The notes beneath the pieces were generated by a model, which did no database searches, was not told the origin of the DNA, and was given only the letters and a program-made list of their open reading frames with translations. DNA of 64,000 bases from assembly GCA_016858145.1 (NCBI GenBank), contig JAEHOE010000073.1, forward strand, positions 124,001-188,000, in the 5' to 3' direction. This document shows, piece after piece, positions 1 through 64,000 of the stretch (position 1 is its first letter; every line of letters begins with the position of its first letter). A program made the translations under genes and the position numbers. The DNA comes from Edaphochlamys debaryana. Taxonomy: Eukaryota; Chlorophyta; Chlorophyceae; Chlamydomonadales.

Positions 1-543
1 CCCCCCAACGTCCACCGCAGCCCTCCCTCCCTCCCACTTCACAAAAAGCTTAACGGCATCAACCTGCAAGCTCGCGCTTGTACACATCAACCTGCTCTTG
101 CATGTGTCACCAACCCGTGAGGCGTACTCGCTGCCCCAAGGGCGGTACTTTCCCCTGAAGCCATCCCGCAGGCAGTCCGCGGTCCATCTTGTGGCACCCT
201 CTGTTCTTCATGTCAGCCAAGCCAACCTGCCCCTGTCTTGGACGAACGCCCTCCCTTGCGCCCTGGGTAGATGCCCGCCCAGGGTCCGTATTCCTCCTAT
301 TCCTCCCTCTCACCAAAGGGCACGGAAGCCCGCCCCGTTATAAATTGGTGTTCCACTGCGGCGCTTCTCACGCCAATCAAGCTCTACGCCGACGGGCATA
401 CAGGCCCGGTGTGGTGTCATGGCTGCCTGCCCTCATACCTACAATGCTTCGCGCATACCCCTGCTGGTCTTCGTGGAGAAAGAAGCAAACCTCCATGCGG
501 CCGTACGACGCGGTCAGTGCTGTACGGCATGTGCACGCCGTAC
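1..543. other. Left edge; unresolved 3' part of the minus-strand GAF-like gene
   Basis: The last clear exon of the minus-strand gene ends at 544 with a GT donor reading GTACGGCGTG. A downstream acceptor is not obvious. A possible exon reads in the minus frame over about 430-505 (EVCFFLHEDQQGYARS), and a second short candidate lies near 140-180. I could not join them in phase, so the gene's C-terminus and any 3' UTR are left open. Confidence 0.3.
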
Positions 544-3500
544 CAGATCGTCCATGGCGGGCCGCATCTCGTCGCTGCCGAAGGTGGCCGTCAGCACGTT
601 CGCGAGCAGGAGCAGCATACAGTCCAGCGAGCTCTGGATCTCCTGTGGCGGTACGGCAGATGCAGTACGACAAGTCAATCGTACATTGCTCAGGTGTGCA
701 GAGGAAACCTTTTGACCAATGGGAACGACGGCAACAGCATGGCAAGGAGCCCGGAGTCTCAGTGCTCACCCGCAGGATCTCAGGCCGCAGCGACTCGCTG
801 ATAGACAGGTACAGCCCAACGCCGTACGGCGGCGGCGGGGGCTGCTGCTGCTGCGGTACAGCGCCCGCCGCGCCGGCGGGCTGCAGCGCGCGCGTTTCCC
901 GTACGACGCCCGCAAACACGTGGCGCGGCTCGCCGGGCAGTACCCGCAGATCGCCGTACTTGGCCTCCGCCGCCGCCCTCAGCGCCGCGCCCACGGGGGT
1001 CCTGCTCGACCGCGTCGCGCCGCCGCCGCTCGGCCGAGTGCTGCTGCCGTACCCACTGAGCCCGTACGCGCTGCCGTTAGTCATGCCGCCGTCCGACGCG
1101 TGGGACGCGGCGGCGGACAGACGCTCTGCCACGCTGCTCTCTGCGCCGGCGCCCGACGAGGTCCGCGGCTGCCTGGCCTGGCGCCGCAGGGACTGGCCTT
1201 TGCTGCCGCCGGCCGATGTGAGGGCCAGGTGCAGGAGTGTGTCGGCGAGGGCGAGGTTGAAGGGCATAAGCTGCGGGGCCTCAGCGTCCGCGTCACCGTC
1301 GGGATCCCCCCCAGCGCCAAAGGAGGATGCGGGGCGTGTGGTCGGGGCGGCGCCAGACAGCGGCCCACACGTGAGCGAGTCGGCGGAGCGCAGAACGCAC
1401 TCGACGGGCCCAGCCCCGGGCCCGGGCAGGCCCACGGCGGGCCCAGCGGTGCTGGGCCCGGGCCCGAGCGCGGCTTCGGTCATCGAGAGCGCCGCGGCGA
1501 CGGATACGGCGGTGCCGCCGGCGACGGGCTGCGAGGCGGCGCCTGTGTCGCCGGTGCCGGGGCCCGAGTGCGAGGGCGGTGGGGGGGAATGGGGCGGTGC
1601 TAGCAGCTTGGCCGCCGCGGGGGGGAGCATGAGCACGGCCCGGTCGGGGGCGTCTTGGGGCAGGAAGGCGGGGTAGGCCAGGACCTCGGCCATGCCCTGG
1701 GAGTCGTGGGGACGCAGGGCGAGGGCAGGTGCATCAACGACACAGCAAGGTAAACAACAGAAACCTAACGCACCGACAATGGCCGACCTCCCAACCCCCC
1801 GCACGCCTTTGAACTTTAAGACTGCCGCACGCACCTGCGTCCCGTGGAAAGAGGAAAATCCCTCCCTCCCTCCCTCCCCGCACACACCTGCGTCCGGTGC
1901 GAGAAGAACTGCGTCAGGTGCGCCCCCAGCGCCGCCGCCGCGGCCGCGGGAGTGGCCGCGTGCTCCAGCCCGTCCGCCAGGTCCGCCAGGACAGACAGGC
2001 AGCCCTCGGCGATGGCGTCAGACAGCCAGCGGCAGAACTGGTCCACCACGTCCCTGGGCAGGGGCGGGGGCGGGGGCAGGGGCGGGAAAGGGGGAGGGGC
2101 GATGTTTGACGCGTTGAAGATCGCAAGGGGAGGGGCAGACATCGGTGACGAGTTCTTGCGAGGGAGTCGGGGGCAGCGAACGCACGGTGTCTGGCGAGGA
2201 AAAGAGCCTGAGGGGGCGCTTCTTCATGGCCCAGGGGTCTTCTGGATAAGAGCCCCTGCATGCCGTACGCGAGGCACGTGCGAGGCTCGGGTGCAAGCTG
2301 GGGCAAGCTGGGGCGAGTGCCATGCACAGGGGCGGCGCGCACCTGGGCAGGTTGAAGAGCAGCTCATCGGTTCCCATGAGGTACAGCACCCCCATCACAG
2401 GCCGCGGGGCGCCGGAGCTCCAGGGCCCGACCGACGCGCCCGCCGCCGGCCCGCCGCCGCCGCCGCCGTACACCGGCGAGGACAGCGCCGGCGGCAGCCC
2501 CGCCGCCGCCGCCATCAGCGGCAACGGCGACGTGGCGGCGGCGAAGCGGCAGGGCGACGTGCCCGGCGGCGGCGTGGCGGGAGGCGAACAGGCGGCGGCG
2601 GCCAGCAGGCAGCTCCCGGGCTTTGGCGGCGGCTCGACCAGCGGCAGGACCCAGAAGCTGCGCAGTTCTGTGTCGTCGGCGGATGCCAGCGGACGGATGT
2701 GCTTGGGCAGGGACTCGACGGAGGTGGAGCACAGGCAGGGGGCCGCGGCGGCGGCGGTGCGGGGCATGGCGGGGCAGCGGGGGGAGCCGCCGGAGCTGTG
2801 TGCGCCCGCCGGCAGGCTGGACCGATCGGGGACAAACAGGCCGCCCAGGGAGCCCCTGTCGCCCGTTGGGAAGGCTGCCGGGATGGTGTGGCATGACCAA
2901 CGCTCCGACGCTGCGTGGTGCAAGAGGCCGGGGGAGGCAACGGCGGCGGCGGTGGTCGGGGTGGCGGCGGCGGCGGCGGTGGTGGCGGCGCCGCTGGCGG
3001 TGGCCCAGGCGCCCCAGTGGGCCGGGCTCGTCGCCGCGGAGCCTGGCAGCACGCCGTTGGGCGACGTCGGCGTCACGCGGAAGCTGGCGGCGGCGGACGC
3101 CGTGCCGTTTCCGTTGTGACCGTTGTTGTTACCGTTGCCGAGCAACGACCAGGTGGTTGAGGCCGGCGAGAACTGGCTGGCGCCGGTGGCGTTGGTTATC
3201 GGCGGCGGCGGCAGCAGCACGCGGAGCTCGACGGCGTCTGCGGGGGTGTGCAGGCGCGGCACGGCCAGAGGCACGAGGTCCTCGGCACAGCCCGAGGCCG
3301 CGAGGGTGGCGCTGCAGGGGCGGCGGGAGCCAAACACGTCCACGCTGCGGGCAGGCGGAGGGGCCGGGCGGAGCGGTGGAGGTGAGGGATGTGTGTTGTG
3401 CAGGGAGCGATTTCTCTGGCCCCCCATGACTAGGATGGCCATCTAGGCTATGGCAGCGGGCAGCGAACGTCGATGCATCTCAAGGGCCGCTGGTAAGGGA

Positions 3501-3646
3501 TCGCCGGGCGGAGGGAGAGGGCAGGCCATGGCACCGGTAAGAGCACGGGTCGCAGGCAGTGTGCGACTCACCACACGAAGGACACGCCCAGCTTGGCTCG
3601 GAGCAGGTCGCAGAGCCGCTGAAGTTGAAGTGCGGCCCCCGACTCG
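544..3646 (-). CDS. GAF-like signalling protein, partial multi-exon model
   Basis: I do not recognise the exact gene. Five exons join in phase on the minus strand: 3646-3572, 3344-2343, 2053-1888, 1696-770 and 642-544, giving about 755 residues. The first joined exons read LQLQRLCDLLRAKLGVSFVC then VDVFGSRR, which looks like the start of a GAF domain. The middle has FWVLPLVEPP and MGVLYLMGTDELLF, separated by Ala/Pro/Ser-rich inserts. The short exon 2053-1888 is helical (DQFCRWLSDAIAEG). The last exon (IQSSLDCMLLLLANVL) is also helical. Large low-complexity inserts inside sensory domains are common in volvocine cyclases and kinases, but no catalytic domain is visible here. Upstream exons probably exist between 3647 and about 4600. 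Strand and splice phases are well supported; the function is only a suggestion. Confidence 0.5.
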
Positions 3647-6574
3647 CTGCCAGCAACTGTTGTCGAGAGTCGTCGCAACTGGGGAGTCGAGTAAATCGAC
3701 AGGGCAGCAGACGGAGGTGTCAGGACGACGCGGCACTCGTATAGGGTGAACCAGCAAATTTCTGATTCCCGCTCAAAACGTGGGCTCAATTGATGTCGGG
3801 GGTCAGAGACGCGCGACAAGAGGCTTGGCGGGGCTTTGCGAGGCCGCTGACGGACATGCGGCATGCACGAAAGCTCCGTCCCTCCGGAGGTCGCTCTCCG
3901 GGGCAGTGGCAGGTAGGCAGCAGCTCAGACTATGTTTGGGATGTCCTTGCGAGGTAGGGCGCCAAACTCCACGCTCTCCAAGCGCCAGGCACGAGCCGCA
4001 GACGTGCAGCACGTAGAGGTGCCTGCGACACGCTGCAGCCAGCGCCCTACCTGCCACAACTCCCCTAGCTCTCCTACAACAACGTTTGTGCTATTTGGGC
4101 AGCTGACACGCAACTTGCGTCGCACAGAGACGAACCGCGTGCGGATGCTCGGGGCGCAGGAACAGGCCTACCATCTCTGCCCAAGCCCCGGCAACCCGAA
4201 CAAGCGAGGTGAGGTGAGAAACACATCTGCCGGGAAGTAGCGAACCCAGTCGCGCTAGCGCCAACCCGGGCCTTACTCCCGGCGAGCGCGAAGCCCCAGC
4301 AGTCCTGAGCGCAGTCCCACCTTCTTTGCCTCTGTTGTCGTTGTGGACAGCCGTGCATTAGAGCTGCTGCGGTCGACGCGGTGTACGCTCGCTCCGACGC
4401 TCGCTCCGACGCTCCCAGCTCCAGGCGCGCCTCTGAGCTCGTGGTATGGCCGTAGGTTTGCATTTAGCAGCGGGCATGACTGCGGCTGCTGCTTCTGCTT
4501 CTGGGGCTGGCCCTTGGCGATGGCGCCATGCTGGACTCCCTCTCCTGACTCGGAAACTTCACCTCCGCTTGGTGGAATCAAGCAGGATAGACAGGACAGT
4601 AACCCCATAGCTAGCGAGCTAGGTAGGTTTTCGGCCCCGCCAGGAGCGGACCGCCAGACCGCTATGCGTAGTTGCCTAAGCGATTGTTATGCATCTAGAA
4701 CGCAAAGGAGTGACAGACGGGAATCAATTGAGTGCTGAAGCATCAGCGCGGAAGCCCCCTCATGTGTGCGTGTACCGCCCCGCAGCACAGCTCCAGCCGG
4801 ATGACGCTCGGAGGGGCTCTGGCCCAGGTTACGTGGGCCTTTGCCTGCGCAGACAGTAAGACGGATACGCCAGACGGGTACTTACGCAGCGACTGTGCAG
4901 CATAAAGCGGCGCATGCCACAATGCCGAGCTGCAGGATTCCAGCCTTGTCTTGCTTTGCATGCACTGCTTTGACAATATGCTGTGGACTAGATGCGTAAA
5001 GCATGAGGGTTAACCCTGCTCTGGAGCACTGGCACGTACGCGTGGGGCATTGCCGGTTCGGACCAGCGGCGCGCGCACCCCGATACAGCCGTGCGCTGTA
5101 GAAGTAAGCACTGCGTCACTCCCGCTTCACAAGGGGCACGGTTTTAGGCGGCCCCGGGGGTGGGCGGTAAGGGTTGGTAAGTCAGGGCGAGTCAGGGAGC
5201 CCTACGGAGGCGTCTGGACTCGAGGTCCTGGTGGTCAACTGGCATCAACCCTGGCATCGCAGCTCACAAGTACACTCTGACCAGAGGAGACGCGACCATG
5301 ACTGCCGCGGATCGCCTAACGGTTTGCCCGCGGGAATCAGTGAGGGGTTGAAGGTGGTCGAAGGCAGGAGGCCTCCTGGTCGAAGGCAGTGTGCAACCCG
5401 GTCTGGCCCAGGTCTTTTTTTTTTACATTCGGGTCTGGCCCGGCCACGGCGTTCAGCTGCCGTGCACCCCTCTGGACCCCCTCATTGCAACCACCGAGGA
5501 CTGGCCCGGGTCAGTGAGGGGATGCGAGCATGCGACAGGGGAGCTAGCAGCCGGGGCCGGGGCGCAGCGGGAGCCCCGCACGCTCAGACTTAACGAAGTT
5601 GGCGGAGGTTGGCGGAGCGGTGGTGCGGGTCAGGGTCACCCCTGGAGTGGTTCATGTGTCATTGCGGTATGCCATAAGGGTACCGGTATGTGCCTGAAGG
5701 CTGGAGCCATTGTTCGAGCTCACATGTGACGCGTGCTGAACCCGGCTTTGGTATGAATGCAACAGGTGCCAGCGCTCAAGGGGAGGGGTAAAAGTTGGAG
5801 GTGTCAAGAGGTATAAGCGCGCATGGCATGGCGGTGGTTCTTGCCCGTGACAGGAGGGCTCAGCCCCTGTACTGCCTTGTACGCCCTTGAGATTGGATTT
5901 GACGCTGCTGGGCATACGATGGGGGCCATGAGGTGGATGATACTGCCTTGCAGCTTCTTGGGTGTTGCGTGGCCGCGGGCCGAGGGGTGAGCTGGACCCT
6001 GGTGCCCATGGCACGAACACACGTACCTCCCGGACATGTTGGACGTGCTGGACCTTTGCACACAGCCGGCACGCGCGACGGGCAGCAAGGTTGCACCTCT
6101 CGCGTCAAGAGTGATGTTATTGGGACGCGGCCCGCCGGCGATGGAGCTTGCTGTCAACTAGAAGTGAGAAGGCAAAGAGTGTTCGGCCAGCCCGCGCCCC
6201 ATCTGCTGTGGCCCACCTACCTCCTCCCCATCCAGACCCGTGCCATCGCGACAGCCCCATCATATTTGGCAACAGCATTCATAGTCATACGCGCTCCATA
6301 CGCGACTACGTCAAGACTCGTTGCGCTGCGGCTTGACGAGCGCATCCGCGTCGACTGCGAGCCACCTGCCTCCCGACCGCAGGTCGCAGAGCCTTGTAGT
6401 CGTCCTTTGAATTATATAGATTTGCTCGCGCCTGGAACTGATGGGCCCTCCTCGAGCGCGGTGGGCATGCATACTCGCCCGCAAGTGGCTGCACAGTTCT
6501 CAGCGTATGTAGAGCGCTATGTATTGCGGTCATGCATGGATGCCAGCGCCCTTGCTGAAGAGGCTTCTGTGGAC
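3647..6574. other. Divergent 5' region between the GAF-like gene (-) and the chitinase gene (+)
   Basis: No gene can be defended here. From about 3650 to 4610 there are minus-strand stretches that could be 5' exons of the GAF-like gene; one ends at a GTAAGG donor near 4276 and another reads ELGELWQ near 4060. From about 4700 to 6574 I see only scattered short ORFs and a run of T at about 5405-5414. The last few hundred bases before 6575 should contain the promoter and 5' UTR of the chitinase gene. Confidence 0.4.
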
Positions 6575-9500
6575 ATGTGCCCCCCTTGGCGCTCCAGAGT
6601 GCAGCGCTTGTGGAGCCTTCTTGCCCCGCTAACCGTGCTGCTGCTGGCACCATGGAACGTGCCGGTGGATGGGCACGGCTTCATGACGGTCCCTCTTGCG
6701 AGAAATCTCAACAGGTGCGCACATGTGTGCAGGCCCGCCGGGCCCGTGAGGCCCGGCGCGGTCAGCAAGGTTGGCCGACGCTCGCGGATCAGGTGCTGTG
6801 ACTTATGACATATCTTCAACGTCTGCGAGGGCTGGGGACGAGCACACAAGGTTTCACTACGATAAATTGGCCCTTCCAATCAACGCCCGCCTCCCTGCCG
6901 CGCAGCCATCTGTATGACCCGCCAGACATCCGAGAGGTGGGTGAAGGCGCAGTGCTCAGTGCTTGAGTGGGACCTGAGGGTTCAGGCCGGGGTGCCCGGG
7001 CCCGCGCCAGGGTTTGACCCGGGCCTCACACCGTTGTCCCCCTCCAACCCAAACCCTGCAAAACCGCAGTACACCGCAGACCAGCTATCCGCTGGAGGTG
7101 GGTTCATGGACATAGACCAAACGGTGCTCAGCAGCGCGTATCATTGGCGCCAATTCCTGGCTCGGGCCCGAAACGGCGGCCCAGCAACGGCCCGCCTTGG
7201 GCCATACCCACCCTAGGACACAACGGGCACGGGGGCATTTGCCGTGGAGACGGCCATTGTTGAACATTGCTGATCATCTTACTCATCTGGTTGTATGAAT
7301 CCTTTGATTAGGCCGTATGGCCGTCAGCGGCGGCTTCACGCGGACGTGGCCCTACGGCCGGTACAGCCCTTGCGGCAACACCGCTGACGACCCCAACCCC
7401 CGTTGGATGTAGGTAGTAGGCGGGGTCTGAAGACTTGGGCTGCGCCGCGCAAGCACTAGGATAGGACGGGTGCTCGACAAGGATGCGGCGGGGGGCCAGA
7501 GCCACAGAGGCCATGCAACTCTGTGCTCGGGTCTTGCCAGCTCTTCACTCGAAGAACCTATTTGTCCTCACCCCTACTTGCTTAGTCGTCTGACGCGCTG
7601 GTCTCTTGCCCTGGGCTGTGACAATCGGAAACCGCAGGATACCTCGACCCATCGCTGCGACCTACACGGAGGGCGATGAGGTGAGGGGAATGACGCTTGT
7701 CACGACGTCCATGCTTGGCTAGGTAGCCAGGGTCCTCCCGCCCTCGCCCCGGCTGCGGTCACACCTGAACCTTTGCAGCTAGGCTAATCTCGCGCGCCGC
7801 TCCAAACCTGCACCGCACCCGTACGACAGATCGAGATCTCAGTGGCCGTCACGGTGCCGCATCAGGGCTGGTGAGCGTGTGCCCGGCGTCCAATTCCATT
7901 ACCGTTCTTCACGAGCCCAATCCAATCGCGAGCATACGACTCCATCCCAGCCTTACTCACACACCATATGGCAACCCGACTAATCCCCCTACAACACTAC
8001 CCCACCCCGCTACGCTGCATCGCAAACACAGGTTTGCCTTCCGCCTCTGCCCCAACACGTCTGCCACGACTGAGTGCTTCAACGCGCACTGGCTCACACG
8101 GGCGGACGGCGTTTGGAACGGGTCGCGCGTGTGGTACTACAGATCCGCAGGTACGGCATGACAGCGAGCTCCAGCATTGTACGGCACGGCGCATGTTTAA
8201 TTGGCCTTTGCGCCCACCTCTTCGTCTTTGGCCACTTCGCATCCTGCAGGGGATGGCTCCGCCCGTGCGTACAAGACCACCGTGGGTGCGTCCGGGGAGG
8301 GGCTGAGGCAGGGGCAGAAGGCAGCGGACGCGCGCCTATGACTGTCAGGTGCAATCCAGCATGATGGAAGCCCGGGCCGGGCCAAAAGCCACTCCGTAAT
8401 GACAGCCGCCCTTCAGCGCTCACGCGAGACGCTCGCTGGGAAACCAACCGCTGCCCCACCGCTTCAACCGCTCCCTTGACGCTTGTACAGGCTCGTACGC
8501 CAACGTGAACACGTACGGACTGCGGTACCGCCTGCCGCCCGGCGTCACGTGCGACGCGTGCGTACTGCAGTGGTGGTGGCCCACGGGCAACTCGTGCACG
8601 CTGCCGTGCCAGAAGGTGAGACCGGGTTTCGACGTTCAGTCTCAAGCGTGTGAACGGCTGACCGAGTGAGCCGGGGAATCCGTAGGCGCGGTGTTTGGCC
8701 GGCCGGTTTCAACTTGCCCGAAGCCAGCGTGTTGTGACGGTTCGAGGGACTCGAGCGAAGCTGCAGAAGACGGGCCTGTCAACCTGATGTTTCCAGGCTA
8801 ATGTTGACGGGGGCTGTCACCCTGGCACTGTCGGGCGTCCGACAACAGATTCGAGGAATGCATGATGCGGCCCAACGCAAGAGGCTCTGCTGTGAACTTG
8901 CATCCCAGTCCTCCTGCGCGCTGACCGCGCCCCCCCCTACCGCATGCCCGACCCGCTGCGCAGGAGGACCCGCTCTACAACGCCACGGCGGGCCCCAACT
9001 CGTGTGACGTCCAGAACATGGGCATCTGCGGCACCTCGACGAGCCTGTGGCCAGAGGAGTTCTGGAACTGCGCGGGTGAGTCAAAGGGTCAAAGGGTTCG
9101 GGGGATCTGCCCCCCCGGGGAACACGCTCCGTTAGGGCCACCCCAGGGTGAGGGCGACGGGCAGGCTGGGGGCTCGCAGGCTCGCGGCACGAGGACTTGA
9201 TCTTGGGCTGCTCGCGCAAAATTCCGCGGCCCGGCCATGGCATGTTCGCTTCGCCCTACCGTGTGACCCTCGCGCGCAGATGTCCGCATCCTGCCCCGCC
9301 AACGCCGCCCCCCGAGCCCCCCGAGCCCCCCGGGCAAGGTCCCGCCGCCCTCGCCAGCGCCCCGGCCGCCGGCCCCCAGCCCCCCCGCATCCGCGGGCGG
9401 CACCGCCACCCAATGCACCACGCTCGACTGGTGTGCCGGCAAGACCAGCGGGCTCTATGCCAACCCCTGCGACCCAGACTGTGAGCCTGGACGGTTGGCG

Positions 9501-12500
9501 GTTGGCGGTTGGTGGTTGGCGCTGATCCTGCGTGGCCGAGCTGAGGACCGGATTGAGTAGCGAGTCTGTGTGCAAGCTTGGCAGACCAATTGACATGCTA
9601 TGCCCTTGTGTTGTACGGCAACCCGCAGGCGGTTCGTACATTAACTGCGCCAACGGCTACACGTACGTACAGCTGTGCGGCGCGACGCTTGTCTTCAACG
9701 CCCAGCTCAAGTGAGGCCTCGGCGAACAGCTGCCAGCGAAGCTTCCACGCACATTGGAAACGAGTGTTGTCAAGTGGCGGCCGCCTACCGGCGCCCCAGC
9801 CCCAGCCCCTGCCACTGCTCCCCCTATCCTGCTTGTCCCCCCTCCCGTGCTACATGGCAACCTTCCCTCCCCCTTTCCCCCCCAGGTACTGCGATTATGC
9901 CGCCAACGTGCAGTGCTCCACGGGGCCCGGCCCCTCGCCTACGCCCTCGCCCTCACCCACGCCTTCGCCCTCGCCCACGCCCTCCCCGTCACCCTCCCCC
10001 TCGGGCGACTGCTCCGCCTTCTGCGCGGGCAAGGCGGACGGCTGGTACGCCAACCCCTGCTCGCGCGACTGCACCTCCGCCATCCAGGCGAGCGCAGGGG
10101 CCGGGGCCGGCCGCGCCCGGGGGCTGGGGCCGGGGATATTGGACATGTCGTGGTTCTGGGCGGGGTCGAAACTGAATGGCAGAGGGCCCCGCGCCTGGGG
10201 CGGGTCTCGGCTGGGGTGAGGGCCGAGGCCTCTGGGGTGGGGTGGGGTGGGGTGGGGTGGGGTGGGGTGGGGTGGGGTGGGGTGGGGTGGGGTGGGGTGG
10301 GGTGGGCATGGGGGATCGGGGGCCGGAGGGTTTCAGGTCTGAGCGAGGCCACGGGCAGTCGGTATATGGGCGGGGCTAGGGCGGCGGTGCCGTTCAATCC
10401 CCCCCCTGCAACGTCCCCTCGGCCCCTCCCTCCCTCCGCCGTGCACCCGCAGTGCTATAACGCTGGCAGCACCGCACTCCAGCCCTGCCCCTCGGGTCTG
10501 GTCTTCAACCCCACGCCCAAGATCTGTGACTGGCCCTACAACTACGTGTGCCCCACGCCCTCGCCCTCGCCCTCGCCCAAGCCGCCAGCGCTCAAGCCGC
10601 CCTCGCCCAAGCCGCCAGCGCTCAAGCCGCCCTCGCCCAAGCCGCCAGCGCTCAAGCCGCCCTCGCCCAAGCCGCCAGCGCTCAAGCCGCCCTCGCCCAA
10701 GCCACCCTCGCCTCCGCTGAACACCGGACCCAAGCCCCCGGGCCCCCCGAAACCGCCCAGCCCCCCTAAGCCTAGCCCCCCAAAACCGCCCAGCCCCCCT
10801 AAGCCGAGCCCCCCCAAACCGCCCAGCCCTTTCAAGCCCCCGAGCCCCCCCAAGCCGCCCAGCCCCTTTAAGCCCCCGAGCCCGCCAAAACCGCCGGTCC
10901 CCCCGCCCCGGCCCCCATCTCCTCGGCCGCCGAGGCCCCTTCGTCCCCCTCTGTCGCCAAAGCCCCCCAGCCCCGCCCCGCCCCCCAAGCCCGCCACCGC
11001 CCTCAAGCCGCCCTCGCCCAGCCCGCCTGCGCCCAAGCCGCCCTCCCCCAAGTTCCCCCCGCCCAGGCCCTCCCCCAAGTCCCCCCCGCCCAGGCCCTCC
11101 CCCTCCCCCTCCAACACCACATCGCACAAGGTCATCGGCTACCTAACCAACTACCTCTGGTGCGTGCGTGAACTGCGTGCGTCGCGCGCGTGCGTGCCTT
11201 GCGTAGAAGCGTACATGGGACTGTACGGCACTCTATCTAATTGCGGTACTCGGCCGATCTCAAGTACAGAGCTGTACAGGGCCCGTGCCGATGTACGTTA
11301 CCGCCACGTTACCACTTTGGCGCTCGCAGGTACTCCCAGGGCGCCAAGCCCGCCGACCTGTCGGCCTACCTGCCCAAGCTCACGCACGTTAACTACGCAT
11401 TTGCCACCATCAGCTATGCACCGGCACCCGTGGACCGGTGGGGGCAGGGGTGGAGAGGGGGTGGGGAAGGGGGGTGGCGAGGGGAGGAGAGGGTAGGGGA
11501 GGAGAGGAGGGATGAGTGGAAAGGGAGGTGGAGAGGGATGAGGGGGTAAAGAGTGCGGATGCTTCTGCCCGACTTGCCCACCTTACCGGCGCAAGCTGAC
11601 TGATGGGTGTCGCCGCAATCTGTTTATTTGTCGTACAGCTACTACATGGACTTCACTGACCCATGGGCCGATGTACAGTCCTGCCTGGGCGGCGCCATCG
11701 CCAACTGCCCCACCGTGAGTCAAGGGTCTATAAGGCGTGGTGCCAACGGAGGCCCACTTGCCAGCGTTTCTTTTCAATCTCCTCTCCTCTTCTTACCCTG
11801 CATGCGCGCTTCCCCGAACCCCCGTCACGCCCCCGCCCCCCCCCCCGCCCCCCCCCGCCCGCCCCCCAGTCCTGCATCGCCCTGGCCGCCACCTGCCCCG
11901 GCGACCTGCTCTCGCTCATCCCCACCACCAAGACCACCGTCGCCACCTGCCCCACCCAGTGCTACAACAAGGGCGGCGGCAGCGGCTACCCCCGCATCTG
12001 CAACACAGTGGCTAAGGACCTGAACTCACCCCTCAAGGTGTGTTCAGGGCTGCTCTTGTAAAGGCCGGGAAAACGTAGGCGCGGTGACTAGCCGGCCGGC
12101 CTTAGATACGGAATCGAAAGCCCGGGGCAAGGACTCAAGGGGTGGGTGGGTAGGTGGGTGGGTGTGGGGGGGGGATGCATGGTCGGCTGATCCGTGACCC
12201 GGACCCCCTAGTCCGTGCTCGTGGACCCTGCGTCCCGGTCATGGGTCCTGCTTACAGCACCACCGCGATGGGTCCTGCAGTCGGGTGCCACGCAGAAACC
12301 CAATGCCGCCCACCTACCCCTCGCCTCTACGTTGACACCTCGTCGCCACCACAGGCCTTCACCACAGTCCCTTGACCCAACCCTCCCCCCGTAACGCCCA
12401 CACCTCCACAGGCCTGCGGCCACTACGCCTACCTGCAGCAGTTCATCAGCACCAAGGCGCCGAACGTGCGGGCGCTCGTCAGCCTGGGTGAGGGCTCGCG

Positions 12501-15500
12501 AGGGGCTCGGTGGGGGAAGAAAGTCGGATCGGGCAGGGCGGGATCGGAGGCGGCGATAGTTTGACGTGCTTTGCGGGACTGGAGAGGCCCGAAAGCTTCG
12601 GCTGGAATCGCGGGGTGCGTTTTGCCGCCCCTCGACATTATAAGAGACCAAATGTAGTCATGATCCGTGCACGTGCTCTTCCGTACGGCAGGCGGTTGGT
12701 ACGACAGTAACTACTTCACGATGGCGGCCTCGGCGACGTACCGCGCCAAGTTTGCGGACAGCGTGGTGGACTTCCTCGACACCTTTGGATTTGACGGCAT
12801 CGACATCGATTGGGAGTACCCAGGTAGATACCGGTAGCAAGGGAATGAGCTAGGTATGGTAGCGTCCGCTACGAGACCGCCGCTGAAAGCGGATGGGTAG
12901 AGTGGAGAAGGGCGCAGACGATCGGCACTCCCTGACCCCAGCCATTGGACCGTCGCACTCGCCCGCTGCTCACCTGCTGGCCTGACCCGCTGCTGCTCGC
13001 CTGATGACCACGTTTCCCTCCCCCTCCCTCTCCACACAGGCTGGGAGCACGCCGGCCAGCCCCCCTACGGCAAGACCGACTTCGGTAACCCGGACGACAC
13101 ACGCGATTGCGCCACCGTGAGTGTCATGGAGCAGGGGCGATTAACTGATAAAAGGATTGGCCATTGGCAGTCCGTCCTGCCATAGGCCAGCTGTCCCTTT
13201 GTGCACCAAACCAGGCCTAGCACCCACACCCACGCCCCTCCCACCCACCCAGCCCCCGTCGCCCTCCTGGACCCGCTCCGGCGCCCCCTTCCCCTCATCC
13301 CCCTTCAACCAAAACCCCCCCTTCCCCCACCCCCCGTTCCCCCCATCCCCCCCATCCCCCACCCTCAGACCACCTGCACCGCTGACCGCTCCCAGGACGG
13401 GTCCAACTTCGTGGCTCTGCTGGCGGAGCTGCGCACGCGCTTCGACACGCGCAGGAGCAAGCGGGGGGAGCGGTACAGCATCAGTATGGCCGGGCCGGGT
13501 GAGGCGGGGGGCGGGGGAGAGGGGTGTGAGTGGGAGAGGGGGTGGCGGAGGGTGGGATGGAAGCGGGGGGTGTGGAGGGGGGCCGGGAGGGTGGGCGGAG
13601 GCAGGTAAGGAGAGGTCGCGGGGCGGGGACTGCGGACGTACTGGAGCCCGGTACGCTTGTGGGGACTTTCTAAAGCCGACGCTGTGACCCCCTTCTCTCA
13701 CCCTCTACGCCCATCTCCCTCTCCAATCCCCCCAGGCGGCGTGGACAAGCTGGACAAGATGCCCTTGTCCCAGGTGTGCGCCGCCATGGACTGGGTCAAC
13801 ATGATGACGTACGGTGAGTACGACAGGATCCAGCTGGCACTGCACGACAGCAGCAACCAACCGAGGAGCGCATTTCCCGTTGCCACGTTTCCTCCGACCT
13901 CCGACCTCTTGCGCGTTAGCTTCCTGCCCCTGTCCTTAGGAACCAGCATACCCTCGGAGCCAGGCACTTCATTCTCAACCCCTGTCTGCCGCTGCTTCCT
14001 CCCCCTCGCTCCACCTTCCCCACCACCCCGCCCCTTCAGACCTACACGGCGCCTGGGACTCGACGGCCAAGCACCAGTCAGCAGTGCGCGACCCCTCCGA
14101 TCCCCTCACCGTGGCGGGGGTGACCGCCAGCTACATGGCGCGGGGGTGCCCCAAGAACAAGCTGCTGGTGGGGGTGCCCTTCTACGGCCGGTGGGTGATG
14201 GTTTGGGGGGTGAGGCTCGGGGGTTTAGGGAGCGCTTGGCGGGTACATGTAACGCCAAATCCGAGCGGGTCGGGGCGGACAGAGTTCCATTCCTCGCCCC
14301 TGGCATTTTCACCCGTTGTTCTCTTACCCCCGCCAAACCCTCGCCCCCTCCCCCTTATTTGCTCCCTTCCCCCCCAGGGCGCTCCAAGGCGTGTCCCCCG
14401 GCCCCAACACGCTGCTGCCGGGACTGGGACAGCCCCACTCGGGAGTCGCGGCGACGCCCATGCCCCTGCACAAGGACATTGTCACAAAGGTACGCAGTTG
14501 GTATAACTTGTGTGTCAGTAATTGGTCTTGGGATGGGTTGCAGCGAGACAGGACGGAAGTGGCTGATGTGCTGTCGTTGACAGCTCCCTTTCCCCATCCC
14601 GTGTGTGTGGCACAGGGGTACCCAATCTATTACGACACAACCGACGATGCGTCCTACGCGTACGACAGCGGCAGCAAGACTTTCATCTCCTTCGACAACG
14701 ACCGGGCGGTTGGCGCCAAGGCGGATTACGTAATCCAGGAGGGCCTGGCCGGCGTCATGGTCTGGGCCCTGGGCATGGAGGGCCCGGGCCTGTGGACTGC
14801 CTTAACCGCCAAGCTCAACACGGGTGGCGGGCCAGGCCCGAGCCCCACCCCCAGCCCCAGCCCCAGCCCGAGCACCTCGCCCAAGCCCTCGCCCTCCCCG
14901 ACGCCCTCGCCCTCGCCCTCGCCCGGGCCCGACAACTGCAACAGCTGCGTCGGCAAAGCTGACGGTGCGTTTGAGCTTGCGGGGTTTATGCCACCATGCC
15001 GTTTCCTTTCATGCCTGCCAACTCACGTCCATTGGTGGTGCGTCGGAGCTGGGGGCTGCGAGGCTATCTGGTCCTGACAGACCTACTTCCCACCTGCCGG
15101 CACTTGGAGTCCACACCTTTTCCCTGCCCATGCCCCCTGTCCACACGCACACTCCTCAGGCTTCTACGCTGACCCCTGCGTGGCCGGATGCGTTGCGTTC
15201 ACTCAGGTGAGGACCGCGCGCGACAGCGCTAGTTTCAATCCTAGTGTCTCAATCCCTGTTTGCCTTGGTCTGGGTGCGCTTGTCCTGCTTCACCACATTT
15301 CTTCCCCTCCTCCATTCCTTCATCCGCCCTGCCAAATCTGTAACAAAGCGCGGCGGCCGTCCTGATGCGCGGGCTCATCCCGGTTGCCCTTACTCTGGCC
15401 CGGAAGTGTATTCCTTCCAATCCTCGTGCCCCCCGCTTTCCTCCCCTCCCCTCTGCACCCCAGTGTTCCGCTGGCATTGCCTACCCCAAACCCTGCCCCT

Positions 15501-17863
15501 CCGGCCTCGTCTTCAATCCCAACACGGGCAACTGCGACTGGCCCTACAACTACGCCTGCCCGGCCGGTGGCTCCTCGCCGCCCAGCCCGCCGGTCGTGCG
15601 GCAGCCGCCGCCCTCGCCCTCGCCACCGCAGCGGTCCTCGCCCCCTTCCCCTCCCACCGGGGCCCTGGGGCTCACCAAGGCGCAGTTCAGCTGCGTGTTT
15701 CTGGGCAACGGGGTGAGTCGGAGGAGGTTGACAAGTCGAGTGTATTAGTCAGTTATGACTGTGTTGTGAGGGGTCCCTCTCTCCTCCCTTCCTCACATGC
15801 CCGTCCTTCTCGCTTTCTCCACTTCCAACACCCGTGCTCGTCTCCTACCATACCGCCCCGCGCGCACCCCACCTAATGCCCGCCCCACCCCGCCCCAGGA
15901 CATACTGGGCCGTACCAACGACCAACCCACCGTGGACAAGCACTGGGCTCAGTTCTCGGGGGCAGCCACCGCCATGGGCTTCGCGTTCGGAAACACCGCG
16001 GAGGCCGCGACCTTCTTGGGCAACGTACGGCACGAGTACGGAGGTACGGCGGTGCGGATGTACGGCAGTGGTGGTTGTTGCCTGGACCCGGGGGGCGCGG
16101 GTGAAGGTGGAGATGGGGTTGGGAGTGGCGGAGGGGTTGAATCCCAGGATGGCTGTGATGCGGGCGTACGGCTGGATGAGCCCGTGCCGGGCCTTTGCCA
16201 TGGGCCCGTGCTGGGCCTTTACCATGGGCCCGTGCTGGGCCATTAACCTGGGCCTTTACCCTGGGCTGCGCTCAAGAGCCAGGGATGCAAGGGCAGGGTG
16301 TCAGTCAGAGGCAGAGCTTGCCTGGATGCTAGCTTGGCTTGGACCTGAGTCGTCCCTCTGCGTAGCAGCATTTCCACGCCTACGCCTATGCCTATGTCTG
16401 ACCTCCACTGTCTCACCTCCCCCCTCTCCCTTTGCCCCGTCCACGCCCACCTCGCCCTCCCCAGGGTACCTTGATGACATGACGGTAAGAGGGGGCTGGA
16501 GAGACGGGGTAGCTTGTGCCCCATTCCCCTCCTTGCGGGATGCCCTGGGTCTAATCCGCCTGCTGAGCCGGTCCCCACCAACTGGGCCACTTCCTGTTAC
16601 CTCGGGCCTACCTCTCACCCTGCCTTGTGCCCCCTACCTCGGTCCTTCCTCCTCCTCCCCCTCCTTTCTCCCCAAAGGAAAACTGCTACCGCCAGGGCCA
16701 TAACGTGGCCAACTGCCCGCCGTACGACGCCTGCGCCAGCGGGGGCCTCTCGGGGCAGAACTACTTCGGGCGGGGGCCGATGCAGATCAGTGAGTGGGGA
16801 ACTGAACTAGACCCCACAAGCGCGCACAATGACCTGAAAACGAGCCTGAAAGGGCTGAAGCAGACTGCCCCAACAACCGGTCGCGCTGTTGCTGTGACTT
16901 CGTCCTGACGCCCGCTCCCCCGTCTGCCGTACGTCCTTGCGTGTCGTCGTACAGCGCACTGCAACAATTACGCCGCCATGATTCCGTACATTGGCGGCGC
17001 TGACGTCAAGAACAACCCCAGCCTCTTGGCGGACAACACGCGGGACCTGGGCTGGCGAGCCACCATTGCTTTCTGGACCAAGGGGGACTTCAATTGCCAG
17101 TGAGGCGGCGCGGGTGGAAATTAAGGGGGGCGGTGAATGGTGCATGGGGGGTACATGGGGGTACATGGGGGGTACATGGGGGGTACATGGGGGGTACATG
17201 GGGGGTACATGGGGGGTACATGGGGGGTACATGGGGAGACATGCAGGGCGCGACGCTTGGAGGGGACCCTGTCAGCACCTTCGCTGGACCCCAGCCTCGT
17301 ACCCGTGCCCTCACCACTTCCTCCCCAGTAGCACCGCTCCCGCTGTAGCCTCCTGCCTCCTGCCGCGTCCCTCAGCTCCGCCCTCACCCCATCCACCGCG
17401 CCTGCTCTGCCCTTGCCCCCCGCTCCCACCAGGGGCTCCTGGGTGCCCAACAACCCCCCCGCCTGCCCCATCGCCGCGCGTGACTCCAACATTGCGGCCG
17501 TGACGCGCCGCATCAACGGTTGGGTCGAGTGCGACAAGGGTGTGCCCGCAAGCCAGGTGGGCTGCCAGGTTTGGGTCTCTTTGGGGCCTCCTCCTTTCAG
17601 ACTCTCCCCCTTGCCCCTGCCCCTGTCCGCGTCCCCTGCGTCTGACCCTGCCGCCCGGCTGCCTCTAGCCCCGGCTCTAGCCAGCCCTGTGTGGGATGGC
17701 TCTCTTTTCCTTGCCCCGCCTGGACTCGAATCTTGCCGCCCTCATCACTGCCGCCCCTTCTGTGCCCCCCGCCGCCTGACAGGCCGCACGCGTTGAGTGG
17801 GTCCAGAAGACGCGCGAGAACTGCTTCGGCCTGCCCCGAGTCACCACCAATCTATACTGCTAA
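6575..17863 (+). CDS. Secreted chitin-degrading fusion: AA15 LPMO-CBM14-CBM14-GH18-CBM14-GH19
   Basis: Thirty-two exons join in one frame, giving about 1435 residues. Exons begin at 6575, 6906, 7070, 7312, 7638, 7830, 8032, 8491, 8964, 9280, 9629, 9886, 10453, 11330, 11639, 11870, 12412, 12692, 13040, 13369, 13736, 14040, 14378, 14616, 15160, 15464, 15899, 16465, 16678, 16955, 17433 and 17783. Residues 1-33 are a signal peptide. Residues 34 to about 250 are an AA15-type LPMO: His34 becomes the N-terminus, a second copper His lies in VPHQGWFAFRLCP, and [16 protein letters not shown] and FWNCADV follow. CBM14-like modules lie at about 290-357, 385-440 and 1118-1185 ([16 protein letters not shown]). 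GH18 spans about 632-1085 with the full DGIDIDWE motif. GH19 spans about 1217-1435 ([26 protein letters not shown]). Linkers are Pro-rich. Expected role: extracellular chitin cleavage by oxidation and hydrolysis. The start at 6575 places His34 exactly at the cleavage site; in-frame ATGs at 6536 and upstream would lengthen the leader. Intron 12 uses a GC donor. Confidence 0.9.
8669..8713 (+). repeat. Short interspersed repeat, copy 1 (intron 8 of the chitinase gene)
   Basis: A roughly 43-bp motif with core GTAGGCGCGGTG followed by GCCGGCCGG. Near-identical copies lie at 12064-12106 (same strand) and 33472-33516 (opposite strand), all inside introns. Confidence 0.6.
10234..10307 (+). repeat. 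GGGGT microsatellite in intron 12 of the chitinase gene
   Basis: About fifteen uninterrupted GGGGT units lie in the intron that starts with a GC donor at 10088. The G-rich strand is the coding strand, so the pre-mRNA could form G-quadruplexes. Confidence 0.9.
10571..10700 (+). repeat. 30-bp coding minisatellite (Lys-Pro-Pro linker)
   Basis: Four perfect 30-bp units plus a partial one encode the decapeptide repeat [10 protein letters not shown] in the linker between the second CBM14-like module and GH18. Less regular KPPSPP-type repeats continue to about 11127. The perfect identity of the units suggests recent expansion, so linker length is likely to vary between strains. Confidence 0.9.
12064..12106 (+). 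repeat. Short interspersed repeat, copy 2 (intron 16 of the chitinase gene)
   Basis: Same motif as at 8669-8713: GCCGG, an A-rich spacer, then GTAGGCGCGGTG, ACTA and GCCGGCCGGCC. Its last bases match the copy at 33472-33516 more closely than the copy at 8669. Confidence 0.6.
16181..16265 (+). repeat. 24-bp tandem repeat in a GH19 intron
   Basis: Three diverged copies of a 24-bp unit (CCCGTGCTGGGCCTTTACCA then TGGG) and a partial fourth, inside the intron after the exon carrying the HEYGG motif. No coding role. Confidence 0.75.
17143..17236 (+). repeat. 11-bp minisatellite in a GH19 intron
   Basis: About eight copies of GGTACATGGGG with one or two extra Gs, close to the 5' end of the intron that starts at 17100. 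Confidence 0.85.
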
Positions 17864-18115
17864 TGCGGACGATCGCGCCATCACTACACATGGTGACTGA
17901 TGCTGGCTCTAGCGATGGGGCTCAACAATCAGACCTGTGGCAGGTGTGGACAGAGCAGTCTGGCCTCCAGGGCCGGTTTGTTGGGTCGTGGCAGAGAAGG
18001 GCGGATCCCAGCTCGGACGGCCGCAATTCATGCTGATCGAAGAAGAGACGACAAGAAGCATGCCGGTAAGGCTTACGAAGGAGGGGTCATTACCCCCATC
18101 ATGGCGCTTTTTGGG

Positions 18116-18143
18116 GGCTGAGCCGCCGCCCGTCAGGCTCTGC
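18116..18143 (+). repeat. Short motif shared with 52042-52069
   Basis: GGGCTGAGCCGCCGCC(C) followed by GTCAGGCTCTGC occurs here and, with a single-base deletion, at 52042-52069 in intergenic DNA. GAGCC and GGCTC form a small inverted pair. It may be the end of an unrecognised mobile element. Confidence 0.4.
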
Positions 18144-18689
18144 CTCTTCCGCCCCGCGACGCAGGTTATAACAACACGGGGCGGGGCGGGCACGGTATGA
18201 CTGGACTCTGGTGTGCCACCCTTGCTCTTGGGGAGCCATACTCCTATGTACATAAAGGCGCGCGTTCATAATTAGCTTCGGAGTGCCGACGCGCGCGTGG
18301 CTTGGGGGCGCTGACTGGGGGATTGACTTCGGCTTGACGGCATTGTGACGGAGCGGCTCATGCGGATGCATGGCCACTTAGCCAGCCTGGAATAGGGCTT
18401 GCGTCAGTTGCGTGCAGGGTTGAGCGAAACATCAAATAATCTGTGCGGCATGCACGCGCCATTGGGGGCCGTCATGCCCACTTGGCTGCGAAGTGGCGTA
18501 ATCTGCCTCTGCTCGCAAGGCAGCAAGGCAATCTCACCCGCTGCTGATGCGGCTAGTACAGCCGGTGTTGAAAGTCCGGAGCGGGACAGACGGGGGTTCG
18601 CTCGAGGGCCCGGGAGGGGATCCCTCGACGCTTATCCGGGGCCATCTATACCCCGTACTGCTCGATTCAAGTTGGGATACAGCTCGGAT

Positions 18690-18694
18690 TGTAA
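18690..18694 (+). terminator. Candidate polyadenylation signal TGTAA (chitinase gene)
   Basis: First TGTAA downstream of the chitinase stop, about 830 bases after it. Long 3' UTRs are usual in this group, but the distance lowers confidence. Confidence 0.4.
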
Positions 18695-19645
18695 GGCAGG
18701 CATGGGCCATTGTGCCTTGACAAAGTGAAGTAGGACTTCGGAACGGTGGCCGCTTGCTCCGTCGGGACAGGCAGCATACCAAGGTGTAATTGCTGATATG
18801 AAAGCACACCTCAGGTTGCCCTCACATTGCCTGCCTATCAGCTGCGCAGTATGACTCTCAGAGGCCGTCCGACCCCAACCACCATTTCTTCGTGTGGCTT
18901 GCCATCCAGAGCAGCAAGCCTTCGAGCTCTCACTCGGAGGAACCCCCAGCTCTCTCTGAAGCACGCCCGCCTCACTCCAAACTTTATAACCAAAGCGGCA
19001 ACACAACCACATACGGTACAGCGCGCGACCAGCTAACCAAGCCCGGGGTCTCGCCAAACCCAGCGGGCGCCATGGGTATTGCTGAAGGATCCACCAGATA
19101 TCAAAGCCCCTGACCAACGAACCCTCCCACAATTGCAAGAAGATGTAAGGGGCATTGTCGCGCGTGCAAAGCGGCGGGTGCTCACTCTCTCGTTGCATCA
19201 ATCACAGGCTCCACGAGGCCCCCTCCAGAACCCGTTAGAACGCCCTCTTACCCACGCCACACCAGTACCTTGCCTCCATTCAGGTCCTCTCCAGTCCAGC
19301 GAGCCCACCACCCAGGCATACGTCCTGAGCCGTGCAGCTCAGGCTCTTGCTGTCGAGACTCCACGCATGCACCAGGGCAGACCAGACCCCTCGTGGTATC
19401 GCTCCTTGGGCATAGCTCTCCCGCCAAAGCTATGCCCCGCTCCGCCCACCGCCCCAGCTACATGCGGCGCCGGAGGTGCACTGCACACACCCCTCCTCCC
19501 TCTCCCCCCGCAGCAGCCCAGGACGTAGGGTACCAGGAGCGCAGCGGCCGCCTCGGGCCCAGGGCCGCCGCAGAGCAGCCCATTCGCCCTTATCTACAGC
19601 ACTTTAAGCACCGCTGTGGCCCAGTCTGTGCCCTCTGCGTTGCCC

Positions 19646-21516
<1,871 letters not shown>

Positions 21517-21911
21517 GGTGGAAGAGGGGGCTGTGAGAGGTGCGAATAGAGGATTGCGGCAGGTGTGCCGAGAAGCCGTGATTTGCGGCGTGTAGAGACC
21601 GGCCTGTTCAGCACACAGCGCTGGACCGGGAGCACAGGGTGGCGGGTTTGGCCCAAACGCCAGCCCCCATCGCGGTTCAATCGCGGGGTGCGTCGCCAGG
21701 ACAGCTGCCCCCGACCCTGCGCTACTGCAAGTGCCCTCACAACAGTCTCTTGTTACTTCAGAAGCCACAGACACTTGCATACAGTCTGGCCTGCAACCTC
21801 CGTGCTGCGCTTCGCGCTAGCAGTTTCTTCGCGCAAGGTTGTTCTCAGGCGCACAACGTTTGCTGATGGGCCTCATACGAACGCACCGACTCTAGTCAGC
21901 AGCTGCGGGGC
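21517..21911. promoter_or_regulatory. Divergent promoter region, acetyltransferase (-) / CPR5-like (+)
   Basis: About 395 bases separate the two proposed start codons, which point away from each other. Both promoters and 5' UTRs must fit here unless non-coding exons exist. I see no clear TATA box. Confidence 0.45.
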
Positions 21912-24900
21912 GTGAGCGGCGACCCCGCGCCATTTTGGCGCTCTCCGCCCCGCATGGCGACCGGACCCCGCCTGCAGCTTTCCGGATGGCTGTTGGCGCT
22001 GCTGCTTGTCGCAGCTGTGCCCCGCCTCAGGGTGTTGGCATCCCCTGAGCTAGACCAGCGGCCGGGTGAGGGCGCTTGCGCAGCCGGCAGCTCGGGCGCA
22101 GGCAGCTGCAGCGCGGGGGCCAGCGATCCAACCAGCAACGGCTCTCGGCCTCCGCTCGGGTCCAGAGATGCCCAGGCCGACGGCCCCCAACCTAGCACCG
22201 CCGATGGCAGCATCCGCTCTTGGGACTGGCTCCGGCGGCTGAAGTCTCAGGACCACGCGGCAGCAGGGTCTGCCTCCGCCGAGGGGGTAGCGGCTACGGC
22301 AAGAAGAGACCATTTGGGTGATCCCCGCCGTCGCCAAGGAGGCCTCCAAGCCCCTCCCACTCATCCCGCACCTGACCCTGCCGCTGCCGGCCGGGCGGAC
22401 AACGTCCCAGGCTTGGTCCCGGTTGGAGCTGAGGCAACACCAGCAGCCGCTGGCGGACCTACGACTAGCAGTGCGGCCACAGCCGCCAACCAGTCGGCCC
22501 CTGCTGCTTCAGCGATCCCGGCCACGTCGTCCGCGCCCCAGGCGTCCTCTGAACCACTCCCAGAAGCTGCTCCAGCGCAGCCCAAGGCCGAGCCGGGCAA
22601 AGGCTCGGGTGCTGCGGGTGCTGAGAAGCGTCAGCACGAAACGGCCAGCCCTAGCCAAGCTGTTATAGCTCCGCCGGCGTCATCAAGAGGAGCATCAACG
22701 GCAGTAACCGTTGCAGCTGCTCTAGCTGTGGGGCTGCTCGCGGGGCTAGCCATGGGGGTGCCCCTGGGGGCGGCGTGGGAGCGAGCCCTCAGGGCACGGG
22801 CTGCACCGGCGATGGCGACAGCGGCCACACCTGCGGGAGGGCCCAGCGCTGCCAAGGGCGCTTCCAAGGGGCCCAGCGCGCGTGCACTAGGGTCGCGTGC
22901 CCAGCCGCAGCCGCTGCCAGTGGTAGCGACAGGGTCGGCGGTTGCGGCGGCACCGGGCCGAGCAGCCCCTCGGCCGCCACTGCCGCCGTCTGCGTCCCAA
23001 CAAGGCGAGGAGGCGCAGGCTGGCGGCGAGGCCGGCGGCGGCACACAGCACCCGGAGCTCAAGCGCCAGAGCTCGTCACGCCGCAAGTCCGCGGCGCGCA
23101 AGGCGGCTGCGGCCGCTGCCGCGGGAACGGCTGGTGGGAATAGCTCGGGGCCCGCATCCGCAGCGCCCTCCCGCCGGGGTAGCAGCGGCGGAGCTCCTAG
23201 CGAGGCAGAGGCTGGGGCAGACGAGCAGCGCAAGAAGGCCCGGCGGTCAGAGGAGGAGGGGGCGGCGGCCTCTTCCGGGATACCGGAGCTGCCCGCGCCC
23301 GCTGCTTCCGACACCGCCAGCGCATGTTCCGTCCCGGCCTCGGGACCGACGTCTTCCGCAGCCTCTTCCGCCGGCGCAGCCGCGCCTAGCGAGGGGCTAG
23401 TGCGCCCCGGCGGAGCCCGAAGCAGCATGGGAGGCGATAGCGGCGTCAGCAGCAGAGGGGGTAGTGCGGGAGGCGCTGGTGGCAGCGGTGCCGGCGGTGA
23501 CATGTACGGGCCCATGGTGGCCCTGCTAGGCCGAGCCGCACAGGGCGCTGAGTCGGATGCGGACCGGCAAGCGCTGGCGGCTGCGTCCGAAGTGCTACGG
23601 CGGCGGGGGCAGGCGCAGGCGCAGGCGGGGGGCGCCGAGTGGGGCGGCGAGATGTCTCCCTTCCCGAGCGGATCGGTAAGCAGGCCAGTCATGATGCGGC
23701 CAGTCGGGGTATTCATGTGGGTTGGCCATCTGCGACGCGAGTACCATCTGTTCCTCTGTGCACAGCCCTGTTCCGGCTGTCTCGATGGTGCTAGTGTCAG
23801 TACGCCTGTGCCCTACCTGTTCCTTGCTGCCCCGCGGGCTCTTCTGCTGCACGCGCTGCTTGCTTACAGACCACCCTTTCCCCATCCGGTGCCCAGGGTC
23901 TGGACCTGCTGGCGCTCTCCGGCACGGGCCCCGGCCCCCTGCTGGCCCCCTCGGACCCCTCCCAGGTGGCATGGGCCATGGTGCACATGGTGCAGAACAT
24001 GCAGCACATGGGCAGGTGGGGGCTGGCAGGATGCTGCTGGGGAAGTGGGAAGAGGGTGGTCAAGGCAGGAGGGCGGCATGTTTTGGGGTTGGGGCTTGCG
24101 CCACCGGGCGGCGCCGTAGGAAATATGAGGCATGCAGCAGATGATGTGGATGCATCACTCCCTCAAGTCTCATGCCCCCTCTGCCGCAGGGAGATCTGCG
24201 CTGCCATGCAGCAGCAGACGGCGGCGGTGCAGCAGCAGACGGCCGCCACCCTGCAGCAGACCGCGGCCACGCAGGGCCTGGAGGGCGGCGTGAGGGGCGT
24301 GTGGGGGCTGCTGGGCAAGGCCATGTCGGGGCGGGAGATGGACGGCCAGCGGAGCCTGCTGGCGGCGGCAATGTCGGTGGGTGCTGGGCGCTGTGCCGTG
24401 GGTTCTTGCGGTGGGGAGCTTCCTGCTCAGATGGGCTTGGGCATAGACAGCCTGCAACCGGCCATGGGTGACATGTGTCGCCGTCTGCGCATGTCGAGGC
24501 CCTAGTAGACAAGTGTTTTTGTGAAGGCGCAGGACAGCTGTCCCGGCAAACATGAGCCTGTACGCCTGGACCTTCCTGACATATCATCTCGCTTGCGCCT
24601 GCAGCGGGGTCTGGTGGCGATGTGGGCGGCGCTGCTGTTCGCCTCCGTGTGGTGGGGCCGAGTGGCGGAGGTCCGCAGGTGCGTGTTCTCGGGGTGGGAC
24701 GCAGGAAGCCACGGGCCAAGGGCGTTGGGCCTCTTTGCCAAGGGGGGCCCTTAGCCAAGGGAAACCCAGATGACGAACTGGCCCCGACCACTCGATTCCT
24801 CAACCATACACTCACGCCACCTCAGGCGCTGCTCCGTGGACCTCGCGACGGCAGCGGCGGCGGCCGCAGCGGCTGTGGGTGCCTCCAACGCGGCAGCGCC

Positions 24901-25925
24901 CGTGGGCCCCTCTCGCTGGCGCTTCCTGCGCTCCCTCATCTTCCGATCCGGCCCCGCCACCACCGGGGCCACCAGCGGCGGCTACGGGGGATACGTGGGC
25001 GCCGCCGCCTCTAGCTTCCTCAGCGGCGGCTGGGGCCCCGCCTGGCTGCGCCAAACCATGTGTTGGGCGCAGGAGCTGGGTAAGACACGGAGGCGGAGGG
25101 AGATATTGTCCACAATGAGCGTGTAGAGCGTGATTTCTCGCGGCCTGCGGCGCACTCGAGCTTTCTGTCCGGCTGCAACCCCTTGCGTTGCTGCTGCAGA
25201 AAGCTGACGCTGTGGAACTGCGCCTTGAACCAGTATACCGATAGTGAACTCCCCCCTCGCGCCCCTCCCCCCATGTGCAGGCCTGTTCGCGCTGGGCATG
25301 GCGGGAGTGGCCTACGTGGTCCTGCCGCTGCTGCGGCGCACCGCCGCAACGGAGATGGACAGGTCCTGGCAGGTGGGTCAGTGGTGGCCGGGCCCGGGGA
25401 TGTGTTGGAGGGAACCAGGGACGGGTGTGAGCCGGCTCTAAAGCGGACTCTGCTGCCCCGTCACCCCATTTCCCTTTCGGGCCGGTTCAATCCGCCCGCT
25501 CTTTTTGGCCTGCTCATGACGCCGACCGACCCCTGCCCTCCCCCTCCCCCCCGGCCTCCCTCCAGGTGGACATCCCGCTGGTGCTGGCCGGTCTGTGGGG
25601 GTGCGTGGGGTCCTACGTGGTGTCCTCCCTGGGCGGCATGTGGACCCTGTGGCTGGCGGCATGGTGGGCCTGGTGCGCGGCGGGGGCGGCGCTGCACGCG
25701 GTCCGCATCCGCAGCGGCGCGCTGCAGGCGGCGGCGGCGCTGGCGCTGACGCTGGCGGCGCCGCTGGGCATCGCGACGCTGCCGTTCGTGGGCTGGGCGC
25801 GGCCGGCGCACTTTGTGCTGGAGGAGTGGTGGTGGGCGGCGGGCGGGGCGCTGCGGGGCTGGATGTGGCCGCAGCCGGCGGGGCTCGGGCGGGGGGCGGA
25901 GCTGTTGGGCGCGGCGGAGCTGTGA
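21912..25925 (+). CDS. Multi-spanning membrane protein with CPR5-like C-terminus
   Basis: Seven exons join in phase: 21912-23675, 23897-24015, 24190-24376, 24605-24678, 24826-25079, 25281-25372 and 25566-25925. They give 949 residues, or 935 from the ATG at 21954, which directly precedes a hydrophobic leader (LSGWLLALLLVAAV). A second hydrophobic segment lies near residue 260 (VTVAAALAVGLLAGLAMG). A long Ala/Ser/Gly-rich region follows, with a basic cluster (EQRKKARRSEEE). A Gln-rich helix (AAMQQQTAAVQQQT) precedes a hydrophobic C-terminal third with about five possible membrane segments. The segment LLRRTAATEMDRSWQVDIP, then GLWGCVGSYVVSSLGGMWTL, resembles the end of plant CPR5 (membrane protein linked to nuclear pores and cell-cycle/immune control), where a Cys-Gly..Gly-Gly-Trp-Leu pattern is conserved. 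The CPR5 match is by eye only, and the N-terminal leader would be atypical for CPR5. Confidence 0.6.
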
Positions 25926-26899
25926 GGCGGAGCTGTGGCTGGTGCAAGAGGCACTACTCGGGTGCTGTGAGCGCTTAGGATGCTGAACTGAGGCAGAACC
26001 AGAGGGGACACGAGGCTGTGGGATGGTCTTGTTCCGCCCAGGCTAGGGTGGAGTAGGGTGTGGTGGCGCATGGAAACTCAGCGTAGGCAGGCGCGCTCCT
26101 GCCTTTGTAAGGGTTCCCTGCGCCACCCAGTTCGGACTCCCACTTGCGAGCGTTGAAGCCCGGCACGCTCCGGCAGCACGCAGCTCACGCGGGCGCAGCC
26201 AGGGACCCGACTTGCACACCGAGCGAGCCTGAGCCTGTGCTGCTGCACCTGGGCCTCTTGCTTGAGGGGAATTCCGTGAAGGCGCAAGGAGCACCAGGGA
26301 CAGCTGCTTGTACGTGCGGCGCTGCCGCGCGGCGGACTGCGAGGAAGGACAGCACTGCGAGCGGAGCGCGCCTGCGGGCCCGCGCTCAGGGGTGGCTCCC
26401 TCGAGGGCGCCTGCTCCAGCGCTGCTCTTTCCCGCCGTGGAGCGCGCCTAACCAAGCACCAGCAAGCTTGAGCAAGCAGCCGCAGCGCTCAGCTAGCTAG
26501 CAAAGGCAAGCGCAGCGCTGCTGCTGCGAAGGTCCCGCGGGCCACGCTGCGTCGAAGCCCTTCGAGGCATCTCCGCTCAATCCATAGCTGCATTCCACGT
26601 AGCTTGAAGCGGCTGCAGGCTTGGAAGGGCGCTGGGAAGACCATAGGCCCTCAGATCGGGTACCCAGGCCGCATGGGCGAGGGCAGCCCTTCAAAAGGCC
26701 CGGCGCGCCCTGCCCTGAGCTATTTCCCAAGCATTTTCACACGACTGGCTGCACAACCAAAGGCTCAAAGCCCACAGAAACACACAACCCCTATCTATCT
26801 AGTCAAGGCTCACCCAGAATGCAGACGTCGCTACAGCACCACGCTCCACGCGCTCCACGGCCTCAACACTCTCGCCAAGCACTGGCTCCACCACCTCAC
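25926..26899. other. 3' UTR of the CPR5-like gene and promoter of the next gene
   Basis: No coding exon recognised. A TGTAA lies 180 bases after the stop. The stretch 26380-26560 is rich in repeated GCAGCGCT-type words without clear periodicity. The interval also contains the upstream region of the gene starting at 26900. Confidence 0.5.
26106..26110 (+). terminator. Polyadenylation signal TGTAA (CPR5-like gene)
   Basis: TGTAA about 180 bases after the stop codon, a normal distance for this group. Confidence 0.6.
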
Positions 26900-29556
26900 A
26901 TGAGGTCCCAAGGGCCGCGGAGAGTCCACGCGGCGTCCACCCGCCGTGCGGACCATGCCTCGAATGCCGGCCCGGCGCCCACGAAGGTAAGCTCCTCGCG
27001 AGCGCCTTCCATGACCTAGACCCCTTGCTCACTATGAATGTGGTGCTCTACGCAGGCCTGGGCCCTTCTTTCACCGCTGGTCAACGCAGCAGAGAGGGTG
27101 GTCAAGGCCGTGGGCGGATTCGTAGTTATCAGCACCACCTCCGTCTCTCTCCTGGCCCATCCCATCCCTGATATCTCCAAGATCGAGCCCAGCAACGGTC
27201 GAGTGCACAGCGCCGAGCCGTTCGTGGTCTCGCGGCGTGCCAAGATGTCGCGATGGGCCGACATGGCTCTGGCCGCGGCCCCCGACCTGTTCACGACGCG
27301 CCGGGACATCGAAGAGGACATATGCGTAAAGCTATCGGTCTCGACGGCAACGCAGTCCATGGAGGTGAGGACCTTTGGGTGTCGACATGTCTGTGCGGTT
27401 ACTCCGGGCCTTAGACATCCCTTAGACACCCGCAGTCATGCGCGCCCCGTCCTGATCCTGGGGCTGCACTTTAACCCCTTTGCTAGTGACCAGTGTCTAA
27501 GCTGCGTTGATATTGCCCCCTTGAACCTGAGGACCTGACCTTTGCCCATCCCGACCGGCCCTTCATCCTCGCGCAGGTGACGAGCGCGCCGGCGTCCGTC
27601 CTCGTGGAGGCAACCGTGCAGTCGGCCACGACATCCACACAGCTTCAAGATACCTCCGTGCAGCAAGATCAGCGGCTGGCAACCACGGTTGAGCAGGAGG
27701 CGACGACCGGCACGGCCGTGGCCATGTTCGCGTACAGCCAGGTGTCGACGGACAACGAGGCGGCCGCCATTCGAGACGCCAACACCGCCCGCGGCTTCAT
27801 CACGCTCTTCGTGTCGTGCACGGCGGTGTCTTGGCCCCGCGTGGTGTCCAAGCTGGTCCCCCTAATGCGGGCCAACCCTCGTGTCGCGGTGGTGCGGGTG
27901 AGCAGCGCAGGGCAGAGTCGGGGGCCCGTTGCTCTTCGCTCCAGTACTTGCTCTGCTGGGCCCCACGCCAGTTGCTACCCACTCCATCAGCTCTGCACCG
28001 TGGCCCCCTCGCTGTGTCCTACCTAATCTCACGCCTTCCCCTCATACCTTCCCGCCCGTGCCCTGCCTGTCCTGCAGATGGGCTCGGGCCTCTGGAAGGC
28101 GCCGCTCAAGGACTACAGCTCCCAGCTGTTTGAGGACGCGAGGCTGGGCAGCGTGGTGCCGGGCCCGGCGCTGGGCCGCCCCCGCTTCGAGGTCACCGGC
28201 GGCGCCATGACGTGCCGCGCCATGGTGTGCGACGGCTCCAGCGAGCTGCCGCAGATGCTGTCCACGGCGTCGTACCTGCACGTCTTCGGCCTGTACACCC
28301 TGGCCGGGTACCGCTTCAAGCGCCGCCAGGCTGTCCTGGTGAGCAGTTCTTATTCTTGCCACACCAAGCCGTACAGCAAGCATGCATGTACAGCCGCTTG
28401 ATGCGTGGTCCTGCTCACCATCTCACTCCCCTTCCCTCCCCTGCCCTCCCTTCTCTCCCCTCTCTCCCCTCTCTCTCCCCTCTCCCCACAGCTGCTCTCC
28501 CACGCTGCCGGTGCCTCCTGCGCCGTCACCACCACCCGCACGGCAACGCCCTCCTCCGCACCGGCCGCCCCCGCGCTGCCCTCCTCCACCGCCGCCGCCG
28601 GCTCCTGCCCCACCACCTCCGAGTCCCACCCGGCCGCCGCCGAGCCGTCGGCTGCTCTCCAGCAAGACGCCTGCGCCTCCTCCACCTCCTCCTCCACCTG
28701 CCTCGCCACCACCTGCGCGCCCGACGAGGCCTCCCCCTCAACGACGTGGCTCGAGGACCCCTACCAGGGCCCCGCCTTCGCCGTCGTCACCTTCGCCGGC
28801 TGCAAGTGGCTCGAGGTGCGGTCGCTGGCGGCCTGGGAGCGCAGCGTGGTGGCCTCGCAGCGCCGTGGCCGCACCCTGGCCGTGCTGCTCGTCAGCCCGG
28901 CCATCATGGACGAGTACGGCCACGTCTTCCTGCGCTGGCGGCGCGAGTACGCGCCGCAGGGCGTTGACATTGCGCTCGTCATGGCGGCGCCCGGCAACTT
29001 CCCCGCGTCGTACGACCCCAAGTCCGTGTGCTTCGGCCACGACCTCCTGGTCAAGAACATGCTGGTGAGTGGTTGCTCGGTGCGGGCATGGGGGTGAGAG
29101 GTGGCAGAGTAAAGGGTAGGCAGGGCAGGGCACAGAGGCCCCGGGCAGGACAGGGCCCGGGGCTGTCAAGCTAGGTTGACAAGTTGGCTTTGGAGTCAGG
29201 GCCGCCGCGCTGCCTGATGCCTCCTCCATCCCTCGCGCTGACGGCCGCCTACATCCTCCCTCCAACTCTCCCCCGCCCCCGCCCAGAACCACCACCGCAA
29301 GGTCCTGCCGGCCATCGTCATCGCCGGCGGCAACATGACGCGCCCCGAGATCCGCGCGTGCGGCATGATGGAGGGCAACGACGTGGGCCGGGCCCTGGAG
29401 ACGGCCGCCTACCTGCAGCGCCAGGGCTCCATCATCAAGCAGACCGCGGCCCGCGTGGCGGCGCAGCGGAAGCCCAGGCATGGGGCCCGCGGCTTCGGGG
29501 GAGAGACCGTGGAGACCACGTGCCTGGCCGCGGGCACCCTGCGCCTCACGGCATGA
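26900..29556 (+). CDS. Unrecognised 606-residue protein
   Basis: Six exons, all with phase-0 junctions: 26900-26986, 27056-27364, 27577-27897, 28078-28338, 28492-29064 and 29287-29556. I recognise no family. The N-terminus is short and basic (MRSQGPRRVHAASTRRA), perhaps a targeting peptide. The body mixes beta-prone stretches (KAVGGFVVISTTSVSLLA, FAVVTFAGCKWLEVRSLA, RTLAVLLVSPAIMDEYG) with a Thr/Ser/Ala-rich segment near residues 330-385. That segment is coded by a pyrimidine-rich tract, and its Cys content is high (ASCAVTT, SSSTCLATTCAPDE). No clear transmembrane helix is present. Codon use and splice sites resemble the neighbours, so this is a native gene. The start is the first ATG in frame with the first exon; a longer 5' end is possible. 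Confidence 0.7.
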
Positions 29557-30874
29557 GGGCCCGGACGCGGCTGTTGGCCAGCCGGGAAGGCGGAGTGCGG
29601 CCGGGTTGGAAAGGAGGGTGTTGAGGAAGGGGTTGCTTAGCGCCGAGGGAGCGCGGGGTGGGATGGAAGCCGGCGGCGTGGAGGTGCCGGCAGGAGTTGG
29701 AGGCAGGCTGCAAGGCCTGGTATCGGAGACCACCCGAGACGGCGGTTAAGGCAAGCGCCTGTGATCAATGGCGGTAGAGGGTTGCGGCGCTGAGATGATG
29801 CGTGATTGGTTGGGCCTAGCTGCGGCCTGCGCCCTCGGATTGAAGTCTTGCAGTTTGGGGATGGAGGTTGCATATTGAGTGTTCCATTTTAGCACGGGAC
29901 AGGATTGCATTGGACCACCGTGGAGCCGCTGCTTTGCGTATGATTATGTCATGTGTTTCATCTTATCTGATCTCTTGTCCAGTGCGAAGGACAGTGACCC
30001 CGCCCTGGTAGTACGAATGGTGTATGTCACCGGCTTGTGGTGCGCCGGGTAGAAACAGAGGGAAGGGGCAGCCCCCCTTGCTTGATTACAGAAGATTATG
30101 CGGGACTGGACAGTGCCCCTTTCGTAACCCCTGCAGATAGTATGATGCCTTATGAAGTAACGTGAGAGTGGGCAGCTTGGACGCTTGGACATGACGCTCG
30201 ATAGAGTAAAATTTTACAAGGATTACAAGGCGCACAGAACTGGACTGAAACTGGAGAGGCAAAGGAAGCCGTTGTTCTAGAGTTCTCAGTGGTTAAATCC
30301 GGGGCCCGAGGCAGGCCCCTAGACGGAAGGCGTGGGAGAAGGCAGACATCGAGGCTCGTAGGCGACGCAACTTAGAACGCAAGCCTCAACTGGCGGGAGG
30401 AGGCACATATGCGAAAGCAAGCCTCAAGTGGCGTTGTACCGTAGGATGGCGGACGAGCCTGTAACTGTGCCCTGCCTGAGTCCATTCCCATCCGCACAGT
30501 GCACGACACGCACAGGGGCACAGAGCGGCGCCCCAAGCACAGCATCAACAGTAGTATAGCAAGCCGCCTACACGTCTTCCGTATGTCCTTCCCTTTACTG
30601 AACCAGCCAACCGGGCCGCTCAATCCGAAAAGCCCTGCGCACCCAGCACACGCACGCCCAATACAACGACCTCGCATGCTGGTCCCCCTGCCGTTGCTGT
30701 GAACCAAGTCCCAACTTCCAAACTGACCCCAACTATAAGCACCAGCGGCTGTCCAACACGGTCCCATCCTGGCCCCCCAGCCCTGGCTCAATCTGTTTGT
30801 TCTTCCGAGCTTCTCCCCAGGCCTCTCGTCCGCCTCACTCGCCCTGCCGCTCTCGTCTGCCTCACTCGTCCGGC
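29557..30874. other. Convergent 3' region between the 606-residue gene and the YjbQ gene
   Basis: No ORF with coding character. The region is less GC-rich than its surroundings, as expected of 3' UTRs. On the minus strand, TGTAA signals (TTACA on the plus strand) lie at 30086-30090, 30214-30218 and 30223-30227; the last two could end the YjbQ transcript about 650 bases after its stop. Confidence 0.5.
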
Positions 30875-32316
30875 TCACTCCCCCTGGAGCGTCACAATGA
30901 TGTTCCGACCCGAGGCATGGTCCCGGTGCTCACACAGCCAGATGCCCTGGGGCGGGGAAGGGGGGACGAGGTGTGCAGTGTCGGTGTGACGGGGCAGTGG
31001 CGCTGCCGGTCCTGGGCCCGTCAAGGTGCGGGCTGCTGTGATGGGGCGGAACGAGGCCCGCCGCGGGTCCCGCATCCGTTGCCCACGGCCGGTGTACCTC
31101 CGAGGGCTGACAGACGCGACAAAAATCCAGGCCGCAGTCCGGCCGTAGACTGGGCAGCAAAGCCTTGGACAGCCTCCCTCCCCATAAAGCACACACCTGC
31201 CACGTCCCCAGCGCTAGCCGCCCCTGGGAGATGGGGATGGTGAGGGAGGCCCCGAACATGGAAGACCTGGGTATGGGGGAGAGAGGAGTCGGCAGGAAGG
31301 CAGCAGGGGAGTCTGGAAGGTGATAGGGCAGACTCTGCAGGCGAACGCTTAGACGAGCAAGCTTTGGAAGCTCCCTCCAGCAGGCAAACGGAGCGGGCTG
31401 TGCCTGCCCGGCCCTACTTGACGTGTGCGGGCATGTCATCGGGGCCCTCGTCCGTGTGCACCCAGGGGGCCTTGGAGCCCTGTGGTAGGAGGATTCAAGG
31501 TGGGTATGACGGACCAGTGGGCTGATGTGAGCGACACGACTTCTGCACATTCCTAGAGCAGGGCCCCCGGAGCCCTCGACACAGCGTGTACCCCCTGCGT
31601 GTACCCCTTGCCCGGGTCTAAGCTGGATTCACCTCTGGTACGGCGAGGTTCAGGAACGTCTCCATGTCTTTCCGCACGTCTGGGTCAGCGTTCTCGTTGA
31701 TGGTTAGAGAGGCGCTGGTGTGCTGGACTGAGGGGTGGGTGGGCAAGGGGTAAACGTGACAGTCAGGGCCGGCCTGGTTCGGCACATGGCGCGCCTGCAC
31801 GCCCCGCAAAGGCTGCGGCCCCAAGCGTGGGTGACGCTGGCCCTGCCCTATCAGCCCATGCGCCCTCCCCTGGCTTGATGCCCCTCAGGCGTGCCCCAAT
31901 CACCAGGTGTGCTGCAGGTGTGCCCCGGTCATGGACAGACATGCACGGCCCCGTAAGGTCTTTAGGCCCCGTTCAAGGCCGGCCCACTCACTGAACACGT
32001 TGGCGAGTCCCACTTTGTACTGTGACAAGGACCCGCTGATCTCCCGCAGAATCTGCCCGGGTCGAGGCGCGGGGACCGGGGAACAGGTGGGTGGGAGGGC
32101 TGCGGCGGCAGGCGCCCGCGCCCACGGGTTTTGCGTGCCCTGTCGGCAAGGTCCCAGCCGGTCCCTCGCTAATGCTCACCTTGTCAGTCACCAGATGACA
32201 ACCTCGCTTGAGCGCGGGCTGCGAGCAAAGGAGAAGCGAGCCATGAGCGCCGTTTCGGGCCCACGTCGGCTTCCCGCGGCACGCACCATCCGGATCTCAT
32301 GTTGGTTAAACTTCAT
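30875..32316 (-). CDS. YjbQ/UPF0047 family protein
   Basis: Six exons on the minus strand: 32316-32287, 32218-32180, 32052-31992, 31727-31633, 31479-31418, 31266-31197 and a final seventh piece 30946-30875, seven in all. They give 142 residues, the full length of the family. Hallmarks in order are [66 protein letters not shown] and a terminal TLQGE. The conserved His and Glu residues of the YjbQ fold are present. Bacterial YjbQ has been linked to weak thiamine-phosphate synthase activity, but the physiological role is unsettled. No targeting peptide is seen, which suggests a cytosolic protein unless a 5' exon is missing. The start at 32316 fits bacterial homologues, which begin just before the same motif. 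Confidence 0.92.
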
Positions 32317-32573
32317 GGTGCCGCTGCACTGCTGCACGGGGGCCGCGGGTGCAGTGTCCGATGGCTATGCGCGGTGGGTCGCGGCAGAACCGAGGATGAG
32401 AGCAGTGAGCGTGAGCGCTGTCAGTGGAGTGAAGCGCATGATGTGGGGGAAACGGGCGTCTTTGGGCCGCGCATGTTGCGCAACGGTAAAAGTTGGTTGC
32501 CGCCCATCGCACCGGCCCGCGCATCGTGCAAAGGCTCGCCCGGACAGCCCGGCACACCACTACACAGCCACAA
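32317..32573. promoter_or_regulatory. 257-bp divergent promoter, YjbQ gene (-) / membrane protein gene (+)
   Basis: Only 257 bases lie between the two start codons, which face away from each other, so both 5' UTRs and core promoters are packed here. No clear TATA box was seen. Confidence 0.55.
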
Positions 32574-35423
32574 TGAAGGTCCAACGTGCAAGGGTTGCTA
32601 TCATCGCGCTTGGAGCGCTCGCGGTGGCCGCGCTCTGCGTGGTCCTGCTCCACCCGACATGGCACGCAGCGCTGCACCGGACCTTGGGTGCACGTAAAGA
32701 TGACTCTGGCTGCAAGGGCGCTGCGGAGCGCGCCTTCCAGGCCGACAGCGCTTTGCTTTCTCGCTTCTCCGCCAGCCACGGCTGGGTTCGCCTGGCTGGT
32801 AAGCCTTGGCCGACTGAGGGATATCTTAAGCTAGGGTGTTTGTGCCCAAAAGCCCTCACGACGTGGTCCAATTCTCTCTCGCAATGCAGACCCGGACGAG
32901 ACGCTCGACGACGTGCTGGCCGACCTCGGTGCCTATCGTGGCGCACTGGTGGTCGTCACGACTGGCGACGGGGCGCCAACACGGTGAGCCAAACCCTAGC
33001 TCGGCCTGCGCCATCATCCACGATGGGCCGCGCCCCTGTCAGCGCTACGCCCCCGGCCCCACGGCCTCTCCACGGCTTTCCACCCCTCCTCGTTTTGGGC
33101 CTATCGAGCTGTGTTTTCAAATAGGCCCAAACCGACCAGGCCCTGCCCCTCCCCTCGCATACTCCCGCCCCGCCAGGCGCACCGATGACCAGCCCTTCGC
33201 CTCCCTGGCTCCCGCTGGCGACCACGGCCCCACCTCCGCCGCCGCCGCCGCCGCCACCCCTTCGACCGACGGCGCCGCCGCGGGTCTGGCGGCGCTGGCG
33301 GCGCCGCTGGCCATCATGAACTCGGTGGCGGCGGGGGTGGAGGCGGTGCTGGGGCGGCGGCTGTTCCCCGTCAGCGTGGGGCTCATGCAGGGCCCAACTG
33401 TGCGGGGAGGTGAGAGACAGCATCCACAGGGATCACGCATCAGGACACAATCACATGCACACGCGCACGTATCTCAGGCCGGCCGGCTAATCACCGCGCC
33501 TGAGACTTTCCGGCTCATGCGAGCAGCCCTTCACACACGCGCACGCGCCTCACGCTTACAACCCAGAGGCGGTGCGCGCCTGACGGCCGTCCCTCCACCC
33601 CCAGCCTGCCCTCCCACCCTTATTGAACCACCCGAGCCTCTCCCTCCCTCCCCCCTCCTCCCGCCCCTCCCTCCTCTTCCCCCCCCAGCCCCCTACGCGC
33701 TCTTCGACGCCTCCTCCGGCCGCCTGCTGCTGGACCCCGCCCTGGTGGCGGCCACGTGGGGGCCGGGGGGCGGCGGCGCGGGGGCCGTGGAGGGGCAGCC
33801 CCTGGCGCTGCACCTCACCACGCAGCTGGCGGGCAGGCTGTTCGAGCAGGCGAGCGGCGGGGGGGGGGGGTTCGGGGAGGGGTGGTGGTGGGGGCGGGGG
33901 GTGGAAGCGGGTGCACCGAGCAGGCGAGCACCGGGGGGCTGGGGGTGTGCGGGGTTGGGGGGTGGGGGGTGGGGGCGGGGGCGGGGGCAGGCTATTTGAG
34001 CAGGCGAGCGGCGGGGGGTGTCCGGGGTTGTGGGTGTGCAGGCGACGTGGGGCTTGTTGTGCGTGTGTGCGGGGGCAGCAGGCCAGGCTGTGTGTGTGCA
34101 GGGGTGCTCGTGTAAGCCAGGGAAGGGGGGGGGGGCAGGCTTCGGGTGCTGGCTTCCCGCACCCACTAGTACCTGTGCCCTTGCACATCCGCAGATCCAA
34201 GCCATGCTCCCCGGCCGCCTGGCGGGCGCCTCCCCCTCCGACTCGGATCCCGATTCCGGATCCGAATCCGAATCCCTTGACGCCAGCTCAGCAACCTCCG
34301 CATCCGGCTCCGACCTCCACGGCCCCAAGCGCTCCCTCCTGCACGACCCCTCCCACTCCCACACCCACTCCCGCTCCAACGAGCCCTTCACCTCCGACCC
34401 CTCCGACGACCCCTCGCCCGCCGCCGGCCCCACCGGCGCCGCCGCGCTCTCCCTCCTGGCTGCGGCCGTGGGCGGCGCGCTGCCCGCGGCCTTCGCCGCC
34501 GCCCCCCCGCTGTGGTTCTGCGTGCTGTGCCCCACGGTGCTTGGGCTGGTGGCGCCCATCGCCATCAACATGGCCCTCAACCAGGTGGGGGAGAAGGGGG
34601 GAAGGGGGGCAAGGGGGGTGGCAAGAGAGGGCCGGGGCGGGGGTTGTGGGCATGAAGGAAAAGGGTGAAGGCACGGGGTGAAGGCGTGAGGTTGACGGGT
34701 TGGCGCGAAACTCTGCGGCGCTCGCTTCACGTTCCCACTCGCAACCCTCGACCCAGTGAGCTGCCCTTTGCCCAGTGGCTGCTCTTTGCCCAGTGGCTGC
34801 TCTTTGTCCGCGCTTCCGTGGTGTCCTCATCCCGCTGACCTCTCCTCCCCCTCTCCTCCCCCTCCCCTCTCCCTCTCCTCCCCCCCCTCCCCCCTGCCAG
34901 CTGGTGGGTGTGCTGTGTGCGCAGCTCTCCCTCAGCGACGACCAGTGCTTCGACCTCATGCTGGGAGCGCTGGGGCTGGGCTTCGTGCTGAGCCTGGCGG
35001 CGGCGGTGCCCATCTTCTTTGCGTGCCAGCTGCCGGCGTGCGCGGGGCGGAACGTGACGCAGGTGGGGAGTGGGGTTGAGGGCTGAGGGGTGGGGGAGGC
35101 GTGGGAAGTGGGGTTGAGGGCTGAGGTTGGGAGCGGTGGGGGGCATGGGGATGCCTCAAGGTCGCACGGTGTGGCGGGCGCCCCCCTGAGCAGGGGCAGA
35201 GCGCGCAAGAAGGAGCGTTCGACCGCAGGGCTTGCAAGGGGCCCCTGCGCCCGAACATTCCGCTGCTACCGGTAGCCTCCCTTCCGAACAGCCCTCTGAC
35301 CCTCCCCCCCACGCCTGCACCTGCTCCCCCTCTGTACAGGCGCTGGCTGGCGGGCTGAAGCGGGTGGCGGCGGTGGGCGTGGGCCTGGCGGCAGCGGCGG
35401 CCTGGGCCGGGCTGGGCGCGTAG
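32574..35423 (+). CDS. Unrecognised membrane protein, 452 residues
   Basis: Seven exons join in phase: 32574-32808, 32890-32983, 33177-33409, 33689-33849, 34195-34584, 34901-35062 and 35340-35423. The N-terminus is a signal anchor or signal peptide (ARVAIIALGALAVAALCVVL). The next 200 residues look soluble, with an acidic helix (PDETLDDVLADLGAY) and a segment LDASSGRLLLDP-like near residue 195. A Ser/Asp-rich stretch (SDSDPDSGSESESLDASS) and a His/Ser stretch (HDPSHSHTHSRSNE) follow. Then come at least three hydrophobic segments: one around FCVLCPTVLGLVAPIAINMA, one around LGLGFVLSLAAAVPIFFAC, and the C-terminal VGVGLAAAAAWAGLGA. No family recognised. Intron 4 starts with GC (CAG then GCGAGC). 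A TGTAA lies 329 bases after the stop. Confidence 0.7.
33472..33516 (-). repeat. Short interspersed repeat, copy 3 (intron 3 of the 452-residue gene)
   Basis: Reverse-complement copy of the motif at 8669 and 12064. This copy has an 8-bp inverted pair, TCTCAGGC and GCCTGAGA, enclosing the GCCGGCC core, so it can form a hairpin. Confidence 0.6.
33831..34020 (+). repeat. Triplicated exon-end segment in intron 4 of the 452-residue gene
   Basis: The exon end and GC splice donor (GAGCAGGCGAGC followed by a G run) occur three times, near 33844, 33918 and 33998. The third copy also repeats the preceding exon sequence GGCAGGCT. The copies are separated by G-rich filler, as if the splice junction had been duplicated by slippage. 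Confidence 0.7.
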
Positions 35424-36394
35424 GCCCCCCGACGAGCGGCGGCCGTGGCTGTGGCATCCCTGCTTGGGGTGAGGCCGCTGGCTTGGGGGCAGGCGTAGCT
35501 AGAGGGGTGTGGGGTTGGGCAGAGGGCTTTGGGGTCGGGAGGAGGGGTTTGGGGGTGGGGAGCGGAACAGCGGGGCCGCGCATTGCGGCAGTGTATCATA
35601 GCCTGGTCTAGGTGCCTAGTTTGCGCGGCGCGTGCCGGCGCAATCGTTTTGTGGGGGTTGCGCGTGTTGCAGTTTTGGTGTCTCGGTAGCTTTGAGGAGG
35701 CCGGCTTGCGGTGTGGCGGTGTTGGGAGCACGGCTGGACAGGCATCATTGTTGTAAATAGGAGGCGATGATGCCTGCGAGGTCTGAGGTGGTTGTTGTTG
35801 AGGCATCAGTAGCAATCATAATGGCCTCTAACGGCCGCGTGTAGGCTCTGGACTTCGGTGTGTGGTGGGGGGAGGCGGGAACGTGGTGGACGTCTGCAAA
35901 GCGTTTCGAGACTCTGCGCGGTCGGGGACGCTGGGTCCCTGGTAGAAGTTATGCGGGGATGGCCGCTTGTGGCCTCGCCTCGGCTCTTGCACCTCACGTT
36001 AGTAAGACGTACGGCACGGCGGTGGGGCAAGGGTGCGCTGAACCCTTGAGCGGCTCGGGAGCGGCGTATGGGTGGTATGGCTTCATGGGTGCTACCAGCC
36101 TCCCGCCTGTAAGGTTGCGTAAGGATGCAGGTGGCTAGCTCTCCCGCTATGGGGTGGCTCCCAGTATGAGCGGCGGAGACATGCAGAAGGCGGCGGCCGT
36201 GAATTGTGGCGGCATGTGCAAGGCTCGGTGAGTGTGAGGCCGTGCGCGGGCATGCCCTGATCCTTTCTGTCGCGCTTGCTTTCCCCCTAGCCCTCAAGGT
36301 CTGTCCCTTATTGTTTGGCGGCCCTTCTTGTCCGCAGGCCATGTCGGCGTTCCATGTGTCGATGCCGAGTCAGTCGCCACAAGTACCACTGGCT
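35424..36394. other. Intergenic region downstream of the 452-residue gene
   Basis: No gene seen. Contains the 3' UTR of the upstream gene, then about 600 bases without coding character before the promoter module of O-fucosyltransferase-like gene A. Confidence 0.5.
35752..35756 (+). terminator. Polyadenylation signal TGTAA (452-residue gene)
   Basis: TGTAA 329 bases after the stop codon, followed by an A-rich stretch. Confidence 0.55.
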
Positions 36395-36662
36395 GCCGAG
36401 GCAGCAGACAAGTAAGCCGCAACACAATGCGGCTCGCGGGGAGCCTGTGCTTGCGTTGGGCGGCGCTGCGTGGAGTGCTCTTGGGCTGCCTCGGGCGGGT
36501 CACGTCGGGGCCCGAGCAACTGACACCCGATCGCCACGGACCTAGCCCTCGCGAACTATTTATAACGGTCTGACCCACGGCACACATACTTACTCTCTGG
36601 GAACCACTTAGCACGTAGTAACTCGCGAACCGAGCTCCGCGACGGTAAAGCACTGACCAGGC
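36395..36662 (+). promoter_or_regulatory. Promoter module of O-fucosyltransferase-like gene A
   Basis: About 270 bases upstream of the ATG are clearly homologous to the region upstream of gene B (45069-45335, inverted). A TATA-like TATTTATAAC lies at 36557-36566, about 106 bases before the ATG, after the conserved words CTAGCCCTCGCGAA. Confidence 0.65.
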
Positions 36663-39600
36663 ATGGCGCCATCCACCGCGCCCCGAGCGCGGTTGTGGCT
36701 CGCGGCCTGCGCTGTGCTGCTAGCATCAGCGACTCACTGCACCGAAGCTGTCGCTGCGGTGAGACTTGCGCGGCGTGCTTGTTGCGCACGGGCCATAGCT
36801 CCGATCCTTGTGGCGCCGACGTGACCCGCCTCCCCCCGACTCGCAACCGCGACATCCCACAGGGGCCCGCAAGCGGCCTGGCCGTGGAAGGAGAAGACGG
36901 CCTTGCGACTCCTCAGCTTATGTCGGGCACAAGTCATGGAGCACTGCCGATCAGACAGCTCCTCGCGGCAAAGGCATCTAAGGCCTCCCGGAGGAGGGCC
37001 AGCAGTGCTGACCAGGACTCAGCAGTGCCCAAGCGCCTCCCCAGGCTCAGCGGAGGTTACCTGTTCCCCATCCTAGCGTTTGGTGAGATGGGGCGCTTCA
37101 ACAGGGGGCGGCAGGGCGGCGCGGGCGGGCAGGAGCCCTGAGGCCGGGTTTGTCCCCTGACATGACCCCTGCCGTGAACCTGAGGGCTGTGGCCCCTGCT
37201 GAGGCCGCAGAACGGATGAGTCGTCCGTTCTGGCGTCGTCCGGGACGGCGTCAAATAGATAGCTGCCGCAGACGACATAGACCACATGTCCCTCCACTTC
37301 CCCTCCCGTTGCCGGAAGACCCCACTCCCTCTTGTCGAGTCTGCCCACCCCAGGCCCCAACAACCAGATTGCCGGTCTCAAGGAGGCGCTGGTCCTAGGC
37401 CGTCTCCTCAACCGCACCGTTGTCGTACACGACGTATGTACGGGTCATTGGCGAGGGAGTTGTAAGGGTGTCCCCGGGGGACTCGCATCTAACCACCCGC
37501 GGGACTCCTCGCACTTGGATGAAGGCCTCCGACTCCTGCTGCAGGGCAAACCCGAACTCAAACCCATCCCCACCGCCCTCCTCTCAGATCCGTAACATCT
37601 ACCACGACGCTAAGAAGGGCGGGGTCAAGGGCCGTATGGGCTTCAAGCTGGTGAGCATGGGGGAGATAGGGGTGGTCAGACGGCCGCTGGGAGCTGGTCA
37701 GTGGGGCGTGGATAGGGCTGGGTCCGGGAGGGCCCCCGCTAGAAGTAGACTCGCGCCCACCCGGCTAAGCCGCTTGCCTCCATCTGCCGTACGGTGCCTG
37801 CCCTACCTGCCGTACAGTTGTACGACTTCGATTATCTGGCCCAGCACCACTCCGTGGTGTCGCTTGAGGAGCTCCGGGCGGAGGGGTGGGACGGACGCAT
37901 CGAGGCCGTGGGCCACTTCGGCAAGGCCATCTGGTCATGGGTGAGCCTGGCGGGGACTGTCAACAGAAGGGGTTTCCTTGCAGAATGAAGAGGCGTGGGA
38001 TGGGCTCAGGGCGGAGTTGCACATGATGAGGGGAGGGCGTGGGCACGTTGAGGGCTTGCTGCTTATGGCCCAGTCGAGAAGCCGTATTCCTGAGCCTCAG
38101 GTTCTCCCATATCATCCGCATGCAGATCAAGATGACGGTTGAGCTGAACGTGACGGCTGAGTCAGCGACGTACATCGAGTTCGGCAGGTTCGACTGTACG
38201 AAATCTGTGGTGCAGCGGATGGCGAAGAAGTTCATGCCGTACAAGTGGGTGGCGTGCAATAATGCGGGGCTCGAGGGGAACGCTCGTAAGACTAGCCAGC
38301 GTGGACGGGTGTTGTGCGGGCAAAACCCTTTGCCCGGCCGGCCCCTAGCTCCATTTGCCCGTCATCACCTGCTATGTGCGCGCAGGGTGGTGGGCGTCCC
38401 ACTGGCGCAGAAGGTCGTGCCCAACTCCATGTACGGCGTTGAACTCAAGTGGACGGGCAAGCAGTGCCACGACATGTACCTGCAGGTGCGTGGGGGCAGG
38501 GTGCGCGGGTGCTCTCATGGGGAATCTGGAGGGATCCTTGGAACCTTGAACCCAGGTCAGGATCTGGACAGGTCAAAGCAGGACATGTGCTTGCGATGCT
38601 GGGCCGTGGAGATACGGTAGGCCCCCGAGTGAGGTTAGGTGCGGCATGTACCGGAGTGTACACTCATGTACGTTCTGTGTTTACTGCTGCGCCCACCTCA
38701 GGCCTCGGGGCACCTCATCAAGAGCAGTCGCATGCGGAACATCACCCGCCGCTTCAGGGAGACGAAGCTGGGCGGGGCGGACACGCCGTACATCGCCGCA
38801 CACATTCGTCCGTACACCGATCTCTGTGAGCCACGGCATGGACGGGGGCTGAGGTCGTATTGGGAAGGGGGGCATTGGGTTGGTGCCTGAGATGGGAGGC
38901 AGGGGTAGTCCTTGCACAGGACACTCAGCACACATGCTCCCCTACAAACGTTCGTCCCAGCATGTGCTCTAATGCATCTCCACCCCTTCTCGCCTGACGC
39001 GCCTGTCCCACAGGCCTGAAGTGGTGGCACAAGGTGAGAGAGCTACCGGTATGCGTTTCGCAGCGATTGTCGGGCCTACACATGCGCGTCGTCTTTGCCA
39101 TCCGGGGCCACAGTAACCCGCATACCGCTCGTCATACTCTTCGACCCCTCGCCATGTTGTGATGAAGCTCGTCCCTCTACTGAACGCAGGAGACCTATGA
39201 CAAGGCTAAGGCCGCGGGAGACTGCAAGAACGGGCACCTGTACCTGGTGTTCGTCAATGAGACCGTACAGCACATGCGGCGGTTGGAGGAGACCGTTGGC
39301 AGGGGAAAGGCCAAGCTCTTTATCATGTCGTACCCCGAGCTGAAGGACGTGATTACTAAGATGTACGAGAAGGTCGGCCTGCACCCGTTCTTCTACGAAA
39401 TGTCGGATCTGGAGGCAGAGCTGGGTTACAAGTGAGGCGGGGGGTGGGGGGTGGTGTGTGTGTGTGGGGGGGGGAAACGGGGGAGCCACGCCGCCCTTGA
39501 GCAAGGAACTTGAGCTAGCCCCTCCTTGACATGTCGTGCCTCCTTCTCACGCCTATCAATCCCCGTGCTCCCACTCCCTTCGTGTCGTGGTTACCCCCAG

Positions 39601-39916
39601 GACGTCCATCTCTATGCTCGGCATGGTGGAGCAGGAGATCTCGTACCAGGCCAACATCTTCATTGGCTCGTCCATCAGCAGCATGACGGGCATGGTGATG
39701 CAGGTGCGTGCCGTATCCTGCGCATGCATGGCGCTTGATACCCGGAGTGTGCACATGAGTTCCAGCCAGACCAAGTTGGCGCCCGTGCCCTAGCATGTTG
39801 GCTTCCGAGCCGCTCTTAGACCATGCGGTGTGCCTTCCCTACCTCCCTCCCTGCAGGAGCGGTTCGCCCGCGGCATACCCATGGAGAACACGCCCGTGTT
39901 CTCGAGCAACAAGTAG
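36663..39916 (+). CDS. O-fucosyltransferase-like protein, paralogue A
   Basis: Twelve exons: 36663-36758, 36863-37082, 37354-37433, 37588-37650, 37818-37940, 38126-38244, 38386-38485, 38702-38825, 39014-39033, 39190-39431, 39601-39703 and 39857-39916; 449 residues. A signal peptide or signal anchor (RLWLAACAVLLASA) is followed by a variable stem of about 60 residues. The catalytic region starts GPNNQIAGLKEALVLGRLLN, the N-terminal motif of GDP-fucose protein O-fucosyltransferases (Pfam O-FucT type). YIAAHIRPYTDLC holds the His-x-Arg of the donor site. ANIFIGSSISSMTGMV matches the C-terminal FxGT-Ser motif. Such enzymes move fucose from GDP-fucose to Ser/Thr of secreted proteins in the ER or Golgi. 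Acceptor and sugar are not provable from sequence. It is the first of four paralogues and lies tail-to-tail with B. Confidence 0.85.
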
Positions 39917-41709
39917 AGCCATGGAGCCGACTGGTGCATGTGCGGCATGTGCGGCTGGTTAAGATTAGCTTGGCTCATCAGAAATTACAGCCGGAATCAG
40001 CATCTGGAATCGTGGCATGCATATGTTCGGCCTGCCAGGTGGGCATGCATGACACCGGTACATAATTGCATTGGTGGCGGCATCTTGAGGGCTGGAGTTC
40101 CTGCTGAGGGAGAGTGCGCCCGCGCTTGGGCGCGGTGGGCGCTTGACTTGGTGCCGTGATGCCGTGCTGATTTTTGCATGATTGATCTAGTTGTATTGCT
40201 ATCCCTGGTGCTTGGCATCGAGTTGTATTGCCTGATTGATGCACAGCATGCAAGCACGGTGGAGTCTCGGTCATAATTGTGGCGTACGGTGCGCGGGGTG
40301 GGCAAGAGGTAGGCACGGGAGTGCGTCGGGGACAAACACCGTATAGGGAGGTACAGAACCTTGGCCCATGCCCGTTGTACTGCATGTACCATTACTGCCT
40401 CCACGGCTCCACGCGCCCCCGTGGGGTCGGGTCGGGCCCGGGGGGGAGCTGGACATAGCCCCCGGCGCGGACGAAGTAGTCGGTGATGCGGCTGGATCCT
40501 GCTGGATACGGCTAAAGCTGGCCGGCATGCTGCTGCTGGTGTTGAAGGTGTAGAGCTGAGCCGACGAACTCTAGCAATCTAACAGGTCCTATGGGACACA
40601 GGCACGAATAGCACTTTCCTGAGCCCGGGGGGTATCATAGACGTCGGGGGGGTGGCGTCGCATTCGGGGGTGCGCGGGGACATTTCCACGCTGACCTGCT
40701 GCGAAACTGTTGAAGACAGATGTGGGCTGGTCGGGGTAAGATCAAACATCGCGCTCGGTCCGGGCTTGCGCGGGCGAGCTGTGATTAACGTCGCGCAACT
40801 TACATGCATCCTCGCAACCGCTGCGCGATACCTCCACGGAACTACCTCGTTTTAGCTTCAAACCACAGGGAGTCATATGAAACATATACTTGCGTCGCTC
40901 CTCGGGCTATGGGTGCGACCGCGTTCCTTAACATGCAGTTCGCGCCATTCGCGCCGGGTCAATAACTTTCCCCGCTCTCGACGTAACAGCCTAGGGATAC
41001 CCTAATCATACCACTTCACATTGCGAGCTGTGCGCGGTAGGCAGGTTTGTGCGTGGCTCCATAACCCCTACCTCTCCCCTGCACCGCGGCGAGCCCGGCC
41101 GCCTGGCGGCGGGTGCATGCTGAACCAGGGATAAGGCGACCCCGGGTGATCTTGTGACCCCGGTCCCGTAACCCCTGTCTCGGAACTCGCATACCACAAA
41201 GTGGCGCACTAGTCAGGGGCCTTATTCTCTCGGGCACACACAGCTTCTCGGGCCCAAAGCTACAAAGGCTTACGGCAGCCCATCAACCGCGCCTCAGGTG
41301 TAAGGCTCCCTCCGCAACCCCGCTAGTGCACACGACAGCAGCTGGAAATCAGTCCAACAACAATAATAAAGAATACATATGTCGGATGTCCGCACCCCCG
41401 CTTCCCGACCTGCACAGGCACCACGCGCCAGCCGAGAGCGTGCGTGCAGCAGGCAGCTTTTGGCTGATGCCTTTCGGCCAGCCCATGCACAGCAGCCACC
41501 GCATCAGCAGGGCTCGCCACCAGTAAGGCCCAACCGGGATCTCCGCCAACTGGCCAAAGACATGATCTTGCCATGCCTTACTGATAGCCTCCCCGCGCTG
41601 CCGGACCCCAGGTCGCACACCGCGGCATCTCTACCCCCAGGGCATTCAATGAAGCGCTCATACCAATCAATGCCTGCTCTCCGAGAATACATCGCTCTCT
41701 CCCTGGCCG
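39917..41709. other. Intergenic region between convergent genes A and B
   Basis: No gene can be defended. A minus-strand stretch at 40582-40760 (MFDLTPTSPHLSSTVSQQ..) has some coding look but stops early and joins nothing. The rest should hold both 3' UTRs. TTACA at 40799-40804 could be the minus-strand poly(A) signal of B, though it is about 900 bases from the stop. Confidence 0.4.
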
Positions 41710-44700
41710 CTACTTCTTCGTCGAGAACACGACGGTGTTCTCCATGGGGATGCCGCGGGCAAAGCGCTCCTGTGAAGGATATGAAGGTGAGGAAGGGTGA
41801 ATGACGCGAGTCAGGTGGGCACATGCGCACGCGCACGGGGGGCTGATGGCAGGCGCTTGCGTAAGGACTAGGGCGGCAGTCAGCCCAGCAGCAGCAGCTT
41901 GCATCTACGCACACACACGCACCTGCTGCACCATGCCCGTCATGCTGCTCGGGGCCGAGCCAATGAAGATGTTGGCCTGGTAGGCTATCTCTTGCTCCAC
42001 CATGCCAAGCATGGAGATGGACGTCCTGGAGGGAGGGGCGGCGATAGGGGTTGACACAAGGAGGAGGAAGTCTAGTCAATAATAGCTGTCAAAGCAAGAG
42101 CGACGCAGGAGCTGCGGTCATTAAAGTCTCACGCTGCTCGCCCAACTCCAGCCCCTTCGCCGCCTCACTTGCGACCGAGCTCTGCCTCCAGGTCCTTCTG
42201 CTCGTAAAATATGGGACGTAGGCCGGCCTCTCTGTACATCTTAGTAATGACACGCTTCAGCTCCGGGTACGACATGACAAAGAGCTTGGCCTTTCCCCTG
42301 CCAACGGTCTCCTCCAGCCGCCTCATGTGCTGTACGGTCTCATTGACGAACACGAGGTACAGGTGCCCGTTCTTGCAGTGTCCCGCGGCCTTGTCCTTGT
42401 CGTACGTGTCCTGCACCACAAGTAGGCACAGCTCCTTATCTAGTGAGGGATGAAGCCAGCTAGCGGGATAACCTGGCAAGAACCTCCCCGAACCACCACT
42501 GCATGCGCTTCGTTCCTCGCCGGCTCACCTTATGCCACCACTGCAGGCCTGTGGAGAGGGCGGGGGTGGACGGGGAAAGCAAGAGGGCTTCACTCAACTG
42601 GCTCTGTCATGTTGCACGCGGTCGGGTAACTGGTGCGCCCCGCCGCGTCCCAGTCAGGTGGCTTTCCCGCCAAACATTGCAAGGTTCGTGACTCACAGAG
42701 ATCCGTGTACGGGCGGACGTGTACGGCAACGTACGGCGCATCCGCCCCGCCCAGGCGCTTCTCCCTGAAGCTGTGAGCGATGCTCCCTACGCGTTTGCTC
42801 TTGACGAGATGGCCCGATGCCTGCGGGAAGGAGGGGCGGCACACGCGTGATGCATGTTCGGCGCAGCACAGCTTCAGCTCTAGCAGCAAGTAGCATCCGT
42901 GTCTGGCCCTTCACCTATCCCGTTTTCCTAGGGCCCAACTAGCAAGCCCTGCTTGTGCCATCAATATCATTCGTCGGGGGAGAGTGGCGCGCATCAGGTG
43001 CCGCACACAACCCCAGCTCCCCAAGCCTGTTCCCGCCGTCTGCTGCACCCGACAGTCATACCGGTTCAGCCTCGCCCACGTGCCCCTTCTTCTCGGGCCA
43101 GCAAAGCCCTTGACACCACCCAGCCCCGTACGCTTCCCCGGCTAACACGAGCAGCCGTTCACACATGCATGGCTCCTGTGCCCCTGCGGTCCACCCCCGA
43201 GGCTCTCCCGGCCCCGCTCCCGCCCCTCTTGAGCATCCGTGCACCCTGCCCCCACGCACCTGCAGGTACATGTCGTGGCACCGCGCCCCATTCCACTTCA
43301 GTGCCACGCCGTACATGGCGTTGGACAAGACCTTATTTGCCAGTGGCACGCCCACCACCCTTCGCGTACAGTAGGGTAATCGGAAGGGGCAGGGAGCGAG
43401 CGGAGGTTTAGGTTTTGCCCGCACAGCACCCGTTCAAGCGCCCTCAAAGTGCACTGTGTGCACTTGCGAACATTCCCCTCGTGCACCGCATCTCTGCACG
43501 CAACCCACTTGTACGGCAGGAGCTCTTTCGCCATCCGCTGCAGGAACGGGGCGGAGCAGTCGAACTTGCCAAACTCAATGTACTTTGCGCTCTCGTCGGT
43601 TGCGTTGAGCTCATAACGTGCCACCTTGATCTGCGGTCGACAGGCAAGGGGTGGGTAAGGGGGACGTTTCAGCGGTGAAGGGGCAGGCAGGGGATACATG
43701 GGCAGGCGCTGCAAAACCGAGCCAGGGGCCAATCCCATAATCGGCTCAGTGGTGCACGGGTGGAGGAACTAGGAACGGGAGGACCCGGACCGCGGCGCCA
43801 GGAAGACCCTGAAGCCCGCACTTCCTCCGCTCCCTCCGCTCGCCAGCCCCCCGCTCGCCACCTACCCACGACCAAATGGCCCGGCCGAAGTGCCCAATGG
43901 CGCCCAGGTGTCCGTCCCACCCCTCCGCCCTCAGCTCCTCGAGGGTCACAATGGAGTGATACCGGGACAGCAGGTCGAAGTCAAAGACCTATACGGCAGA
44001 AGGGTACGGCAAATCATAGACCGTGCGGAGCGTATGGCGGAAAAGAGACACGCGGGCACGCGGGGGTGCGCGAGTCGGTTTCAAGCCGGGTGTGCCTTGT
44101 TCATCAGGAGGACCACCCTTGCTCCAAGATCGACGCCGCCTGACAACCCTTATCCCCCCCTGCTCACCAGCTTAAAATCCATTCGGCCATTGACTCCTCC
44201 CTTCTTGGCATCGTGGTATATGTTACGGATCTGTGAGGAGGGCGGTGATGCTATTGCTGTTATGTGCGGCTAGGCAGGAGTGAAACAACAGGAGAGGTAG
44301 GGGCGAACAAGCAGGCGAAAGACACGCACGTTCTGTGCTGCTCCAGTGCAGCCTGCTCCCTGCTGCTGCCCGCGCTGCTCCCCACTGCTAGTCCCTTCAT
44401 GCCCCTCTCAGGCATGGCCCCGCTAGAGGTGCGCCTACGTCTTGTACGACAACGGTACGGTTGAGGAGGCGGCCCATCACCAGTGCCTCCTTGAGGCCCG
44501 CGACCTGGTTGTTGGGCCCTGGGGGGGTTGCCATGGGGGAGGGGCGCGCGGGAGGGGCCAACCTGGCGGACGGATGGGGCCTTACTCCGCAAGAGGATAT
44601 GCTAGTTTCCCGCGGCTTGCAATGGCACGTCCGAATGGCTGGGTTACGTCGGTCCATCCTCCTACCAGCACTTGCACCTACCGTAGGCCAGGATGGGGAA

Positions 44701-45068
44701 CAAGTAGCCCCCATCGAGCACGGGGAGGCGCTTGGGCGCCGGGGGCTCGTCAGGCAGTCGGAGCACCTCGGCGGGGGCCTTCGCTGCCAGAGCTTGGCGG
44801 TGGGGAGAGCCTCCACCGCGGCTCGCGCCAACAGCCAGATCCGAGCGACGCTCCTCGCGTACATCATCAGCGTTGTCCACGGACCGCTGCTGAGGGTTAA
44901 CGGGGTGGGGTCGTGTCATGGCACGATGGGAACCGAACATGTCCAGACCCGAGCCCTAGGTGCAGCCCTCACCGCATGGCCGCCTTCTACTTGACAAGTG
45001 CATGCCAGCAGCAGCACAGCGCAGGCCGCGAGCCACCGCAGCGCTAGGGGCGCGGTGGATGGAGCCAT
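41710..45068 (-). CDS. O-fucosyltransferase-like protein, paralogue B
   Basis: Twelve minus-strand exons: 45068-44973, 44889-44682, 44518-44439, 44230-44168, 43988-43866, 43630-43509, 43359-43260, 42820-42697, 42548-42529, 42410-42169, 42025-41923 and 41769-41710; 446 residues. The gene structure is the same as in A. The leader (MAPSTAPLALRWLAACAVLL) closely matches A, while the stem (DLAVGASRGGGSPHRQALAA) closely matches C. Motifs: GPNNQVAGLKEAL, VAVHVRPYTDLC and ANIFIGSAPSSMTGMV. Exon 6 has one codon more than in A and D. A second acceptor upstream of exon 10 would add ELCLLVVQ-type residues, but the paralogues support the start at 42410. Introns 8-9 are nearly identical to those of C. Expected location is ER/Golgi. 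Confidence 0.85.
42529..42762 (-). repeat. Near-identical B/C segment (partner 47359-47590)
   Basis: Exon 9, intron 8 and most of exon 8 of gene B match gene C almost base for base, intron included. The rest of the introns in these two genes are much more diverged. This points to recent gene conversion. Confidence 0.8.
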
Positions 45069-45335
45069 GCCTGGTCGATGCGTTGCCATCGCGAAGCTCG
45101 GTTCGCGAGTTTGCTATGGGCTAAGTAGTTCACAGAGTGTGAGTATGTGTGCCGCGGGTCAGACGGTTATGAATACTTCGCGAGGGCTAGGTCCGTGGCG
45201 AGTCGGGTGTCGGTTGCTCGGGCCCCGACGCGACCCGCCCGAGGCAGCCCAAAAGCACTCCACGCACCTCCACCCCAATGCACAGGCTCCCCACGAACCT
45301 CAATGACCTGCTGCTTACTTGTGCGCTGCCTCGGC
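45069..45335 (-). promoter_or_regulatory. Promoter module of O-fucosyltransferase-like gene B
   Basis: Inverted homologue of the module before gene A. The TATA-like element is TATTCATAAC on the minus strand at 45175-45166, about 107 bases before the ATG, the same spacing as in A. Confidence 0.65.
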
Positions 45336-46426
45336 ATGGAGAAGTGAGAGGGCTTTCGATCGGGCAGTGGCATGGGTACAACCAGCTCCACCAGGCCATC
45401 AGGTGACTGCTGTGTGCTGTTGGACATGCCATACGATGACTGCTCCGCTCTGGGGGCGCGTGCGCAGTCGGGCGTGCGCGGTCGGCATGTCCAGCCAGCC
45501 ACTTTGGGCCCGTGAAGCGGTCGCGGCCAGTGATAGTATCATCCGATATAACTTTTATTCGAAAATCGTCGCCGTAAGCAGCGTTGCGGACACCAAAGTT
45601 CTTTTTGAATGGCTTTTGCAAGTCAACAACGTTGTGCTGTGCTTGCACGTCGGAGACCTCTGTATTGTGGTGTTGTGTCATCTATCCCGGTAAGGGAATT
45701 AAGGCACTCTCGATGGACGAACCCGTCCCCGTCGCACGCACGTTCCCCCGCATCCCCCCCCCCCCCCGGTGGATGTCATACCCCCAGCCACCAGCCGCCA
45801 AGGTACCATTTCAACCACGCTTTTCCTTGCCATTCCTTCAACCTTACTTCAGCTTTAACCCCCCTTCCACAGGCGCCTGAGCATGCAGTGGCAGGGCGGT
45901 GGCTCGCTTGCGGCGGTGGGACTGGCCCGTCTTCGGGGCTGGATGGCCTCCAAGCCGAAGTCAGGGGACTGAGGTGCTAACCATGACTCATGGCAAGTAC
46001 CTTCAAGTGCTACACTCCAAACAGCCTTCGCCATCTACCTGCCGCCAGCCCCCGTCCCAGCCGGGCCCCAGCCCCACGCCAAAGCCCAGGAGCTCCTGAC
46101 CAAGCCTCCGCCTGTCGTGGAGGCGCCGCCGCTTTCACCCTTCTGTGCTTATCCCACTTCTACATCTCCCTCGCCCTACACATTGCAAGCAAACTTCCCC
46201 GACATGCTCCATTCAATTTCAGCACGCCCTTGCCCTGCACGCATGACCCTTTGGATGGCGTGCTGCTGATTATGTGCACCGCTCACCACCGCCGCCCCTT
46301 CAGTACCGGTACTTTGGCGTCCCCAACTCATCAGTCGTCGTACCGGTAGCGCATCCCCTGGCCCCTGCCGACAGTTGAGGCGCTTCCAAGCTACAGTGGC
46401 CCCGACGTCCATCCATGGCAACTCTG
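45336..46426. other. Intergenic region between tandem genes B and C
   Basis: No coding exon recognised. Contains a poly-C run near 45757-45770 and the 3' UTR of gene C (minus strand). Homology to the A upstream region ends near 45335. Confidence 0.45.
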
Positions 46427-49400
46427 CTATTTGCGGCCATCGAAGAGAGTGTTTTCCTCCATGGGCACCCCGCGGGCGAAGCGCTCCTGCAGGGGAAAAT
46501 GGGTGAGGGAGGGGGCACCGGGCGGGAAGGTCTTCAGGGACAGGCTTAGGGCATGCATGCAGAGAGAGAGCAAGGGAAGCAAGTAATTGGACAGAGGGTG
46601 CCGTGAGCCCACACGGTACATGACCGACCTGCTGCACCATGCCTGTCATGGTGCTTCGGGACGAGCCAATGAAGATGTTGGCCTGGAACGCAATCTCTTG
46701 CTCCACCATGCCAAGCATCGAGATGGAGGTTCTGCAGAAAGTGGGAAGGCGCAGGCAGCAGGCGGGAGTGGATGGGCGGGGGAGGGGCAGGGTCACAGGC
46801 CGAGCCGCGGGTGCCAAGGGTGTCAGGCAGCCGGGCATGACCGGAAGAGTCTCACTCAATGCGGGCGATGCGGATAGCCCAGGATATCCCCCCTCGACGT
46901 ACGACCGGCTGGGCCCGCATGACCCCAACGGACTCACTTATGGCCTAGCTCTGCCTCCAGGTCCTTCATCTCGTAGAACACGGGACGAAGGCCGGCCTCT
47001 CTGTACATCTTAGTGATGATACCCTTCAGCTCCGGGTACGACATGACAAAGAGCTTGGCCTTCCCCCTGCCAACGGTCTCCTCCAGCCGCCGCATGTGCT
47101 GTACGGTATCATTGACAAAGACGAGGTACAGGTGCCCATTCTTGCAGTCGTTGGCAGCCTTGACCTTGTCGTACGTCTCCTGCGTGTGTTCAGTACATGT
47201 GGGGAGCTCGAGAGGGTTGGAAGTAGCGTGGCCTTGACTGGCTCAAGAGGGAAAGGGGTCACCATAGCGTGCTGCACATTGGCTTGAACCCCTACCTCTG
47301 CCCGTTCGCTAGGTAGAGCACTACAGGGTTCTCCCGCCACCTATGCTGCCGCGCGCACCTTATGCCACCACTGCAGGCCTGTGGAGAGGGCGGGGTGGAC
47401 GGGGAAAGCAAGAGGGCTTCACTCAACTGGCTTTGTCATGTTGCACGCGCTCGGGTAACTGGTGCGCCCCGCCGCGTGCCAGTCGGGTGGCTTTCCCCCC
47501 GAACATTGCAAGGTTCGTGACTCACAGAGATCCGTGTACGGCCGCACGTGTACGGCAACGTACGGCGCATCCGCCCCGCCCAGGCGTTTCTCCCTGAAGC
47601 TGCGAGCGATGCTCACTATGCGCTTGCTCTTGACGAGGTGGCCCGACGCCTGCGGCCAAGGCATAGTGCAGTTTGGCAGGGCGCCCTTGCGCGTACTGTA
47701 CGAACTGTGTGTGAGCTATGCAACGCATGGCTGACGTACACTCACGGTTGTCAAGCAGCTCAACCGCTTGTAGTAATCCTCCTAGGGCCTCGGCCAACAA
47801 CTCACCTGGAGGTACATGTCGTGACACTTCTGCCCCGTGGCCTTGAGTTTCAAGCCGATGCCCGCAGCGGACACGACCTTCTCAAAGAGGGGTGTCCCCA
47901 CAAACCTGCGCACACAATGATTGAAAGCGCTTCGGTGAAGAGCGAGACCCAGTTCAATGAGGAGCAAGCCGCCTTGGTTCCATCCTCCGTGCAGGCGGCC
48001 GACCCACATCACAACATCCCGTCCTAGCCAGCCTGCCCTTCCCGCGCACAAGCAAGCCACCGTAGATACCGATACTCCTGGCCTCTCGCTCTCTCGCCCC
48101 AAACCCTTTGTCCATGCATCCGGTGCTCACTTGTACGGCTTCAGCTCATTGGCCATGTTCCCAAGAAACGATGCGGAGCAATCAAACCGGCTGCCAAAGT
48201 CAAAGTAGGTGGCATTCTTAGATGTCACATTGAGCTCCGCGGTCATGCCAATCTGCGATTGCCCGGGCAAGACAGAGGGGGTAGACGAACGCTCAGTGAG
48301 CAATGGCCGTTATGACGAGGGGTTACTGCTGCTCAGCCTTTACACCAGGCTTACCGCCCGGCCGCCCTTCCTTGCTTCTTGCTCCCTCTGAACGAACCCC
48401 GCACATGCATGCAACACATACCCACGACCAGCCGCAGCGGCCAAAGTGGCCGATGGCGTCCAGACGCCCGTCCCAGCCCTCCGCCTGCAGCTCCTCGAGA
48501 GATACAATGGAATGGTACCGAGAAAGCAGGTCGAAGTCGAACAGCTGTACGGCAGGAGGGGCAAGGCAGAAAGAAAGAAAGGAGTGAGCAAGCCTGCCGG
48601 GAAGACGAGGGACCCCTGCCGGGCGCAAAAGGGTAGGGCCGGGGGGTAGCGCCCCTCGGCTCCCCGACCTCCACGCCCGCGGTCAGCCGGCGGTCAGCCC
48701 CATGCATGACCCCAGTGACTCCACGCGCCACAAAACCCACCAGCTTGAACCCCATTCGGCCCTTGACCCCGCCCTTCTTGGCGTCGTGGTAGATGTTACG
48801 GATCTGAGGGGGCAGGCGGTGGGGGAACATGTGTGGGATTAGGTAACAGCGGGCAGGAGGCCGAGTAGTGGAAGGCTTGGGAAGTTGGGATGGCTGCATG
48901 CCAGCCCTTCAGTAATGAATCAAGCCTTGGAGGCACGTCTTTCCCCCAAAGCAAGCCGTACTCACATCGTGTACGACGACAGTGCGGTTGAGGAGACGGC
49001 CCAGGACAAGCGCTTCTTTGAGGCCCGTGATCTGATTGTTAGGGCCTGGGGGGGGGTGATGGGACGGGAGGGCTCGTGTGTGTGGCGGATGCATGGGGCC
49101 TGACTCCAGGCAACGCTCCCCACTCGGAGGATCATGATGTTACCTTTTATGATGATGGGGAACAAGTAGCCCCCATCGAGCACGGGGAGGCGCTTGGGCG
49201 CCGTGGGCTCGTCAGGCAGCCGTAGCACCTCGGCGGGGGCCTTCGCTGCCAGAGCTTGGCGGTGGGGAGAGCCTCCGCCGCGGCTCGCGCCAACAGCCAG
49301 ATCCGAGCGACGCCCCTCGCGTACATCATCAGTAATGTCCATGGACCGCTGCGGGACATTGCCGAGGGGTAACAGGGTTGGGTCGTGTCGAGGCAGGGCC

Positions 49401-49554
49401 AACTGGGCAACGGACATGTCCAAACCCGAGCCTTCGGCGCAGCCCTCACCGCATGTCCGCCTTCTGTTGGGAGAGAGCCTGCCAGCAGCAGCACAGCGCA
49501 GGCCGCGAGCCACCACAGCGCTCGCGACGTTGTGGTCGCGGGCATGGCCATCAT
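46427..49554 (-). CDS. O-fucosyltransferase-like protein, paralogue C
   Basis: Twelve minus-strand exons: 49554-49450, 49348-49144, 49045-48966, 48803-48741, 48544-48422, 48252-48131, 47905-47806, 47649-47526, 47378-47359, 47179-46938, 46731-46629 and 46486-46427; 448 residues. The leader (MMAMPATTTSRALWWLAACA) is almost that of D, the stem is almost that of B, exon 7 (FVGTPLFEKVVSAAGIGL) is D-like, exons 8-9 are B-like, and exon 11 (EIAFQANIFIGSSRSTMTG) is D-like. It keeps the full set of O-fucosyltransferase motifs (GPNNQITGLKEALVLGRLLN, VAVHVRPYTDLC). All junctions keep phase and no stop interrupts the frame, so it should be functional. It lies head-to-head with D, about 8.8 kb apart, with the FUT8-like gene between them. 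Confidence 0.85.
47359..47590 (-). repeat. Near-identical C/B segment (partner 42529-42762)
   Basis: Partner of the segment in gene B. It differs by a handful of substitutions and one G of a G run. Confidence 0.8.
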
Positions 49555-49910
49555 CAGTGCCTTGGCTTTCGTTGCGTTGATGATCTGACTTGCAGCTAAA
49601 TGATTGCTCGCTGTAAGCTTCTACGCATAAAGGGTGGCAGTGAGCCGGTTTGTGTATAAGTGGCACGCGCGATGGCAAGGGGTCGCGTCGCTGTACGTGA
49701 GGCCCATCGCACCGGGCCCCGATGCAATGTGAGAGTGCACCCATAACCAAGTAATTGGGCATGCCTCGCAGTTTCCCTAGCAGTCTGGGAGGTCGGCGGT
49801 GCGGTCGCGACGGTTTGCCTTCCCGTGTGCCTGCGCTGTGAGACAGGACCTCGCCAAGGAACTGCCAAGGGCCCTCATCCCATAGGCCTGCACACTGCAT
49901 GTATGGCGTG
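49555..49910 (-). promoter_or_regulatory. Upstream module of gene C, inverted copy of that of gene D
   Basis: Bases 49450-49910 (minus) match 58001-58472 (plus), covering the upstream region and exon 1. Conserved words next to the ATG include CTTTATGCGTAGAAGC and CAATCATTTAGCTGCAAG. The sharp loss of similarity at 49910/58001 marks the edge of the duplication. Confidence 0.65.
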
Positions 49911-52041
49911 CCCAGAGTGCTGCACATTATGTGCATGGCATTATGGCGTTCAGTCCTGGCCGGCCGCATGCCGGCGGCCCAACATGCCAGCGACAAAGTT
50001 ACTCGGCGAAAGCTTCCCCCATCGCCAATCATCCCTGCGAAGTTTCTCCCCCGCGACAAGTGCACCTGCCTGCGGCGATCCCCTGCTGTCCTGCCGGCTC
50101 CAGCCCCTCTCACCTCTGCCCAGGAGGGCTTTGCGCCGGTGCCGCTGCCGTGTTGCATCCGCCGTCTGTCGCAGTCTGCCAGTGTTGCTCGAAGCCCGCA
50201 GTAGCTCACTGTAAGCAATGTCACATGACATCAGCTCAATCTTTATCTCAGAGCGCTGAGGCCTTCCCCAGCTGCTCGAGCCCGCGATAGGCATTAAACC
50301 TATTTCCTCCGGGATGCCCCCATGTAGCTATTGCTTAACGACGTAGGCAGGTAGAGCGAAGGCAACGAAGCCTGGCTGTCAGTGCAGATGGTCGTTCAGC
50401 GCAGCATCGCGCTTGGCGACCTCGCGCATGCCCAGGGCTTATTTTATTGCGAAAGCATAGTTGTGGAGGATCGGCTGCCTGGAAACTACAAGGCTGGCAT
50501 CACGCCAACGTGGGTCACAGCCATCGGCGCCACCGTGGAGGCGACAACAGCCGCTGTGCCTCTTCCTGGTGGCGCTAGCTCCCATTCCTCGTGGCGCCGT
50601 CGGAAGGCGGGTGGGTACGGGGTGCGTGCCGTGTCGTGGTCGTGCGTGCCGTGTCGGTCCTTCTTCCCCGCTACCCCGCCTCGGGCGCATCTCCGCTTTT
50701 GGTAAATCCCCTGCCCTTGCATTCTTGGTGAGCTCGTGGGCTGGATCGCCGGCTGTCCGTACGATACGGGTCCGTGCTTTTCAGGGCGCGCGCAGGGCTG
50801 CGCTGTGCGCTCGAGGGCGGGTGAAGGGCTTCTGACCCTGTTGCCCGCACACCTGCAGCGCAAACGCGGCCAGCTGCGTTCCCAACAAGGACTAATGTCA
50901 TGGCTGCAATGTGTCACGTGGCCTCACAGCTCGATGCTGGGAAGGATTAGGTCAGCCCCGTATGGTGTTGCTGGTTCGTGCAGGGCCCGTACCGGCAGAA
51001 GCTGAAGGCCACGAGGGTTGCGCTGGGCTCTTGCTTACATTGTCCACAAGCAACCGCGATAGGGACCTATAGGGCTTACTTAAGAGGTCGGCGTGTGCCT
51101 AGGGCCGGGTGGGCAAGCACTGGGGCCAGGTGGGCCTGCGGATGGTGGGGGGCGTCAAGGAGTGCGCCTAAAGCGTGTGGAGAGGGGGGGGCGCCGTCGC
51201 ACTACAATCAAAAGGGAGGCGTAGGACTCGGCAAGGGGGCGTGGTCCCTTGTTGCCACCCGCAAACGTGCCACCTTGCTAGTTCTGCGGGCACGAGCTGT
51301 TGTGCGGTTTGCCTCACGCCGGCCGCATGAACCGAAATGGGTGGCCTGAACTCTGCGCTGCCTTCCTATCCCTCAGGATAAGGAGCTCCCTGACTTCAGC
51401 GACTCCCCAACCGCTTGCGCGTGATGCGTGCCGAGTGGGGTGAGTCAAGCGTGCGGGTCTCCACCGCTGCTGACCCAGGGCTAATACCGCATGAAAGGGC
51501 AGGCTCGCTGCCCACGCACCTGGCAGCCGGCCGGGGCATTTACACAGCCAGACCTAGGCTAGGATGGGTCGGAGAGGGTCAGGGCCCGCGAGGGGACTCG
51601 CTGTGTGGGGTCAAGGGTGAACTTCGGGGCCAGCGGTCAACGCCGCAACGCCCCCTCCCCAGTCCAGAAGCCTGGGCCGCGGCTGGGACTGCACAGGGCG
51701 GGGCAGCCTCTTCTTCATGGAGCTGGGTTCAGCCCGTGCAGCTGGCAGGTACGAATAGCCTTGGCAGTTAGGGCCGGTTACTGGTACTGGTGTATCCCCA
51801 CCCCGGGGGTAGCATAGGAGCAGTACTGGCTGGGGCGTTCGCTGCGTGGGGTTAAGGGTAAGGGTCAGGGCCACCGCCGCAACCCCCTCGAGCCGGAACT
51901 AGGATTAAAGTTGGAGCTGGAGCCCGGCCCTGGGCCTGGGCCCACAAGGTTTGGGTAGCCAGGACGAAGCCACTGGCACGGGGCCAAAGGAAAGAGCTTG
52001 ATTTTCCTTGCTGGCGGTGATCCCGTGTTTCTTGTGTTGAT

Positions 52042-52069
52042 GGGCTGAGCCGCCGCCGTCAGGCTCTGC
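52042..52069 (+). repeat. Short motif shared with 18116-18143
   Basis: Second copy of the GCTGAGCCGCCGCC..GTCAGGCTCTGC motif, one base shorter than the first. Confidence 0.4.
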
Positions 52070-52466
52070 GGGCGGCGAAATGTTCTTGACGCGGGGTGGG
52101 TGGTGCTCCTTGTCGTGCCCGGCTTACACCGCACACGTGTTCCCCTCCGCCCGGCAGGTGTCGGGGCATCAACGACAGGGGGCCATGACTCGCACCTCGA
52201 GGTACGCGAGGGAGGGATGGAGGTGTGGATGCTGCGGGAGGAGAAGGGGGGAATATACTCTGTACATTTGTTGTGGTCAGGCAGGGGCAAGCAACTCGAG
52301 GGTGAAGGTACTACTGTCGTCGCGACTGGCGGTGGCTGCAGGTGGTTTGGGCAGGGAGGTGAGGCCGGGGGTGGGCGGAGTGCCCACGTTTGGGATGCCG
52401 GTGGGGCCCGTGATGGCGCGGGGGCCTGAGGGCGGCGGGGGAGGCGGGGCGGCAAGGCTGACAGGT

Positions 52467-53370
52467 TTACGTGGGGCGTACCAGCCGCGCGGTCAGCTTG
52501 CACAAGGTCAATGCGCTCTGGCGGGAATGCGCTGTCAGGATCTTCTGCTGGGCGCGTCTTGGAGTACGGGCAGCAGGCCACAGGGCCCCCCGTTCGGCCT
52601 GCGCCCCTGCCCGGGTGCGTGGTCGCGGCTTCCAGCGCTGCCAGGCGCCTTGCTCTGCCATGGGGGCGGCGGCTGTGGGCCGTCCGAGTACAGCGGTTGC
52701 GTCGGAGAGCTCCGCCTCAATCGCAGTGCGGGCAAGCTCCTCTGCTACGGCTTTGGGAATGGGCTTGCGCACACATGCCCAGGGGGGGTCGGCTGCTGGC
52801 TCGGGGGAGCGGGCGCGGGGAGGACAGGGAGGAGGGCAAGGTGCAGGCATGTGAGGGGGAGCCGGTTGTCTGGGAAGGCGTAGAGAGCTCCCGCCAGGCA
52901 CAACCAGTCACGCTGTCGCTCAAGCGCCCCTTGTTCCCCGCCCAGCCACAGGCCGCTCAGCGCCTCGCTGGTGAAGCTGCTGGCGAGAGCTAGCGTCTTT
53001 GATGCGGCTCCTGAAGGGTGAGTGGGTGCGCACCGGGACTGGGGTGGGCGGCCGTCTGGAGCGCAGCGGGGGTCGGGGGGCTTACGATGGGGGACCACGC
53101 GGCTCAGTTCATGAGTATGCGGCCTCGGCTGAGATAGTACCCATAGTACCCACGACAACACAACACCGACAGGGAAGCGGCGGGTTGGGCGGGTGCGTGA
53201 GAGGAGGCTACAGGGGCGCGACGGGAGGGGGGCATGGACAGGCCGCCAGCCCGCCGCCGTCTCACAGGTGACCTCGCCGATACAAGACTGCACGCCCTCC
53301 ATTCGAGCAACCCGGACCCTTAGCCTCTTCTCGCACTCGTCTAGCACTCAAGCCCGCGACCGTGACCAAG
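52467..53370 (-). pseudogene. Possible minus-strand gene remnant
   Basis: Three minus-strand stretches look coding: ECEKRLRVRVARMEGVQSCI near 53340-53275, LALASSFTSEALSGLWLGGE near 52995-52930, and PKAVAEELARTAIEAELSDA near 52765-52700, the last running to a stop at 52467. The splice phases between them do not fit, and no start or family is recognised. It may be a decayed gene or a chance pattern in GC-rich DNA. Confidence 0.2.
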
Positions 53371-53739
53371 AAGGGAGCCCGCGAGCAAAACCCGAAACGG
53401 CATGGCCCTAGAGGTCAAGTCGCTCTTGCTCCGGCGGTGCCCTCCGCTTGCTAAGCTGATGCAACGAGTAGGTCAGAGTTGCACGACAACAGCACGGCCG
53501 CGGCCGTCCGCAACGGCGTGCTGCGGGCGTGCCGACCACGGCACGGGGCTCGGTCGGGACTTGTGAAGGTTCGTTTCCGGCAACTGGCATCAGCGCACTT
53601 GCTTCAAACGGTGTACGTTGCTGCCAAGACCTTCGAGCGGCTAGCAAAGCAGCGGGCGTTTGAGCACACTTTATCGTACATGGCAACCGACCGGTTGCCT
53701 CGACCGCGTCCCCTCGCCTTCATTCAGCGCGTGTGATCA

Positions 53740-56700
53740 ATGAAGCATACCATGCAGTTTCTCCTCGCGACGGCCCTCCTGGCTATAGCGATGGCTGCCG
53801 CGGAAAGGCCATGGCCTGACCGAATTGTCGACTCGACGCGCTCGCAGCTTTCCGCGAAATACAAGGCGGCGACGTGTGTGAAACTTAGAAGCACGACGTT
53901 TGGCCTAGGGTGAGTGCCTTGCGTCGGGTCGTGTCGGCAAGTTGCATCGCTCGATGATGTTGCTCAGCGGGCCGAGGGCGGGGGCCCCAAGCCTATGCAT
54001 TGACGTCGCGAGCACCTCAGTAGCGCCAGGGTAGCGCCTCGGTAGGAGGAAGCAGAAGGGTCGCCGCACCCTTGAGCGGAAGCCGCAGCCCCAAGCAGCC
54101 CCTCAGTGCCACACCGTGGAGGCGTTCTTGCGCCAGAGTGGGGCCGCGGGGGTACGAGAAACGGGGACGAGGTTACGCGAATAGCAAGGCCAGCAGCGGG
54201 GCCGCGGGGGTAGCCTGCGCGCTCCGCTCCCCCGCTCCCTCGCCGGCCACTTAACTTGCCCACCAACGAACCATGCCCACCTACCCCACCTCCGGCTCCC
54301 TTGTAAAGGAGGCATGCCACTCTGCTGCACAGCTGTAGCTTCACAACCCTTTCACCCTTACAACCCTTTCGTCCGCTCGCAGGTCCATGCTCAACAACTG
54401 GTTCACAAGGTATGCGCTTTGCCCGGGGTTTGGCGACTCAACGGGGCAGGGCACGGGCAACGGAATTTGCCGACATGCGTGCCGGGCTTCGGATAGCCTC
54501 TGACAGCCCGCTCCCGACGCCGGCTGGATGCGGCTGAGCCCTTCTTCCCCTTCCTGGTCTCAGATCTGCGCTCCTGCAGGCGGAGGCCCCCAACGTTACC
54601 GTCTTCCTGGACTGGTCGGAGTCCCGCTACTCGTGCCGCAAGGGTGAGCCCAAGCGAGGTCGGGGCCTGAAGTGCTAACATGCTGGATGCCGAATCGCCT
54701 CTTGCCAGGTCCTCAAATCGGGTTCCCTCGGCCCCGTCGCCACGGGTGCCCTGCCCCTTCCGCGCCGCCCCGCTACCCACCCCAGGTTCTACCGATGGAG
54801 ACCCCATGCGGGACTTCTTCGTACCGGAGGTGCGTGGGCGCGGGTGTGCGGTTGGCGGTTGGGTGTGAGCGCTAGGATTCAAGTCGCCGTACATGGTGGG
54901 TCGAGAGGAGTCCATAGCGGTCGGAGCTTCATGACCCTGACTCCGCCCCTTCCCATGCCACCCCTGCCGCTGCCTTAGCTCCTGCCCAAGGGAGTGGAGT
55001 CAGCAGCGGGGCGGGACCTTTCAAGATGTATCCGGCACGGTGAGCAGTTCTTGCGCGGCAGGCTGAGGGAGCAGCACTGCCCCTGCCCAGTGTCCTCCGC
55101 CCCCGGGACCGCTAGACTGTACCCCCGCCTGACACCGTCAGTTCTGTAGGACCCCTGTTCTCTCCCTTTCCCCATGCAACCGGCCGCCCTTTGCCCTGCG
55201 CTCCCCTCCTTGCTCCCCATGTCCACCAGATCACTTTGCTACCGCGGGCCGAAACCAGCGCTACGCCCTCGCCCTTGAAGCCTGGGTGCGGCAGGAGCCA
55301 CGACAGGAGGAGCGGGTGAGGGCGGGGACAGGAGGAACGGGCGGAACGGGCTAAGGCTCCCAGGGGGCTACCATGGCTCGCACAGCCCTAGGAAGCGGAT
55401 GGGGAACAGAGGAGCCAGGGCCTCGGTTGCCGGTTAAGCCCTACCCCATGCTCCACCTCCCGGCCCCCGCCATAGCTATTCTTTGTAAGGCCTTTGCTGC
55501 CGTCCCGGTGTCAGCCGTGCTCCCTTTCGGGGCCACCACTCGGGGCTCCCGGGGCTCCCACAGCCCCAGGAAGTGGGCAGGGGACCGAGGAGCCGGGTGC
55601 TCGATCCACGGTTGAGCCCTACCCTACGCTCCACCTCCCGGCCCCCGCAGCTGCTACGCGCCGCGGCCGCCCAGCGAGCCATGTACGGTGCGGTCTGCCC
55701 CTTGCTACAGCGCCTGTGGGGCGCACTGCACCCCGACATTACGGCTCAGGCGGACGCTTTGGTGGGGGCCCTGCCGCAGGAGCCCTGGGTAGCACTGCAC
55801 GTGCGAGGTGAGGGACTGGGTGGGTGGGTGGGTGGGTGGGTGGGGAAGAAAATGGGAGGCAGGGACTGGAAGGAGAACGACACAGGAGGGAGGAGGGGTG
55901 GATTGGCCTTGGTGGGCGAACCATGGAAGCGGGGGCCATGGTTGTTGAAAACAGCTGGAATCCCACCCACCCTGACTGTTGCCCGGCTCACCACCTCGGC
56001 CTCCTTGCCCTCTCCATGATGCCTTTTTTTACTGTGCTGAGGTGATTGGTTGGCATGGAAGTAAGTCAATTACCCATCAGCGCTGCCTCCCTTGTCCCTC
56101 ATTGGACCCCGCCCCCTTACCTCCCGCCACGATCCCTCCCCGCTTGGAGTGCAGGCGGCGACAAGGTGACAGAGTACGCATACGCCCCTGGCCGCAGCAA
56201 GTCCGACCATAGCCTACTAGATGGCATGCGGGCTCTGGCCGTACGACACCCCGCCGCACGGGGCCGCACATGCGTCATCATGGGGGACGACCCCGTGCTC
56301 GGCCAGGTGTGTACGACACATATGTGTACGTCGAAGCCGTGGGACGACTAACGCCTGCCCGTTTGGTCTCCCAACGGTCAAGCAAAGCCCGTGAAGCTCC
56401 TTCCAACTAAAGCTTTGCCGTACGCCCCTGCCGTACATGACGTGCCGTACTGTGCAGAGGGTGCAGGCGCATGCGCGGGAGGTGCTGAACTGCTCGAGCT
56501 TTCACGATCGCCTGCCCGCGCTCGGCTCTGGCGGCAATGCGGTGCAAGGGCACAACCAGGTCAGTCGAGTTGGCTTGGGGACAACGCGACAACGTGACAG
56601 GCATGGGGATCGGCGCATGGTTGCTCGCCGAGCGTGCACTCCTGGAGTGGGCGGATGGGTGGTCTTGGGAGCAGTGCTTCGCTGGGTGTGACCTTCGGCA

Positions 56701-57453
56701 TGGCTGGCTTCGACACCCCAGAGCCTCACGCGCTGCCACGTGCCCCTCTTGGTTCCCCGCCTTGCGCAGAAGCGGTTCAACTCAGCGGCGGTTGAGGTGA
56801 GCACAGTGCGTGGTGGGCGCACACCCTCCGCACGGGCCTGGGGCCTCGGCCTCGGCGGGCTATGGGGAAGACCATCGATGGCGCCAGGGCACGCGTGAGC
56901 AGCCACCGTAACCCTTGGGCGCCTTGCTTTGGGGGCCGTTGAAACCCAACGCCCCATCTGCCCCTCCATCCTGCGGCCCCTGCCTGAACGATTGGCTGAT
57001 GCCAAGGGCCACCCACATTCCTGCCTCGACGCCCCAACGCGGCGGCCCTATATATGCACCCTGAACTTCGCCTCCTGCTCGAAACGTTGGCCTGAAGCCC
57101 ACCCTCTTCGGCCCTCCGCCCCGCAGCAACGCTGCAACTCCACACGCGCCTTTCTGACGGACCTCGGCATCATGGTGCGTGCGCGTACAGCTCGCAGGGG
57201 GCGGGGGTTGAAAGGAGGCGGGGTTGGGAAGCACGGTGACGGGACCTGGCTGCATTGGGTTGCTTCCATTCCCCTCACCCATCATCCCGCCCTCCGCCCC
57301 CCTCGCCCCCAGGCCCGCGCCCCCTACCTGGTGGCAAACATGGCTTCCAACGTTGTGTCCGTGGCATTCTGGGTGCGCGGCTGCGTGATGCACCACGCCC
57401 TCGACACGCTATTGGACGGAGACGGGATCGAGGAAGGGGTGGTGTGGTTCTAA
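53740..57453 (+). CDS. FUT8/GT23-like fucosyltransferase-type protein
   Basis: Twelve exons join in phase: 53740-53909, 54383-54409, 54564-54643, 54786-54829, 54979-55039, 55230-55315, 55651-55807, 56155-56306, 56458-56559, 56770-56796, 57127-57174 and 57313-57453; 364 residues. The N-terminus is a signal peptide or short signal anchor (MQFLLATALLAIAMAAAERP; the ATG at 53752 is also possible). NWFTRSALL, VTVFLDWSES and HVRGGDKVTEYAYAP follow. The last is like motif I of alpha-1,6-fucosyltransferases (HVRRTDK in FUT8), which binds GDP-fucose. A late NMASNVVSVAFW segment resembles the C-terminal donor-site Ser/Asn region. The protein is shorter than FUT8 (about 575 residues) and lacks its SH3 domain, so it may be a NodZ-like or algal-specific family. 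It is unrelated in sequence to the flanking O-fucosyltransferase paralogues. Confidence 0.7.
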
Positions 57454-57860
57454 GCAGCAACTTCTGGTAGCAACTGTGCTTGGCGCTCTCTTCTCTGTGC
57501 GGTTTTACTTGGATTGGGGCTTGGGCATACATAGGGGATACATGGCGCTGGGTGCAGTCTGTCCTGGCGGGCTGCATCGAGGGGCTGCATGTGGATTGTG
57601 TCTCGCAGCCGTAGGAGAGGCTGGCGTGGCTGTCCTGGTTTGGTGCCAAGCGCTGTTGGCGCAGCCGAGTTGGCCTAACATATATATAGACTTGGCCTAG
57701 CGTTAGGGAGGGGTCCAGTGCTACGGCTTGGCTTGTACCCCAGGAAATTTTGACCGTTTAGGACTCAAGTCTTTTGGGCCTGAGGCGCCCCCAGGCGGGT
57801 GTCATGGAGCAACGCACAAACCTGCCCCCCTTGCCCAGCAGCCCGCGATGCATACTTTGT

Positions 57861-57865
57861 TGTAA
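57861..57865 (+). terminator. Candidate polyadenylation signal TGTAA (FUT8-like gene)
   Basis: TGTAA 408 bases after the stop codon, shortly before the upstream module of gene D begins. Confidence 0.5.
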
Positions 57866-58000
57866 CCCGACACAATGTCGTTGAGCGTGAGGAAGTTTAC
57901 CCATAGCCCGAAAAGTGACGCAGATAGGCTCAAGGGTGCGCGCAGCTGTTGCAACCCCTCCACCTTCACCGTGCCTACACGTATCCGAGCACGCCCGGAG

Positions 58001-58367
58001 CACGCCATACATGCAGTGTGCAGGCCTATGGGGTGAGGGCCCTTGGCAGTTCCTTTTCGAGGTCCTGTCTCACGGGGTAGGCGCACGGGAAGGCTAACCG
58101 TCGCCAGACCGTCGCGACCGCGCCGCCGACCTCCCAGAGTGCTAGGGCGACTTCGAGGCATGCCCATCTGCTTGTTTATGGGTACATTCGCGCAGTGCAT
58201 CGGGCCCTGTGCGATGGGCCTCACGTACAGCGACGCGACCCCTTGCCATCGCGCGGCACCACTTATGCACAAACCGACTCGCTGCAACCCTTTATGCGTA
58301 GAAGCCTACAGCGAGCAATCATTTAGCTGCAAGTCAGATCATCAACGCAACGAAAGCCAAGGCACTG
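58001..58367 (+). promoter_or_regulatory. Upstream module of gene D, inverted copy of that of gene C
   Basis: Homologous to 49910-49555 on the opposite strand. Only about 140 bases lie between the FUT8-like poly(A) signal and this module, so gene D is tightly packed behind it. Confidence 0.65.
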
Positions 58368-61300
58368 ATGATGGCCATGCCCGCAACCACGACGTCGCGA
58401 GCGCTGTGGTCGCTCGCGGCCTGTGCTGTGCTGCTGCTGGCAGGCTCTCGCCCAACAGAAGGCGGACATGCGGTGAGGGCTGCGCCGAGGGCTCGGGTTT
58501 GGACGTGTCCGTTGCGCTGAATTTGACACGACCCCGCCCGCCCCGAACCCCCCGCTTCCCCCCCTTCATCTCGCGGCCCTGATGTTTTGCAGATTGATCA
58601 ACGCCCTCTTGATGGCGCACGCAGCATCATGCCTGCGGCGGAAAGCCAATCTGAAAGACCCCGCCGTGCATTGACAGCAGAGACATCGTCCACTGCTGAA
58701 GCGGGACGGCTGCCTGACGAGCCACCAGCGCCCAAGCGCCTCCCCGTGCTGAAGGGAGGCTACTTGTTCCCCATCTTGGCAAAAGGCAAGACAGCACCAT
58801 GGCTACCAAGTGGGAAAGCTTAGAGCGGCATGGCAGCTAGGGCCCCAATCCCTGATCCCAGCCCTCCATCCCGCAGTAACCCCTCGCCGCGTCAACCCCT
58901 CCCCCCCCAGGCCCCAACAATCAGATCACGGGCCTTAAGGAGGCCCTCGTGCTGGGCCGTCTCCTCAACCGCACTGTTGTCGTCCATGACGTAAGCGCTG
59001 GAGGGGTGTCCAACGGTTAAGCAAGGGCGTTTAGTTCCATAGAGAAGAGATGGCTAGGTACAGGGCCGGACGGAGGGGGATTCGCCATTGACTTGCTCGC
59101 CTTCGAAACACTGCTCCTGTGCAGATTCGGAACATCTACCATGATGCCAAGAAGGGCGGTTACGCTGGCAGGATGGGATTCAAGCTGGTAAGCCACTGGG
59201 GTTGGAACCGGGTGCTGCTACAACTTATCTGCCGTACTGGGGTCATGGGGCGGACCGCGGGCGTACGTGGAGGTCGGGGAGGGGCCCTGACGACCTTTCG
59301 CGCCCGCAAGGGGACCCTTTCCGACAGGCTGGATCACTCCTTTCTTTCGGCCTTGCCCACCTGCCGTACAGCTGTTCGACTTCGACCTCCTGTCCCGGCA
59401 TCACTCCGTGGTGACCCTCGAGGAGCTGCAAGCCGAGGGGTGGAACGGACACCTGGACGCCGTGGGGCACTTCGGCCGGTCTGTCTGGGCATGGGTAGGT
59501 GTTGGGTTAGGGAGCAGGGGGAGGGAGCAGATGCGGAGCAGGTAGAAAGACACAACGGGGAAGCATACCCCTCTAACCCCCGCCCGAGATCCCTTGCGCT
59601 CTTTGCAGATTGCCTGGACCCGCCCCTCACGCTTGGGGGTTCGTTGATCCGTCCCCACGCCTGCAATGTATGCCTTGCCGGCTCTCGACTCTGATTGCCT
59701 CTTGCATGCCTGCCGATCCCCGCAGATCAAGATGACCCGAGAGCTCAACGTGACCGATGAGGGTGCAACGTACATCAACTTCGGCAGGTTTGACTGTTCG
59801 GCCACAAACCTGGAGCGGGTCGCCCAGAAGCTGGCGACATACAAGTGAGCCCCGCCGTTACCAGGCCTGCTTGCGGACATAGACTGTTAACAAACAAGGA
59901 AAGCATGGCGCAGGGCCAGTACGTGACCCCGATCTACTTCTGCTAGCTTCACATCTCCCATCATTTCGTTTCCCTGGATGCGCAGGTTTGTTGGCACTCC
60001 TGTGTACGAGAACATTGTAAAAGACGCCGGCATCGGGCTCCCCCTGAGGGTGACCGGGAGGACGTGTAACAACCTGTACCTGCAGGTGCGTGGGCACTCG
60101 TGGGACTGTGCGGGCGGGGGCGACCGGTAAAGGTTGGAGTGCTATCGATTGTGCGTTGAATGCACGCACTGGGGTGACCGGGCAGGACTGCTGGAAGGCT
60201 ATCGAGGAGGGGGCAGAGCGTGGTGGACGTGTGCGAACGCTATGCGGTGTGGTTTAAGGCGTGGATTTGGGGTGGGACGTTGCCAGAATGCCCCCCCAGT
60301 GCGGGGCTTCCAAAGACCGGCAGATCCCACCTGGTCCCTACCCAGCCCCCTTCTGTCGGGAAGGGACCGGAAGGCCGTTGGGCTCAGTTGCATTGACTGT
60401 TCTTCGTTCCTCTCACAGGTCTCTGGGCATCTCACCAAGAGCAGCCGCATCAAGAGCATTGCGCGCAGCTTCAGGGCAAAGCGCCTGGGCGGAGCGGAGG
60501 TGCCGTACGTGGCCGTACACGTGCGGCCGTATACGGATCTTTGCCTGCCATGGTGGCACGCGGTGAGTGAGGCCATAAGAAGGGGGTGGCGGCCCTTGCT
60601 AAAGGGGTCCCTTTCCCTTGTGTGTGACGCTCATCCCGCCAGAGCCCAGGGGCCATGGCACCCTAACACCGCAATCCACGGGCTGGCGAGGCTAGCGAGC
60701 CGGAGCCAGACATGCCAGACAAGTAACGCAGAAACCTTCCGCAAAACGCAGGACAAGTACGACAAAGGGAAGGCCAGCAAAGTCTGCCTGAACGGGCACC
60801 TGTACCTCGTGTTCATTGAGGAGACCGTACAGCACGTGAAGAGGCTGGAGGAGACCGTTGGCAAGGGGAAGGCCAAGCTCTTTGTCATGTCGTATCCCGA
60901 GCTACGGCCCTTAATTACTAAGAAGTATGACGAGGTTGGTCTGAAGGCCGTCTTCTACGACATGCCGGACCTGGAGAGTGAACTGGGCTACAGGTGAGGC
61001 TGCGGAGTGCCAGGCCCCTGAGCTGTGCGATCTGGACAGGGTCCGGCGCGGCCCTCCCTTGCTTGCCTTGCCTCCAACCTCGACACCCGCCTGCCAGGAA
61101 ATGACAACCCAACTTCCATGAAACCGCTTCCCACCGCTTCCATCAACCCCCTTGCAGGCCTTCCATCTCCATGCTTGGCATGGTGGAGCAGGAGATTGCG
61201 TTCCAGGCCAACATCTTCATTGGCTCGTCCCGGAGCACCATGACAGGCATGGTGCAGCAGGTCGGTCATGTACAGTTGTGGGCGAACGGCACCCTCTGTC

Positions 61301-61457
61301 CAATGACTTGCTTCCAAACCCTTGCTGTGCTGCATGCCTTGCCTATCCCTTAATCCTTCATCCGGTACCCCCGCCTGTACCTACCTACCTTCCCGTGCAG
61401 GAGCGGTTCGCCCGCGGGGTGCCCATGGAGGACAACACTCTGTTCACAAGCAAATAA
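58368..61457 (+). CDS. O-fucosyltransferase-like protein, paralogue D
   Basis: Eleven exons: 58368-58472, 58593-58785, 58911-58990, 59125-59187, 59372-59494, 59726-59844, 59986-60085, 60419-60562, 60752-60993, 61158-61260 and 61401-61457; 442 residues. The leader is MMAMPATTTSRALWSLAACA. Motifs: GPNNQITGLKEALVLGRLLN, VAVHVRPYTDLC and ANIFIGSSRSTMTGMV. The exon at 60419 reads straight through from DLC into LPWWHA, so the intron that splits this point in A, B and C is absent. Intron 2 begins with GC (AAAAG then GCAAGA). Start ATGs at 58368, 58371 and 58377 are all in frame. A second, diverged terminal exon lies downstream at 61731-61790. Confidence 0.87.
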
Positions 61458-61730
61458 GGGGCCGCTAGGCGCCTGGCTTGGCCTGCTTGTCTGAAGGCAG
61501 GACGGGCAAGGGTTGAGCCACGTGGATTCCCTTGTGCGGCGGCAGCATGCGGTGAAGGAGATGGGTCGGTCGTGTAGCCTAGCTTGCAGGCCGCGGGGTT
61601 GCAAGACCGGGGCAAGGCACGGGCAGGGCGAGCGGGATAGCATCATAGCCAATAGAATTAGTTGGTGCAGGTGAAGAGCAAATGCATGACGATGGCGTAG
61701 CTCCCCTTTCGTTGCTGGCTGCCCCTGCAG

Positions 61731-61790
61731 GAGCGTGCCGCCCGCGAGAAACCCCTGGAGGACACGCTCGCGTTTCTAAACAAGGATTAG
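61731..61790 (+). pseudogene. Second terminal exon of the O-fucosyltransferase-like family
   Basis: After a CT-rich stretch and CCCTGCAG, 20 codons read ERAAREKPLEDTLAFLNKD then stop. This aligns with the true last exons (ERFARGVPMEDNTLFTSK in D). Length, phase-0 acceptor and stop position are conserved, but several otherwise invariant residues differ. It could be an alternative 3' exon of D, used if the splice from 61260 skips the exon at 61401, or the only relic of a lost fifth copy. Confidence 0.7.
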
Positions 61791-61830
61791 CGGCGGGCGG
61801 CGGGCACGGAGCAGCCAGTCAGTGTTCGTG

Positions 61831-61903
61831 ACTCGGGGGCTCCAGGACTAGTTGCTATGTGGCATGCTCGGGCTCCAGGACTAGTTGCTCTATATGTGGC
61901 ATG
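61831..61903 (+). repeat. Tandem duplication of about 36 bp
   Basis: CTCGGGGGCTCCAGGACTAG and the following TTGCTATGTGGCATG are repeated immediately with small differences. Confidence 0.75.
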
Positions 61904-62650
61904 CACGTGCGGTGACGAGGGACAAACTGGGCTGTGAAAGGCGTGAGTGAGAGCGGCGCATGGCACAGTGATGCTATTAGTGACGCAAGAAGGATCAAGG
62001 CCTTGAGGCGGGGGTGCCTTGGGAGAGAGAGAGAAGGTTTCCACAGGCTGATGGGGGTGGGGCCGCTTTTGGGAGCCGGGTTGAGTGGGAGCGAGGGGGC
62101 AGCCGGGGGGGCAGCGGGGGGGCCCATGGGGGACTTCTTCCATTAGTAAGGGGCTTGCATGTTGACTTCGCAAGGGGACAGGCTTGAGGTGGTGAGGGGG
62201 TCGTGGGCGGAGCGGTGGGCCGCGGCGCGATGTCAAGCGTGTGAGGTGGCATGGGCGTGTCCAACGTCTGGCCCATACCCAACCCGGTCCCACTTAAGAG
62301 GGGGCCCTGAATGTCCAAACTCTGGAGCTCCTGAAGGCTAGTCAGGTTTGGAGTGTCGTAAACCTCCCGTACAGCCCTTGCCTTGCGGGGCGGGAGTCTG
62401 GGAGGCGGGTTCCAGGGTTTAGGACACGCTCCCAGGCTCCCCCCGAGCCCAAGCCAGAGAATTGGAAGGGAGAACCACGCTTCGACGTCCTCCCCTAGCT
62501 TCCAAGCGCGCCCGAACGCAGGGCCAGGACCTCAACCCTGGTAAAGGGAAAGCGTGTGATAGGCATGGCCGGCGCGTGCAAGCCTCCCTGCGACAGGGAA
62601 GCGGCGGGGCGGCGGCATGGCCGCAATTCCATTTGTGCCGACGTACGGGT

Positions 62651-62793
62651 CAGTGTTGCTATCTTCCCTGGGATAAGTCAGCGGATTGGCACGGGTTAGT
62701 CGGCTGGCCTAGGGCGCCAGCCCAAATTTAGTCGGCTGGGCCGGCGGCTAATCCCGGATTTCCTTCAACTAACCGACTAAGATAGCAACACTG
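62651..62793. mobile_element. 143-bp hAT-type MITE
   Basis: The element starts CAGTGTTGCTATCTT and ends with the exact reverse complement AAGATAGCAACACTG, a perfect 15-bp terminal inverted repeat. It is flanked on both sides by GTACGGGT (62643-62650 and 62794-62801), an 8-bp target-site duplication. An 8-bp duplication and CAGTG termini are typical of hAT elements. It has no coding capacity, so it is non-autonomous. Inside, TTAGTCGGCTGG occurs twice directly, with an inverted AACCGACTAA near the right end. Intact ends and duplication suggest a fairly recent insertion. Confidence 0.92.
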
Positions 62794-63457
62794 GTACGGG
62801 TACGTGCCTCACCATCCTAACCATACCCAGAACCCGGAGAAGCAGGATTTGTCTGTATCGGTAACCAGTTTCAAAAAGCTCCGCCCAGCAGGCAAATAGT
62901 GCTCGTGCCGCGCAGCAACGTACCGGCTTGAGGGATGCTGGGAACGGTCGGGACCCCGGCAGGATGGACCTTCACAGCGAGCCCCGTAGCCGCCTCCGCT
63001 TCCTGTCTCGAAGGGACACCTAACCTCCATAAGCCCAGGCTTGACAGCTGCTCAGCCACGCTTCGGCACCCCGACGCGCCCCGGCCTCCCCGCGCTCTGG
63101 GGGCTCCGGGGGTGGAGCCGCGTGCCGGGCATCAACCCTAATGTCGCGCCCAGGTCCCATCAGCTGCGCAACACCCGACAAAGCAAAGCAACTCTTGTAA
63201 AATTGTCAACCAAGCTACCATTATGCAGTGATCGCGTGGCAAAGCCGCAAAGCCCTCGCTCTTGTACACCGGACGTGCAAGTTGCATACCGTCGGGCCTA
63301 CCTCAAGCACCTTGTTGCCTCTACTAGTTTATCTGTGTAGAGCTGTGAGCTGCGCCGAGTCTCCCAGGGTCGGAGTGCTCCGACCCTTGTTGCAGCGCGG
63401 GTTCCATGAAGCCAGCACTGCTTGAGCGATGAGCGTCGTGTGGGCTTAGGTGGCATC

Positions 63458-64000
63458 ATGGAGGTGCCGCCTGTGGCGGTCTTCTGGCCGCCCAGCGCGC
63501 CGCAGCATGCTGCTTCGTGCGTGGCTGTCGACCAAGGAGCGGGCCTGCTCTACACAGGCAGCATTGATGGAGCAATATTGCGGTAAGGGCAGCGCACGTG
63601 GCGTGTCGCTTGCTCGCGAGTGGTCATCATCCGTGTGTCGGAACTGCCGGCCTTTCGGGCCCCTGACGCCCCTGCGACCGCACTTTATCCCGATCTCGCC
63701 CTTCCACCCTGATCTTGTCGCCGGCTTCTTGTTCCGGGGACAGGTGGCAGCTAGCGCCGGACTGCCCACCCCGCGCCTGCGTGATGCTGGTCGGCCACGC
63801 CTCACCCATCCGACGCCTGGCAGCCGGGCTTACAGGCAAGGCCACGTGGACTGGGTTGCTACTTTCACCAGTCCGGCGCCCAGAGCCTTGCACCATAAGG
63901 CTAGAGCCGCTCCCAGAGAACTTCTGCGGCCATGCCCTCACCATGTTGCTTGCCATCACGCCCTCCCGATCCCCACAGACGCGGACGGCGTTCGCTACCT
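63458..64000 (+). CDS. WD40 protein, WDR7/Rabconnectin-3 beta-like, 5' part
   Basis: The gene runs off the right edge. Exon 1 (63458-63582) reads MEVPPVAVFWPPSAPQHAAS, then VDQGAGLLYTGSIDGAILR. Exon 2 starts at 63744 in phase with WQLAPDCPPRACVMLVGHAS then PIRRLAAGLT. Together they form one WD40 blade. The order (short leader with a Trp-Pro-Pro segment, LYTGxxDGxIxxW, then LxGHxxPIxxL) matches the N-terminus of plant and animal WDR7-type proteins, partners of DMXL/Rabconnectin-3 alpha in V-ATPase assembly. Exon 2 probably ends near 63835 at a GC donor (ACAG then GCAAGG) and resumes after CCCACAG at 63979 with DADGVRYL, but a read-through of exon 2 is also open. Confidence 0.6.

Follow-up and report, generated by a model that had tools for sequence, protein, structure and literature searches.

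The window analysed here, a stretch of 64,000 nt of DNA from Edaphochlamys debaryana, carries a gene that encodes AA15, GH18 and GH19 parts together with three CBM14 modules in one frame, and its product is very probably a single secreted, modular chitin-degrading enzyme which most likely arose by the fusion of a CBM14-GH19 gene with an AA15-GH18 gene.

Gene structure, module order and catalytic motifs

The gene was spliced by hand from the raw sequence, each exon border being checked by script, and the rebuilt model on the plus strand (6575-17863) comprises 33 exons, 4344 nt and 1447 aa with 0 internal stops. The boundaries, the absence of stops and the consistent phase given by the sequence-only reading hold exactly, and its count of 32 exons is corrected to 33. 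The features of the gene are the following:

6575..17863, plus strand: whole gene, 33 exons, 1447 aa, from ATG to TAA, stop-free and with consistent phases
6575..6673, plus strand: signal-peptide-like N-terminus judged by sequence, residues 1-33, V-D-G and then His34
6674..9302, plus strand: AA15 LPMO catalytic domain, residues 34-265 (Pfam LPMO_10)
9303..9416, plus strand: Pro-rich linker 1, within exon 11, which also carries the last part of AA15 and the first part of CBM14 module 1
9417..9919, plus strand: CBM14 module 1, about residues 304-363 (Pfam CBM_14 and unit alignment)
10007..10554, plus strand: CBM14 module 2, about residues 393-453, with a Ser-Pro linker ahead of it in exon 13
10088..10452, plus strand: intron 13, sole GC-AG intron of the gene model
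10555..11112, plus strand: Pro/Lys/Ser-rich linker of 186 aa, within exon 14, which also holds the end of CBM14 module 2 and the start of GH18
11128..14777, plus strand: GH18 chitinase domain, residues 645-1078 (Pfam E 3.1e-69)
14616..14964, plus strand: exon 25, one open exon with the GH18 C-terminus, a Ser-Pro linker and the start of CBM14 module 3
14931..15565, plus strand: CBM14 module 3, about residues 1130-1190 (best Pfam stretch 1135-1188)
15464..15712, plus strand: exon 27, one open exon with the end of CBM14 module 3, a Pro-rich linker and the start of GH19
15659..17863, plus strand: GH19 chitinase domain and stop, residues 1222-1447

Splice sites are GT-AG in 31 of the 32 introns, and the CBM14 units of a paralog on contig C74 carry introns at the position matching the exception, the GC-AG intron 13. 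The GC content at codon positions 1/2/3 is 0.579/0.599/0.868, and that of the introns is 0.641. Retention would disrupt the frame for 31/32 introns, through a stop in 25 cases and through length in six (introns 14, 16, 22, 23, 29 and 32), intron 24 alone being frame-neutral. At every one of the 32 intron junctions the flanking residues can be aligned with P0001 of Astrephomene or with the C74 paralog, and at 29 of them one comparison or both show no gap within 5 residues; introns 7, 15 and 20 have an alignment gap near the junction against P0001, and some junction alignments are weakly identical (3/11 residues at intron 26, for example). For introns 27-32 the C74 gene is not an independent witness, because its model was spliced in the same analysis; the database protein P0033, which was not spliced here, aligns over all six of these introns, interrupted near intron 32 by a gap of one residue. 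A gene structure of this kind is not plausibly due to chance. Two introns contain repeats: a run of GGGGT-type pentamers at about 10233-10306 in intron 13, and a tandem array of ~8 GTACATGGGGG-like units at about 17151-17236 in intron 31.

Pfam profiles run on the joined protein recovered LPMO_10, three CBM_14 stretches, GH18 and GH19, all over the curated cut-offs, which confirms the earlier claim that AA15, GH18, GH19 and three CBM14-like modules share one frame, in the order signal-like N-terminus, AA15, CBM14, CBM14, GH18, CBM14, GH19. The three CBM14 stretches (Pfam E 5.9e-30) fit the Cys-rich peritrophin-A pattern and can be aligned as units. NCBIfam gave only matches below cut-off, and Pfam on 10 of the window's 32 open frames of at least 250 aa, a few of the 32 lying inside this gene, gave nothing at E 0.01. 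The long linker ahead of GH18 includes 10-residue repeats encoded by four tandem 30-base units (10579-10698).

The first catalytic part was matched by LPMO_10 over residues 34-259 (E 4e-12, over cut-off), and we assign it to AA15 because its best solved-structure match is 5msz, a Thermobia AA15 enzyme (E 1.1e-15); the sole other solved match was an AA13 enzyme (E 0.013). A putative histidine brace is formed by His34, directly behind the hydrophobic signal-like segment, and His124 (7860-7862), aligned to a His of 5msz. Phe253 (9060-9062), within EEFWNCADV, we take to be the likely axial residue, placed by AA10 patterns. GH18 chitinases carry the motif DxxDxDxE, which is kept here as DGIDIDWE at residues 832-839 (Glu839, 12814-12816), and the region matches solved chitinases. 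The GH19 profile, that of the class I chitinase family, covers residues 1258-1430 (E 5.3e-12, over cut-off), and the region matches the solved GH19 structure 2cjl (E 5.5e-14). Its first Glu, Glu1285 (16034-16036), stands in HEYGG, which the structure match pairs with HETGG of 2cjl and which is present in 6/7 rows of the GH19 alignment, P0034 being without that stretch. A candidate second Glu is Glu1295 (16678-16680), invariant in all seven rows; it sits one residue from the 2cjl Glu in the ungapped match and does not fall on a Glu in the barley alignment. These comparisons support the prediction that the main catalytic motifs are kept in the AA15, GH18 and GH19 parts.

One polypeptide or several

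Each of the five module junctions falls inside a single open exon: exon 11 spans AA15/CBM14-1, exon 13 spans CBM14-1/CBM14-2, exon 14 (707 nt) spans CBM14-2/GH18, exon 25 (349 nt) spans GH18/CBM14-3 and exon 27 (249 nt) spans CBM14-3/GH19. The linkage of the modules is therefore independent of splice guesses. The earlier statement that no terminal exon separates AA15, GH18 and GH19 stands, the junctions lying within single exons and the linker exons being stop-free, and these within-exon junctions answer the worry about a terminal exon in a linker better than phase does. Furthermore, Met is absent between residues 239 and 694 and between 1078 and 1265, and the only signal-like segment is N-terminal; the Met-free linkers thus contain no codon at which a separate GH18 or GH19 protein could begin in this frame. 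A misjoining of two or three adjacent genes by the model or the assembly is on these grounds highly improbable: a stand-alone GH19 gene does occur on C74, and such a gene could in principle adjoin an AA15-GH18 gene, but every junction is intra-exonic, the linkers are free of Met and the 64,000-nt window contains 0 Ns; an assembly join within a repeat-rich linker keeps a small probability.

The joined exons would be read from one mRNA, although a shorter main product deserves consideration. TGTAA is a polyadenylation-type motif, and six copies occur on the plus strand between 6001 and 20000, three of them within introns 17, 23 and 26, so that shortened transcripts are possible. If polyadenylation took place in intron 25 or 26, the locus might mainly yield AA15-CBM14-CBM14-GH18, with GH19 in some transcripts or none; the Astrephomene protein stops right behind GH18, intron 26 contains a TGTAA at 15339, and translation continuing beyond exon 25 would run into a stop in intron 25. 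Against this, exon 25 continues from GH18 across the linker into CBM14-3, the GH19 frame of exons 27-33 is intact with a dN/dS of ~0.36 against the C74 paralog, and two introns of the GH18 part also hold TGTAA. We consider this outcome unlikely, and the complete chain, with its signal-peptide-like N-terminus pointing to secretion, remains our preferred reading.

Relatives, paralogs and origin of the GH19 part

Residues 640-1447 were used as a query against database proteins of 0.55-1.75 times 1447 aa, with scoring of the 8000 candidates sharing most words. Among the 32 matches, the best by far was Agub_g8935 of Astrephomene gubernaculifera (P0001, 1098 aa), and none (0/32) carried the GH19 family. 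A search with the AA15 region returned four matches, two of them with GH18 (P0001, and P0039 which also has CBM1) and again none with GH19 (0/4). No other protein combining AA15, GH18 and GH19 was found in these two protein-database searches, and none of the matches listed was a database entry for the window gene itself. The GH19 part, searched against proteins of about 175-556 aa, gave five matches, of which two bear the name Tetrabaena socialis and none that of Astrephomene. One protein of Scenedesmus sp. PABB004 (P0038, named Mutyh) carries LPMO_10, 36% identical to the window AA15, along with other domains, and is perhaps a misjoined model.

Agub_g8935 resembles the window protein in its signal-like N-terminus, AA15, two CBM14 modules and GH18, in the same order, with identities of 63% for AA15 and 62% for GH18 (62-64% overall range); it has V-L-G ahead of its His where the window protein has V-D-G, and it differs in that it ends directly behind GH18, without the third CBM14 and without GH19. 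In Astrephomene, AA15-CBM14-CBM14-GH18 is thus one annotated protein, and a genome-wide statement of the source paper has RNA-seq used in gene model prediction (PMC8608804).

The counterpart of the remaining part was found in the searched genome itself (141,892,200 bases, 502 contigs). The C74 gene (L067, minus strand, 7022-4267; spliced here) encodes 509 aa with a signal-like start, two CBM14 modules and GH19. Like the window gene it places CBM14 ahead of GH19, and the two GH19 parts are 73% identical over 220 codons; it differs in being stand-alone, with its own signal-like start and without AA15 or GH18. The four introns of its GH19 part are identical in residue and phase to window introns 28-31, and its CBM14 introns lie at the position of window introns 13 and 26, whereas window introns 25, 27 and 32 have no counterpart in the C74 gene. 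Differences between the two GH19 parts at codon positions 1/2/3 number 46/32/68, and the NG86 estimates over 220 codons (dN 0.195, dS 0.539) point to purifying selection acting on the two copies taken together.

Exon matches revealed other paralogs, with GH19 on C54, GH18 on C180 and more weakly elsewhere, and AA15-like exons on C197, C183, C14 and C10, with weak ones on C1 and C72. All these were found with protein queries against the genome. Genome-wide Pfam profile searches for LPMO_10, GH19 and GH20 gave no match and are uninformative: their negatives carry no meaning because LPMO_10 and GH19, both present in the window, were missed by a method that misses multi-exon genes. Some AA15-like loci that are followed by CBM14-like exons are clustered, three at G000:C197:60480-70396 (L070, L071) and two at G000:C10:657479-662057 (L073); members of these clusters lie on opposite strands and look like local, partly inverted duplications.

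With such relatives on both sides, the simplest and most likely history suggested by these comparisons is that a C74-like CBM14-GH19 gene was fused onto the 3' end of an Astrephomene-like AA15-CBM14-CBM14-GH18 gene; alternatively, Astrephomene may have lost GH19. In a GH19 tree of 7 rows, one of the 4 inner branches was well supported; this branch does not contain the window sequence, and the tree accordingly gives no date for the fusion.

Possible function and comparison with known systems

From the families present, a natural reading is that surface binding, oxidative nicking and two modes of hydrolysis would be combined in one chain. The three CBM14 modules would anchor the enzyme to chitin, oxidative cuts in crystalline chitin chains would be made by the copper AA15 module, and GH18 (retaining) and GH19 (inverting) would hydrolyse the loosened chains, while the long Pro-rich linkers may allow each part to reach its own site.

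As to its use, the enzyme would most likely attack, close to the cell surface, the chitin that fungi, chytrids or grazers carry, with defence as our best guess; we prefer this role because the introduction of one paper mentions antifungal chitinases for the Volvox ECM (PMC9818292). A role in which the alga remodels chitin-like material of its own wall or spores, or feeds on chitin, is possible though less probable: further AA15-like loci occur in the genome, several of them with CBM14, and such a role could use the same chemistry. The search for the GH20 family was negative, by a method that had also failed to detect the LPMO and GH19 of the window. The gene also points to an elaborate chitin-attacking gene set in a photosynthetic alga, with a possible bearing on algal conflict with chytrids and other chitin-bearing organisms. 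If expressed whole, the protein would be a natural single chain uniting oxidative attack on chitin with retaining and inverting hydrolysis, and would offer a ready test of the synergy of tethered LPMO, GH18 and GH19 against that of a mixture.

Among the open-licence papers listed, no title or abstract start named an AA15-GH18-GH19 or a GH18-GH19 protein, and no paper among the open-licence ones searched combined the name Edaphochlamys debaryana with chitinase. The balance tips slightly towards this green-algal protein being the first natural polypeptide to fuse an LPMO with a retaining and an inverting chitinase cooperating on one chitin surface, with CBM14-GH19 added to an older AA15-GH18 enzyme.

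The nearest solved AA15 enzyme, TdAA15A of Thermobia domestica (5msz), can be aligned with the window protein in the region of the second brace His. The two differ in the axial residue, likely Phe253 in the window protein as against Tyr184 in TdAA15A (for the latter, PMC5823890). AA15 sequences of T. domestica are described as the catalytic domain alone (PMC5823890). Larger architectures come from other lineages: Sabbadin et al. (2018; PMC5823890) report some AA15 domains joined to GH18 in Chlorophyta, diatoms and tunicates, and some joined to GH19 in Oomycota and Haptophyta. The former share the LPMO family and GH18 with the window protein, the passage on them making no mention of GH19, whereas the latter share the LPMO family and GH19 and belong to other lineages, with GH18 unmentioned in that passage (PMC5823890). 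In addition, an account of the crayfish plague notes that AA15, GH18 and GH19 proteins of Saprolegniales share Cys-rich modules (PMC8393829).

The sequence-only reading had known of no described enzyme with this exact order. The triple was indeed found nowhere else in the protein searches, but AA15-GH18 and AA15-GH19 are published and Astrephomene has the front part. Since these two pair fusions are on record, two of the three possible pairs are known, and the literature titles and abstract starts hint weakly at the absence of the third, GH18-GH19; as far as our searches reach, the novelty of the E. debaryana protein relative to these known fusions lies in the triple AA15-GH18-GH19 in one chain.
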